From Streptococcus pneumoniae (GTDB taxonomy: Bacteria > Bacillota > Bacilli > Lactobacillales > Streptococcaceae): DNA of 40,826 bases. Made by a program: the position numbers and the translations under genes. The notes under the pieces were generated by a model, which did not search any database, was not told where the DNA came from, and saw only the letters and a program-made list of their open reading frames with translations. Location of the stretch: NCBI RefSeq assembly GCF_001096185.1, contig NZ_CRPU01000014.1, forward strand, positions 1 to 40,826, given 5' to 3'. Within the stretch, counting starts at the first letter, position 1; every line of letters starts with the position of its first letter. Positions 1-40,826 of this stretch are shown in pieces.

Positions 1-1131
1 GTTCCAGTGAAAGACAAAGCGCACTTAACTCCAGAAGAGAAAAAACAAGTGGCAGACAAAGTCAAAGCGAAGAACCCAGGTAAGGAAGTCACTATAGGCG
101 AAGACGGAACCGCAACTGTTAAAGACCCAGGAACGGGAATCGGTCATACAATTCCAGGAAGTGAGCTTGTGAACCAAGTTACTGATAATGATGGGGACTC
201 TTCAAATGATGAAAAACCAGATCAAGGAATGGCTCCTCGTCCAAATCCAACTCCACGTCCTGACGACAGTGCTAACACCAACAACGGTGCTAATACCGAC
301 AATAGTGGTAACAGCAATACTAGTGGCGACACTAATAATAGTGCTAATACGAACAACGGCGCTACTACCACCCCTGCTGACAGCAATGGAAACAGTGCGA
401 CACCAGGTAACAGTGGCAACACTCCAGCCCCTGGTGTGACGACCGATGATAGTAGTAATAGCAATCCTGCTACTCCATCGTCTACTGTTGGACAGGCTCA
501 AGCAAGTACTCCAGCTCAAGAAACTTCAGTTTCTACATCTACTTCAAACAATTCAGGAGATACAGCAACTCCTAGCGAGACTCGTCCTGTTGACAAGTCT
601 GAGCTTGCTCGATTGGTTGAAGAACTGGAAACTCGTTTGAAAGACTTGGATGGTATTGATCAATCTGTCATTGACGCTGCGAAGATCATTCTCGGAGAGG
701 GTCAAGAAGCCCTTAGAAATACTGACTTGACAGAGGCAGGCTTGAAAGAGATGACTGCTAAGGTCAAAGAAGCACTCGAATCCTTGAAAGGCAAGCAAGC
801 GACTAAGGATGAAGAAGAAATGAAAGAAACAAGGAAAGAGCAAGGTCATCTTCCATACGGTACGATGATTGGTAGCCTTCTCGCTCTTCTTGGTCTCCTT
901 CTCTTCCTCATCGCTCGTCGCAAGAAAGAGTCAGAACTCAAGAAATTGACCAAGGAATTGACTAAGGTTCTGCAAGAAAGCGACCTTACAAATGTAGATG
1001 CGAAAGCTCTCGACCAAGCACGAGAAGCTCTCGCTCAAGCAGTTGCCTTCCTAGCCAATGAGAAAGAGTCTGACCACACAGAAGATGAGTTGATTGAGAA
1101 ACTCAAAGCTATTCTTGCTCAGTTAAGATAA
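1..1131 (+). CDS. Surface protein, C-terminal part (5' end outside window)
   Basis: The reading frame is open from base 1, so this is the C-terminal part of a larger protein. It begins with a module seen in long streptococcal wall proteins (LTPEEKKQVADKV followed by a GEDGTATV strand). A low-complexity stretch rich in Asn, Thr, Ser, Gly and Pro follows (about nt 240-590), a likely extended stalk. Next comes a helical segment (about nt 600-810), a single membrane span (about nt 865-915) and a basic RRKK. Two things are odd. The site before the span reads LPYGT (nt 850-864), not LPXTG. The protein also continues about 70 residues past the span with a charged helical segment resembling the one before it, whereas normal sortase signals end within a few residues. 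It is membrane-attached; wall anchoring is doubtful. No promoter is visible because the start is missing. Confidence 0.8.
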   Translation, partial: VPVKDKAHLTPEEKKQVADKVKAKNPGKEVTIGEDGTATVKDPGTGIGHTIPGSELVNQVTDNDGDSSNDEKPDQGMAPRPNPTPRPDDSANTNNGANTDNSGNSNTSGDTNNSANTNNGATTTPADSNGNSATPGNSGNTPAPGVTTDDSSNSNPATPSSTVGQAQASTPAQETSVSTSTSNNSGDTATPSETRPVDKSELARLVEELETRLKDLDGIDQSVIDAAKIILGEGQEALRNTDLTEAGLKEMTAKVKEALESLKGKQATKDEEEMKETRKEQGHLPYGTMIGSLLALLGLLLFLIARRKKESELKKLTKELTKVLQESDLTNVDAKALDQAREALAQAVAFLANEKESDHTEDELIEKLKAILAQLR

Positions 1132-1397
1132 GCGACATGTGAAATATCGCAGGCGACCATAGAAGTTAATACATGGCTGGATAGCGTCATCTTCTAGTAC
1201 AAGTAGAAGGCTTTGATGGTAGAGTAAGATAAAGAAGAAACACGAAGCAAGTAAGATAGTTCATGAAATGGAACTGAAAATTGCTGGTGTGGACTCTTGA
1301 AGGAAGTAATGGATAGAAAGAAGTTGAGAAACGTCTTTCTATCCATCTTTCTTTAGGAGTATATGTAAGCGCTTTAAAAAATAGAAAGGGTAATGGA
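1132..1397. other. Intergenic region between surface protein and SIR2 gene
   Basis: There is no convincing gene here. The last third holds a terminator-like hairpin (listed separately) and a near-match to a CcpA site at 1364-1377 (TGTAAGCGCTTTAA, one base off consensus) about 20 bp before the next start codon. I could not find a good promoter for the SIR2 gene. Confidence 0.5.
1309..1354 (+). terminator. Probable rho-independent terminator
   Basis: Perfect 12-bp inverted repeat (ATGGATAGAAAG at 1309-1320, CTTTCTATCCAT at 1335-1346) with a 14-nt loop, followed by a T-rich run. It lies between the surface protein gene and the SIR2 gene and probably ends transcripts of the former, about 180 nt upstream. 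Confidence 0.6.
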
Positions 1398-2312
1398 ATG
1401 GGGAAACATGAAAGTAGAAAAAACAAACCTATTTTATTAGTAGGGAATGGAATCAATAGATTATTTGCAAACGAGTCAGAAAATGATGATTCCTTTAATG
1501 TAGAAAAGTTTAGAGGCGAAAAAGAAGCTGAGAAATGCTCACTACATGCTGAGATAAGCGAGTCTTTGCGTTTTCCAATGAGGATTTCAGTCCTCTATAA
1601 GGGGAAAGAAGAAACTGTCGCAGAAGAACTAACTGATTTTTTGAAGGATAAGATGACGATTTCAAAAAGGAAGAAAGAGTTTCTTGAGGATTTATTAAAC
1701 TTAGAAGTAGAGAATATTTTGACGACGAATTACAGCTTTGAGTTTGAAAAAACAATCTGTACTAATCCATCTATTGGAAAAATCTTAAATCTATATGGAT
1801 ATGGGAAGGAGGGGGAAATCAGTAAAAAGGAGAAGGAGCTAGGAATCTATCAGTATATAAAATTAAGTGAGAGACAAAAACTATGGCATATACATGGAAT
1901 AGCAACCAGAAAAAATTCTATTATACTAGGACAATACCATTATGGTTATTTGCTTTCGCAGGTGATAGGATATACGTCTGAATTATTAAGGAGATGGAAT
2001 TCTCAAAATGATTTTTATCATCATTCATGGATTGATTGTTTTGTAAGCAATGATGTTCATATCCTTGGTTTTGCTTTCGATTTAGCTGAAATCGATTTGT
2101 GGTGGCTACTCGCATACAAGAAGAAACATTTTGAATTTACAAAGGTGTATTTTTATTCTAAAGTTGGAGACTTAGATGTTACTGTGAGAATACTCTTGTG
2201 TACATATGGCGTTATTATAAAAGAAATAAATACGGCTGATTATCACGATTTTTATCATCAAGCTATTACTGAAATAAGAAATGGGATAAAAATGGATAGA
2301 GATGTTACATAA
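1398..2312 (+). CDS. SIR2-like domain protein, candidate defence NADase
   Basis: The 304-residue protein has the marks of the bacterial SIR2-like family. A nucleotide-binding motif GNGINR lies at residues 16-21 after a hydrophobic strand. LTTNY at 108-112 matches the conserved TTN(Y/F)D element. WHIHG at 163-167 carries the likely catalytic His166. The C-terminal block (residues 211-238, W-D-F then I-GF then E-DLWWLL) is typical of the family. Relatives serve as NAD-degrading effectors in several anti-phage systems (Thoeris ThsA, DSR, AVAST and SIR2-Argonaute types). No signal peptide or membrane span is visible, so it is cytosolic. The start is supported by AAGGG 9 nt upstream. Base composition is AT-rich compared with the flanking core genes, suggesting transfer. 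The sensor partner is not obvious; the next gene is antitoxin-like. The family call is strong, the role inferred. Confidence 0.75.
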   Translation: MGKHESRKNKPILLVGNGINRLFANESENDDSFNVEKFRGEKEAEKCSLHAEISESLRFPMRISVLYKGKEETVAEELTDFLKDKMTISKRKKEFLEDLLNLEVENILTTNYSFEFEKTICTNPSIGKILNLYGYGKEGEISKKEKELGIYQYIKLSERQKLWHIHGIATRKNSIILGQYHYGYLLSQVIGYTSELLRRWNSQNDFYHHSWIDCFVSNDVHILGFAFDLAEIDLWWLLAYKKKHFEFTKVYFYSKVGDLDVTVRILLCTYGVIIKEINTADYHDFYHQAITEIRNGIKMDRDVT

Positions 2313-2356
2313 GAAATTGTAAGAGGTCTGTTCCCTCTTGATAAAATGACTCTCAT

Positions 2357-2396
2357 TTGACTTTTTACACCAAAAATAGCATCATATTCGGTGCAA
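2357..2396 (+). promoter_or_regulatory. Possible promoter/operator of the DUF6088 gene
   Basis: A -35-like TTGACT (2357-2362) is followed by an inverted repeat, TTACACC (2365-2371) and GGTGCAA (2390-2396), matching at 6 of 7 positions with an 18-bp gap. The arms straddle the weak -10 region. AbiEi-type antitoxins are known to repress their own operons through inverted repeats in this position. A strong Shine-Dalgarno sequence (AAAGGAGGTG) follows. Confidence 0.35.
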
Positions 2397-2410
2397 AGGA
2401 GGTGTGATAG

Positions 2411-3010
2411 ATGAACGATAAGCAGGAAATAGTAAACAGGATAGAAAATTTTGAATCGAATCAAGTTTTTATAGCAAATGATTTCTTTGATATTGCAGGA
2501 TATGAAACTGTTCGTAGTACATTAAATCGTCTTGTAAAAGACAAAGAGATCACTCGCATTTTGAAAGGTATCTATTATAAACCAAAATATATAGAACTGA
2601 TTGGAGAGTATGCAATGGTGTCTGTGGATGAAGTTGCTGATGCTATTGCTAGAAAATATAATTGGACCATTGCTCCATCGGGAAACACAGCCCTTAATTT
2701 ACTTGGTTTATCTACGCAGGTACCAGCAAAATGGACCTATATATCAGATGGAAGATATGCCAGTTTTAATGTTGGTAAGGCAAGGATAGAATTTAAGCAT
2801 AGAAATAATGGAGATATTTCAAATATGTCAACCTTAACTGCAATGGTGATACAATCTGTCAAGGAAATGGGGAAAGAGAACATTACTTCTCAGCAGATTG
2901 ACTACTTACGGAAAAAATTATCTGAAGAAGAAAAGTCAAGATTACTAGCTGAAGGTAAAACTACAAGTGTCTGGGTATATAGTATTATCAAGAAAATATC
3001 AGAGGTATAG
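2411..3010 (+). CDS. DUF6088 / AbiEi-like antitoxin-type protein
   Basis: The 199-residue protein begins with a winged-helix-like segment (residues 1-60: DIAGYETVRSTLNRLVKDKEI, then a strand ending in GIYYKP). This is the layout of type IV AbiEi antitoxins and the related DUF6088 family. The central region (WTIAPSGNTALNLLGLSTQVP) is the most conserved part of that family. In other genomes the gene is normally followed by an AbiEii/AbiGii nucleotidyltransferase toxin. Here only a 29-codon ORF follows, then pgdA. The start has an AAAGGAGGTG ribosome-binding site. Lying 98 bp behind the SIR2-like gene on the same strand, it could be an orphan repressor left after loss of its toxin, or a regulator of the SIR2 effector. 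The family assignment is fairly sure, the role is not. Confidence 0.75.
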   Translation: MNDKQEIVNRIENFESNQVFIANDFFDIAGYETVRSTLNRLVKDKEITRILKGIYYKPKYIELIGEYAMVSVDEVADAIARKYNWTIAPSGNTALNLLGLSTQVPAKWTYISDGRYASFNVGKARIEFKHRNNGDISNMSTLTAMVIQSVKEMGKENITSQQIDYLRKKLSEEEKSRLLAEGKTTSVWVYSIIKKISEV

Positions 3011-3012
3011 GG

Positions 3013-3102
3013 ATGTTTGAGGATAAATCGATTTGGAAAAATAAATCAATTTCTCAGAATGTTTTAGAAGTCACGGTGTCTATTCTAGCTTCAATCTACT
3101 AG
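3013..3102 (+). pseudogene. Short ORF in the toxin position, possibly truncated
   Basis: A 29-codon frame (MFEDKSIWKNKSISQNV..., ending ASIY) starts 2 nt after the DUF6088 stop, the spacing expected for a translationally coupled partner. It is far too short for an AbiEii toxin and I do not recognise it. The next ~140 bp to pgdA hold no open frame. Either it is the 5' remnant of a deleted toxin gene or a chance ORF. Confidence 0.25.
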
Positions 3103-3208
3103 AAATTCCATAGATAGAAAACTACATAATCTCTACAGATACGGATGTTGGAGTTGATGTGAGATGATTTGGCTTGCTAGAGGAATTGAGGATTGCCAAA
3201 CTGTATCA

Positions 3209-3237
3209 TTGAAATTATTGCTCAAATTTGTTATGAT
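3209..3237 (+). promoter_or_regulatory. pgdA promoter; predicts a leaderless mRNA
   Basis: TTGAAA (3209-3214), a 17-bp spacer and TATGAT (3232-3237) with an extended -10 TG at 3229-3230. Seven nt past the -10 is the A of the pgdA ATG (3244), so transcription should start on the start codon itself. No ribosome-binding site precedes that ATG. Confidence 0.65.
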
Positions 3238-3243
3238 ATAAAT

Positions 3244-4635
3244 ATGAATAAAAGTAGACTGGGACGTGGCAGACACGGGAAAAAGAGACATGTGTTATTG
3301 GCTTTGATTGGTATTTTAGCAATTTCTATTTGCTTATTAGGCGGATTTATTGCTTTTAAAATGTATCAGCAAAAAAGTTTTGAGCAAAAGATTGAATCGC
3401 TCAAAAAAGAGAAAGACGATCAATTGAGTGAGGGAAATCAGAAGGATCATTTTCGTAAGGGTCAAACCGAAGTGATTGCCTATTATCCTCTCCAAGGGGA
3501 GCAAGTGATTTCGTCTGTTAAGGAGCTGATAAATCAAGATATTAAGGACAAGCTAGAAAGTAAGGAAAATCTTGTTTTCTACTATACAGAGCAAGAAGAG
3601 TCAGGTTTAAAGGGAGTCGTCAATCGTAATGCAACCAAACAAATCTATGATTTAGTTGATTTTAAGGTTGAAGAGACTGAAAAGACCAGCCTAGGAAAGG
3701 TTCACTTAACAGAAGATGGGCAACCTTTTACACTTGACCAACTGTTTTCAGATGCTAGTAAGGCTAAGGAACAACTGATAAAAGAATTGACCTCCTTTAT
3801 AGAGGATAAAAAAATAGAGCAAAACCAGAGTGAGCAGATTGTAAAAAGCTTCTCTGACCAAGACTTGTCTGCATGGAATTTTGATTACAAGGATAGTCAG
3901 ATTATCCTTTATCCGAGTCCTGCGGTTGAAAATTTAGAAGAGATAGCCTTGCCAGTATCTGCTTTCTTTGATGTTATCCAATCTTCGTACTTACTTGAAA
4001 AAGACGCAGCCTTGTACCAGTCTTACTTTGATAAGAAACATCAAAAAGTTGTCGCTCTAACCTTTGATGATGGTCCAAATCCAGCAACGACTCCGCAGGC
4101 ATTAGAGACTCTAGCTAAATATGGTGTTAAAGCCACTTTCTTTGTGCTTGGGAAAAATGTTTCTGGGAATGAGGACTTGGTGAAGAGGATAAAATCTGAA
4201 GGTCATGTTGTTGGAAACCATAGTTGGAGCCATCCGATTCTCTCGCAACTATCTCTTGATGAAGCTAAAAAGCAGATTACTGATACTGAGGATGTGCTAA
4301 CTAAAGTGCTGGGTTCTAGTTCCAAACTCATGCGTCCGCCTTATGGTGCTATTACAGATGATATTCGCAATAGCTTGGATTTGAGCTTTATCATGTGGGA
4401 TGTGGATAGTCTGGACTGGAAGAGTAAAAATGAAGCATCTATTTTGACGGAAATTCAGCATCAAGTAGCTAACGGCTCTATCGTTTTGATGCATGATATT
4501 CACAGTCCGACAGTCAATGCCTTGCCAAGGGTCATTGAGTATTTGAAAAATCAGGGTTATACCTTTGTGACCATACCAGAGATGCTCAATACTCGCCTAA
4601 AACCTCATGAACTGTATTATAGTCGTGATGAATAA
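3244..4635 (+). CDS. pgdA: Peptidoglycan N-acetylglucosamine deacetylase PgdA
   Basis: PgdA removes acetyl groups from N-acetylglucosamine in peptidoglycan, giving lysozyme resistance. The 463-residue protein has a basic N-terminus, one membrane anchor (about residues 17-40), a charged linker, a middle domain, and a C-terminal NodB polysaccharide deacetylase domain. Visible motifs are TFDDGP with Asp275 as catalytic base, NHSWSH supplying two zinc ligands, RPPYG, and MHDIHS with the catalytic His. Length and numbering agree with pneumococcal PgdA. I place the start at 3244 (MNKSRLGRG). An in-frame ATG at 3193 would put 17 extra codons across the promoter, which is not credible. The gene is monocistronic, with its own promoter and terminator. 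Confidence 0.96.
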
Positions 4636-4642
4636 GCAAGAA

Positions 4643-4680
4643 AAAATAGGTCTGTCAGATATGTGATAGACTTATTTTTT
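4643..4680 (+). terminator. pgdA terminator
   Basis: Imperfect inverted repeat with arms near AAAATAGGTCTGTCA and TGATAGACTTATTTT, GATA in the loop and a trailing T run, just after the pgdA stop. Some pairs are G-U. Confidence 0.65.
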
Positions 4681-4749
4681 ACAGAAGATAGTACTAATTA
4701 GCAAAAAAATTTATGCTATAAATGATAAAGAAAATAGAAGGAGAAGCAT

Positions 4750-5592
4750 ATGAATACCTATCAATTAAATAATGGAGTAGAAATTCCAGTATTGGGATTT
4801 GGAACTTTTAAGGCTAAGGATGGAGAAGAAGCCTATCGTGCAGTGTTAGAAGCCTTGAAGGCTGGTTATCGTCATATTGATACGGCGGCGATTTATCAGA
4901 ATGAAGAAAGTGTTGGTCAAGCAATCAAAGATAGCGGAGTTCCACGAGAGGAATTGTTCGTAACTAGCAAGCTGTGGAATAGTCAGCAAACCTATGAGCA
5001 AGCTCGTCAGGCTTTTGAAGAGTCTTTAGAGAAGCTGGGTTTGGATTATTTGGATTTGTATTTGATTCATTGGCCAAATCCAAAACCGCTTAGAGAAAAT
5101 GACCACTGGAAAATCCGAAATGCAGAAGTTTGGAGAGCGATGGAAGACCTCTATCAAGAAGGGAAAATCCGTGCTATCGGCGTTAGCAATTTTCTTCCCC
5201 ATCATTTGGATGCCTTGCTTGAAACAGCAAAAATTCTTCCTGCGGTCAATCAAGTTCGCTTGGCACCAGGTGTGTATCAAGAGGAAGTCGTAGCTTACTG
5301 TCGAGAAAAGGGAATTTTATTGGAAGCTTGGGGACCTTTTGGTCAGGGAGAACTGTTTGATAGCAAGCAAGTCCAAGAAATCGCAGCAAATCACGGAAAA
5401 TCGGTTGCTCAGATAGCCTTGGCCTGGAGCTTGGCAGAAGGATTTTTACCACTTCCGAAATCTGTTACAGCCTCTCGTATTCAGGCTAATCTTGATTGCT
5501 TCGGAATTGAACTGAGTCATGAGGAGTGTGAAACCTTAAAAACGATTGCTGTTCAATCTGGTGCTCCACGAGTTGATGATATGGATTTTTAG
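4750..5592 (+). CDS. Aldo/keto reductase (AKR5-like)
   Basis: A 280-residue NADPH-dependent reductase of the aldo/keto reductase superfamily, with a TIM-barrel fold in the cytosol. The full catalytic tetrad is visible: Asp44 and Tyr49 (HIDTAAIYQNE), Lys74 (TSKLW) and His107 (LIHWPN). The C-terminal cofactor signature LPKSVTASRIQAN is present. It most resembles the bacterial 2,5-diketo-D-gluconate reductase/glyoxal reductase group, which reduces small aldehydes and ketones; the real substrate cannot be read from sequence. It is preceded by an extended -10 (TGCTATAAA, 4714-4722) and a GAAGGAG ribosome-binding site. It stands alone, followed at once by the glyQ T-box promoter. Confidence 0.9.
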   Translation: MNTYQLNNGVEIPVLGFGTFKAKDGEEAYRAVLEALKAGYRHIDTAAIYQNEESVGQAIKDSGVPREELFVTSKLWNSQQTYEQARQAFEESLEKLGLDYLDLYLIHWPNPKPLRENDHWKIRNAEVWRAMEDLYQEGKIRAIGVSNFLPHHLDALLETAKILPAVNQVRLAPGVYQEEVVAYCREKGILLEAWGPFGQGELFDSKQVQEIAANHGKSVAQIALAWSLAEGFLPLPKSVTASRIQANLDCFGIELSHEECETLKTIAVQSGAPRVDDMDF

Positions 5593-5608
5593 AAAATCAT
5601 AAAAAGAA

Positions 5609-5637
5609 TTGTACATTATTCTAATTTTTGATATAAT
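5609..5637 (+). promoter_or_regulatory. Promoter of the glyQ T-box leader
   Basis: TTGTAC (5609-5614), a 17-bp spacer and TATAAT (5632-5637) with extended -10 TG at 5629-5630. The predicted start is near 5644. Confidence 0.75.
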
Positions 5638-5643
5638 AGTCAG

Positions 5644-5830
5644 CAGGAAAGAAAGTCTTATGGCGTTCTTCAAGCGAACTTGGGATAGTGGGAGCCAAGT
5701 AGGGCAAAATAAAGTGCTGGCGCTTTCTGTCGTATTTTAAAAAACAATGAAGTAATAAATTAGGGTGGAACCGCGTTTCTGACGCCCCTAGGTCACAGAC
5801 TTAGGAGCAAAGACACGGTTCTTTTTGTAT
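5644..5830 (+). promoter_or_regulatory. Glycine T-box leader with terminator
   Basis: The transcript leader holds the conserved T-box AGGGTGGAACCGCG (5762-5775), which reads the 3' end of uncharged tRNA. A downstream hairpin and T run (about 5769-5828, ending CGGTTCTTTTT) form the terminator that competes with the antiterminator. Stem I appears to close between CAGGAAAG near 5643-5650 and CTTTCTG at 5723-5729. On its 3' side the triplet GGC (5719-5721), a glycine codon, is in the right place to be the specifier. Low charged tRNA-Gly should therefore raise glyQ/glyS expression. Confidence 0.88.
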
Positions 5831-5865
5831 CCAAAGTCACAAGAATTTATAAAAAGGAGTAAATA

Positions 5866-5943
5866 ATGTCTAAGAAATTAACATTTCACTGCGTCAGTGG
5901 CAGAGACCTCCTTACAGTCGGACTGCCCCACGCTCAGCACTAG
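5866..5943 (+). pseudogene. Duplicated glyQ start reading into an insert
   Basis: A copy of the first 22 bases of glyQ (ATGTCTAAG...), with its own ribosome-binding site (AAAAAGGAG), is at 5866-5887. The frame then runs into inserted DNA and stops after 25 codons. The true glyQ starts at 6042 with the same 22 bases. The short frame could be translated as an upstream ORF in the glyQ leader. Confidence 0.6.
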
Positions 5944-6010
5944 AGTGCCTGAGCTAGACGCAGTACTAACTCGTCTTGCCTCGTAACATCGGCTAGGCAG
6001 ACTCGTGTCG
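5888..6010. repeat. Palindromic insert between the two glyQ starts
   Basis: A roughly 123-bp GC-rich tract interrupts the first copy of the glyQ start: ATGTCTAAG...CATTTC breaks at 5887 and resumes as CAAGAAATCATTTT at 6011, matching CAAGAAATTATTTT in true glyQ (6063-6076). The insert is full of inverted repeats: ACTGCGTC (5888-5895) with GACGCAGT (5957-5964); GCTCAG-CACT (5932-5941) with AGTG-c-CTGAGC (5944-5954); GTCTtGCCT (5973-5981) with AGGCAGAC (5995-6002). It looks like a small mobile repeat; I cannot name its family. Confidence 0.6.
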
Positions 6011-6041
6011 CAAGAAATCATTTTTTATAAAGGAGTATTCA

Positions 6042-6959
6042 ATGTCTAAGAAATTAACATTTCAAGAAATTATTTTGACTTTGCAACAATTTTGGAATGA
6101 CCAAGGTTGTATGCTTATGCAGGCTTATGATAATGAGAAAGGTGCGGGGACAATGAGTCCTTACACTTTCCTTCGTGCTATCGGACCTGAGCCATGGAAT
6201 GCGGCTTATGTAGAGCCATCACGTCGTCCTGCTGACGGTCGTTACGGAGAAAATCCTAACCGTCTTTATCAACACCACCAATTCCAGGTGGTCATGAAGC
6301 CATCTCCATCAAATATCCAGGAACTTTACCTTGAGTCTTTAGAAAAATTGGGAATCAATCCGTTGGAGCACGATATTCGTTTCGTTGAGGACAACTGGGA
6401 AAACCCATCAACTGGTTCAGCTGGTCTTGGTTGGGAAGTTTGGCTTGACGGTATGGAAATCACTCAGTTCACTTATTTCCAACAAGTTGGTGGATTGGCA
6501 ACTGGCCCTGTGACTGCTGAAGTTACCTATGGTTTGGAGCGTTTGGCTTCTTACATTCAGGAAGTGGATTCTGTCTATGATATTGAGTGGGCTGATGGTG
6601 TAAAATACGGAGAAATCTTTATCCAGCCTGAGTACGAGCATTCAAAATATTCATTTGAAATTTCGGATCAAGAAATGTTGCTTGAAAACTTTGATAAGTT
6701 TGAAAAAGAGGCTGGTAGTGCACTAGAAGAAGGCTTGGTACACCCTGCCTATGACTATGTTCTCAAATGTTCACACACCTTTAACCTGCTTGATGCGCGT
6801 GGTGCCGTATCTGTAACAGAGCGCGCAGGCTATATCGCTCGTATTCGTAACTTAGCCCGTGTCGTAGCCAAAACCTTTGTCGCAGAACGCAAACGCCTAG
6901 GCTACCCACTTTTGGATGAAGAAACCCGAGCTAAACTCTTAGCAGAAGACGCAGAATAG
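6042..6959 (+). CDS. glyQ: Glycyl-tRNA synthetase alpha subunit
   Basis: The catalytic alpha subunit of the bacterial alpha2-beta2 glycyl-tRNA synthetase, which forms glycyl-adenylate and charges tRNA-Gly in the cytosol. The 305-residue length is normal and the family's N-terminal block ([18 protein letters not shown]) is intact, as is the class II core ([26 protein letters not shown]). The start at 6042 has an AAAGGAG site and gives the full family N-terminus; the upstream copy at 5866 is cut off from the gene. It is controlled by the T-box leader upstream. Its partner glyS follows after a 259-bp structured spacer, longer than usual for an operon pair. Confidence 0.97.
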
Positions 6960-7218
6960 TGAGTAATACTGTGCTCTAAAATCGTTAGAGGCAAGTCGAA
7001 GACTTGCTAGAGGGATATGCACCGCTGTACTGTTATGTGGGGATTTTTGAAACCTTGGGTTCAAAAATCAGTCAGCTAAATCCACTTTGATGAGACTGTT
7101 GGAAATCTTGATCAATTTAGCATTAGATTTCCATACAGACTCACAAAGTTAGTTAGCGACGTCCCCAGTACCTAAGGTGCATATCAAAAAAGATTGAAGA
7201 AAATGTAAAGGAAAAAAC
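6960..7218 (+). repeat. Highly structured spacer between glyQ and glyS
   Basis: There is no ORF. A stem-loop GCAAGTC-gaa-GACTTGC lies at 6991-7007. Then a nested set of inverted repeats spans 7014-7185: GATATGCACC (7014-7023) with GGTGCATATC (7176-7185); GTACT with AGTAC; GGGGA (7039-7043) with TCCCC (7162-7166); a hairpin ATTTTTGAA (7043-7051) with TTCAAAAAT (7060-7068); GTCaGCTAA (7071-7079) with TTAGCGAC (7153-7160); and TGGAAATCT (7100-7108) with AGATTTCCA (7125-7133) inside ACTTTG/CAAAGT. Together they form a closed stem with two internal arms. It may be a structured RNA in the glyQS message or a fold-back mobile repeat. A ribosome-binding site for glyS (AAAGGA) is at the end. Confidence 0.65.
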
Positions 7219-9255
7219 ATGACAAAAAACTTATTAGTAGAACTCGGTCTTGAAGAATTACCAGCCTATGTTGTTACGCCAAGTGAAAAACAACTAGGCG
7301 AAAAAATGGCAGCCTTCCTCAAGGAAAACCGCCTGTCTTTTGAAGCCATTCAAACCTTCTCAACACCACGTCGTTTAGCTGTTCGTGTGACTGGTCTTGC
7401 AGACAAACAGGCTGATTTGACAGAAGATTTCAAGGGTCCAGCAAAGAAAATTGCCTTGGATAGTGATGGAAACTTCACCAAAGCAGCTCAAGGATTTGTC
7501 CGTGGAAAAGGTTTGACTGTTGAAGATATCGAATTCCGTGAAATCAAGGGTGAAGAATATGTCTATGTCACTAAGGAAGAAGTAGGTCAACCAGTTGAAG
7601 CCATTGTTCCAGGTGTAGTAGACGTCTTGAAGTCACTGACATTCCCTGTCAGCATGCACTGGGCTAATAACACCTTTGAATACATCCGCCCTGTTCACAC
7701 TTTAACTGTTCTTTTAGATGAAGAAGAGTTTGATTTGGATTTCCTTGATATCAAGGGAGGTCGTGTGAGCCGTGGTCATCGTTTCTTGGGGAAAGAAACC
7801 AAAATTCAGTCAGCATTGAGCTATGAAGAAGACCTTCGTCGTCAGTTTGTAATCGCAGATCCACGCGAACGTGAGCAAATGATTGTTGACCAAATCAAAG
7901 CAATAGAAGCTGAACATGGTGTACGTATCGAAATTGATGCTGATTTGCTTAATGAAGTCTTGAACTTGGTTGAATACCCAACTGCCTTTATGGGAAGTTT
8001 TGATGCCAAATACCTTGAAGTTCCAGAAGAAGTTTTGGTGATTTCGATGAAGGAGCACCAACGGTACTTTGTTGTTCGTGATCAAGACGGTAAACTCTTG
8101 CCAAACTTCATTTCTGTTCGTAACGGAAACGCAGAGCATTTGGAAAATGTTATCAAAGGAAATGAAAAAGTCTTGGTAGCCCGCTTAGAAGACGGTGAAT
8201 TCTTCTGGCGTGAAGATCAAAAATTGGTCATTTCAGATCTTGTTGAAAAATTAAACAATGTGACCTTCCATGAGAAAATTGGTTCCCTTCGTGAACACAT
8301 GATTCGTACGGGTCAGATCGCTATTCTCTTGGCAGAAAAAGCAGGCTTATCAGCTGATGAAACAGTTGACCTAGCCCGTGCAGCAGCCATTTACAAGTTT
8401 GACTTGTTGACAGGTATGGTTGGTGAATTTGATGAACTCCAAGGAATTATGGGTGAGAAATATGCCCTTCTTGCTGGCGAAACTCCAGCAGTGGCAACTG
8501 CTATTCGTGAACACTATATGCCGACATCAGCTGAAGGAGAGCTTCCAGAGAGCAAGGTCGGTGCAGTGCTTGCTATTGCAGATAAATTGGATACGATTTT
8601 GAGTTTCTTTTCAGTAGGCTTGATTCCATCAGGTTCTAATGACCCTTATGCCCTTCGTCGTGCAACTCAAGGTGTAGTTCGTATCTTGGATGCCTTTGGT
8701 TGGCACATTGCTATGGATGAGCTGATTGATAGCCTTTATGCATTGAAATTTGACAGCTTGACTTATGAAAATAAGGCAGAGGTTATGGACTTTATCAAGG
8801 CTCGTGTCGATAAGATGATGGGTTCAACTCCAAAAGATATTAAGGAAGCCGTTCTTGCAGGATCAAACTTTGTTGTGGCAGATATGCTAGAAGCGGCAAG
8901 TGCTCTCGTAGAAGCAAGCAAGGAAGAAGACTTCAAACCATCTGTTGAATCACTTTCTCGTGCCTTTAATTTGGCTGAGAAGGCAGAAGGAGTTGCTACA
9001 GTTGATTCAGCTCTCTTTGAGAATGAAGAAGAGAAAGCCTTGGCAGAAGCAGTAGAATCACTTGTTTTGTCAGGGACTGCCAGTCAACAATTGAAACAGC
9101 TCTTTGCGCTTAGCCCAGTCATTGATGCATTCTTTGAGAATACCATGGTTATGGCTGAAAATGAAGCAATCCGTCAAAATCGTTTGGCAATCTTGTCTCA
9201 ATTAACCAAGAAAGCAGCTAAACTTGCACGTTTTAACCAAATCAATACCAAATAA
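7219..9255 (+). CDS. glyS: Glycyl-tRNA synthetase beta subunit
   Basis: The 678-residue beta subunit binds tRNA-Gly and is needed for aminoacylation with GlyQ. The family start ([20 protein letters not shown]), the HD-like region near the middle ([12 protein letters not shown], then [21 protein letters not shown]) and the C-terminal helical DALR-type tRNA-binding region are all recognisable. Length is normal with no internal stops. It is probably cotranscribed with glyQ under the T-box, despite the structured spacer that could separate or tune expression. The short conserved gene that follows (9298) is 42 bp downstream. Confidence 0.97.
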
Positions 9256-9297
9256 AATCTGTTAAACGGATTAAATCTTATCATAAAGGAGAGAAAC

Positions 9298-9555
9298 ATG
9301 GATCCTAAAAAAATTGATCGTATTAACGAGCTTGCCAAAAAGAAAAAAGCAGAAGGCTTGACACCAGAAGAAAAAGTGGAACAAGCCAAACTACGTGAGG
9401 AGTACATCGAAGGTTATCGTCGTACTGTTCGTCACCACATCGAAGGGATCAAAATTGTGGACGAAGAAGGAAACGATGTTACACCAGAGAAACTACGTCA
9501 AGTCCAACGTGAAAAAGGGTTACATGGCCGTAGTCTCGATGATCCAAATTCATAA
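9298..9555 (+). CDS. UPF0291 (DUF896) family protein
   Basis: An 85-residue charged protein beginning [20 protein letters not shown]. That N-terminal helical hairpin, rich in Lys and Glu, is the signature of the UPF0291/YnzC family of Firmicutes. The streptococcal version adds a C-terminal extension ([23 protein letters not shown]). No enzyme motif is present and the function is unknown. It has a strong AAAGGAGAG site and lies at the end of the glyQS transcript just before a terminator. Confidence 0.88.
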
Positions 9556-9596
9556 TGAATATTCTTTCTTTTGACAAGGATAGATGAAATAATACC

Positions 9597-9629
9597 AAAA
9601 GACTAGCAGACACAAACTGCTAGTCTTTT
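9597..9629 (+). terminator. Terminator of the glyQS-UPF0291 transcript
   Basis: Perfect 13-bp inverted repeat AAAAGACTAGCAG (9597-9609) and CTGCTAGTCTTTT (9617-9629). The A/T ends make it able to act on both strands. Confidence 0.85.
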
Positions 9630-9632
9630 GTC

Positions 9633-9659
9633 ACTTAAAAAGGAACCAAAATGGTTCCT
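9633..9659 (-). terminator. Terminator of the flavin-reductase operon
   Basis: On the minus strand GGAACC-atttt-GGTTCC is followed by TTTTT, just beyond the stop of the gene at 9670. Confidence 0.75.
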
Positions 9660-9669
9660 AAAACTATCA

Positions 9670-10908
9670 TTAGTAACTTGCACCGGCTGTAGCGTCTGCG
9701 CCACCACCGTGACCTCCAGCATCACCTGAATCAGAAGCTCCAGATGTGGCATCTGCACCACCGTGGCCTCCGGCAGGAGCTGCAGCATTTCCACCAACTA
9801 GACGTTGACCAGTTGTATTGAGGTACCAGTCAAGCCATGGTTGGAAATTAAAGATGATTTCATTGATTCCAGCATATGAACCGTCTGGATAGTACATTGC
9901 TTGGTAATTGTGGGTATTGATAACGCCTTCTGGTGTTCCTGGTACAATTGTACGGACATATTCTTGGTCCCCGTTACGCAATACGCCGACAACCCATTCA
10001 ACATTTTTCATTCTAGAATCTGGTAATGAACCGTGTACAGTTCCTAAACGGTTTCCTGATTGAGCACGTACACGTTTACCAAACATTGTATTTGGATCTT
10101 GGTGTGCGTTATTAAAGTATAAGAATTGGTTATTATCATCTGCAAATGTCAATTCAAATGGCATTGCTTTCAAGAACATATCAATTTGGTTAACTGTCAA
10201 GATACCGTGGTCTAATTTAACGTAAGTATCTCCAGAAACAGCTCCAACAAGCTCAGCTGCTTTTTCTACCCATTCAGGATCATCAGGGTCAACTCCTTGA
10301 ATGGTAGTTGCGATTGGATTTGTACAATATAAATCTTCTGGTGCGATTGGTTTTGGTTTTTTCAATTTTGAAACGACTCCCACATATTTTACAAAGTTGT
10401 CTAAACATGTTTCAAGGAAATTAATAGTTCCTTCATTTGTGATATTGCCCTCTGCGTCAAATGCTTCTTTGGCTTTACCAAGAAGGAATTCGTTACCTGG
10501 AAGCGTATAGGCATTAACACCTGGAGCGTCAAGAATCTTACGAAGGTGAACTTGGGCACGAGAAGTACCTTGGTCGTAGTAAGAAGCTCCCACAATCATG
10601 ACTGGTTTGTTTTCAAATGGATGAACTTCGTATGAAAGCCATTCAAGAACAGATTTTAGAGAAGCTGAGATTGTGTGGTTGTGCTCAGGAGTAGCAATAA
10701 TGACACCATCAGCACGCGTAATTCTGTTATACAAGAGACGCAATTGGAAGCTTTCGTCCCATTTTTCGTCTTGGTTGAACATTGGAACTTCATCAATTTC
10801 GAGAACTTCTAATTCAAATTTGAGTTTGAAGTGACGACGGATGAATTCCAAGAGTTTACGGTTATATGATTGATCGTAGTTTGATCCTACAAGTCCAACA
10901 AATTTCAT
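9670..10908 (-). CDS. NAD(P)H:FMN reductase-PAS fusion with flavinylation-like tail
   Basis: The 412-residue protein has three parts. Residues 1-185 are a flavodoxin-like NAD(P)H-dependent FMN reductase domain (GLVGSNYDQSYNRKL phosphate loop, ATPEHNHTISASLKSVLEW, GASYYDQGTSRAQ). Residues about 225-375 match a PAS domain like the one ending DUF438 proteins (FLKAMPFELTFADDNNQFLYF, then TVHGSLPDSRMKNVEWVVGVL). The last about 35 residues are a Gly/His/Ala-rich tail with two repeats holding DATSGAS (386-392) and DATAGAS (405-411). These resemble the ApbE target consensus Dxx(S/T)(G/S)A(S/T), whose last residue receives FMN; the second has Ala where the fourth position is usually Ser or Thr. The protein is the last gene of the apbE operon, 18 bp after a second reductase, with AGGAGACC before the start. 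No export signal is seen. Reductase and PAS domains are clear; covalent FMN is inferred. Confidence 0.87.
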   Translation of the reverse strand: MKFVGLVGSNYDQSYNRKLLEFIRRHFKLKFELEVLEIDEVPMFNQDEKWDESFQLRLLYNRITRADGVIIATPEHNHTISASLKSVLEWLSYEVHPFENKPVMIVGASYYDQGTSRAQVHLRKILDAPGVNAYTLPGNEFLLGKAKEAFDAEGNITNEGTINFLETCLDNFVKYVGVVSKLKKPKPIAPEDLYCTNPIATTIQGVDPDDPEWVEKAAELVGAVSGDTYVKLDHGILTVNQIDMFLKAMPFELTFADDNNQFLYFNNAHQDPNTMFGKRVRAQSGNRLGTVHGSLPDSRMKNVEWVVGVLRNGDQEYVRTIVPGTPEGVINTHNYQAMYYPDGSYAGINEIIFNFQPWLDWYLNTTGQRLVGGNAAAPAGGHGGADATSGASDSGDAGGHGGGADATAGASY

Positions 10909-10926
10909 TCTTTTTGGTCTCCTATC

Positions 10927-11532
10927 TTACAAATTTTCCCAGTCAAAGTCTTCAGCATCTTTGCGAAGTAATTCTTGTGCGTTACGCAATTTCTCTGTGA
11001 TTTTTACAAAGATACGGAAGTCGTCAAAAGTGGCATCCAGTTTTTTAATAACATCAAGATCTACTAGATCTCCACTTGGATTAAAGGCTTGAAGAGAATG
11101 TGAAAGCAAGAATTCATCTGGAAGGACACTTGCTTTAATTTCTGGAGCATTCAAGATTTGGCGAAGTTGCATTTGGGCGCGTGATGAACCAAGTGTACCG
11201 TAAGAAGCACCTGTAATCATGATTGGTTTGTTCAAGAGTGGGTAAATACCATAAGACAACCAAGCAAGAGCGCTCATCAAAACAGCTGGGATAGAGTGGT
11301 CGTACTCAGGAGTACCGATAATAACGCCATCTGCTTCTTCAATTTTAGCAGCAATTTCTAAGATTTCAGCAGGTACTTGCTTGTCAGCTGGTTTGTTGAA
11401 GACAGGGATGTCTTTAATTTCAACAAGTTCAATTTCAGCTTTGTCAGCAAAGTGTTTTTGCATGTATTGAAGCAATTGACGGTTTGTAGAACGTTTTGAA
11501 TTTGTTCCAACAATAGCAATAAGGTTTAACAT
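10927..11532 (-). CDS. NAD(P)H-dependent FMN reductase family protein
   Basis: A single-domain 201-residue flavodoxin-like reductase: GTNSKRSTNRQL near the N-terminus binds the FMN phosphate, and GTPEYDHSIPAVLMSALAWLSYG and GASYGTLGSSRAQMQLRQIL are the family's conserved blocks. It is close to the N-terminal domain of the next gene, so the pair probably arose by duplication. It is a soluble enzyme expected to use NAD(P)H to reduce FMN or an FMN-linked acceptor. It lies between apbE and the PAS fusion in one operon, with an AAAGGAAA ribosome-binding site. Confidence 0.9.
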   Translation of the reverse strand: MLNLIAIVGTNSKRSTNRQLLQYMQKHFADKAEIELVEIKDIPVFNKPADKQVPAEILEIAAKIEEADGVIIGTPEYDHSIPAVLMSALAWLSYGIYPLLNKPIMITGASYGTLGSSRAQMQLRQILNAPEIKASVLPDEFLLSHSLQAFNPSGDLVDLDVIKKLDATFDDFRIFVKITEKLRNAQELLRKDAEDFDWENL

Positions 11533-11591
11533 GAGATTTCCTTTCTCTTTTTACATAATACGATTTTAAAACTCTACTGAAACATCTGTTT

Positions 11592-12515
11592 CTATAGAGT
11601 AGGAATTCCTGAAGAACAGCTTAGGTGGCCTTCTTTATCGATGAGGATAGCTTCGATGCCCTCCAAACTTTCGACTTGCCAGAGGATAGAAGCAGGTCTT
11701 TCTCCAAATAGACGAGTTGTCCAGATTTCACCATCGACTGATTTATCAGAGATGATTGTTAGACTTGCTAGTTCCGTTTCAACAGGATATCCTGTTTGAC
11801 TGTCAAAAATGTGATGGTAATCTTGTCCATCGACGGTCAGGTGACGTTCATAAATGCCTGAAGTCACGACAGATTGATTGACAACAGGAATGGTCATTAA
11901 GTGATTTCCCCTCGGATTGGCTGGGTCTTGAATCCCTATTTGCCAAGACTGATTTCCTCTTGCCTGATTTTTTCCAATGGTCAGGATATTCCCTCCCAGA
12001 TTGATTAAGGCAGATGTCACACCCTCTTTTCTAAGAAATTGTGCAACCTTATCCGCACTATAACCCTTGGCTAAACAACCAAGATCGATCTTCATTCCTT
12101 TCTGTTTCAAGAACACAGTGGAAGCAGAAGAATCTAACTCGATATAGTAAGGATTGATTAAAGGTAGCACCGCTTCAATTTCTTGAGGTTGGGCCACTTT
12201 GGCATCTGAAAAACCGATACGCCAGGTTTGAATTAAGGGACCAATACTGATGTTGAGATGGCTAGAGGGCGCTAAGCTATGCTCTAACCCAAGTGAAATC
12301 AGTTCAAACAGGTCTGGATGAACTTTGACTGGAGCTATTCCAGCTTGATGATTGATTTCCATCAACTCAGATTCTTGGCTATTAGCATTGAAGCGGTATT
12401 CTAGCTCTCTGAGTAAATCAAAGGATTTTTGGAGCAAGCTATCGGCTCGCTCATCCACTAATGAAATAGTGATAGTAGTCCCCATTAGCCGTTCAGAATG
12501 TGAACTAAGAGGCAA
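11592..12515 (-). CDS. apbE: FAD:protein FMN transferase ApbE (cytosolic type)
   Basis: ApbE moves FMN from FAD onto a Ser or Thr of target proteins, using magnesium. Visible marks are RLMGTTITI at the N-terminus, DLGCLAKGYSADKVA in the centre, LINLGGNI, and HHIFDSQTGYP with the FMN/metal-binding region near the C-terminus. Most ApbE proteins are exported lipoproteins. This one has no signal peptide or lipobox and starts a few residues before the LMGT motif, so it should act in the cytosol. The start is TTG at 12513-12515, chosen because AAAGGAG lies 9 nt upstream. It is the first gene of a three-gene operon whose last product carries ApbE-like target motifs. Length 307 residues. Confidence 0.92.
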   Translation of the reverse strand: MPLSSHSERLMGTTITISLVDERADSLLQKSFDLLRELEYRFNANSQESELMEINHQAGIAPVKVHPDLFELISLGLEHSLAPSSHLNISIGPLIQTWRIGFSDAKVAQPQEIEAVLPLINPYYIELDSSASTVFLKQKGMKIDLGCLAKGYSADKVAQFLRKEGVTSALINLGGNILTIGKNQARGNQSWQIGIQDPANPRGNHLMTIPVVNQSVVTSGIYERHLTVDGQDYHHIFDSQTGYPVETELASLTIISDKSVDGEIWTTRLFGERPASILWQVESLEGIEAILIDKEGHLSCSSGIPTL

Positions 12516-12744
12516 GCTACCAACTCCTTTCTCTTATAGAAAATAAGTTGTAATATCAAGCAATTATCTAAATTGAAGCCCTTACATTTTATTTTCATGT
12601 TATTAGAATACCATAAAGTTAGACTTTTCACAAATAAAATTTGGAAAAAGTCAAGAAATATGCTCACAAAAATTCATGAGGTTTGAAAACAGGATAAATG
12701 GGGAATTATTTTTGATAAAAAATGCTGAAATAATAGCAAACCAC
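12516..12744. other. Divergent intergenic region apbE/nox
   Basis: AT-rich, with no gene. On the minus side a weak -35/-10 set (TTGATA and TATAAG, short spacing) precedes apbE. The nox promoter lies at the right end (listed separately). Confidence 0.5.
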
Positions 12745-12773
12745 TTGTAAACGCTAACAGTAAATGGTATACT
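12745..12773 (+). promoter_or_regulatory. nox promoter with CcpA (cre) site
   Basis: TTGTAA (12745-12750), 17 bp, TATACT (12768-12773) with extended -10 TG at 12765-12766. A sequence matching the cre consensus at every fixed position (TTGTAAACGCTAACA, 12745-12759) covers the -35 and the spacer, so CcpA binding should block RNA polymerase. Confidence 0.75.
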
Positions 12774-12810
12774 AGTAAGGTAAATTTAGAATGAAGGCAG
12801 GAAATTTTTT

Positions 12811-14190
12811 ATGAGTAAAATCGTTGTAGTTGGTGCTAACCACGCTGGTACAGCATGTATCAATACCATGTTGGATAATTTTGGAAATGAGAACGAAATT
12901 GTTGTATTTGACCAAAACTCTAACATCTCTTTCCTAGGATGTGGAATGGCCCTTTGGATCGGTGAACAAATTGACGGTGCTGAAGGCTTGTTCTATTCTG
13001 ATAAAGAAAAATTGGAAGCTAAAGGTGCTAAGGTTTACATGAATTCACCTGTTCTTTCAATCGACTACGACAACAAAGTAGTTACAGCAGAAGTTGAAGG
13101 AAAAGAGCACAAAGAACCATATGAAAAATTGATTTTCGCTACAGGTTCTACACCAATCTTGCCACCAATCGAAGGTGTTGAAATTGTTAAAGGGAACCGC
13201 GAATTTAAAGCAACTCTTGAAAACGTACAATTCGTGAAATTGTACCAAAACGCTGAAGAAGTGATTCACAAATTGGCTGACAAGAGCCAACACCTTGACC
13301 GCATCGCTGTTGTTGGTGGTGGTTATATCGGTGTTGAACTTGCTGAAGCCTTCGAGCGTCTAGGAAAAGAAGTTGTCCTTGTTGATATTGTAGACACTGT
13401 TTTGAACGGTTACTATGATAAAGACTTCACTCAAATGATGGCGAAGAACTTAGAAGAAAACAACATCCGCTTGGCGCTTGGTCAAACAGTAAAAGCTATC
13501 CAAGGTGATGGAAAAGTAGAACGTTTGGTAACAGACAAAGAAACATTTGATGTGGATATGGTTGTTCTTGCGGTTGGTTTCCGTCCAAACACAGCTCTTG
13601 CTGATGGTAAGATTGAACTATTCCGCAACGGTGCCTTCCTTGTAGACAAGAAACAAGAAACATCAATTCCAGGAGTTTATGCAGTAGGTGACTGTGCAAC
13701 TGTTTATGATAATGCTCGTAAAGATACAAGCTACATCGCTCTTGCTTCAAATGCTGTTCGTACTGGTATCGTTGGTGCCTACAACGCTTGTGGACATGAA
13801 TTGGAAGGAATCGGTGTGCAAGGTTCAAATGGTATCTCAATTTACGGTCTTCACATGGTTTCAACTGGTTTGACTCTTGAAAAAGCAAAAGCTGCTGGTT
13901 ACAACGCAACTGAAACAGGCTTTAACGATCTTCAAAAACCAGAATTCATGAAACATGACAACCATGAAGTAGCCATCAAGATTGTCTTTGATAAAGATAG
14001 CCGTGAAATTCTTGGCGCTCAAATGGTATCACGCGATTCTGCAATCAGCATGGGGATTCACATGTTCTCACTTGCTATCCAAGAGCATGTAACAATTGAT
14101 AAATTGGCATTGACAGACCTATTCTTCTTGCCACACTTCAACAAACCTTACAACTACATCACAATGGCTGCCCTTACAGCTGAAAAATAA
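12811..14190 (+). CDS. nox: NADH oxidase, water-forming
   Basis: Nox reduces oxygen to water with NADH and FAD, regenerating NAD for fermentation and lowering oxidative stress. The 459-residue protein has the N-terminal FAD fold ([13 protein letters not shown]), the redox-active Cys44 in [10 protein letters not shown], an NAD-binding fold ([17 protein letters not shown]), the second FAD contact ([11 protein letters not shown]) and the dimerisation domain. The single Cys (not a CxxC pair) fits the four-electron, water-forming type. AGGCAGG precedes the ATG. A CcpA site overlaps the promoter. It is divergent from the apbE flavin operon. Confidence 0.96.
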
Positions 14191-14199
14191 AATTTGATG

Positions 14200-14236
14200 A
14201 ACTATCTGGTCTTAAGTTAAGGTCAGATAGTTTTTT
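14200..14236 (+). terminator. nox terminator
   Basis: AACTATCTG (14200-14208) pairs with CAGATAGTT (14224-14232), followed by a T run. Confidence 0.85.
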
Positions 14237-14273
14237 AGCTAATCTGTCCCCATACAATTACGATTTTTTTATC

Positions 14274-14302
14274 TTGTGCTTCATTCTAATCTAACTTAAA
14301 AT
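14274..14302 (+). promoter_or_regulatory. pdxST promoter
   Basis: TTGTGC (14274-14279), 17-bp spacer, TAAAAT (14297-14302), about 40 bp before pdxS. Confidence 0.55.
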
Positions 14303-14341
14303 GAAATAGTAGCTACCAATACAAATGATGAGGAAAAAGAA

Positions 14342-15217
14342 ATGACTGAAAATCGTTATGAACTAAATAAAAACTTGGCACAGATGCTCAAAGGTGGGGT
14401 TATCATGGATGTTCAGAATCCTGAACAGGCCCGTATTGCAGAGGCTGCTGGTGCGGCAGCTGTGATGGCCTTGGAACGAATTCCGGCTGATATTCGTTCA
14501 GCTGGTGGGGTTTCCCGTATGAGTGATCCAAAGATGATTAAGGAAATCCAAGAAGCGGTTAGTATTCCAGTAATGGCTAAGGTCAGAATCGGGCATTTTG
14601 TTGAAGCTCAGATTTTAGAGGCTATTGAAATTGACTATATCGATGAGAGTGAAGTTTTATCTCCAGCTGACGACCGTTTCCATGTGGACAAGAAAGAATT
14701 CCAAGTTCCTTTTGTCTGTGGAGCTAAGGACTTGGGTGAAGCCTTGCGTCGTATCGCTGAAGGTGCTTCTATGATTCGTACAAAAGGAGAACCGGGTACG
14801 GGGGATATTGTTCAAGCTGTTCGACATATGCGTATGATGAATCAGGAAATTCGCCGCATTCAAAACCTACGTGAGGACGAGCTTTATGTTGCTGCTAAGG
14901 ACTTGCAAGTCCCTGTAGAATTGGTTCAATACGTCCATGAACATGGGAAATTGCCAGTTGTAAACTTTGCGGCTGGAGGCGTTGCAACGCCAGCAGATGC
15001 TGCGTTGATGATGCAATTAGGGGCAGAGGGTGTCTTTGTCGGTTCAGGTATTTTCAAGTCAGGAGATCCTGTTAAACGAGCGAGTGCCATTGTTAAGGCT
15101 GTGACTAACTTCCGTAATCCTCAAATCCTAGCTCAAATCTCTGAAGATTTAGGAGAAGCTATGGTTGGTATCAATGAGAATGAAATTCAAATTCTCATGG
15201 CAGAGCGAGGAAAATAG
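14342..15217 (+). CDS. pdxS: Pyridoxal 5'-phosphate synthase, PdxS subunit
   Basis: PdxS condenses ribose 5-phosphate, glyceraldehyde 3-phosphate and ammonia to pyridoxal 5'-phosphate in the DXP-independent route. The 291-residue beta/alpha barrel is complete. MDV with Asp23, the lysine Lys80 in VMAKVRIGH that binds the sugar as an imine, and [30 protein letters not shown] near the C-terminus (phosphate site) are visible. It forms a dodecamer that takes ammonia from PdxT, whose gene begins on the base after the PdxS stop codon. Confidence 0.97.
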
Positions 15218-15799
15218 ATGAAAATCGGAATATTGGCCTTGCAAGGTGCCTTTGCAGAACATGCAAAAGTGCTAGATAAATTAGGTGTCGAGAGTGTTGA
15301 AATCAGAAATTTAGAGGATTTTCAGCAAGATCAGAGTGACTTGTCGGGTTTGATTTTGCCGGGTGGTGAGTCTACAACCATGGGCAAGCTCTTACGAGAC
15401 CAGGACATGCTGCTTCCCATTCGAGAAACCATACTATCTGGATTACCAGCCTTTGGGACCTGTGCAGGCTTAATTTTACTGGCTAAGGAAATCGCTTCTC
15501 AAGAAGAAAGTCATCTAGGAACTATGGATATGGTGGTCGAGCGCAATGCCTATGGGCGCCAACTAGGAAGTTTCTATACGGAAGCAGAATGTAAGGGAGT
15601 CGGTCAGATTCCAATGACCTTTATCCGTGGTCCGATTATCAGCAGTGTTGGAGAGGGTGTAGAAATTCTAGCAACAGTTGACAATCAAATCGTTGCTGCT
15701 CAAGAAAAAAATATGTTAGTGACCTCTTTTCATCCAGAATTGACTGATGATGTGCGCTTGCACCAGTACTTTATCAATATGTGTAAAGAAAAAAGTTGA
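15218..15799 (+). CDS. pdxT: Pyridoxal 5'-phosphate synthase, PdxT glutaminase subunit
   Basis: PdxT hydrolyses glutamine and channels ammonia to PdxS. The 193-residue class I amidotransferase has the triad Cys82 (FGTCAGL), His172 and Glu174 (SFHPEL), plus the family's [10 protein letters not shown] oxyanion region. It abuts pdxS without a gap, so translation is probably coupled through AGAGCGAGG inside the pdxS end. The stop codon lies within the terminator stem. Confidence 0.97.
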
Positions 15800-15821
15800 G
15801 ATTGAATTTCTCAACTTTTTT
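15789..15821. terminator. Bidirectional terminator pdxT / trhA
   Basis: AAAAAGTTGAGA and TCTCAACTTTTT arms around a short loop between the convergent genes pdxT and trhA. The stop codons of both genes fall in or at the edge of the stem. Confidence 0.8.
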
Positions 15822-16467
15822 ACATGTAATAAACAATGGCGATGTATTGGAGGGCAGATGCTGCTAGGATAAAGAGATGCCAAATCATGTGGAAATAAGG
15901 TTTTTTCTTGGCGTAAAATCCAGCTCCAACTGTATAAGAGAGTCCGCCAGTTACCATGAGACTCCAAAAGACTGGAGTTGTTTGACTGATAATGGCTGGA
16001 ATGATAGTTAGCACCAACCAGCCCATAATCAGGTAAAGGGCAAGGCTAAATTTCTCATTGACCTTTTTAGAAAAGATTTTATAGAGAATACCAAAGATGG
16101 TCGTTCCCCACTGGATGGCAATAATCAGATAGCCAAACCAGTTATTCATTAAGGTTAAGACGACGGGCGTGTAAGAGCCTGCGATAGCGACATAAATCAT
16201 CGAATGATCAATGATTCTCAAGACATATTTGTGGGTTGAACCATAGGCCATAGAGTGGTAAATGGTGGATGAGAGGAACATGAGAAAGAGACTGATGACG
16301 AAAATGGAAACGCCGATAGAGGATAAAAATCCGTGTGCCTCATAACTATAGGTGGATGAAATAGGCAGTAAGATGAGCATGATGAGCGCCCCCACAGCAT
16401 GGGTCACGCTATTAGCAATCTCCTCTCCAAAACTGAGTTGTTTGCTGAGTTTAAGACTAGTGTTCAT
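15820..16467 (-). CDS. trhA: TrhA/hemolysin III family membrane protein
   Basis: A 215-residue protein of the hemolysin III/PAQR family with seven predicted membrane spans. The family's metal-site pattern is present: EEIANSVTHAVGA in the first span, SSTIYHS in the second to third, and a C-terminal HMIWHLFILAAS. Bacillus TrhA influences membrane energetics and lipid state; a direct haemolytic role is doubtful. The start overlaps the stop of the upstream DUF1836 gene by 4 bp, so the two are translationally coupled. There is a GAGGAGG site inside the upstream gene. Confidence 0.9.
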   Translation of the reverse strand: MNTSLKLSKQLSFGEEIANSVTHAVGALIMLILLPISSTYSYEAHGFLSSIGVSIFVISLFLMFLSSTIYHSMAYGSTHKYVLRIIDHSMIYVAIAGSYTPVVLTLMNNWFGYLIIAIQWGTTIFGILYKIFSKKVNEKFSLALYLIMGWLVLTIIPAIISQTTPVFWSLMVTGGLSYTVGAGFYAKKKPYFHMIWHLFILAASALQYIAIVYYM

Positions 16468-16916
16468 CGGCTTACCTCCTCTTGAGTATGATGGATTAAG
16501 GCTAGGGTTTGATGATAGAGTTTAACGGTTTGGCAGCTGGTTTGGATAATGGGGTTAGCTGGGTCAATTCCTTGGTTCATGTAGTCCACAAAAGCATCGT
16601 AGAGTTGGTCTGAACTTGCTTGAGTTTGTAGAGTATTCAGTGTCTGGGCTATTTCTTGAATAGAAAATACAGATTTGAGGGTTGTGATAGCAATCAAACG
16701 GGCAATCTGTTGACGTTGGTATTTTTTCTTGTCAGGCTTTGTCAGGTAACCATGTTTCACATAATTATTGACCATAGATGCTGTCAGGCCCTTATCTTTA
16801 TCAGGAGAGATAGGGGCGCAGACCTGATTGACATAGAGCAAAACCTGGTCCAGATAGAGGTCAATGTTTGGAATTTCTGCCCATTTTGGGTAGGAAAAGG
16901 TAGTTTTCATTTTCAA
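16464..16916 (-). CDS. DUF1836 protein, MerR-like DNA-binding
   Basis: A 150-residue member of DUF1836. Residues about 42-90 (GLTASMVNNYVKHGYLTKP, then KKKYQRQQIARLIAITTLK and SIQEIAQTL) follow the pattern of a MerR-type winged helix, which suggests DNA binding, probably as a regulator of itself and trhA. It is the first gene of the pair and overlaps trhA by 4 bp. A consensus promoter lies upstream with a palindrome next to the -10, which would suit autoregulation. The regulatory role is inferred; no ligand domain is recognisable. Confidence 0.8.
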   Translation of the reverse strand: MKMKTTFSYPKWAEIPNIDLYLDQVLLYVNQVCAPISPDKDKGLTASMVNNYVKHGYLTKPDKKKYQRQQIARLIAITTLKSVFSIQEIAQTLNTLQTQASSDQLYDAFVDYMNQGIDPANPIIQTSCQTVKLYHQTLALIHHTQEEVSR

Positions 16917-16927
16917 CTCCTTTTTAT

Positions 16928-16973
16928 CTAGTTTTAATAACTAGATTATAAAATAATAAAAACAGAAAGTCAA
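16928..16973 (-). promoter_or_regulatory. DUF1836-trhA promoter with palindrome
   Basis: On the minus strand TTGACT (16973-16968), a 17-bp spacer and TATAAT (16950-16945). Directly downstream, over the expected transcription start, is CTAGTT-n5-AACTAG (16928-16944), a likely operator. Confidence 0.65.
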
Positions 16974-16984
16974 GTTTTAACTGC

Positions 16985-17013
16985 TTGTGAAAAGGCTTAA
17001 ATTATGCTATGAT
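16985..17013 (+). promoter_or_regulatory. Promoter of the GNAT-ogt-spx-like operon
   Basis: TTGTGA (16985-16990), 17 bp, TATGAT (17008-17013) with extended -10 TG at 17005-17006. Divergent from the DUF1836 promoter. Confidence 0.7.
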
Positions 17014-17044
17014 GGGAGAAACTAGTCAGAAATGAGGAGAAAAG

Positions 17045-17539
17045 ATGGAGATTCGATTAGCTTTTCCAAATGAAGTAGATGCCATCATGCAGGTGATGGA
17101 GGATGCTAAAAAATGTTTAGCGGATGCTGGTAGTGACCAGTGGCAAAATGGCTATCCAAATGCTGATATTATTATTGAAGATATTATCTCAGGTCAAGCC
17201 TACGTAGCCTTGGAAGAGGGAGAACTGCTAGCCTATGCTGCTGTGACCAAGAGTCCAGAGGCAGCCTATGAAGCCATTTATGAAGGAAACTGGCAAGCTG
17301 GAGAGTCAGAGTACCTAGTCTTTCACCGTATTGCTGTGGTAGCAGATGTGCAGGGACAGGGAGTTGCTCAGACTTTCCTAGAAGGCTTGATTGAAGGATT
17401 TGATTACCTTGATTTTCGTTCAGATACGCATGCTGAAAACAAGGCTATGCAACATATTTTTGAAAAACTCGGTTTTAAACAGGTTGGTAAGGTTCCAGTT
17501 GATGGCGAACGCTTGGCCTATCAAAAATTAAAGAAATAA
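17045..17539 (+). CDS. GNAT family N-acetyltransferase
   Basis: A 164-residue single-domain acetyltransferase. The acetyl-CoA site is visible as VFHRIAVVADVQGQGVAQTFLEG (the Q-x-x-G-x-A pattern), with the C-terminal beta-bulge LDFRSDTHAENKAMQHIFEKLGFKQVG. The substrate is unknown. GAGGAG precedes the ATG. Its stop overlaps the start of the repair methyltransferase by 1 base, so the two are cotranslated. Confidence 0.88.
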   Translation: MEIRLAFPNEVDAIMQVMEDAKKCLADAGSDQWQNGYPNADIIIEDIISGQAYVALEEGELLAYAAVTKSPEAAYEAIYEGNWQAGESEYLVFHRIAVVADVQGQGVAQTFLEGLIEGFDYLDFRSDTHAENKAMQHIFEKLGFKQVGKVPVDGERLAYQKLKK

Positions 17540-18057
17540 TGCAAAAGAAGTACGCAAAAATGTTCTACTCTTCGCCGATTGGTATTCTATCACTAGTAGC
17601 TGATGACCATTATTTGTATGGAATTTGGGTTCAGGAGCAGAAGAATTTTGAGAGGGGACTAGGAGATGACACGATAGAAGCAGTTGTTAGTCATCCTATT
17701 TTAGACTCAGTTATTGCTTGCTTAGATGCTTACTTTAAAGGCAAGTCTCGGGATTTATCCGAATTGCCCTTGGCTCCAATCGGAACGGATTTTGAAAAGC
17801 GGGTCTGGGTCTACTTACAGAGCATTCCTTATGGTCAAACAGTGACCTATGGACAAATAGCCCAAGACCTGCAAGTGGATTCTGCTCAAGCAATTGGTGG
17901 AGCGGTAGGACGCAATCCGTGGTCTATCCTAGTACCTTGTCATCGGGTGCTAGGAGCAGGCAAGCGCCTGACAGGTTATGCTGCAGGAGTGGAAAAGAAA
18001 GCCTGGCTCTTGGAGCATGAAGGCGTAGATTTTAAAGATATAAACAATAGAAAGTGA
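17539..18057 (+). CDS. ogt: Methylated-DNA-protein-cysteine methyltransferase
   Basis: A suicide DNA-repair enzyme that moves the methyl group from O6-methylguanine onto its own cysteine. The 172-residue protein has the N-terminal RNase H-like domain and the C-terminal active domain with PCHRV at 133-137 (Cys134). Also present are the helix-turn-helix segment IPYGQTVTYGQIAQDL and GGAVGRNPWSILVPC, with the Asn that hinges the substrate pocket. Lack of an Ada metal-binding domain marks it as the Ogt type. It sits in the middle of a tight three-gene operon. Confidence 0.93.
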   Translation: MQKKYAKMFYSSPIGILSLVADDHYLYGIWVQEQKNFERGLGDDTIEAVVSHPILDSVIACLDAYFKGKSRDLSELPLAPIGTDFEKRVWVYLQSIPYGQTVTYGQIAQDLQVDSAQAIGGAVGRNPWSILVPCHRVLGAGKRLTGYAAGVEKKAWLLEHEGVDFKDINNRK

Positions 18058-18062
18058 AAGAC

Positions 18063-18419
18063 ATGTTAGAATTTATCGAATACCCAAAATGTTCAACTTG
18101 TAAAAAAGCAAAACAAGAATTAAACCAACTCGGTGTGGACTATAAAGCCGTTCATATCGTCGAAGAAACACCTAGCCAAGAAGTCATTTTAAACTGGCTA
18201 GAAAACTCAGGGTTCGAGTTGAAGCAATTTTTCAACACCAGTGGGATCAAATACCGTGAATTAGGGTTGAAAGATAAGGTAGGAAGTCTGTCAAACCAAG
18301 AAGCAGCTCAGTTGCTATCAAGCGACGGTATGTTGTTAAAACGGCCCATTTTAGTAGAAAATGGAACTGTTAAGCAAATCGGTTATCGAAAAACTTACGA
18401 AGAATTGGGATTGAAATAG
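18063..18419 (+). CDS. Spx/ArsC/MgsR family protein
   Basis: A 118-residue thioredoxin-fold protein of the arsenate reductase-like (ArsC/Spx/YffB) family, beginning MLEFIEYPKCSTCKKAKQE. The Cys10-x-x-Cys13 pair matches Spx and MgsR redox switches. LKRPILVENG is the family's conserved cis-Pro region. It could be a redox-sensitive RNA polymerase regulator or a glutaredoxin-like reductase; sequence alone does not decide. I chose ATG 18063 because it gives the standard family N-terminus. An upstream GTG at 18054 overlapping ogt would add three residues. Confidence 0.85.
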   Translation: MLEFIEYPKCSTCKKAKQELNQLGVDYKAVHIVEETPSQEVILNWLENSGFELKQFFNTSGIKYRELGLKDKVGSLSNQEAAQLLSSDGMLLKRPILVENGTVKQIGYRKTYEELGLK

Positions 18420-18420
18420 T

Positions 18421-18448
18421 TTTTATCTATCTCTTTGATAGATAAAAT
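18421..18448 (+). terminator. Hairpin after the ogt operon
   Basis: TTTTATCTATC and GATAGATAAAA arms just past the stop. The following tract is A/T-mixed rather than a clean T run, so efficiency is uncertain. Confidence 0.55.
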
Positions 18449-18576
18449 ATATAACCTCCCTGTTTCAAAGTATGATAAACTAGTAGGTAGACAAAGTCTG
18501 TATCTTACCGTAGCAAATAATTTCATTGACGGCAGAAGTATGGTAGAATGAATCATTATCAGGAGAGGATGTTTTT

Positions 18577-19377
18577 ATGAATGTTACAACGATTTTAGCA
18601 TCAGATTGGTACCAAAACTTGATGCAATTGATTCCGGATGGCAAGCTTTTTAGCCTGCGTTCGGTCTTTGATGGAATCCCGAGAATTGTCCAACAACTTC
18701 CAACAACGATTATGTTGACAATTGGTGGTGCCTTTTTTGGCTTGGTTTTGGCACTTCTTTTTGCCATTGTGAAGATCAATCGTGTCAAGATTTTATATCC
18801 CTTGCAGGCCTTCTTTGTTAGTTTCTTAAAAGGGACACCGATTTTAGTGCAACTCATGTTGACCTACTACGGAATTCCTTTGGCTTTGAAAGCTCTCAAT
18901 CAGCAATGGGGTACTGGTCTCAATATCAATGCGATTCCAGCCGCTGCTTTTGCGATTGTCGCCTTTGCCTTTAATGAGGCAGCTTATGCTAGTGAAACCA
19001 TTCGTGCAGCCATTCTCTCAGTCAATCCTGGTGAGATTGAGGCGGCACGTAGTTTGGGTATGACTCGAGCGCAAGTTTATCGTCGCGTGATTATTCCAAA
19101 TGCAGCGGTGGTAGCTACTCCAACCTTAATTAACTCCCTCATCGGCTTGACCAAGGGAACTTCCCTAGCCTTTAGTGCGGGTGTTGTGGAAGTCTTTGCC
19201 CAAGCTCAGATTTTGGGTGGTGCCGATTATCGTTATTTTGAACGCTTCATCTCCGTTGCCCTTGTTTATTGGGTAGTCAATATTGGAATTGAAAGCCTCG
19301 GTCGTTTCATCGAGAGAAAGATGGCTATTTCTGCACCTGATACAGTGCAAACAGATGTGAAAGGAGACCTTCGTTAA
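18577..19377 (+). CDS. Amino-acid ABC importer permease (probably cystine)
   Basis: A 266-residue permease of the polar amino-acid uptake family (HisM/GlnP type) with about five membrane spans. The EAA loop that docks the ATPase is AARSLGMTRAQVYRRVIIPNA, and the family's FLKGTPILVQLMLTYYG and FNEAAYASETIRAAI are clear. No substrate-binding domain or gene is present here, so the binding protein must be encoded elsewhere. Gene pairs like this in streptococci are described as TcyBC, used for cystine and, with a separate binding protein, glutathione. The substrate is inferred from that similarity. The stop overlaps the ATPase start by 1 base. Confidence 0.88.
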   Translation: MNVTTILASDWYQNLMQLIPDGKLFSLRSVFDGIPRIVQQLPTTIMLTIGGAFFGLVLALLFAIVKINRVKILYPLQAFFVSFLKGTPILVQLMLTYYGIPLALKALNQQWGTGLNINAIPAAAFAIVAFAFNEAAYASETIRAAILSVNPGEIEAARSLGMTRAQVYRRVIIPNAAVVATPTLINSLIGLTKGTSLAFSAGVVEVFAQAQILGGADYRYFERFISVALVYWVVNIGIESLGRFIERKMAISAPDTVQTDVKGDLR

Positions 19378-20120
19378 TGATTAAGATTTCGAATTTAAGC
19401 AAATCCTTTTCAGGACAGACTGTCTTGGATCATCTGGACTTGGATATTCAAAAAGGGGAAGTTGTAGCCTTGATTGGTTCTTCAGGAGCTGGAAAATCAA
19501 CCTTTCTTCGCAGTCTCAATTATCTTGAAACGCCTGACAGTGGCTCGATTCAGATTGATGATTTCTCAGTTGATTTTTCTAAGATCACTCAAGAAGAAAT
19601 CCTTGCCCTACGTCGCAAGTTATCTATGGTATTTCAACAGTTTAATTTGTTTGAACGCCGCACGGCACTTGATAATGTGAAAGAAGGCTTGCTTGTTGTC
19701 AAGAAATTATCTGACCAAGAAGCAACCAAGATTGCCAAGGAAGAGTTGGCTAAGGTTGGACTTTCTGACCGTGAAAACCATTATCCTCGCCATTTATCAG
19801 GTGGACAAAAGCAACGGGTTGCTCTAGCGCGTGCGCTTGCTATGAAACCAGATGTCTTGCTCTTAGACGAACCAACTTCAGCCCTTGACCCAGAATTGGT
19901 TGGTGAAGTAGAAAAATCTATTGCAGATGCTGCTAAGTCAGGTCAAACCATGATTTTGGTCAGTCATGACATGTCCTTTGTAGCCCAAGTGGCTGATAAG
20001 ATTCTCTTCTTAGATAAGGGGAAAATCATCGAGTCTGGAACACCGGATGAGATTATCCACCATCCGAAAGAAGAGCGGACAAAAGAATTCTTCGCTAGTT
20101 ACAAACGGACTTATATTTGA
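19377..20120 (+). CDS. Amino-acid ABC importer ATP-binding protein
   Basis: A 247-residue ATPase of the polar amino-acid class. It has Walker A GSSGAGKS (34-41), Q-loop VFQQFNLF, signature LSGGQKQRVALARALA, Walker B VLLLDEPTSALDPE and the switch His in LVSHDMSFV. It powers the permease encoded immediately upstream (1-base overlap). The -10 of a downstream promoter (TATAAT, 20121-20126) touches its stop codon. Confidence 0.93.
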   Translation: MIKISNLSKSFSGQTVLDHLDLDIQKGEVVALIGSSGAGKSTFLRSLNYLETPDSGSIQIDDFSVDFSKITQEEILALRRKLSMVFQQFNLFERRTALDNVKEGLLVVKKLSDQEATKIAKEELAKVGLSDRENHYPRHLSGGQKQRVALARALAMKPDVLLLDEPTSALDPELVGEVEKSIADAAKSGQTMILVSHDMSFVAQVADKILFLDKGKIIESGTPDEIIHHPKEERTKEFFASYKRTYI

Positions 20121-20165
20121 TATAATAGATAAAGAAAAACTCAGTTAGCTGGACTAGCTGAGTTT
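20118..20165 (+). promoter_or_regulatory. Extended -10 followed at once by a hairpin
   Basis: TGATATAAT (20118-20126) is an extended -10 at the end of the ATPase gene. The expected transcript would begin near 20133 and run straight into an inverted repeat AAACTCAG...CTGAGTTT (about 20137-20165). The hairpin may terminate the ABC operon, or form the 5' end of the DUF4059 mRNA or of a tiny RNA. Confidence 0.45.
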
Positions 20166-20197
20166 ACTCTTTAAAAAAGATAGAAATGAGAGAAATC

Positions 20198-20422
20198 ATG
20201 CTACTGCAACTATTTTCTTTATATTTCGAGAGTTTGATCTTGACCACCATCCTTGTCCTGATTTTTTTAGGGATTTGGATTGGACTGAGAGCCATGTCGG
20301 GAGTTGATAAGACAGCCAAGGCTCGCCAAGCCCATCTCTATGATATGATTATGATTGGGGTCTTGGTTGTTCCAGTATTATCCTTTGCGGTTATGAGTTT
20401 AATTCTTGTTTTCAAAGCATAA
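20198..20422 (+). CDS. DUF4059 small membrane protein
   Basis: A 74-residue protein with two hydrophobic spans (FESLILTTILVLIFLGIWIGL and MIMIGVLVVPVLSFAVMSLILVF) separated by a short polar loop. This matches DUF4059, a streptococcal family of unknown function. I prefer the ATG at 20198, which has AGAG upstream, over the ATG four codons earlier (20186), which lacks a site. It is next to trxB in the same direction, but nothing in it shows a redox role. Confidence 0.75.
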   Translation: MLLQLFSLYFESLILTTILVLIFLGIWIGLRAMSGVDKTAKARQAHLYDMIMIGVLVVPVLSFAVMSLILVFKA

Positions 20423-20487
20423 TCCTTGCGTGATTGACAAGAAAGAGTTAGAATAAAGATAGTTACAACAAGAAAGAAGGAATCTAT

Positions 20488-21399
20488 ATGTACGATACTA
20501 TTATTATCGGTGCTGGACCTGCAGGTATGACTGCAGCCTTGTATGCTGCTCGAAGCAATTTGAAAGTAGCCTTGATTGAAGGTGGTCTGCCAGGTGGTCA
20601 GATGAATAATACATCTGATATTGAAAATTACCCAGGATACGCTAATATTAGTGGGCCAGAATTGGCAGAGAAGATGTTTGAGCCGCTTGAAAATCTTGGT
20701 GTTGAGCACATTTATGGCTATGTTGAAAATGTAGAAGATCATGGTGATTTTAAGAAAGTGATGACTGATGACCAAACATATGAAACACGTACCGTTATCG
20801 TAGCAACTGGTTCTAAACACCGTCCTTTGGGAGTGTCTGGAGAAGAAGAACTGAATAGTCGTGGTGTTTCTTACTGTGCCGTGTGTGATGGTGCTTTCTT
20901 CCGTGACCAAGATTTGTTGGTAGTCGGTGGTGGAGATTCAGCTGTTGAAGAAGCCCTCTTCTTGACTCGCTTTGCTAAGACTGTTACCATTGTTCACCGT
21001 CGTGACCAACTTCGTGCCCAAAAGGTTTTACAAGATCGCGCCTTTGCGAATGAGAAAATTAGCTTTATCTGGGATTCTGTAGTTAAGGAAATCAAGGGTG
21101 AAAACAGAGTAGAATCTGTCGTTTTTGAAAATGTGAAAACAGGTCAAGTGACAGAGCAAGCCTTCGGTGGTGTCTTTATCTATGTTGGTTTGGACCCTGT
21201 TAGCGATTTTGTTAAAGAATTGAATATTCAAGATCAGGCAGGTTGGATTGTGACAGATAACCACATGAAAACTGCAGTTGATGGTATCTTTGCAGTTGGA
21301 GATGTTCGTTTGAAAGATCTTCGCCAAGTAACAACAGCAGTTGGAGATGGAGCTATCGCTGGTCAAGAAGCCTATAAATTTATCACAGAACATAGTTAA
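20488..21399 (+). CDS. trxB: Thioredoxin reductase
   Basis: A 303-residue NADPH-dependent flavoenzyme that keeps thioredoxin reduced. It has the N-terminal FAD fold (IIIGAGPAGMTAALYAAR), the redox pair Cys130 and Cys133 in SYCAVCDGAFF, the NADPH fold (LLVVGGGDSAVEEALFLT) and the C-terminal FAD contact (GIFAVGDVR). The length is standard. AAGGAAT precedes the ATG, and TTGACA lies about 50 bp upstream. With the neighbouring cystine-type importer it fits thiol metabolism. Confidence 0.95.
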   Translation: MYDTIIIGAGPAGMTAALYAARSNLKVALIEGGLPGGQMNNTSDIENYPGYANISGPELAEKMFEPLENLGVEHIYGYVENVEDHGDFKKVMTDDQTYETRTVIVATGSKHRPLGVSGEEELNSRGVSYCAVCDGAFFRDQDLLVVGGGDSAVEEALFLTRFAKTVTIVHRRDQLRAQKVLQDRAFANEKISFIWDSVVKEIKGENRVESVVFENVKTGQVTEQAFGGVFIYVGLDPVSDFVKELNIQDQAGWIVTDNHMKTAVDGIFAVGDVRLKDLRQVTTAVGDGAIAGQEAYKFITEHS

Positions 21400-21403
21400 T
21401 CAT

Positions 21404-21439
21404 AAAAAAGTTTCCAATCAGATGACTGGAAACTTTTTT
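21404..21439. terminator. Bidirectional terminator trxB / rlmB
   Basis: AAAAAAGTTTCCA (21404-21416) and TGGAAACTTTTTT (21427-21439), a perfect 13-bp stem between convergent genes. Confidence 0.87.
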
Positions 21440-22166
21440 ATAGTCTATTTCGGAAAACTTCGTACATGAGAATGGCCGCAGCAACACTGGCATTGAGACT
21501 TTGAACATGGCCATTCATCGGAATGGTAATCATCTCATCGACTTGTTTTTTGATGTTGCTAGAGATGCCTTTTCCTTCATTTCCGATGATGAGGGCGATT
21601 TTTCCTTTTGTATTCCACTTATGGCAAGGGGTGCCATTCATATCCGTTCCAAAGGTCCAGAAGCCTTCATCCTTGAGTTTGTCTAGAGTTTGGCTCAGAT
21701 TGGTCACTCGAGCAATTGGAACGTGCTCGATAGCACCTGTAGCGGTTTTAGCAACGACGGGGGTAACACCTACAGCACGGTGCTTGGGAATGATGACACC
21801 TGAAACATTGGTCGCATCGGCTGTTCTCAGGATGGAGCCTAGGTTGTGAGGGTCAGTCAAGCCATCCAGAATCAATAGAAGTGGATTTTCTTCTTGACGT
21901 GTTTTTGCTAGGATGTGTTCTAATTCGCTATAGGCAAATTCAGATACTCGTAGAACAAAACCTTGGTGGACAGCACCTTCAGTCATCTCAGAGAGGGATT
22001 TTTTTGAAGTCCAAGAAATGGACACCTTCTTTTCTGTAGCCAGTTCTTTGACTTTCTCAACATTCTTACCTCGGAGATCTTCTTGGAGGTAGAGTTTGTT
22101 TCCTGTGTTTGCAAGGAGGGCTTCGGTAACAGCGTGGACGCCATAGACAATATCATTTGTTTTCAT
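21438..22166 (-). CDS. rlmB: 23S rRNA (guanosine-2'-O-)-methyltransferase RlmB
   Basis: A SPOUT (TrmH family) methyltransferase that methylates the ribose of G2251 in 23S rRNA. The 242-residue protein begins VYGVHAVTEALL, the family's substrate-binding domain. The knotted domain follows: ILDGLTDPHNLGSILRTADA (motif 1), ALIIGNEGKGIS (motif 2) and IPMNGHVQSLNASVAAAILMYE (motif 3). I start it at ATG 22166 (MKTNDIVYG); extending 11 codons upstream would cross its promoter. The promoter's -10 ends 6 nt before the ATG, predicting a leaderless message. Confidence 0.93.
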   Translation of the reverse strand: MKTNDIVYGVHAVTEALLANTGNKLYLQEDLRGKNVEKVKELATEKKVSISWTSKKSLSEMTEGAVHQGFVLRVSEFAYSELEHILAKTRQEENPLLLILDGLTDPHNLGSILRTADATNVSGVIIPKHRAVGVTPVVAKTATGAIEHVPIARVTNLSQTLDKLKDEGFWTFGTDMNGTPCHKWNTKGKIALIIGNEGKGISSNIKKQVDEMITIPMNGHVQSLNASVAAAILMYEVFRNRL

Positions 22167-22178
22167 GCCTCTATTATA
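22166..22178 (-). promoter_or_regulatory. rlmB promoter (extended -10), leaderless start
   Basis: On the minus strand TGTTATAAT gives TATAAT at 22178-22173 with an extended TG. Seven nt later is the A of the rlmB ATG (22166). The -35 region is weak and lies inside the def terminator hairpin. Confidence 0.6.
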
Positions 22179-22180
22179 AC

Positions 22181-22208
22181 ACAAAACCCCGTCTTGCAAC
22201 GGGATTTT
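22181..22208 (-). terminator. def terminator
   Basis: On the minus strand CCCGT-tgcaag-ACGGG is followed by GTTTTG. It overlaps the rlmB -35 region, so end of one gene and start of the next share the DNA. Confidence 0.75.
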
Positions 22209-22210
22209 CT

Positions 22211-22822
22211 TTATTCAAGAATCAGTAAACCATCTTTAACTGCAAATGGGTCTTTTTCATTGATACGATCGTAAAACATGATTCCGTTGATGTGGTCAAT
22301 TTCATGTTGAACAACGATGGAGTTGTAGCCTTTGAGTTTGATACGGTGTTTTTCTCCATCCTTGTCAAAGTAGTCAACAGTAACGCGGGCATGGCGAATA
22401 ACATAGCCAGGCACGTTGCGGTCAACAGATAGGCAACCTTCTCCTTCACCAAGAGCAGCGTCTTGAACAGAGTGAGAGACGATTTTTGGATTGTACATAA
22501 TGGCTTGTAAGTCGTAGGCTTCCTGTGGCGTTTCGCCTTCTTCAACAATATTTGGCACCAAAACAGCGATAATGCGTTTTGAGATATCTAACTGGGGAGC
22601 AGCCAGTCCAACACCACCGCGGAGTCCCATTTTTTCAGCCATGACAGGATCTTGGGAATGTTTGAGGAATTGCATCATCTTTTCGCCAAGGATGATTTCT
22701 TGGTCAGACAAGGGAAAAGTGACTTCCTCAGCAACCGCGCGTAGAGTTGGGTTCCCTTCGCGGATAATATCGTTCATATCAATTAAGTGAGCAGCTTTTG
22801 TAATACGTTCTATTGCAGACAT
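22211..22822 (-). CDS. def: Peptide deformylase
   Basis: Removes the formyl group from new proteins, using a metal ion (usually iron). The three family motifs are intact: GGVGLAAPQ (69-77), EGCLSV with metal ligand Cys130, and QHEIDH with His173, catalytic Glu174 and His177. At 203 residues it is the long type 2 form of Gram-positives. I start at 22822 ([10 protein letters not shown]), preceded by GAAAGGAGAG; a possible start 12 codons upstream lacks support. A terminator follows. Confidence 0.96.
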
Positions 22823-22923
22823 TTTCTCTCCTTTCATTACCTCTACATGATAACACAAAATGACAAGGATTGAAAGTATTACAGCCTTTAGGATTTATAG
22901 AAAATAGATAGGATGTTCAATTC

Positions 22924-23073
22924 ATACTCAATGAAAATCAAAGAGCAAACTAGGAAGCTAGCCGTAGGTTGCTCAAAGCACTGCTTTGAGGTTGTAGATA
23001 GAACTGACGAAGTCGGTAACATATATACGGTAAGGCGACGCTGACGTGGTTTGAAGAGATTTTCGAAGAGTAT
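22924..23073 (-). repeat. BOX element (A-B-C, reverse orientation)
   Basis: The sequence runs boxC (ATACTCAATGAAAATCAAAG...), boxB (around 22975-23026) and boxA (ending TTTTCGAAGAGTAT), the complement of the known pneumococcal/mitis BOX order. BOX elements are non-autonomous repeats that can alter expression of nearby genes. This one ends about 4 bp before the promoter of the CapA-like gene. Confidence 0.93.
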
Positions 23074-23076
23074 CAA

Positions 23077-23107
23077 TTGTGAAAGAATTACTTATCTGTG
23101 ATATAAT
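23077..23107 (+). promoter_or_regulatory. Promoter of the CapA-HAD-SGNH-CppA operon
   Basis: TATAAT (23102-23107) with extended TG (23099-23100). The -35 is TTGTGA (23077-23082, 19-bp spacing) or GTGAAA (17-bp spacing). It begins just outside the BOX repeat. Confidence 0.6.
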
Positions 23108-23141
23108 AAAAAGAAAAGGCTTGCATAAGAAAGTAGGGAGA

Positions 23142-24467
23142 ATGAAGATGCAGAGAAGACAAGATAGAAATCAGGGTGGTTTAGCTTTTCGTTTTATGAA
23201 GGGCTTGGTAAACTTTTTTAGGAGTTATCGCAAGTGGAGCAATAAAGGATTTGTGGCGGTACTCTTGCTAGCAGTTGCTTTATCAATGGGCTTGGTCTTG
23301 TTGTTTGAAAGCTTCCAAGGAATTCCCTTGACCAGTCAAAAACGAGATACTATTTCTCAAGAGGGGACTAAGCAAAAGTCTCAGGAGCAGGAAGAGGAAA
23401 AAACTGCCAGAATTATGGCCCACGGGGATTTGCTTTACCACGATGGACTTTTCTTTTCAGCTAAAAAAGAAGACGGTACCTATGACTTTCATGAGAATTT
23501 TGAGTATGTGACACCTTGGCTCAAGCAAGCAGATTTAGCTATTGGTGATTTTGAAGGAACCATCAATAAGGATCATTATTTAGCAGGTTATCCTCTCTTT
23601 AATGCTCCTGCTGAAGTTATGGATGCCATTAAGGATGCAGGTTATCATGTGCTGGATTTAGCTCATAATCATATTTTGGATTCGCAAATTGAGGGAGTTA
23701 TTTCAACGGCCGATATTATTGAGAAAGCCGGAATCACTCCAATCGGAGTGTATACGCATGAACCACGTGATCAGGCTCCGCTGGTCATTAAGGAAGTGAA
23801 TGGGATCAAGGTTGCTCTTTTGGCCTATTCTTATGGATTCAATGGAATTGAGCAGTATATTTCTCAGGAAGACTATAATCGTTATCTTTCAGATTTAAAC
23901 GAAGATAAGATGAAGGCTGAAATTGAACGGGCAGAGAAGGAAGCAGATATCACCATTATCATGCCTCAGATGGGTGTTGAGTATCGATTGGAACCAACTG
24001 AGGAACAAAAAGCTCTTTATCACAAGATGATTGATTGGGGGGCGGATATTATCTTTGGAGGGCATCCTCACGTTGTGGAACCATCTGAAACGGTTGAAAA
24101 AGATGGAGAAAAGAAACTCATTATCTATTCAATGGGGAACTTCATTTCCAATCAACGGATTGAATCTATGGGAGATGAAGAGAATGCTAAGTGGACTGAA
24201 CGTGGCGTTCTCATGGATGTAACCATTAAGAAGAAGGATGGAAAAACAACTATCGAAACAGCTAAAGCTCATCCTACTTGGGTCAATCGAACACCAAAGG
24301 GAACCTTTTCACCAGAAGGATATCCCCTATATCATTATCAAACCTATATCTTGGAAGATTTTATAGAGGGTGGCAGTCATCGTGACCAGTTAGATGAAGC
24401 GACTAAGGAACGAATTGATACAGCCTATAAAGAAATGAACGAACATGTGGGATTGAAGTGGGATTAG
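23142..24467 (+). CDS. CapA/PgsA-family metallophosphatase-like membrane protein
   Basis: A 441-residue protein with a basic N-terminus, one membrane anchor (GFVAVLLLAVALSMGLVLLF) and an extracellular domain of the CapA (poly-gamma-glutamate synthesis) family, which has a calcineurin-like fold. Visible metal-site motifs are MAHGDLLYH, GDFEGTI, LDLAHNHILD and FGGHPHVVEP, followed by IYSMGNFISNQ. In Bacillus CapA acts in polyglutamate capsule export; streptococci of this group do not make that capsule, so the real substrate is unknown. I start at 23142 after GTAGGGAGA; ATG 23148 is also possible. An in-frame ATG at 23079 lies within the promoter. Confidence 0.87.
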   Translation: MKMQRRQDRNQGGLAFRFMKGLVNFFRSYRKWSNKGFVAVLLLAVALSMGLVLLFESFQGIPLTSQKRDTISQEGTKQKSQEQEEEKTARIMAHGDLLYHDGLFFSAKKEDGTYDFHENFEYVTPWLKQADLAIGDFEGTINKDHYLAGYPLFNAPAEVMDAIKDAGYHVLDLAHNHILDSQIEGVISTADIIEKAGITPIGVYTHEPRDQAPLVIKEVNGIKVALLAYSYGFNGIEQYISQEDYNRYLSDLNEDKMKAEIERAEKEADITIIMPQMGVEYRLEPTEEQKALYHKMIDWGADIIFGGHPHVVEPSETVEKDGEKKLIIYSMGNFISNQRIESMGDEENAKWTERGVLMDVTIKKKDGKTTIETAKAHPTWVNRTPKGTFSPEGYPLYHYQTYILEDFIEGGSHRDQLDEATKERIDTAYKEMNEHVGLKWD

Positions 24468-24488
24468 TTTGAATCCAGAGGAAAGTAA

Positions 24489-25316
24489 ATGACGATTAAG
24501 GTAATTGCAACAGATATGGATGGGACCTTGCTGGATGCTAGAGGCCAACTTGATATCCCACGCTTGGAAAAGATTTTAGATCAGTTAGATCAAAGGGGTA
24601 TTCGTTTTGTCATCGCGACGGGCAATGAAATTCACCGCATGAGGCAGCTACTGGAGCACTTGGTCGATCGAGTGGTTCTGGTTGTTGCCAATGGTGCTCG
24701 TATTTTTGAAAATAATGAACTGATTCAGGCTCAAACTTGGGATGACGCCATTGTCGACAAGGCTTTGGCTCATTTCAAGGATCGAGCGTGTCAGGACCAG
24801 TTTGTTGTAACGGGGATGAAGGGTGGTTTCGTCAAGGAAGGTACGATTTTTACAGATCTTGAAAGTTTTATGACTCCAGAAATGATTGAAAAATTCTACC
24901 AACGGATGCAGTTTGTGGATAAGTTAACTTCTGACCTCTTTGGTGGTGTGCTCAAGATGAGTATGGTTGTTGGTGAGGAGCGTTTGAGTTCGGTCTTGGA
25001 AGAAATAAATGACCTCTTTGATGGCCGTGTTCGGGCTGTATCGAGTGGCTATGGTTGCATTGATATCCTCCAAGCTGGGATTCATAAAGCATGGGGCTTG
25101 GAAGAGTTACTCAAGCGTTGGGACTTGAACCCCCAACAAATCATGGCTTTTGGTGACAGTGAAAATGATGTTGAAATGCTGGAAATGGCTGGAATTGCCT
25201 ATGCGATGGAAAATGCTGATGATAAAGCCAAAGCTGTGGCGACTGCTCTAGCACCAGCTAACAGCCAAGGAGGAGTTTACCAAGTCTTGGAAAACTGGTT
25301 AGAAAAAGGAGAATGA
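24489..25316 (+). CDS. Cof-type HAD hydrolase
   Basis: A 275-residue haloacid dehalogenase-family phosphatase with a Cof-type (C2) cap. Motif I is ATDMDGTLLD (the first Asp forms the phospho-enzyme), motif II VIATGNE, and motif IV FGDSENDVEML. Such enzymes dephosphorylate sugar phosphates, flavin or nucleotide monophosphates; the substrate is not predictable. It is 21 bp after the CapA-like gene and 1 bp before the SGNH gene, in one operon. Confidence 0.9.
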   Translation: MTIKVIATDMDGTLLDARGQLDIPRLEKILDQLDQRGIRFVIATGNEIHRMRQLLEHLVDRVVLVVANGARIFENNELIQAQTWDDAIVDKALAHFKDRACQDQFVVTGMKGGFVKEGTIFTDLESFMTPEMIEKFYQRMQFVDKLTSDLFGGVLKMSMVVGEERLSSVLEEINDLFDGRVRAVSSGYGCIDILQAGIHKAWGLEELLKRWDLNPQQIMAFGDSENDVEMLEMAGIAYAMENADDKAKAVATALAPANSQGGVYQVLENWLEKGE

Positions 25317-25317
25317 A

Positions 25318-25965
25318 GTGGCAGTACAGTTATTAGAAAATTGGTTACTAAAGGAACAAGAAAAAATCCAAACCAAGTATCGTCACCTAAATCAGGTTTC
25401 TGTTGTAGAGCCAGATATTCTCTTTATTGGGGATTCCATTGTCGAATATTATCCTCTGCAGGAGTTGTTTGGGACTGCAAAGACAATTGTCAATCGAGAC
25501 ATTCGAGGTTATCAGACAGGGCTGTTACTTGAGAACCTCGATGCGCATCTGTACGGTGGGACGGTAGATAAAATTGTCCTTCTGATTGGAACAAATGATA
25601 TCGGAAAAGATGTGCCTGTGAATGAAGCTCTCAATAATCTCGAAGCTATCATACAGTCTATTGCTCGCGATTATCCATTGACAGAGATACACTTGCTTTC
25701 TATTTTGCCAGTCAATGAAGGAGAGGAGTACAAGCAGACAGTCTATATCCGCTCGAATGAAAAAATTCAGAACTGGAATCAAGCCTATCAAGAACTTACC
25801 TCTGCCTATATGCAGGTAGAATTTGTGCCAGTTTTTGATAGTTTGACAGACCAGGCAGGCCAACTCAAAAAAGACTATACAACTGATGGGCTGCACCTCA
25901 GTGTTGCCGGTTATCAGGTTTTGACCAAAGCTTTGAAAGACTATCTTTACGAAATAGCTAAATAA
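25318..25965 (+). CDS. SGNH/GDSL hydrolase (PAF-acetylhydrolase-like)
   Basis: A 215-residue esterase of the SGNH fold. Block I is ILFIGDSIVEYYP with nucleophile Ser40, block III is LIGTNDIGKD with the oxyanion Asn, and block V is TTDGLHLSVAGYQ with the Asp and His of the triad. It is similar to platelet-activating-factor acetylhydrolase-like proteins. There is no signal peptide, so it is cytosolic. The start is GTG at 25318, with AAAAAGGAG upstream inside the HAD gene end. Confidence 0.9.
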   Translation: MAVQLLENWLLKEQEKIQTKYRHLNQVSVVEPDILFIGDSIVEYYPLQELFGTAKTIVNRDIRGYQTGLLLENLDAHLYGGTVDKIVLLIGTNDIGKDVPVNEALNNLEAIIQSIARDYPLTEIHLLSILPVNEGEEYKQTVYIRSNEKIQNWNQAYQELTSAYMQVEFVPVFDSLTDQAGQLKKDYTTDGLHLSVAGYQVLTKALKDYLYEIAK

Positions 25966-26036
25966 TGTTAAATTTGAGCATAATATCTTGTAAAAAATTC
26001 TAAAATCCTTTAAAATAAAAAGTGACGGAGGAATTT

Positions 26037-26762
26037 ATGAATGTGAATCAAATTGTACGGATTATTCCTACTTTAAAAGTTAATAATAGAAAATTAAATG
26101 AAACATTTTATATTGAAACCCTTGGCATGAAGGCTTTGTTAGAAGAGTCGGCCTTTCTGTCACTAGGGGACCAAACAGGTCTTGAGAAGCTGGTTTTGGA
26201 AGAGGCACCAAGTATGCGTACTCGTAAGGTAGAGGGAAGAAAAAAACTGGCTAGATTGATTGTTAAGGTGGAAAATCCCTTGGAAATCGAAGGACTCTTA
26301 TCTAAAACAGATTCGATTCATCGATTATATAAAGGTCAAAATGGCTACGCTTTTGAAATTTTTTCACCAGAAGATGATTTGATTTTGATTCATGCAGAAG
26401 ATGATAGAGCAAGCCTAGTAGAAGTAGGAGAAAAGCCTGAATTTCAAACAGAGTTGGAATCAATTTCTTTAAGTAAATTTGAGATTTCTATGGAATTACA
26501 TCTCCCAACTGATGTCGATAGTTTCTTGGAGCCATCTGAAGTTGGAGAATCACTTGGTTTTATCCCAGCTCAGGGGCAAGATTTGACTGTGGACAATACG
26601 GTTACTTGGGACTTGTCTATGCTTAAGTTCTTGGTCAATGAACTAGATATAGCAAGTCTGCGCCAGAAATTTGAGTCTACTGAATATTTTATTCCTAAGT
26701 CTGAAAAATTCTTCCTTGGAAAAGATAGAAATAATGTTGAATTGTGGTTTGAAGAAGTATGA
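26037..26762 (+). CDS. cppA: CppA family protein
   Basis: A 241-residue protein with the CppA N-terminal (glyoxalase-like, VNQIVRIIPTLKVNNRKLNETFY) and C-terminal domains (SKFEISMELHLPTDVDSFLE, then IPKSEKFFLGKDRNNVELWFEEV). CppA was named as a putative proteinase degrading complement C3, but it lacks a signal peptide and a recognisable protease site; the fold resembles VOC metalloenzymes. I start at ATG 26037, after CGGAGGA, rather than a GTG five codons upstream. The stop overlaps the next gene by 4 bp. Confidence 0.88.
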   Translation: MNVNQIVRIIPTLKVNNRKLNETFYIETLGMKALLEESAFLSLGDQTGLEKLVLEEAPSMRTRKVEGRKKLARLIVKVENPLEIEGLLSKTDSIHRLYKGQNGYAFEIFSPEDDLILIHAEDDRASLVEVGEKPEFQTELESISLSKFEISMELHLPTDVDSFLEPSEVGESLGFIPAQGQDLTVDNTVTWDLSMLKFLVNELDIASLRQKFESTEYFIPKSEKFFLGKDRNNVELWFEEV

Positions 26763-27694
26763 AGTGGACCAAGATTATTAAAAAAATAGAAGAACAAATC
26801 GAGGCAGGGATTTATCCCGGAGCCTCTTTTGCGTATTTTAAGGACAATCAATGGACGGAGTTCTATATTGGCCAGAGTGACCCAAAGCAAGGCTTGCAGA
26901 CTGAGGTAGGACTATTTTATGACCTAGCTAGTGTCAGCAAGGTTGTTGGCGTTGGTACCGTTTTTACCTTCTTGTGGGAAAACGGTCAATTAGATATTGA
27001 CAGACCAGTAACCGATGTTTTAGCTGAGAGTGATTATCCAGACATCACTATTCGCCAGCTCTTGACTCACGCAACAGACCTTGATCCTTTTATTCCTAAT
27101 CGTGATCTTTTAACAGCACCTGAATTGAAGGAAGCTATGTTTCATCTCAATAGACGAAATCAGCCAGCCTTTCTTTATTCGGATGTCCATTTTTTACTTT
27201 TGGGCTTTATTTTGGAAAGAATCTTTAATCAAAACTTGGATGTGATTTTACAAGAACAAGTCTGGAAACCGTGGGGAATGACGGAAACCCAATTTGGACC
27301 TGTTGAGCTTGCTGTTCCAACCGTCAGAGGTGTCGAGGCAGGTCTAGTACATGATCCCAAGGCTCGTCTCCTGGGCAGACATGCAGGTAGTGCTGGTTTA
27401 TTTTCGACTGTAAAGGATTTACAAATCTTTTTAGAACACTATTTAGAGGATGATTTTGCAAGAGACTTAAGTCAAAATTTTTCTCCTTTGGATGATAAGG
27501 AACGTTCTTTGGCATGGAATTTGGAAGGAGATTGGCTAGACCATACGGGCTATACAGGTACCTTTATCATGTGGAATCGCCAGAAGCAAGAAGCGGCTAT
27601 TTTCCTATCGAATCGTACTTATGAGAAGGATGAGAGGGCTCAATGGATTTTAGACCGCAATCAAGTGATGGACTTGATTCGTAAAGAAGACTAA
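26759..27694 (+). CDS. Serine beta-lactamase/penicillin-binding-like hydrolase
   Basis: A 311-residue class C-type serine hydrolase. The catalytic Ser58-x-x-Lys61 is in LASVSKVV, the Tyr motif is FLYSDVHF, and the third box is LDHTGYTGT in place of KTG. This matches the 'serine hydrolase/beta-lactamase-related' esterase family, which is cytosolic and seldom a true resistance enzyme. It overlaps cppA by ATGA and lies 8 bp before the EamA transporter. Confidence 0.9.
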   Translation: MKWTKIIKKIEEQIEAGIYPGASFAYFKDNQWTEFYIGQSDPKQGLQTEVGLFYDLASVSKVVGVGTVFTFLWENGQLDIDRPVTDVLAESDYPDITIRQLLTHATDLDPFIPNRDLLTAPELKEAMFHLNRRNQPAFLYSDVHFLLLGFILERIFNQNLDVILQEQVWKPWGMTETQFGPVELAVPTVRGVEAGLVHDPKARLLGRHAGSAGLFSTVKDLQIFLEHYLEDDFARDLSQNFSPLDDKERSLAWNLEGDWLDHTGYTGTFIMWNRQKQEAAIFLSNRTYEKDERAQWILDRNQVMDLIRKED

Positions 27695-27702
27695 GGAGAG
27701 AC

Positions 27703-28599
27703 ATGTCAAACAGTTTAAAAGGGACTTTACTAACAGTTGTGGCTGGTATTGCTTGGGGTTTGTCAGGAACGAGTGGCCAATACCTGATGGCACACGGAAT
27801 TTCGGCTCTGGTTTTAACTAACTTACGACTTTTAATCGCCGGTGGGATTCTCATGTTCTTGGCTTATGCTACTGCAAAGGATAAAATGCTGGCCTTTTTA
27901 ACGGATAGAAAAAGTTTGCTGTCTCTTCTCATTTTTGCTCTAATTGGTCTATTCCTCAACCAATTCGCCTATCTAACTGCTATTCAGGAGACCAATGCAG
28001 GTACTGCAACAGTGCTTCAGTATGTTTGTCCTGTCGGAATTTTGATTTATAGCTGTATCAAGGATAAGGTGGCACCGACACTGGGAGAGATTATTTCCAT
28101 CATATTCGCCATTGGAGGGACCTTCCTGATCGCCACTCATGGGCAGTTGGACCAGTTATCCATGACACCTGCTGGACTGTTCTGGGGTCTCTTTTCTGCT
28201 CTGACTTACGCCCTGTATATCATTTTGCCCATAGCCTTGATTAAGAAGTGGGGGAGCAGTTTGGTCATTGGTATGGGAATGGTCATAGCAGGTTTAGTCG
28301 CCCTTCCTTTTACAGGGGTTCTACAGGCAACTATCCCAACCAGTCTTGATTTTCTCCTTGCTTTTGCAGGTATTATCCTTGTCGGGACTGTCTTTGCCTA
28401 TACAGCCTTTCTAAAAGGAGCCAGTCTGATTGGGCCGGTCAAGTCAAGTTTGTTGGCTTCAATTGAGCCAATATCGGCGGTTTTCTTTGCCTTTCTAATT
28501 ATGAATGAACAATTTTATCCCATTGATTTTCTTGGTATGGCAATGATATTGTTTGCTGTAACTCTGATTTCTTTGAAAGATTTACTCTTAGAAAAATAA
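27703..28599 (+). CDS. EamA/DMT superfamily transporter
   Basis: A 298-residue membrane protein with ten predicted spans made of two EamA repeats (first begins LTVVAGIAWGLSGTSGQYLM, second GLFWGLFSALTYALYIILP). Drug/metabolite transporters of this type export amino acids or other metabolites; the substrate is not readable. TAAGGAGAG precedes the start. It is the last gene of the operon that starts at 23142. Confidence 0.9.
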   Translation: MSNSLKGTLLTVVAGIAWGLSGTSGQYLMAHGISALVLTNLRLLIAGGILMFLAYATAKDKMLAFLTDRKSLLSLLIFALIGLFLNQFAYLTAIQETNAGTATVLQYVCPVGILIYSCIKDKVAPTLGEIISIIFAIGGTFLIATHGQLDQLSMTPAGLFWGLFSALTYALYIILPIALIKKWGSSLVIGMGMVIAGLVALPFTGVLQATIPTSLDFLLAFAGIILVGTVFAYTAFLKGASLIGPVKSSLLASIEPISAVFFAFLIMNEQFYPIDFLGMAMILFAVTLISLKDLLLEK

Positions 28600-28632
28600 A
28601 AAGACTCTTTGTCCGTGACAGAGAGTTTTTGC
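28597..28632. terminator. Bidirectional terminator EamA / gntR
   Basis: AAAAAGACTCTTTGTC and GACAGAGAGTTTTT arms around CGTG, between convergent genes. Confidence 0.8.
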
Positions 28633-28640
28633 ATAGTAAT

Positions 28641-29339
28641 CTAATTATTTTCAAGATAAAATTCAAAACGTTCGCCTACGTATTGACTTTTTACGTATTC
28701 AAAAGCAGTACCATCTTCTAGGTAGGAAACCTGGGTCAAACCAAGAATAGCGTGTCCTTTTTCAACCTCTAAGTAGTGGGCAATTTTTTCCTTAGCGAGA
28801 CGAGCATAAATAGTCTGCTGTGATTTACCAATACGGTAGCCATGTTTTTGTAGTGTTTGGAAGAAATGACTGGTGATTTCTTCTTTTTTAAAGTTCTTAA
28901 TGAATTTTTCAGGAATAGAAGCAACTTCATAAACTAGGGGAACTTGGTCGGCATAGCGAACACGTTCCATTCGGATAATATTCTCCGTTGGAGAGATTCC
29001 TAGCTTAGCAACTTCCTGCTCATTGGGAATAGTTTTTCTGTAGGAAATGAGCTGGCTAGAGGGAACTTTACCTTGAGACTTAACAATTTCAGTAAAACTA
29101 GTTGTCCCTCGCATCTTTTCTTGTACACGTGTACTAGAAACAAAGGTGCCACTTCCTACACGACGCTCTAAAACACCTTCTTCGACTAATAGAGATACGG
29201 CTTGGCGGAGGGTCATGCGACTGACCGCAAACTGCTCAGCTAAATCTCGTTCACTAGGGAGTCTTTCTCCAATAGCCCAACGGTGCTCGTCAATATCCTT
29301 TTTAATCTGATCGTGGATTTTCATATAAGCAGGTAGCAT
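28641..29339 (-). CDS. GntR/UTRA transcriptional regulator
   Basis: A 232-residue HutC-type repressor. The N-terminal winged helix (LPAYMKIHDQIKKDI, GERLPSERDLAEQFAVSRMTLRQAV, LERRVGSGTFV) binds DNA. The C-terminal UTRA domain (TSFTEIVKSQG, MERVRYADQVPLVYE, FEYVKSQYVGERFEFYLE) senses a small molecule, often a sugar phosphate. The target is unknown: no sugar operon is adjacent. I start at ATG 29339 (MLPAYMK); a GTG three codons upstream is possible. It is divergent from guaA, with a BOX repeat between. Confidence 0.9.
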   Translation of the reverse strand: MLPAYMKIHDQIKKDIDEHRWAIGERLPSERDLAEQFAVSRMTLRQAVSLLVEEGVLERRVGSGTFVSSTRVQEKMRGTTSFTEIVKSQGKVPSSQLISYRKTIPNEQEVAKLGISPTENIIRMERVRYADQVPLVYEVASIPEKFIKNFKKEEITSHFFQTLQKHGYRIGKSQQTIYARLAKEKIAHYLEVEKGHAILGLTQVSYLEDGTAFEYVKSQYVGERFEFYLENN

Positions 29340-29412
29340 ATTTTTCACTTCATTTCTATCTTTTCTCTATTGTACCCCAATAAACTAGAAAAAGTCAAAC
29401 TTCGCCTTGTTT

Positions 29413-29525
29413 ATACTCTTCGAAAAGCTCTTTAAACCACGTCAGCTCTATCTGCAACCTCAAAACAGTGTTTTGAGCAACCTGCGGCTAGCTTCCTAGT
29501 TTGCTCTTTGATTTTCATTGAGTAT
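29413..29525 (+). repeat. BOX element (A, partial B, C)
   Basis: It begins ATACTCTTCGAAAAGCTC (boxA), passes through a shortened boxB (ACCTCAAAACAGTGTTTTGAG) and ends with boxC (TTTGATTTTCATTGAGTAT). At 113 bp it is shorter than the complete copy at 22924. It lies about 70 bp upstream of guaA. Confidence 0.92.
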
Positions 29526-29593
29526 TAGTTGGTAATTCGCCCTTATTTGTGATAGAATATTGGAAAAGATATTTCTTTTGAGAAAGGAAAAAG

Positions 29594-31156
29594 ATGAGCA
29601 ACATTTCAACTGATTTGCAAGATGTAGAAAAAATCATCGTATTGGACTATGGTAGCCAGTACAACCAGCTGATTTCACGCCGTATCCGTGAGATTGGTGT
29701 TTTTTCAGAACTAAAAAGCCATAAAATTTCAGCTGCTGAAGTTCGTGAAATCAATCCTGTAGGAATTATCCTTTCAGGTGGTCCAAACTCTGTATACGAA
29801 GATGGTTCATTTGATATTGACCCAGAAATCTTCGAACTCGGAATTCCTATTTTGGGAATCTGTTATGGTATGCAGTTATTGACCCATAAACTTGGAGGAA
29901 AAGTTGTTCCTGCAGGTGATGCTGGAAATCGTGAATACGGTCAATCAACCCTAACACACACACCGTCAGAGCTTTTTGAATCAACACCTGATGAACAGAC
30001 TGTTTTGATGAGCCATGGTGATGCGGTTACTGAAATTCCTGCTGACTTTGTTCGTACAGGTACATCAGCTGACTGCCCATACGCAGCCATCGAAAACCCA
30101 GATAAACACATTTACGGTATCCAATTCCACCCAGAAGTTCGTCATTCTGTATACGGGAATGATATCCTTCGTAACTTTGCCCTTAACATTTGTAAGGCTA
30201 AAGGCGATTGGACAATGGATAACTTCATCGACATGCAGATCCAAAAAATCCGTGAAACAGTCGGTGACAAACGTGTCCTTCTTGGTCTATCAGGTGGAGT
30301 TGACTCTTCAGTTGTTGGAGTTCTTCTCCAAAAGGCTATTGGCGATCAATTGATCTGTATCTTCGTAGACCACGGTCTTCTTCGTAAAGGGGAAGCAGAC
30401 CAAGTTATGGACATGCTTGGTGGTAAGTTTGGTTTGAATATCGTCAAAGCAGACGCTGCAAAACGCTTTCTTGATAAACTTGCTGGCGTTTCTGACCCTG
30501 AACAAAAACGTAAAATCATCGGTAATGAATTTGTGTATGTTTTTGATGACGAAGCAAGCAAGCTCAAAGATGTGAAATTCCTTGCTCAAGGTACCTTATA
30601 TACAGACGTTATCGAGTCTGGTACGGATACTGCTCAAACTATCAAGTCACACCACAACGTGGGAGGGCTTCCAGAAGACATGCAGTTTGAATTGATCGAA
30701 CCACTCAACACTCTCTATAAAGACGAAGTTCGTGCCCTTGGTACAGAGCTTGGTATGCCAGACCATATCGTATGGCGCCAACCATTCCCAGGACCAGGAC
30801 TTGCGATCCGTGTCATGGGTGAAATCACTGAAGAGAAACTTGAAACTGTTCGTGAGTCAGACGCTATTCTTCGTGAAGAAATAGCTAAAGCAGGTCTTGA
30901 CCGTGATATTTGGCAATACTTCACTGTTAACACAGGAGTTCGTTCAGTTGGTGTTATGGGTGACGGTCGTACATATGACTACACAATTGCAATCCGTGCT
31001 ATCACTTCTATCGATGGTATGACTGCTGACTTTGCCAAAATTCCTTGGGATGTCCTTCAAAAAATCTCTGTTCGTATCGTAAATGAAGTAGATCACGTTA
31101 ACCGTATCGTCTACGATATTACAAGTAAACCACCTGCAACAGTAGAGTGGGAGTAA
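29594..31156 (+). CDS. guaA: GMP synthase (glutamine-hydrolysing)
   Basis: Converts XMP to GMP with glutamine and ATP. The 520-residue protein has the class I amidotransferase domain (nucleophile Cys90 in LGICYGMQL, His/Glu in QFHPEVRHS), the ATP-pyrophosphatase domain ([13 protein letters not shown]-loop) and the C-terminal dimer domain ending PATVEWE. AGAAAGGAAAA precedes the ATG. Its last codons form the target site of an island (direct repeat at 31139-31155). Confidence 0.97.
31139..31155 (+). repeat. guaA-end direct repeat (left att-like site)
   Basis: ACAGTAGAGTGGGAGTA at the 3' end of guaA. It recurs with one change (ACAGTTGAGTGGGAGTA) at 33860-33876, bracketing the restriction-modification genes. 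The guaA 3' end is a known integration site for genomic islands. Confidence 0.75.
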
Positions 31157-31169
31157 GAAAAATTACAAT

Positions 31170-31206
31170 AAAAAGGCTTTGAAATCAATGTTTCAGAGCC
31201 TTTAAT
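31170..31206 (+). terminator. Hairpin after guaA
   Basis: AAAGGCTTTGAAA and TTTCAGAGCCTTT arms around a short loop. The trailing tract (TTTAATTAAAT) is weak, so some read-through into the endonuclease gene is possible. Confidence 0.7.
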
Positions 31207-31247
31207 TAAATAATCGCAAACAATTCGCAAACAAAGGAGCTGAGTAA

Positions 31248-32078
31248 ATGACACCTTATACAGATAAAATAATTGATACTATTGCTAAGTATTTACCAAA
31301 AAATGAAAATGAATGGGAACTCGTTGGTTTTATAAACAAAAAGAAGGAAATCTACACGTTTGGGAGTGATTCAAAGATTATAGGTAGATTGTTTGAAGTT
31401 ATAGCTTTTGAAGCATTGCAACGTTCAGCCAATGAATTGGGCTATACTTTACATGAATCTGAAAAACAAACTGTATACCCTGATTTTTATTTTAAAAAGC
31501 AAGATGGGCGAAAAATTGCCATCGATATAAAAACTACTTACAGAAGAAGCGAAAATACGAAATTTGGCTTTACTGGAGGTAGTTTTACAAGTTTTATGAG
31601 AAATGGAACAAAGAATATTGTAGGTCATTACTCTGATTATGACGGTCATTATATTTTAGGTGTTGTCTATACTCGAGAGACGAAACCAACTACTGGAAAA
31701 GTTAATTTTGAGAAATTAGATTCTATAATTCCTGCATATAAAAATATAGAAATGTTTGTTCAAGAAAAGTATAGAATATGTGGTGATAAGAAAGGTAGTG
31801 GAAATACCGATAATATTGGAACAATTACTTCAACATCCATTAAGCCTTTTGTTTATGGTGCAGGCCCTTTCTCCGTTTTAGGAGATGATGTGTTTAAAGA
31901 TTATTGGAAACATTACCCAAGATATACTGATACCCAAAGGGGAAAACAATCTTTATATAATAATCTTGAAGGATATTTTGATTGGCTTTCTAAAACAGAT
32001 GAACCTAAATCGCTAGAATTAAAACAATTATATTCAGATTATCTATCTCAGTACGAGGAAACATTTGATAAAAAATAG
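31248..32078 (+). CDS. EcoRV-like type II restriction endonuclease
   Basis: A 276-residue protein closely resembling EcoRV, which cuts GATATC leaving blunt ends. The catalytic set is in place: Glu50 (LFEV), Asp79 (YPDF), Asp93 and Lys95 (AIDIKTTY). EcoRV's GG-TSF-RN-TKNIV stretch is matched by GGSFTSFMRNGTKNIV. The DNA-reading R-loop is GSGNT (183-187), identical to EcoRV 182-186, so the same target is likely. The C-terminal DYWKHY and YNNL blocks also match; about 25 extra residues follow at the end. AAAGGAGC precedes the ATG. No strong promoter is seen, so it may depend on guaA read-through or a weak promoter. The adjacent gene is the matching methylase. Confidence 0.93.
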   Translation: MTPYTDKIIDTIAKYLPKNENEWELVGFINKKKEIYTFGSDSKIIGRLFEVIAFEALQRSANELGYTLHESEKQTVYPDFYFKKQDGRKIAIDIKTTYRRSENTKFGFTGGSFTSFMRNGTKNIVGHYSDYDGHYILGVVYTRETKPTTGKVNFEKLDSIIPAYKNIEMFVQEKYRICGDKKGSGNTDNIGTITSTSIKPFVYGAGPFSVLGDDVFKDYWKHYPRYTDTQRGKQSLYNNLEGYFDWLSKTDEPKSLELKQLYSDYLSQYEETFDKK

Positions 32079-32098
32079 AGCAGTTCGCTCTATTTTTT
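32070..32098. terminator. Bidirectional terminator between endonuclease and methylase
   Basis: AAAAAATAGAGC (32070-32081) and GCTCTATTTTTT (32087-32098), perfect 12-bp stem with a 5-nt loop between the convergent genes. Confidence 0.87.
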
Positions 32099-33011
32099 AT
32101 ATTTCAAAAAGGCTAATTTGCTCCTGTTCAAAATGAACTTCTTCTAAATTCAAATTTTGTTCACTTATTACTAAAGCCTCTATCATTTTATTTCGATTAG
32201 ATTCTTTTGCTCCTAAGTGATAAAAATGTTCAGTAGTCAATAACTTCCCGTCGTTCCATTTTTCCATATGTGTATTTTTTCTGTATTGATTTTCGTACCA
32301 CATACTAAAGGCGTATCCTGCTTTTCCTTTTTGAGTAAGTTCTGCGAGTAATGTCGCGTATTCTTCACTCCAAGAATCATAATATCCATCATATCGATCA
32401 ATGTACGGAGGGTCTAAATAAACAAAGTCATTTTCTCCCATCATCTCAAATGCTTTAGTGAAAGGAATACAGATAAATTCCCAATCTTTACCCTTCATTA
32501 TTTTTTCAATCCATGAAACTTGATTTACAATTTTTGTAATCAATGCTTTTTGAAATCTCTCTGGTTTTCGTCCAAAAGGAACATTATAATTACCTTTATT
32601 ATTAAAACGTATCATTCCATTAAAATTGGAACGTTGTAAAAATAAAAAATCTAAAGAGCTATGTTCTTTATTAAATCTATCTCTAACTTCATAGTAATAA
32701 GATGTCTTATCAGCCGGAGTTCTAGATAATTTAGTTGCTTCATTTTCTAAAAAAGTTCTAACTGTTTGAGCAGTAATCTTCTTTGATTGAATATCTTTGT
32801 AAAATTGAATGATATAGGGATTGGTGTCACTAAAAATAGCCTTCTGTGGTTCTAAATTAAAACCTACTACACCAGATCCCATAAATGGTTCAAAGTATGT
32901 TCCTTTACCATCCCACTTTATTGATTCAGCAATAAATGGAACTAATTTAGTTTTTATTCCTTGGATTTTAATAGGTGGTACTTTAGGTGTGATAATTTTT
33001 TTAGGTAACAA
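32097..33011 (-). CDS. Adenine-N6 DNA methyltransferase, M.EcoRV-like
   Basis: A 304-residue Dam-like (D12 class, alpha) methyltransferase. The start region VPPIKIQGIKTKLVPFI is very close to M.EcoRV as I recall it. Motif I for AdoMet is EPFMGSGVVGFN (41-52) and the catalytic motif IV is DPPY (200-203). Also similar are DFLFLQRSNFNGMIRFNNKGNYNVPF and EHFYHLGAKESNRNKMIEAL. It should methylate adenine in GATATC and protect the host from the neighbouring endonuclease. The start is TTG (33009-33011), with GGGGAGG upstream. Promoters of its own lie at 33044-33074 and, stronger, at 33240-33268. Confidence 0.93.
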   Translation of the reverse strand: MLPKKIITPKVPPIKIQGIKTKLVPFIAESIKWDGKGTYFEPFMGSGVVGFNLEPQKAIFSDTNPYIIQFYKDIQSKKITAQTVRTFLENEATKLSRTPADKTSYYYEVRDRFNKEHSSLDFLFLQRSNFNGMIRFNNKGNYNVPFGRKPERFQKALITKIVNQVSWIEKIMKGKDWEFICIPFTKAFEMMGENDFVYLDPPYIDRYDGYYDSWSEEYATLLAELTQKGKAGYAFSMWYENQYRKNTHMEKWNDGKLLTTEHFYHLGAKESNRNKMIEALVISEQNLNLEEVHFEQEQISLFEI

Positions 33012-33036
33012 TTGTAATTTTCCTCCCCTACTATAT

Positions 33037-33074
33037 GTATTCTATTATAGCATTTTTTATACTTTTTTCTTCAA
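33037..33074 (-). promoter_or_regulatory. Proximal methylase promoter
   Basis: On the minus strand TGCTATAAT gives an extended -10 (TATAAT at 33049-33044). A possible -35 is TTGAAG with 19-bp spacing. The predicted start is about 26 nt before the TTG codon. Confidence 0.55.
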
Positions 33075-33081
33075 AAACTGA

Positions 33082-33189
33082 TTATAAACTTCTCCTCTTC
33101 CTAAAATGTAAAGTTAAACGCATAAAATATTTAACACTACAAAAAATAGTCAAATAAATGTATTCTGCATTAAAAATTGATCTAACCAT
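33082..33189 (-). CDS. Small cationic/hydrophobic ORF upstream of methylase
   Basis: A 35-codon frame (MVRSIFNAEYIYLTIFC..., ending FRKRRSL) with AAGAAGG 7 nt upstream. It starts about 44 nt after the predicted start of the consensus promoter at 33240-33268. It has an aromatic/hydrophobic centre and a strongly basic end. No family is recognised; it may be real or chance. Confidence 0.3.
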   Translation of the reverse strand: MVRSIFNAEYIYLTIFCSVKYFMRLTLHFRKRRSL

Positions 33190-33230
33190 TGTTGAACCTT
33201 CTTTATATAATTTCAGTGTTGTAATTCATT

Positions 33231-33268
33231 CACGACACTATTATAAAATAAGTGTCGTGTTTTGTCAA
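33231..33268 (-). promoter_or_regulatory. Consensus promoter with perfect palindromic operator
   Basis: On the minus strand TTGACA (33268-33263), exactly 17 bp, TATAAT (33245-33240): a perfect sigma-A promoter. Arms CACGACACT (33231-33239) and AGTGTCGTG (33251-33259) flank the -10 symmetrically. A third related half-site AGTGTTG is at 33215-33221. This is the layout of a tightly repressed promoter, probably controlling the small ORF and methylase. Confidence 0.75.
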
Positions 33269-33303
33269 CGCTTGAAGTTGGAATAAAAAAATAGGCTTGA
33301 AGC

Positions 33304-33678
33304 CTAAATTTTTCCGTGCCGCACTAAAAGAGAACCTCTTACTATCATTCTGATAACAAATGAAGTGGTTACATAACTTGTTTTTGTATATAGAGATAAA
33401 ATCTTTTTTAATTCAGCAATGCCATCAATAGTAGTCTGATTTACTTGTAAATCAGTTCGAGTTTTTGGGGCACTTCGTTCCTCAACTTTAGATTCAAATT
33501 TTAATACTTTATCCCAGTTTTGTTCAGCAGTAATTTTTTTAGAATCTAAATAAGCTTTATTTACGACAAAGCCATTAGTAAGATGAAGATTATCAAATTC
33601 TCCAGTTGCTTTTATTTCTTTTTTTAGAGTATCGATGCTATTTCGTGTTTCTATTGCTAATCTGACAGCTAATCTCAC
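33304..33678 (-). CDS. Hypothetical protein, possible ribbon-helix-helix regulator
   Basis: A 124-residue protein with no clear family. The C-terminal third (residues about 77-120: TDLQVNQTTIDGIAELKKIL, then TKTSYVTTSFVIRMIVRGSLL) has the strand-helix-helix pattern of Arc/MetJ-type DNA-binding domains. The N-terminal part (RLAIETRNSIDTLKKEI, AEQNWDKVLKFESKVEERS) is mostly helical and charged. It starts with GTG after AAAGGTGGTGAG, with a TATAAT upstream. It lies inside the island, upstream of the operator-bearing promoter and in the same direction, so it could be the control protein of the restriction system. Low certainty. Confidence 0.5.
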   Translation of the reverse strand: MRLAVRLAIETRNSIDTLKKEIKATGEFDNLHLTNGFVVNKAYLDSKKITAEQNWDKVLKFESKVEERSAPKTRTDLQVNQTTIDGIAELKKILSLYTKTSYVTTSFVIRMIVRGSLLVRHGKI

Positions 33679-33859
33679 TATCTCACCACCTTTTTTTACT
33701 AATACTATTATACAAAAAATGTTGTGTTTTTGCTACACATTAATTTCAACTCTGTAAACAATTTACAAATAACAGAAATTAATTTTAATAAGTTCTTATA
33801 AAAATAACTGAGTATAAATCCTTAATTTCACACTATATCGAACCTTATCAATTTAGAAA

Positions 33860-33876
33860 ACAGTTGAGTGGGAGTA
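33860..33876 (+). repeat. guaA-end direct repeat (right att-like site)
   Basis: ACAGTTGAGTGGGAGTA, 16 of 17 bases identical to the end of guaA at 31139-31155. It marks the right edge of the 2.7-kb restriction-modification island. Confidence 0.72.
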
Positions 33877-34119
33877 GTCATCTAAGGACTAATTTATGTA
33901 GTTTAATTAGCCAGTATCTTTGGATACTGGTTTTTACTTTTCTAGACTTTTTGACTACTTGTTAAAACTGGGTTAATTTTTGACTGTTTAACAGTTATTA
34001 TGTAAAGTTTAAAAGATTAGAATTGTCAAAACAATCTGTCTAGGCTTGATTTTATCGCTTATTTACTATAAAATGAGAAGGAAAAACGTCAAACTTTTAT
34101 ATTGCAAATAGGAGAAAAC
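33877..34119 (+). terminator. Spacer with hairpin terminator at 33911-33935
   Basis: CCAGTATC (33911-33918) and GATACTGG (33923-33930) followed by TTTTT form a clear terminator. It probably was guaA's original terminator before the island inserted. The remainder holds a promoter for the U32 gene (TTGATT, 17 bp, TAAAAT just before 34080) and no gene. Confidence 0.7.
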
Positions 34120-35406
34120 ATGACAAAAATATTAAAACGTCCTGAGGTTTTATCACCTGCAGGGACTTTAGAGAAGCTAAAAGTAGCTGTTCAGTATGGG
34201 GCAGATGCTGTCTTTATCGGTGGTCAGGCCTATGGTCTTCGTAGCCGTGCAGGTAACTTTACCTTTGAACAGATGGAAGAAGGCGTGCAGTTTGCGGCTA
34301 AGTATGGAGCTAAGGTCTATGTGGCTGCCAACATGGTTATGCACGAAGGAAATGAAGCTGGTGCTGGTGAGTGGTTCCGTAAACTGCGTGATATCGGGAT
34401 TGCAGCAGTTATCGTATCTGACCCAGCCTTGATTATGATTGCAGCAACAGAAGCACCGGGTCTTGAAATTCACCTCTCTACTCAAGCCAGTGCGACTAAC
34501 TATGAAACTCTTGAGTTCTGGAAAGAACTGGGCTTGACTCGTGTCGTTTTGGCGCGTGAGGTTTCCATGGAAGAATTAGCTGAAATTCGCAAACGTACAG
34601 ATGTTGAGATTGAAGCCTTTGTCCATGGAGCTATGTGTATTTCATACTCTGGACGTTGTACTCTTTCAAACCACATGAGTATGCGTGATGCCAACCGTGG
34701 TGGATGTTCTCAGTCCTGCCGTTGGAAATACGACCTTTACGATATGCCATTTGGGAAGGAACGTAAGAGTTTGAAAGGTGAGATTCCAGAAGAATTTTCA
34801 ATGTCAGCCGTTGATATGTCTATGATTGACCATATTCCAGATATGATTGAAAATGGAGTGGACAGTCTTAAGATTGAAGGGCGTATGAAGTCTATTCACT
34901 ACGTATCAACAGTGACCAACTGCTACAAGGCAGCTGTGGATGCCTATCTTGAAAGTCCTGAAAAGTTTGAATCTATCAAACAAGACTTGGTGGACGAGAT
35001 GTGGAAGGTTGCCCAACGTGAATTGGCTACAGGTTTCTACTACGGTACACCATCTGAAAATGAGCAGTTGTTTGGTGCGCGTCGTAAAATTCCTGAGTAT
35101 AAGTTTGTCGCTGAAGTGGTTTCTTATGATGATGCGACTCAAACGGCAACCATTCGTCAACGGAATGTCATCAACGAAGGCGATCAAGTTGAGTTTTATG
35201 GTCCAGGTTTTCGTCATTTTGAAACGTATATCGAAGATTTGCACGATGCCAAAGGCAATAAAATCGACCGCGCCCCAAATCCAATGGAACTCTTGACTAT
35301 TAAGGTGCCTCAACCTGTTCAAGCAGGAGACATGGTTCGTGCATTAAAAGAAGGACTCATCAATCTCTATAAAGAAGATGGAACCAGTGTCACAGTTCGA
35401 GCTTAA
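34120..35406 (+). CDS. U32 family peptidase-like protein (TrhP/YrrO type)
   Basis: A 428-residue member of the U32 family. EVLSPAGTLEKLKVAVQYGADAVFIGG begins the TIM-barrel. The Cys cluster MCISYSGRCTLSNHMS, then GGCSQSCRWKY, is expected to hold an iron-sulfur cluster. Despite the 'peptidase' name, relatives (TrhP in E. coli, YrrN/YrrO in Bacillus) hydroxylate uridine 34 of tRNAs using prephenate-derived chemistry. I infer a tRNA modification role. The start at 34120 is chosen for AATAGGAG 6 nt upstream; a TTG six codons earlier lacks a site. Confidence 0.88.
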   Translation: MTKILKRPEVLSPAGTLEKLKVAVQYGADAVFIGGQAYGLRSRAGNFTFEQMEEGVQFAAKYGAKVYVAANMVMHEGNEAGAGEWFRKLRDIGIAAVIVSDPALIMIAATEAPGLEIHLSTQASATNYETLEFWKELGLTRVVLAREVSMEELAEIRKRTDVEIEAFVHGAMCISYSGRCTLSNHMSMRDANRGGCSQSCRWKYDLYDMPFGKERKSLKGEIPEEFSMSAVDMSMIDHIPDMIENGVDSLKIEGRMKSIHYVSTVTNCYKAAVDAYLESPEKFESIKQDLVDEMWKVAQRELATGFYYGTPSENEQLFGARRKIPEYKFVAEVVSYDDATQTATIRQRNVINEGDQVEFYGPGFRHFETYIEDLHDAKGNKIDRAPNPMELLTIKVPQPVQAGDMVRALKEGLINLYKEDGTSVTVRA

Positions 35407-35756
35407 TGTAGTTGTTTAGTTTTAAAAAATTATGCAAAGCTCTATATACAACACTTAAACGAGATTAAAGAATGGCGAAATCCCTTGATGCGCAAGGGAT
35501 TAGCTGTCCTTTTTTATTTTTTAAGTGATAAAGTCGGAGCTTAGGTATCCAAAGCCTATCAAATTAAACAAAGAAGCGATATCTTAGATATTTTGAAAAA
35601 AATTGAATAAGCAGAAAACTCTCTATTTTTTATGGTAGAGAGTTTTTTGTTAATAAAATTTCACAAAATGACATTTATATATTGCATTAAGTTAGATATA
35701 TGGTATAATGTTGTTGAAAAGAGGCGCAACTTTTTAAAATTAAAAGGAGGACGCAG
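35407..35756 (+). other. Intergenic region with two hairpins and a gene remnant
   Basis: A hairpin ATCCCTTG (35480-35487) with CAAGGGAT (35493-35500) is followed by a T-rich run and may end the U32 transcript. A 21-codon fragment (35545-35610, ending DILDILKKIE) then leads into a second terminator, AAAACTCTCTA (35615-35625) with TAGAGAGTTTTTT (35636-35648). That looks like the tail of a lost gene. A promoter (TTGCAT, 16 bp, TATAAT with TGG) precedes the HTH gene. Confidence 0.5.
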
Positions 35757-35966
35757 GTGGCTAAAAATTTAAAATTAAAATTGGCTCGGGTTGAGCTTGA
35801 TTTAACTCAAGGTCAACTGGCAGAGGCTGTGGGGGTGACGCGCCAGACTATTGGTTTGATAGAGGCGGGAAAATATAATCCCAGTCTCTCGCTTTGCCAG
35901 TCTATTTGCAGATGTTTAGGGAAAACTCTAGACCAACTATTTTGGGAGGAAGAAGATGGTAAATAA
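35757..35966 (+). CDS. XRE-family HTH regulator
   Basis: A 69-residue protein that is almost entirely one Cro/CI helix-turn-helix: LKLARVELDLTQGQLAEAVGVTRQTIGLIEAGKYNPSLSLCQSICRCLGKTLDQLF. The start is GTG, with AAAAGGAGG upstream. It overlaps the next gene, a membrane protein, by 11 bp, so the two are translationally coupled. Such small-HTH/membrane-protein pairs are common in Firmicutes; the HTH usually represses its own operon. Confidence 0.9.
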   Translation: MAKNLKLKLARVELDLTQGQLAEAVGVTRQTIGLIEAGKYNPSLSLCQSICRCLGKTLDQLFWEEEDGK

Positions 35967-36444
35967 ATTTATTCATTATCAATTACTTGACGAAAGAGAA
36001 GAACAACTAATCAATAAAGCTGGAGCGGAATCCTTTACCCTCTTCATTGGGCTTGTGCTTCTAAGCTATTTGGTGGCTGTATTAGCTCCCTCTCTGTTTA
36101 ATCCGAATTTTCTAGTCTATACTCTGATAGTAGGAATTTTCTTCTTTTTCAATCGTGCCCGTTATCTGGGAGTGACCTACTATAGTCGTTTTCATTTTAC
36201 GATTTTAGGTTGTTTTTTCCTAACCTTGGCGATTACGGCTCTTTTGATGTTGCAGAATTATCAATTCAATATAGAAATTTATCAGCACAATCCTTTGAAC
36301 GTTAAATACCTGTCTGCTTGGGCAATTACTTATGTCATTTACCTTCCCTGGGTCTTTATTGGTAATCTTGGTCTTAAGAGCTATGGAGAATGGGCTCAGA
36401 AAAAGTTTGAACAAGACATGGATGAACTGGAGAGTGGAGAATAG
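35956..36444 (+). CDS. Membrane protein coupled to the XRE regulator
   Basis: A 162-residue protein with four predicted spans (about 28-47, 52-67, 83-100, 122-142). The start is soluble and charged (YQLLDEREEQLINKAGAES) and the C-terminus is charged too (EWAQKKFEQDMDELESGE). It resembles the DUF3278/DUF6773-like partners of small XRE regulators, but I am not certain of the family. It overlaps the regulator gene, suggesting a regulatory or signalling pair. No enzymatic motif is seen. Confidence 0.7.
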   Translation: MVNKFIHYQLLDEREEQLINKAGAESFTLFIGLVLLSYLVAVLAPSLFNPNFLVYTLIVGIFFFFNRARYLGVTYYSRFHFTILGCFFLTLAITALLMLQNYQFNIEIYQHNPLNVKYLSAWAITYVIYLPWVFIGNLGLKSYGEWAQKKFEQDMDELESGE

Positions 36445-36559
36445 CTTGTTACTCTTTTCTCAATACAGCTAAAATGTGATATAATAGTACTAATTTATTG
36501 GAACACATGAAAGTTCTTGAAAATTTTTATGTATTTCTAGCTAAGGAAGTAGGAAAAGT

Positions 36560-38020
36560 ATGTATCCAGATGATAGTTTAACATTGCACACGGACTTGTA
36601 CCAGATTAACATGATGCAGGTTTACTTTGACCAAGGGATTCACAATAAAAAGGCGGTCTTTGAGGTGTATTTCCGCCAACAGCCTTTTAAGAACGGCTAT
36701 GCAGTTTTTGCTGGTTTGGAAAGAATTGTGAGTTATCTTGAAGACCTGCGTTTTTCAGATAGTGATATTGCCTATTTGGAGTGGCTTGGCTATCATGGGG
36801 AATTCTTGGATTACCTTAGAAATTTCAAGTTGGAGTTGACCGTTCGTTCTGCTCAAGAAGGGGACTTGGTCTTTGCCAATGAACCGATTGTACAGGTGGA
36901 AGGCCCTCTAGCCCAATGTCAGTTGGTGGAAACTGCTCTTTTGAACATCGTCAACTACCAGACTTTGGTGGCGACGAAGGCGGCTCGTATTCGTTCGGTT
37001 ATCGAAGATGAACCCTTGATGGAGTTTGGGACACGTCGGGCGCAAGAGATGGATGCGGCTATCTGGGGGACACGCGCAGCGGTGATTGGTGGTGCCAATG
37101 GAACTAGCAACGTGCGTGCTGGTAAACTCTTTAATATTCCTGTTTTGGGTACTCATGCCCATTCTTTGGTACAGGTTTATGGTAACGACTATGAGGCTTT
37201 CAAGGCTTATGCTGGGACCCACAAAAATTGCGTTTTTCTTGTGGATACCTATGACACCCTTCGTATTGGTGTTCCAGCTGCCATTCAGGCGGCGCGTGAG
37301 CTGGGTGACCAGATTAACTTTATGGGTGTGCGGATTGACTCAGGGGATATTGCCTACATTTCCAAGAAAGTTCGTCAGCAACTGGACGAGGCTGGATTTA
37401 CAGAGGCTAAGATTTATGCTTCAAATGATTTGGATGAAAATACTATCCTCAATCTCAAGATGCAAAAGGCCAAGATTGATGTCTGGGGTGTGGGAACTAA
37501 GCTGATTACAGCCTATGACCAGCCAGCTCTTGGGGCAGTTTATAAGATTGTGGCCATTGAAGATGAAAATGGGAACATGCGCAATACCATCAAGCTGTCA
37601 AATAATGCGGAAAAAGTGTCTACGCCAGGTAAGAAGCAGGTGTGGCGCATTACCAGTCGTGAAAAAGGCAAGTCAGAAGGTGATTACATCACTTATGACA
37701 GTGTGGATGTGAGCGACATGACGGAAATCAAGATGTTCCATCCGACCTATACTTACATCAAGAAGACGGTTCGTAATTTTGATGCTGTTCCTCTATTGGT
37801 GGACATCTTCAAAGACGGGAAATTGATTTACAACCTGCCTAGCTTGACTGAGATTCAGGCTTATGCTCGTAAGGAATTTGACAAGCTTTGGGATGAGTAC
37901 AAGCGCGTGCTCAATCCGCAACATTATCCAGTGGATTTGGCGCGTGATGTATGGCAAGACAAGATGGACTTGATTGACAAAATGCGCAAGGAAGCCCTTG
38001 GTGAAGGAGAAGAAGAATGA
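36560..38020 (+). CDS. pncB: Nicotinate phosphoribosyltransferase
   Basis: First step of NAD salvage from nicotinate: forms nicotinate mononucleotide from PRPP with ATP. The 486-residue length is usual for the Gram-positive form. Family features are [16 protein letters not shown] at the start, [31 protein letters not shown], the phosphorylated His in [10 protein letters not shown], and [11 protein letters not shown] and [12 protein letters not shown] in the PRPP site. A promoter with an extended -10 (TGATATAAT) lies about 80 bp upstream. It overlaps nadE by 4 bp. Confidence 0.96.
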
Positions 38021-38841
38021 GTTTGCAAGAGACTATTATTCAGCAACTGGGTGTCAAACCAGTGATTGATGCCCAGGAAGAAATCCGTCGTTCCATTGAT
38101 TTCTTAAAGAGATACCTGAAAAAACACCACTTTCTTAAAGCCTTTGTACTAGGGATTTCTGGGGGACAAGATTCAACCTTAGCAGGTCGTTTAGCTCAAT
38201 TGGCTATGGAAGAACTGCGAGCAGAGACAGGAGATAACAATTACAAATTTATCGCTGTCCGCCTGCCTTATGGAGTACAAGCCGATGAAGCAGATGCTCA
38301 AAAAGCCCTAGCATTTATCCAGCCAGATGTCAGCTTGGTTGTGAATATCAAGGAATCAGCTGATGCCATGACAGCAGCAGTTGAAGCGACAGGAAGCTCT
38401 GTTTCAGACTTCAACAAGGGGAATATCAAGGCACGTTGCCGTATGATTGCTCAGTATGCCCTTGCTGGTTCCCATAGCGGAGCGGTCATTGGAACAGACC
38501 ACGCCGCGGAAAATATCACAGGTTTCTTTACCAAGTTTGGTGACGGTGGTGCAGATATTCTCCCTCTTTATCGCCTCAATAAACGCCAAGGGAAACAACT
38601 CTTGAAGGAACTTGGTGCAGACCCAGCCCTTTATGAAAAAATCCCAACAGCAGACCTAGAAGAAGACAAACCAGGCCTAGCTGACGAAGTAGCCCTCGGA
38701 GTCACTTATGAAGAGATTGACGACTACCTAGAAGGCAAAACAATCAGCCCAGAAGCTCAAGCAACAATCGAAAACTGGTGGCACAAAGGTCAACATAAAC
38801 GCCACCTACCCATCACCGTATTTGATGACTTTTGGGAGTAA
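38017..38841 (+). CDS. nadE: NAD synthetase, ammonia-dependent
   Basis: Last step of NAD synthesis: amidates nicotinate adenine dinucleotide. The 274-residue protein has the PP-loop [16 protein letters not shown] and the family blocks [53 protein letters not shown] and [15 protein letters not shown]. No glutaminase domain is present, so it uses ammonia directly. It is cotranslated with pncB through the ATGA overlap, which joins salvage entry and exit in one operon. A terminator follows at once. Confidence 0.97.
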
Positions 38842-38862
38842 AAAGGTCCGGGGGACCTTTTT
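38840..38862 (+). terminator. pncB-nadE terminator
   Basis: AAAAAGGTCC, a GGG loop, and GGACCTTTTT, beginning at the nadE stop codon. Confidence 0.87.
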
Positions 38863-39239
38863 AGCTTCTTGCTTAGAAACTGGGGAGCAAGAATAGCATC
38901 CAGTGGAGGTTTTCAGCCTCTCACCTTGAAATAAGAAAGTGAGAGTAGGTCCGGTAACTCACAGAGTTCGATTTCGTCGTCTCACCCCCGCAACGATGAC
39001 TAGGTTTGAAAAAGCTTGCTAGAGCGCATTTCAAACCAGACAGCGACTGCGTCAAGGAACTAGATGAAAAACTTGTTTTTTAGTTGTTACTGAGTTTAGT
39101 TTTTTACACCAAGCACAGAAACAAGTGAGCGAGGAAGGTTCAGTGATCCTTTTTAGCTTATTACCTTGAAATTCAAAAGCAAAATAAGTTTTAATGGAGA
39201 TTGGGCAGAGAATCATCTATCAGAAAGTGAGGTAGCATC
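38863..39239. repeat. Intergenic region rich in inverted repeats
   Basis: No gene is seen in 377 bp. Several hairpins follow each other: TTCTTGCT (38866-38873) with AGCAAGAA (38886-38893); CTCTCAC with GTGAGAG around 38918-38945; AACTC-aca-GAGTT near 38956; and GGTTTGAAA with TTTCAAACC (about 39003-39037). It shares CTTGCTAGAG (39015-39024) with the glyQ-glyS spacer and ACTGCGTCA (39046-39054) with the glyQ insert, so it may hold degraded members of one repeat family. Confidence 0.45.
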
Positions 39240-39791
39240 ATGAAAGCTATCGGTACGCAAATATTACAGACAGAACGTTTGATTTTGAGAAGATTTGTGG
39301 AGAGTGATGCAGAAGCCATGTTTCAAAATTGGGCTTCGTCTGCTGAGAATCTAACCTACGTCACTTGGGATCCCCATCCTGATGTCGAGGTCACTCGAAA
39401 CTCCATTCGAAATTGGGTTGCCTCCTATACCAATCCTAACTATTACAAATGGGCCATTTGTCTCAAAGAGAACCCAGAGCAGGTGATAGGAGATATCAGC
39501 ATTGTTGAGATGGATGAGAACGATTCTTCTTGTGAAATTGGCTATGTTTTAGGCAAGGCTTACTGGGGTCTAGGTATGATGACAGAGGCCTTGAAAGTTG
39601 TCTTGTATTTCTGTTTTACTCAAGCAGGCTTTCAAAATGTTAGAGCACGATATGCCAGTCTCAACCCAGCTTCAGGTCGTGTCATGGAGAAAGCTGGAAT
39701 GTCCTATCTACAAACCATTGTTAATGGTATAGAGAGAAAAGGCTATCTTGCGGATCTTATTTATTATCAGATAAGTAGGGAAGAATGTTGA
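39240..39791 (+). CDS. GNAT acetyltransferase, RimJ/RimL-like
   Basis: A 183-residue acetyltransferase of the RimJ/RimL group. QTERLILRRFVESDAEAMFQNW is the usual start, EIGYVLGKAYWGLGMMTEALKVVLYF carries the acetyl-CoA loop, and NPASGRVMEKAGM is the conserved C-terminal block. Substrates in this group include ribosomal protein N-termini and small amines; this one is unknown. GTGAGGTAG precedes the ATG. It appears to be transcribed alone. Confidence 0.9.
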   Translation: MKAIGTQILQTERLILRRFVESDAEAMFQNWASSAENLTYVTWDPHPDVEVTRNSIRNWVASYTNPNYYKWAICLKENPEQVIGDISIVEMDENDSSCEIGYVLGKAYWGLGMMTEALKVVLYFCFTQAGFQNVRARYASLNPASGRVMEKAGMSYLQTIVNGIERKGYLADLIYYQISREEC

Positions 39792-40226
39792 ATTCTCTTT
39801 TCTGTTTTCATTGAAGTCAACTATTTATTGTAAATATAATAATTGGCATTCCAAGTTTATTTGCAACTTTAAAATAGCATATTGATTAGCACAAGACAGA
39901 TGTTCTAGTTCCTTCTTTAATCTTGTTTAGTATTAGTTAAAAAATCGCTTTAATCTTGTAACTAAGAGGGAGCTAATCGACTAGATTCTCCAGCCGAACA
40001 GGTGGTAATACGCTTTTTATAGTGTAATCCTAGCTGTTGTTAAATTTAAAATAGAATCCTCTATCGAGTTAGGGAATTAAATTCTACCAATTTTATTTAT
40101 GTTTTTCTATCAAAATATCTAACATTAAAATAGTCTCATTCTGATGAGCAAACTATTCGATTGCTACTGCATAGTTGTATAAAGAATGATGAAAGATGAG
40201 TGAAAATTACCACGTTGGAATGCTTG

Positions 40227-40256
40227 TATCTAAATATATTAGCATATATTTAGATA
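40227..40256. repeat. Perfect AT-rich inverted repeat
   Basis: TATCTAAATATAT and ATATATTTAGATA with loop TAGC. There is no T run after it, so it is not a typical terminator. It lies about 130 bp upstream of the surface-protein promoter and might be an operator or cruciform site. Confidence 0.6.
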
Positions 40257-40363
40257 AGATGTCTGCAATCCTCTATATATGAGATTGATTACGATATAGT
40301 TAAAGTGTTAGTTCAATAATCAATATATCATTCTAAGCTTATTTGATATATGAAGCATATTAT

Positions 40364-40392
40364 TTAACATTTGCCAGAAAAGATGCTATACT
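40364..40392 (+). promoter_or_regulatory. Promoter of the G5-type surface protein
   Basis: TTAACA (40364-40369), 17 bp, TATACT (40387-40392) with extended -10 TG at 40384-40385. AGAAGGAGG follows near the start codon. Confidence 0.65.
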
Positions 40393-40422
40393 AGAAGTAG
40401 TAACTTTTAGAAGGAGGATGTA

Positions 40423-40826
40423 ATGGCAAAATCTAATACCAATAAGCGCTATGCATTACGTAAACTCGGAAAGATTTTTGGTTCTGTGATAATCGGGCTA
40501 ACTTTATTTTTAGGAGGAATCCTGAATACAAGTTTTGTTCATGCTGATGGAACAGGAGTGACATTTATTAAAGACGATACCCGCCGTAAAGGAGAGGAAC
40601 CGGAGACTGATGTTGATGAAGTAGGAAATATTATTGTTAAGGTTCCGGCTAAGGATAGCGTTGAAACAAAAGTAATTCCAATCGAAACAGAGTATGAAGC
40701 GGATCCAACTCTTGATAAAGGGGAAAAGAAAGATGATCCAACTCGGCCAGGTAAGGTAGGAACTGAAACCATTACGACTACTTATAAAATCGAAGGTGGT
40801 AAGGCAGTAGAAGATAAGAAGACCAG
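40423..40826 (+). CDS. Surface protein, N-terminal part with G5-like domain (3' end outside window)
   Basis: The visible 134 residues begin with a long signal peptide, whose KRYALRKLGKIFGSVIIGL resembles the YSIRK-G/S type that directs export at the division septum. Cleavage is likely after SFVHA. A spacer follows, then a G5-like repeat (VETKVIPIETEYEADPTLDKGEKK, then RPGKVGTETITTTYKIEGG), a module that binds N-acetylglucosamine-containing sugars and occurs in streptococcal adhesins and zinc or IgA proteases. AAGGAGG lies 7 nt upstream of the ATG. The frame is open at the window end, so the full architecture and anchoring motif are unknown. Confidence 0.85.
   Translation, partial: MAKSNTNKRYALRKLGKIFGSVIIGLTLFLGGILNTSFVHADGTGVTFIKDDTRRKGEEPETDVDEVGNIIVKVPAKDSVETKVIPIETEYEADPTLDKGEKKDDPTRPGKVGTETITTTYKIEGGKAVEDKKT

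What the first reader, a model, noticed from the sequence alone, without database searches (positions are those of the whole stretch)
9670..12515. Cytosolic ApbE encoded with a reductase that carries two flavinylation-like motifs on a flexible tail
Seen: the gene at 9670-10908 encodes an FMN reductase domain, a PAS domain, and a Gly/His-rich repeat tail with DATSGAS (residues 386-392, nt 9733-9753) and DATAGAS (405-411, nt 9676-9696). Known: ApbE attaches FMN to the last Ser/Thr of Dxx(S/T)(G/S)A(S/T). The first motif fits fully; the second has Ala at position four. The apbE gene in the same operon lacks an export signal. Inference: FMN is attached at Ser392 and perhaps Ser411, giving a swinging covalent flavin that shuttles electrons between the reductase domain, the PAS domain, the partner reductase or an unknown acceptor. 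The tail repeats GGHGG, so metal binding is also conceivable. Most ApbE targets described are exported or membrane proteins, which would make this cytosolic arrangement unusual.
Basis: partly seen in the sequence, partly recalled or inferred. Interest (0 to 1): 0.85.

Follow-up and report, generated by a model that had tools for sequence, protein, structure and literature searches.

The report
Cytosolic NADH reductase with flavin-tagged tail
This streptococcal operon most likely makes a two-part NADH enzyme whose floppy tail is loaded with covalently attached flavins by a dedicated enzyme inside the cell; it joins two separate lines of published work, on hydrogen-peroxide-forming flavin reductases of lactic acid bacteria and on protein flavin-tagging, and suggests a quick bench test.

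Summary
In detail: an FMN_red domain, a PAS_10 domain and a tail with DATSGAS and DATAGAS, beside a signal-less ApbE and a second FMN_red gene. The motifs are not chance: 109 of 110 close Streptococcus loci keep two, and 34 diverse tails hold 90 motifs against 0.83 in shuffles. The genome has one ApbE, no FMN_bind, and this tail as its only D-x-x-[ST]-G-A-[ST] in a long frame. The class is published: Huang et al. 2024 report ApbE-associated FMN_red proteins with C-terminal motifs and show flavinylation of two Lactococcus examples. Not found in print in my searches: the link to FRedA/FRedB/LjPAS, the H2O2-forming NADH:FMN reductase of Lactobacillus johnsonii. I identified LjPAS by its published primers; it carries three motifs, and a signal-less apbE is the third gene downstream of the FMN_red pair. 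Of 39 relatives across the order, 38 have two or more sites, multi-PAS forms 6-9. Best reading: an NADH reductase that reduces FMN tethered to the PAS tail instead of free FMN; the acceptor (O2 or another) is unknown. Nothing was measured here.

The parts
9670..10908 (-). FMN_red - PAS_10 - flavin-tail protein, 412 aa (P0001)
   Evidence: orthologues
10468..10908 (-). FMN_red domain, residues 1-147, with conserved FMN-site stretch TPEHNHT..ASLK (role of the stretch recalled)
   Evidence: Pfam PF03358 E 8e-34; AF2 block means of pLDDT 59-93; conserved columns
9844..10185 (-). PAS_10 domain, residues 242-355
   Evidence: Pfam PF13596 E 3e-21; solved relative 2qkp, profile E 1e-29
9673..9798 (-). 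low-complexity tail, residues 371-412; linker length and make-up vary between species
9733..9753 (-). flavinylation motif 1 DATSGAS, predicted FMN-Ser392
   Evidence: D386 and A391 invariant, S392 in 90% or more of 34 diverse sequences
9676..9696 (-). flavinylation motif 2 DATAGAS, possible FMN-Ser411; variant of the usual DATSGAS
   Evidence: 10 of 110 Streptococcus loci have DATAGAS as second motif; the others listed have DATSGAS, DASSGAS (L063) or DATSSAS (L036), and L070 has a single motif
10927..11532 (-). partner FMN_red protein, 201 aa (P0002), no motif
   Evidence: PF03358 E 7e-35; in 110 of 110 Streptococcus loci and 39 of 39 order loci
11592..12515 (-). ApbE FAD:protein FMN transferase, 307 aa, no export signal seen (P0003)
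   Evidence: PF02424 254.9 bits; the only ApbE found in the genome; N-terminus
12524..12530 (-). ribosome-binding site AAAGGAG before the TTG start of apbE
   Evidence: sequence
9596..9659 (-). two terminator-like hairpins after the operon
   Evidence: 3 found in the region, 2.0 expected in shuffles, so weak

Best explanation
The operon encodes (1) a cytosolic ApbE, (2) a small FMN_red subunit and (3) a large FMN_red subunit fused to a PAS_10 domain and a flavin tail. ApbE puts FMN on Ser392 and probably Ser411. The two FMN_red subunits form a heterodimer like FRedA/FRedB of Lactobacillus johnsonii that takes electrons from NADH into non-covalent FMN. The tail flavins then act as tethered second substrates: they swing into the reductase site, are reduced, and hand electrons on, by default to O2 (giving H2O2) and perhaps to another acceptor held by or docked at the PAS domain. 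Shown by sequence: domains, motifs, operon, conservation, lack of an export signal, motifs on the PAS polypeptide even where it is a separate protein. Shown in print for relatives only: flavinylation of FMN_red tails (Lactococcus), NADH oxidation and H2O2 formation by FRedA/B. Inferred: flavinylation here, heterodimer here, tail FMN as the physiological substrate, the role of the PAS domain, and the acceptor.
For: Motif conserved while the linker is not. apbE in the same locus in 109 of 110 close Streptococcus loci and 33 of 39 order loci; the six others have ApbE elsewhere. Own genome: one ApbE, no FMN_bind, one strict site in a long frame. 5 of 197 Streptococcus genomes lack ApbE: 4 have no strong target match and the fifth, G160, has a broken target. 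In G076 both genes are broken; in G536 the short ApbE is broken and the target frame lacks its N-terminal part. Motifs go with the PAS polypeptide: in 11 of 13 g9 genomes the separate PAS protein has 2-3 motifs. LjPAS was recognised by two published 20-base primers with 0 mismatches in G204; it is 28,022 Da, and a signal-less apbE is the third gene downstream of two FMN_red genes 12 bases apart. FRedA/B uses FMN with Km 20 uM, kcat 146 s-1, and makes H2O2 (PMC4500961). HcrB-like sister proteins carry FMN_red, an ApbE-type FMN_bind site and FAD_binding_2. Huang 2024: two Lactococcus FMN_red proteins flavinylated, Ser/Thr needed (PMC11334425). In S. agalactiae apbE and the two following FMN reductase genes change together, -2.09, -2.11, -2.12 (PMC6224512, passage).
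Against: No flavinylation measured. The AF2 models give no usable PAS or tail (mean pLDDT 33 for PAS plus tail; tail blocks about 25), so reach of the tail to the FMN site is untested. LjPAS was reported to slow assembly of FRedA/B, a regulatory role. The L. johnsonii subunits have long branches and their match to the two streptococcal subunits is unresolved. H2O2 formation is published only for L. johnsonii. In three more distant Streptococcus loci (L219, L220, L221), in L041 and in L267 no apbE lies in the fetched stretch. One LjPAS-type protein (L332, G263) has no motif and one (L331) has a single one. G133 keeps an intact apbE frame with a broken target, and 19 of 23 Streptococcus genomes without a strong target match still have an ApbE, so co-occurrence is one-sided. 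Fisher p for ApbE against target is 6.7e-4 counting strong matches alike (1 of 5 against 173 of 192) and 1.0e-4 leaving out targets seen broken (0 of 5 against 164 of 192); kinship is ignored. One search printed 1.8e-5 from an uneven count, which I withdraw.
Confidence: 0.6

Rival explanations
1. Cofactor anchoring: the covalent FMN simply sits in the FMN_red pocket as a fixed prosthetic group, and the tail is just a tether that stops flavin loss. (The rivals overlap in part with the best explanation, so the odds do not sum to one.)
For: Huang et al. place the L. lactis sites near the conserved FMN site in AlphaFold models. FRedA/B has two FMN sites per heterodimer and the streptococcal tail has two motifs.
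Against: 31 of 39 order loci have three or more motifs, up to 9, more than two pockets. Motifs also sit on separate PAS proteins without an FMN_red domain.
Confidence: 0.22
2. Redox sensor: the PAS domain and its flavin tail report flavin or oxygen status and control assembly of the reductase, as proposed for LjPAS, without carrying catalytic electrons.
For: LjPAS lowers the initial rate by more than half when preincubated with FRedB, and its gene is repressed more than 3-fold under anaerobic conditions (PMC4500961). PAS domains are common sensors (recalled).
Against: LjPAS was made in E. coli, whose ApbE is exported (recalled), so probably without its flavins; no output domain is fused; multi-PAS forms carry 6-9 sites, odd for a sensor.
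Confidence: 0.15
3. Specific organic acceptor: the enzyme is an HcrAB-like reductase in which PAS_10 replaces the FMN_bind and FAD_binding_2 part and binds a small molecule that the tail flavins reduce.
For: HcrB-like proteins group with the PAS-tail proteins in the FMN_red tree (100/97; 89/96) and share the partner gene; PAS residues H292, H333, N259, N260 and Q261 are invariant in 34 sequences.
Against: No catalytic domain beyond FMN_red and PAS; I know of no ligand for PAS_10; H2O2 formation is documented for the L. johnsonii relative.
Confidence: 0.15
4. The tail is not flavinylated; the motif is a low-complexity repeat or a metal-binding stretch.
Against: GGHGG in 2 of 34 tails and no His at all in 11 of 34; motif invariance and ApbE linkage.
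Confidence: 0.05

Closest known systems
ApbE-associated FMN_red flavinylation substrates (Huang, Meheust, Barquera, Light 2024, PMC11334425; sections 6 and 14 read, rest by find)
   Same: FMN_red domain, C-terminal extension with ApbE motif(s), apbE neighbour, Firmicutes; flavinylation shown for two Lactococcus proteins.
   Different: The main text has no PAS domain and no word beginning Strepto and speaks of one to two motifs; supplements not seen. I could not tell whether their L. lactis protein has a PAS domain: the PAS form occurs on named L. lactis plasmids, the PAS-less form in unnamed genera of the same family.
FRedA/FRedB/LjPAS of Lactobacillus johnsonii (Valladares 2015, PMC4500961, abstract and sections 18-22 and 26 read; Hertzberger 2014, cited there and in PMC10295242, not read)
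   Same: Two adjacent FMN_red genes and a PAS_10 protein; the paper notes PAS-FMN_red fusions in L. plantarum Lp2732 and E. faecalis EF1227.
   Different: Here PAS is fused. The main text has no word beginning flavinyl, ApbE or covalent and treats LjPAS as a regulator; the three motifs on LjPAS are reported here.
HcrA/HcrB hydroxycinnamate reductase of Lactiplantibacillus plantarum (review PMC10295242, passages)
   Same: Small FMN_red partner plus large FMN_red protein forming a heterodimer; the HcrB-like proteins here carry an ApbE-type motif.
   Different: HcrB-like proteins have FMN_bind and FAD_binding_2 (Pfam run on L202, L204, L206, L274); P0001 has PAS_10 and a tail instead. That these are HcrB-like is my assignment by domain order.
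Cytosolic ApbE with soluble fumarate reductase of Klebsiella pneumoniae (review PMC12052999, passages)
   Same: Signal-less ApbE modifying a cytosolic redox enzyme.
   Different: Target is a fumarate reductase, not an FMN_red-PAS protein.
Multi-flavinylated extracytosolic proteins (PMC8238504, passages; PMC10339131, listing only)
   Same: Several covalent FMN on one polypeptide.
   Different: The eLife survey kept only clusters with a signal peptide or lipid site, so cytosolic systems were filtered out.

Membership tests
ApbE-associated FMN_red substrates | FMN_red (PF03358) domain | tested here: met
   116.8 bits, cut-off 24
ApbE-associated FMN_red substrates | C-terminal extension with flavinylation motif(s) | tested here: met
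   DATSGAS fits D-x-x-[ST]-G-A-[ST]; DATAGAS has Ala at position 4
ApbE-associated FMN_red substrates | apbE neighbour | tested here: met
   window; 109 of 110 close Streptococcus loci; not in L219-L221
ApbE-associated FMN_red substrates | covalent FMN depending on the motif Ser/Thr | not testable with these tools
   shown in print for two Lactococcus proteins
FRedA/FRedB/PAS H2O2-forming reductase | two adjacent FMN_red genes | tested here: met
   18-bp gap in the window; 12-bp gap in G204, as published
FRedA/FRedB/PAS H2O2-forming reductase | PAS_10 partner, fused or separate | tested here: met
FRedA/FRedB/PAS H2O2-forming reductase | subunit-by-subunit orthology with L. johnsonii | tested here: inconclusive
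   long branches join the two L. johnsonii rows
FRedA/FRedB/PAS H2O2-forming reductase | heterodimer, NADH oxidation, H2O2 formation | not testable with these tools
   bench only
HcrB | FMN_bind and FAD_binding_2 domains | tested here: not met
   absent from P0001, present in L202, L204, L206, L274
cytosolic ApbE | ApbE domain over full length, no signal peptide or lipobox | tested here: met
   PF02424 1-266 of 266; hydropathy maximum -0.19 before the core; no signal-peptide program was available
FMN_bind domain proteins | PF04205 around the motif | tested here: not met
   no PF04205 in P0001 or in the genome

The most novel reading that the evidence does not exclude
The physiological substrate of the NADH:flavin reductases of lactic acid bacteria and streptococci is not free FMN but FMN covalently strung on a disordered PAS tail, a cytosolic flavin wire that in some species carries 6-9 flavins around 2-3 PAS domains; LjPAS, described as a regulator of H2O2 output, is in truth this flavin carrier.
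Probability: 0.45. Interest if true: 0.78.

Novelty: new variant of a known kind. Interest (0 to 1): 0.6.

Why it matters
H2O2 made by lactobacilli and streptococci shapes microbial communities and host signalling, and one of its sources is the FRedA/B reductase. If its PAS partner is a covalent multi-flavin carrier, the published in vitro work used an unmodified protein, and kinetics with free FMN describe a stand-in. Flavinylation would also become a widespread cytosolic modification in Lactobacillales (195 of 395 sampled genomes hold the PAS-tail family), which the 2021 survey could not see because it required a signal peptide or lipid site.

Tried and rejected
Rex-type operator upstream of apbE: 5 matches in the whole window with up to 3 mismatches against 5.25 expected, none in the apbE-nox gap. 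Metal binding by GGHGG: not conserved. Whether the family lies outside the order: a 398-genome phylum sample gave 2 hits at E<=1e-10, both of the window's own genus. Pneumococcal papers on SPD_1300/1301 (passages) give only table entries (0.73, -2.2, 1.96 and about 1.5) and no function; that SPD_1300-1302 are these three genes is recalled, and fits the names in those tables. Two papers that my searches listed with ApbE and Streptococcus were opened by find: PMC7074142 (a figure legend calls EF1225 of Enterococcus faecalis an ApbE, two numbers from the EF1227 fusion named by Valladares; no FMN reductase or PAS domain in it) and PMC6224512. The two original papers on HcrB and on the L. johnsonii flavin reductase are not held.

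Rows dropped: the loci L208-L217, L225 and L261 were left out of the tree, and a regular expression that finds the domain start dropped further rows, among them two of the four multi-PAS proteins. In A3 33 of 43 candidates entered; 10 were dropped because the start pattern did not match, and L211, L225 and L261 were set aside before. In one search, 71 distinct proteins were thinned to 32, with L063 skipped for a run of N. One search used a hand-picked part of the rows.
Full report
What is there. The window lies in a Streptococcus genome (its gene is 99% identical to those of named S. mitis and S. pseudopneumoniae records). On the minus strand, after a divergent gene (12811-14190) that looks like NADH oxidase (my reading of its sequence), come apbE (11592-12515), an FMN_red gene (10927-11532) and the FMN_red-PAS_10-tail gene (9670-10908), with gaps of 59 and 18 bases. 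ApbE begins about 10 residues before its core and has no hydrophobic leader; of 53 ApbE frames listed, the window's included, most start soon before the core. This was judged by eye and by a 12-residue hydropathy window, not by a signal-peptide program.

Is the motif real. Among 110 Streptococcus loci (80, 30, the closest matches to the window, some of them the same genome) 109 have two motifs and one (L070) has one, while the linker between them changes in length and make-up. In 34 diverse Lactobacillales sequences D386 and A391 are invariant and S392 is kept in 90% or more, in an otherwise unalignable tail; 90 motifs are seen where shuffled tails give 0.83 on average and 6 at most. In the own genome the strict motif occurs in one long reading frame only, this one; ApbE occurs once and FMN_bind not at all. 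So if this ApbE has a substrate with the strict motif, it is this tail.

The second motif. DATAGAS is found in 10 of 110 loci: nine with a P0001 95-100% identical to the window's, and L108 at 90%. Ala at position 4 also occurs in L036, L230, L310 and L316, and as the only motif of the HcrB-like protein of L274, inside its FMN_bind domain, so it is probably tolerated.

Distribution. Of 197 Streptococcus genomes 174 have a match to P0001 at E<=1e-37. Of these, 10 have as best match an open frame of 764-827 aa of the HcrB-like kind and one more (G095) a broken one; in G052 the match is cut by a contig end. The remaining 162 are of the PAS kind by score and listed extent (the listing is cut off), several of them broken. 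5 of 197 lack ApbE and none of these 5 has an intact target. In a sample of 395 Lactobacillales genomes 195 (48 of 80 genera) match the PAS-tail part at E<=1e-12; in a phylum sample of 398 only the two genomes of the window's genus do, at E<=1e-10. In 39 order loci read in detail, 39 have the partner FMN_red, 33 have apbE in the fetched stretch, and 38 have two or more motifs (seven have two, 21 three, six four, four 6-9, one has one). The six without a local apbE (one of them, L244, on a 3.2-kb contig) have ApbE elsewhere, though in G536 the short type is broken and in G374 the only one found has a longer frame of 388 aa. Four more distant Streptococcus loci were also read: L218 has apbE in place, L219, L220 and L221 do not, and their genomes have 1-3 ApbE matches.

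Architectures. The flavin tail appears on (a) FMN_red-PAS_10-tail; (b) FMN_red with two (L248) or three (L241, L255, L257) PAS_10 domains and 6-9 motifs; (c) FMN_red-tail without PAS in other genera of the family, 12 loci, 11 of them beside apbE and 6 of them beside a separate PAS_10 gene (L262, L264, L265, L267, L268, L271; Pfam run on three of the six); (d) a separate PAS_10-tail protein (LjPAS type); (e) a predicted lipoprotein with FMN_bind, PAS_10 and motifs (L225). HcrB-like FMN_red-FMN_bind-FAD_binding_2 proteins (Pfam on L202, L204, L206, L274) have a partner gene of the same kind. In the tree of FMN_red domains the PAS-tail and HcrB-like proteins group together, the partners form one clade, and the PAS-less tail proteins another (midpoint root, bootstrap not fully settled).

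The link to L. johnsonii. Valladares 2015 describes FRedA/FRedB, an obligate heterodimer with two FMN sites that oxidises NADH with FMN as substrate and makes H2O2, and LjPAS, a 28 kDa PAS_10 protein that slows assembly; it notes that LjPAS is fused to FMN reductase in L. plantarum and E. faecalis. Its main text contains no word beginning with flavinyl, ApbE or covalent. Its two LjPAS primers match one gene in G204 without mismatch; the protein is 244 aa, 28,022 Da, PAS_10 at 69-183, with DATTGAT, DTATGAS and DTSSGAS at its end. About 100 kb away lie two FMN_red genes 12 bases apart, as published, and an apbE without export signal as the third gene downstream on the same strand. A second PAS protein of that genome also ends with DAESGAS. 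Of 13 genomes of that unnamed genus (g9), 11 have two or three motifs on the PAS protein, G456 has one, and G263 none (its frame differs after the PAS domain).

Mechanism. Two lines of published work meet: FMN_red tails are ApbE substrates (Huang 2024) and the FRed dimer reduces FMN taken from solution. Since the motifs follow the PAS polypeptide, fused or not, and often outnumber the FMN pockets, I think the tail flavins are tethered substrates rather than fixed cofactors. Acceptor: O2 by analogy; others are open. The PAS domain has two invariant histidines (292, 333) and an invariant NNQ (259-261) in 34 sequences, and it resembles solved 2qkp, an uncharacterised protein; whether it docks a flavin or binds a ligand is unknown. 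In S. agalactiae the apbE and the two FMN reductase genes that follow change together with temperature (PMC6224512, passage), which fits one operon.

Novelty. In one search, of the 20 papers listed out of 33, the only one that holds LjPAS or FRedB holds neither flavinylation nor ApbE. Searches listed no paper on a Streptococcus or PAS-domain flavinylation target by title and abstract start; most listed papers were not opened. Only open-licence PMC papers are covered, and Huang's supplements were not seen. The kind is known; the PAS-borne, multi-site, heterodimer-linked form and the motifs on LjPAS are what I would call a new variant.

Noticed in passing
L225:2448-3650 (-): A predicted lipoprotein with an FMN_bind domain (DQISGAT), a PAS_10 domain and further motifs DADSGAS and DADSSAS: an exported cousin of the PAS-flavin module.
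   Followed up: partly
L241:4296-6998, L248:4378-6528, L255:1110-3782, L257:1900-4545: FMN_red proteins of 717-901 aa (frames) with two or three PAS_10 domains and 6-9 flavinylation motifs in clusters between and after them.
   Followed up: partly
L307 (Lactococcus lactis pGdh442), L308, L309 (Enterococcus faecium plasmid): The apbE-FMN_red-FMN_red-PAS operon sits on plasmids: 111 of 72,556 plasmid records match P0001 at 1e-20, 108 over at least 80% of it, 95 of the 111 Enterococcus, 59 predicted conjugative; in L309 IS1216 copies lie on both sides.
   Followed up: no
L227, L228 and 14 other loci: A helix-turn-helix regulator of the XRE/Rgg look (my reading) is a neighbour of the operon in 16 of 63 loci.
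   Followed up: no
L208 (G160), L215 (G076), L261 (G536): ApbE and the flavin-tail protein are lost or broken together in three genomes; sequencing errors are not excluded.
   Followed up: partly
L364:14717-15313 (-): A second PAS_10 protein of the L. johnsonii-type genome G204 ends in a single motif DAESGAS.
   Followed up: no
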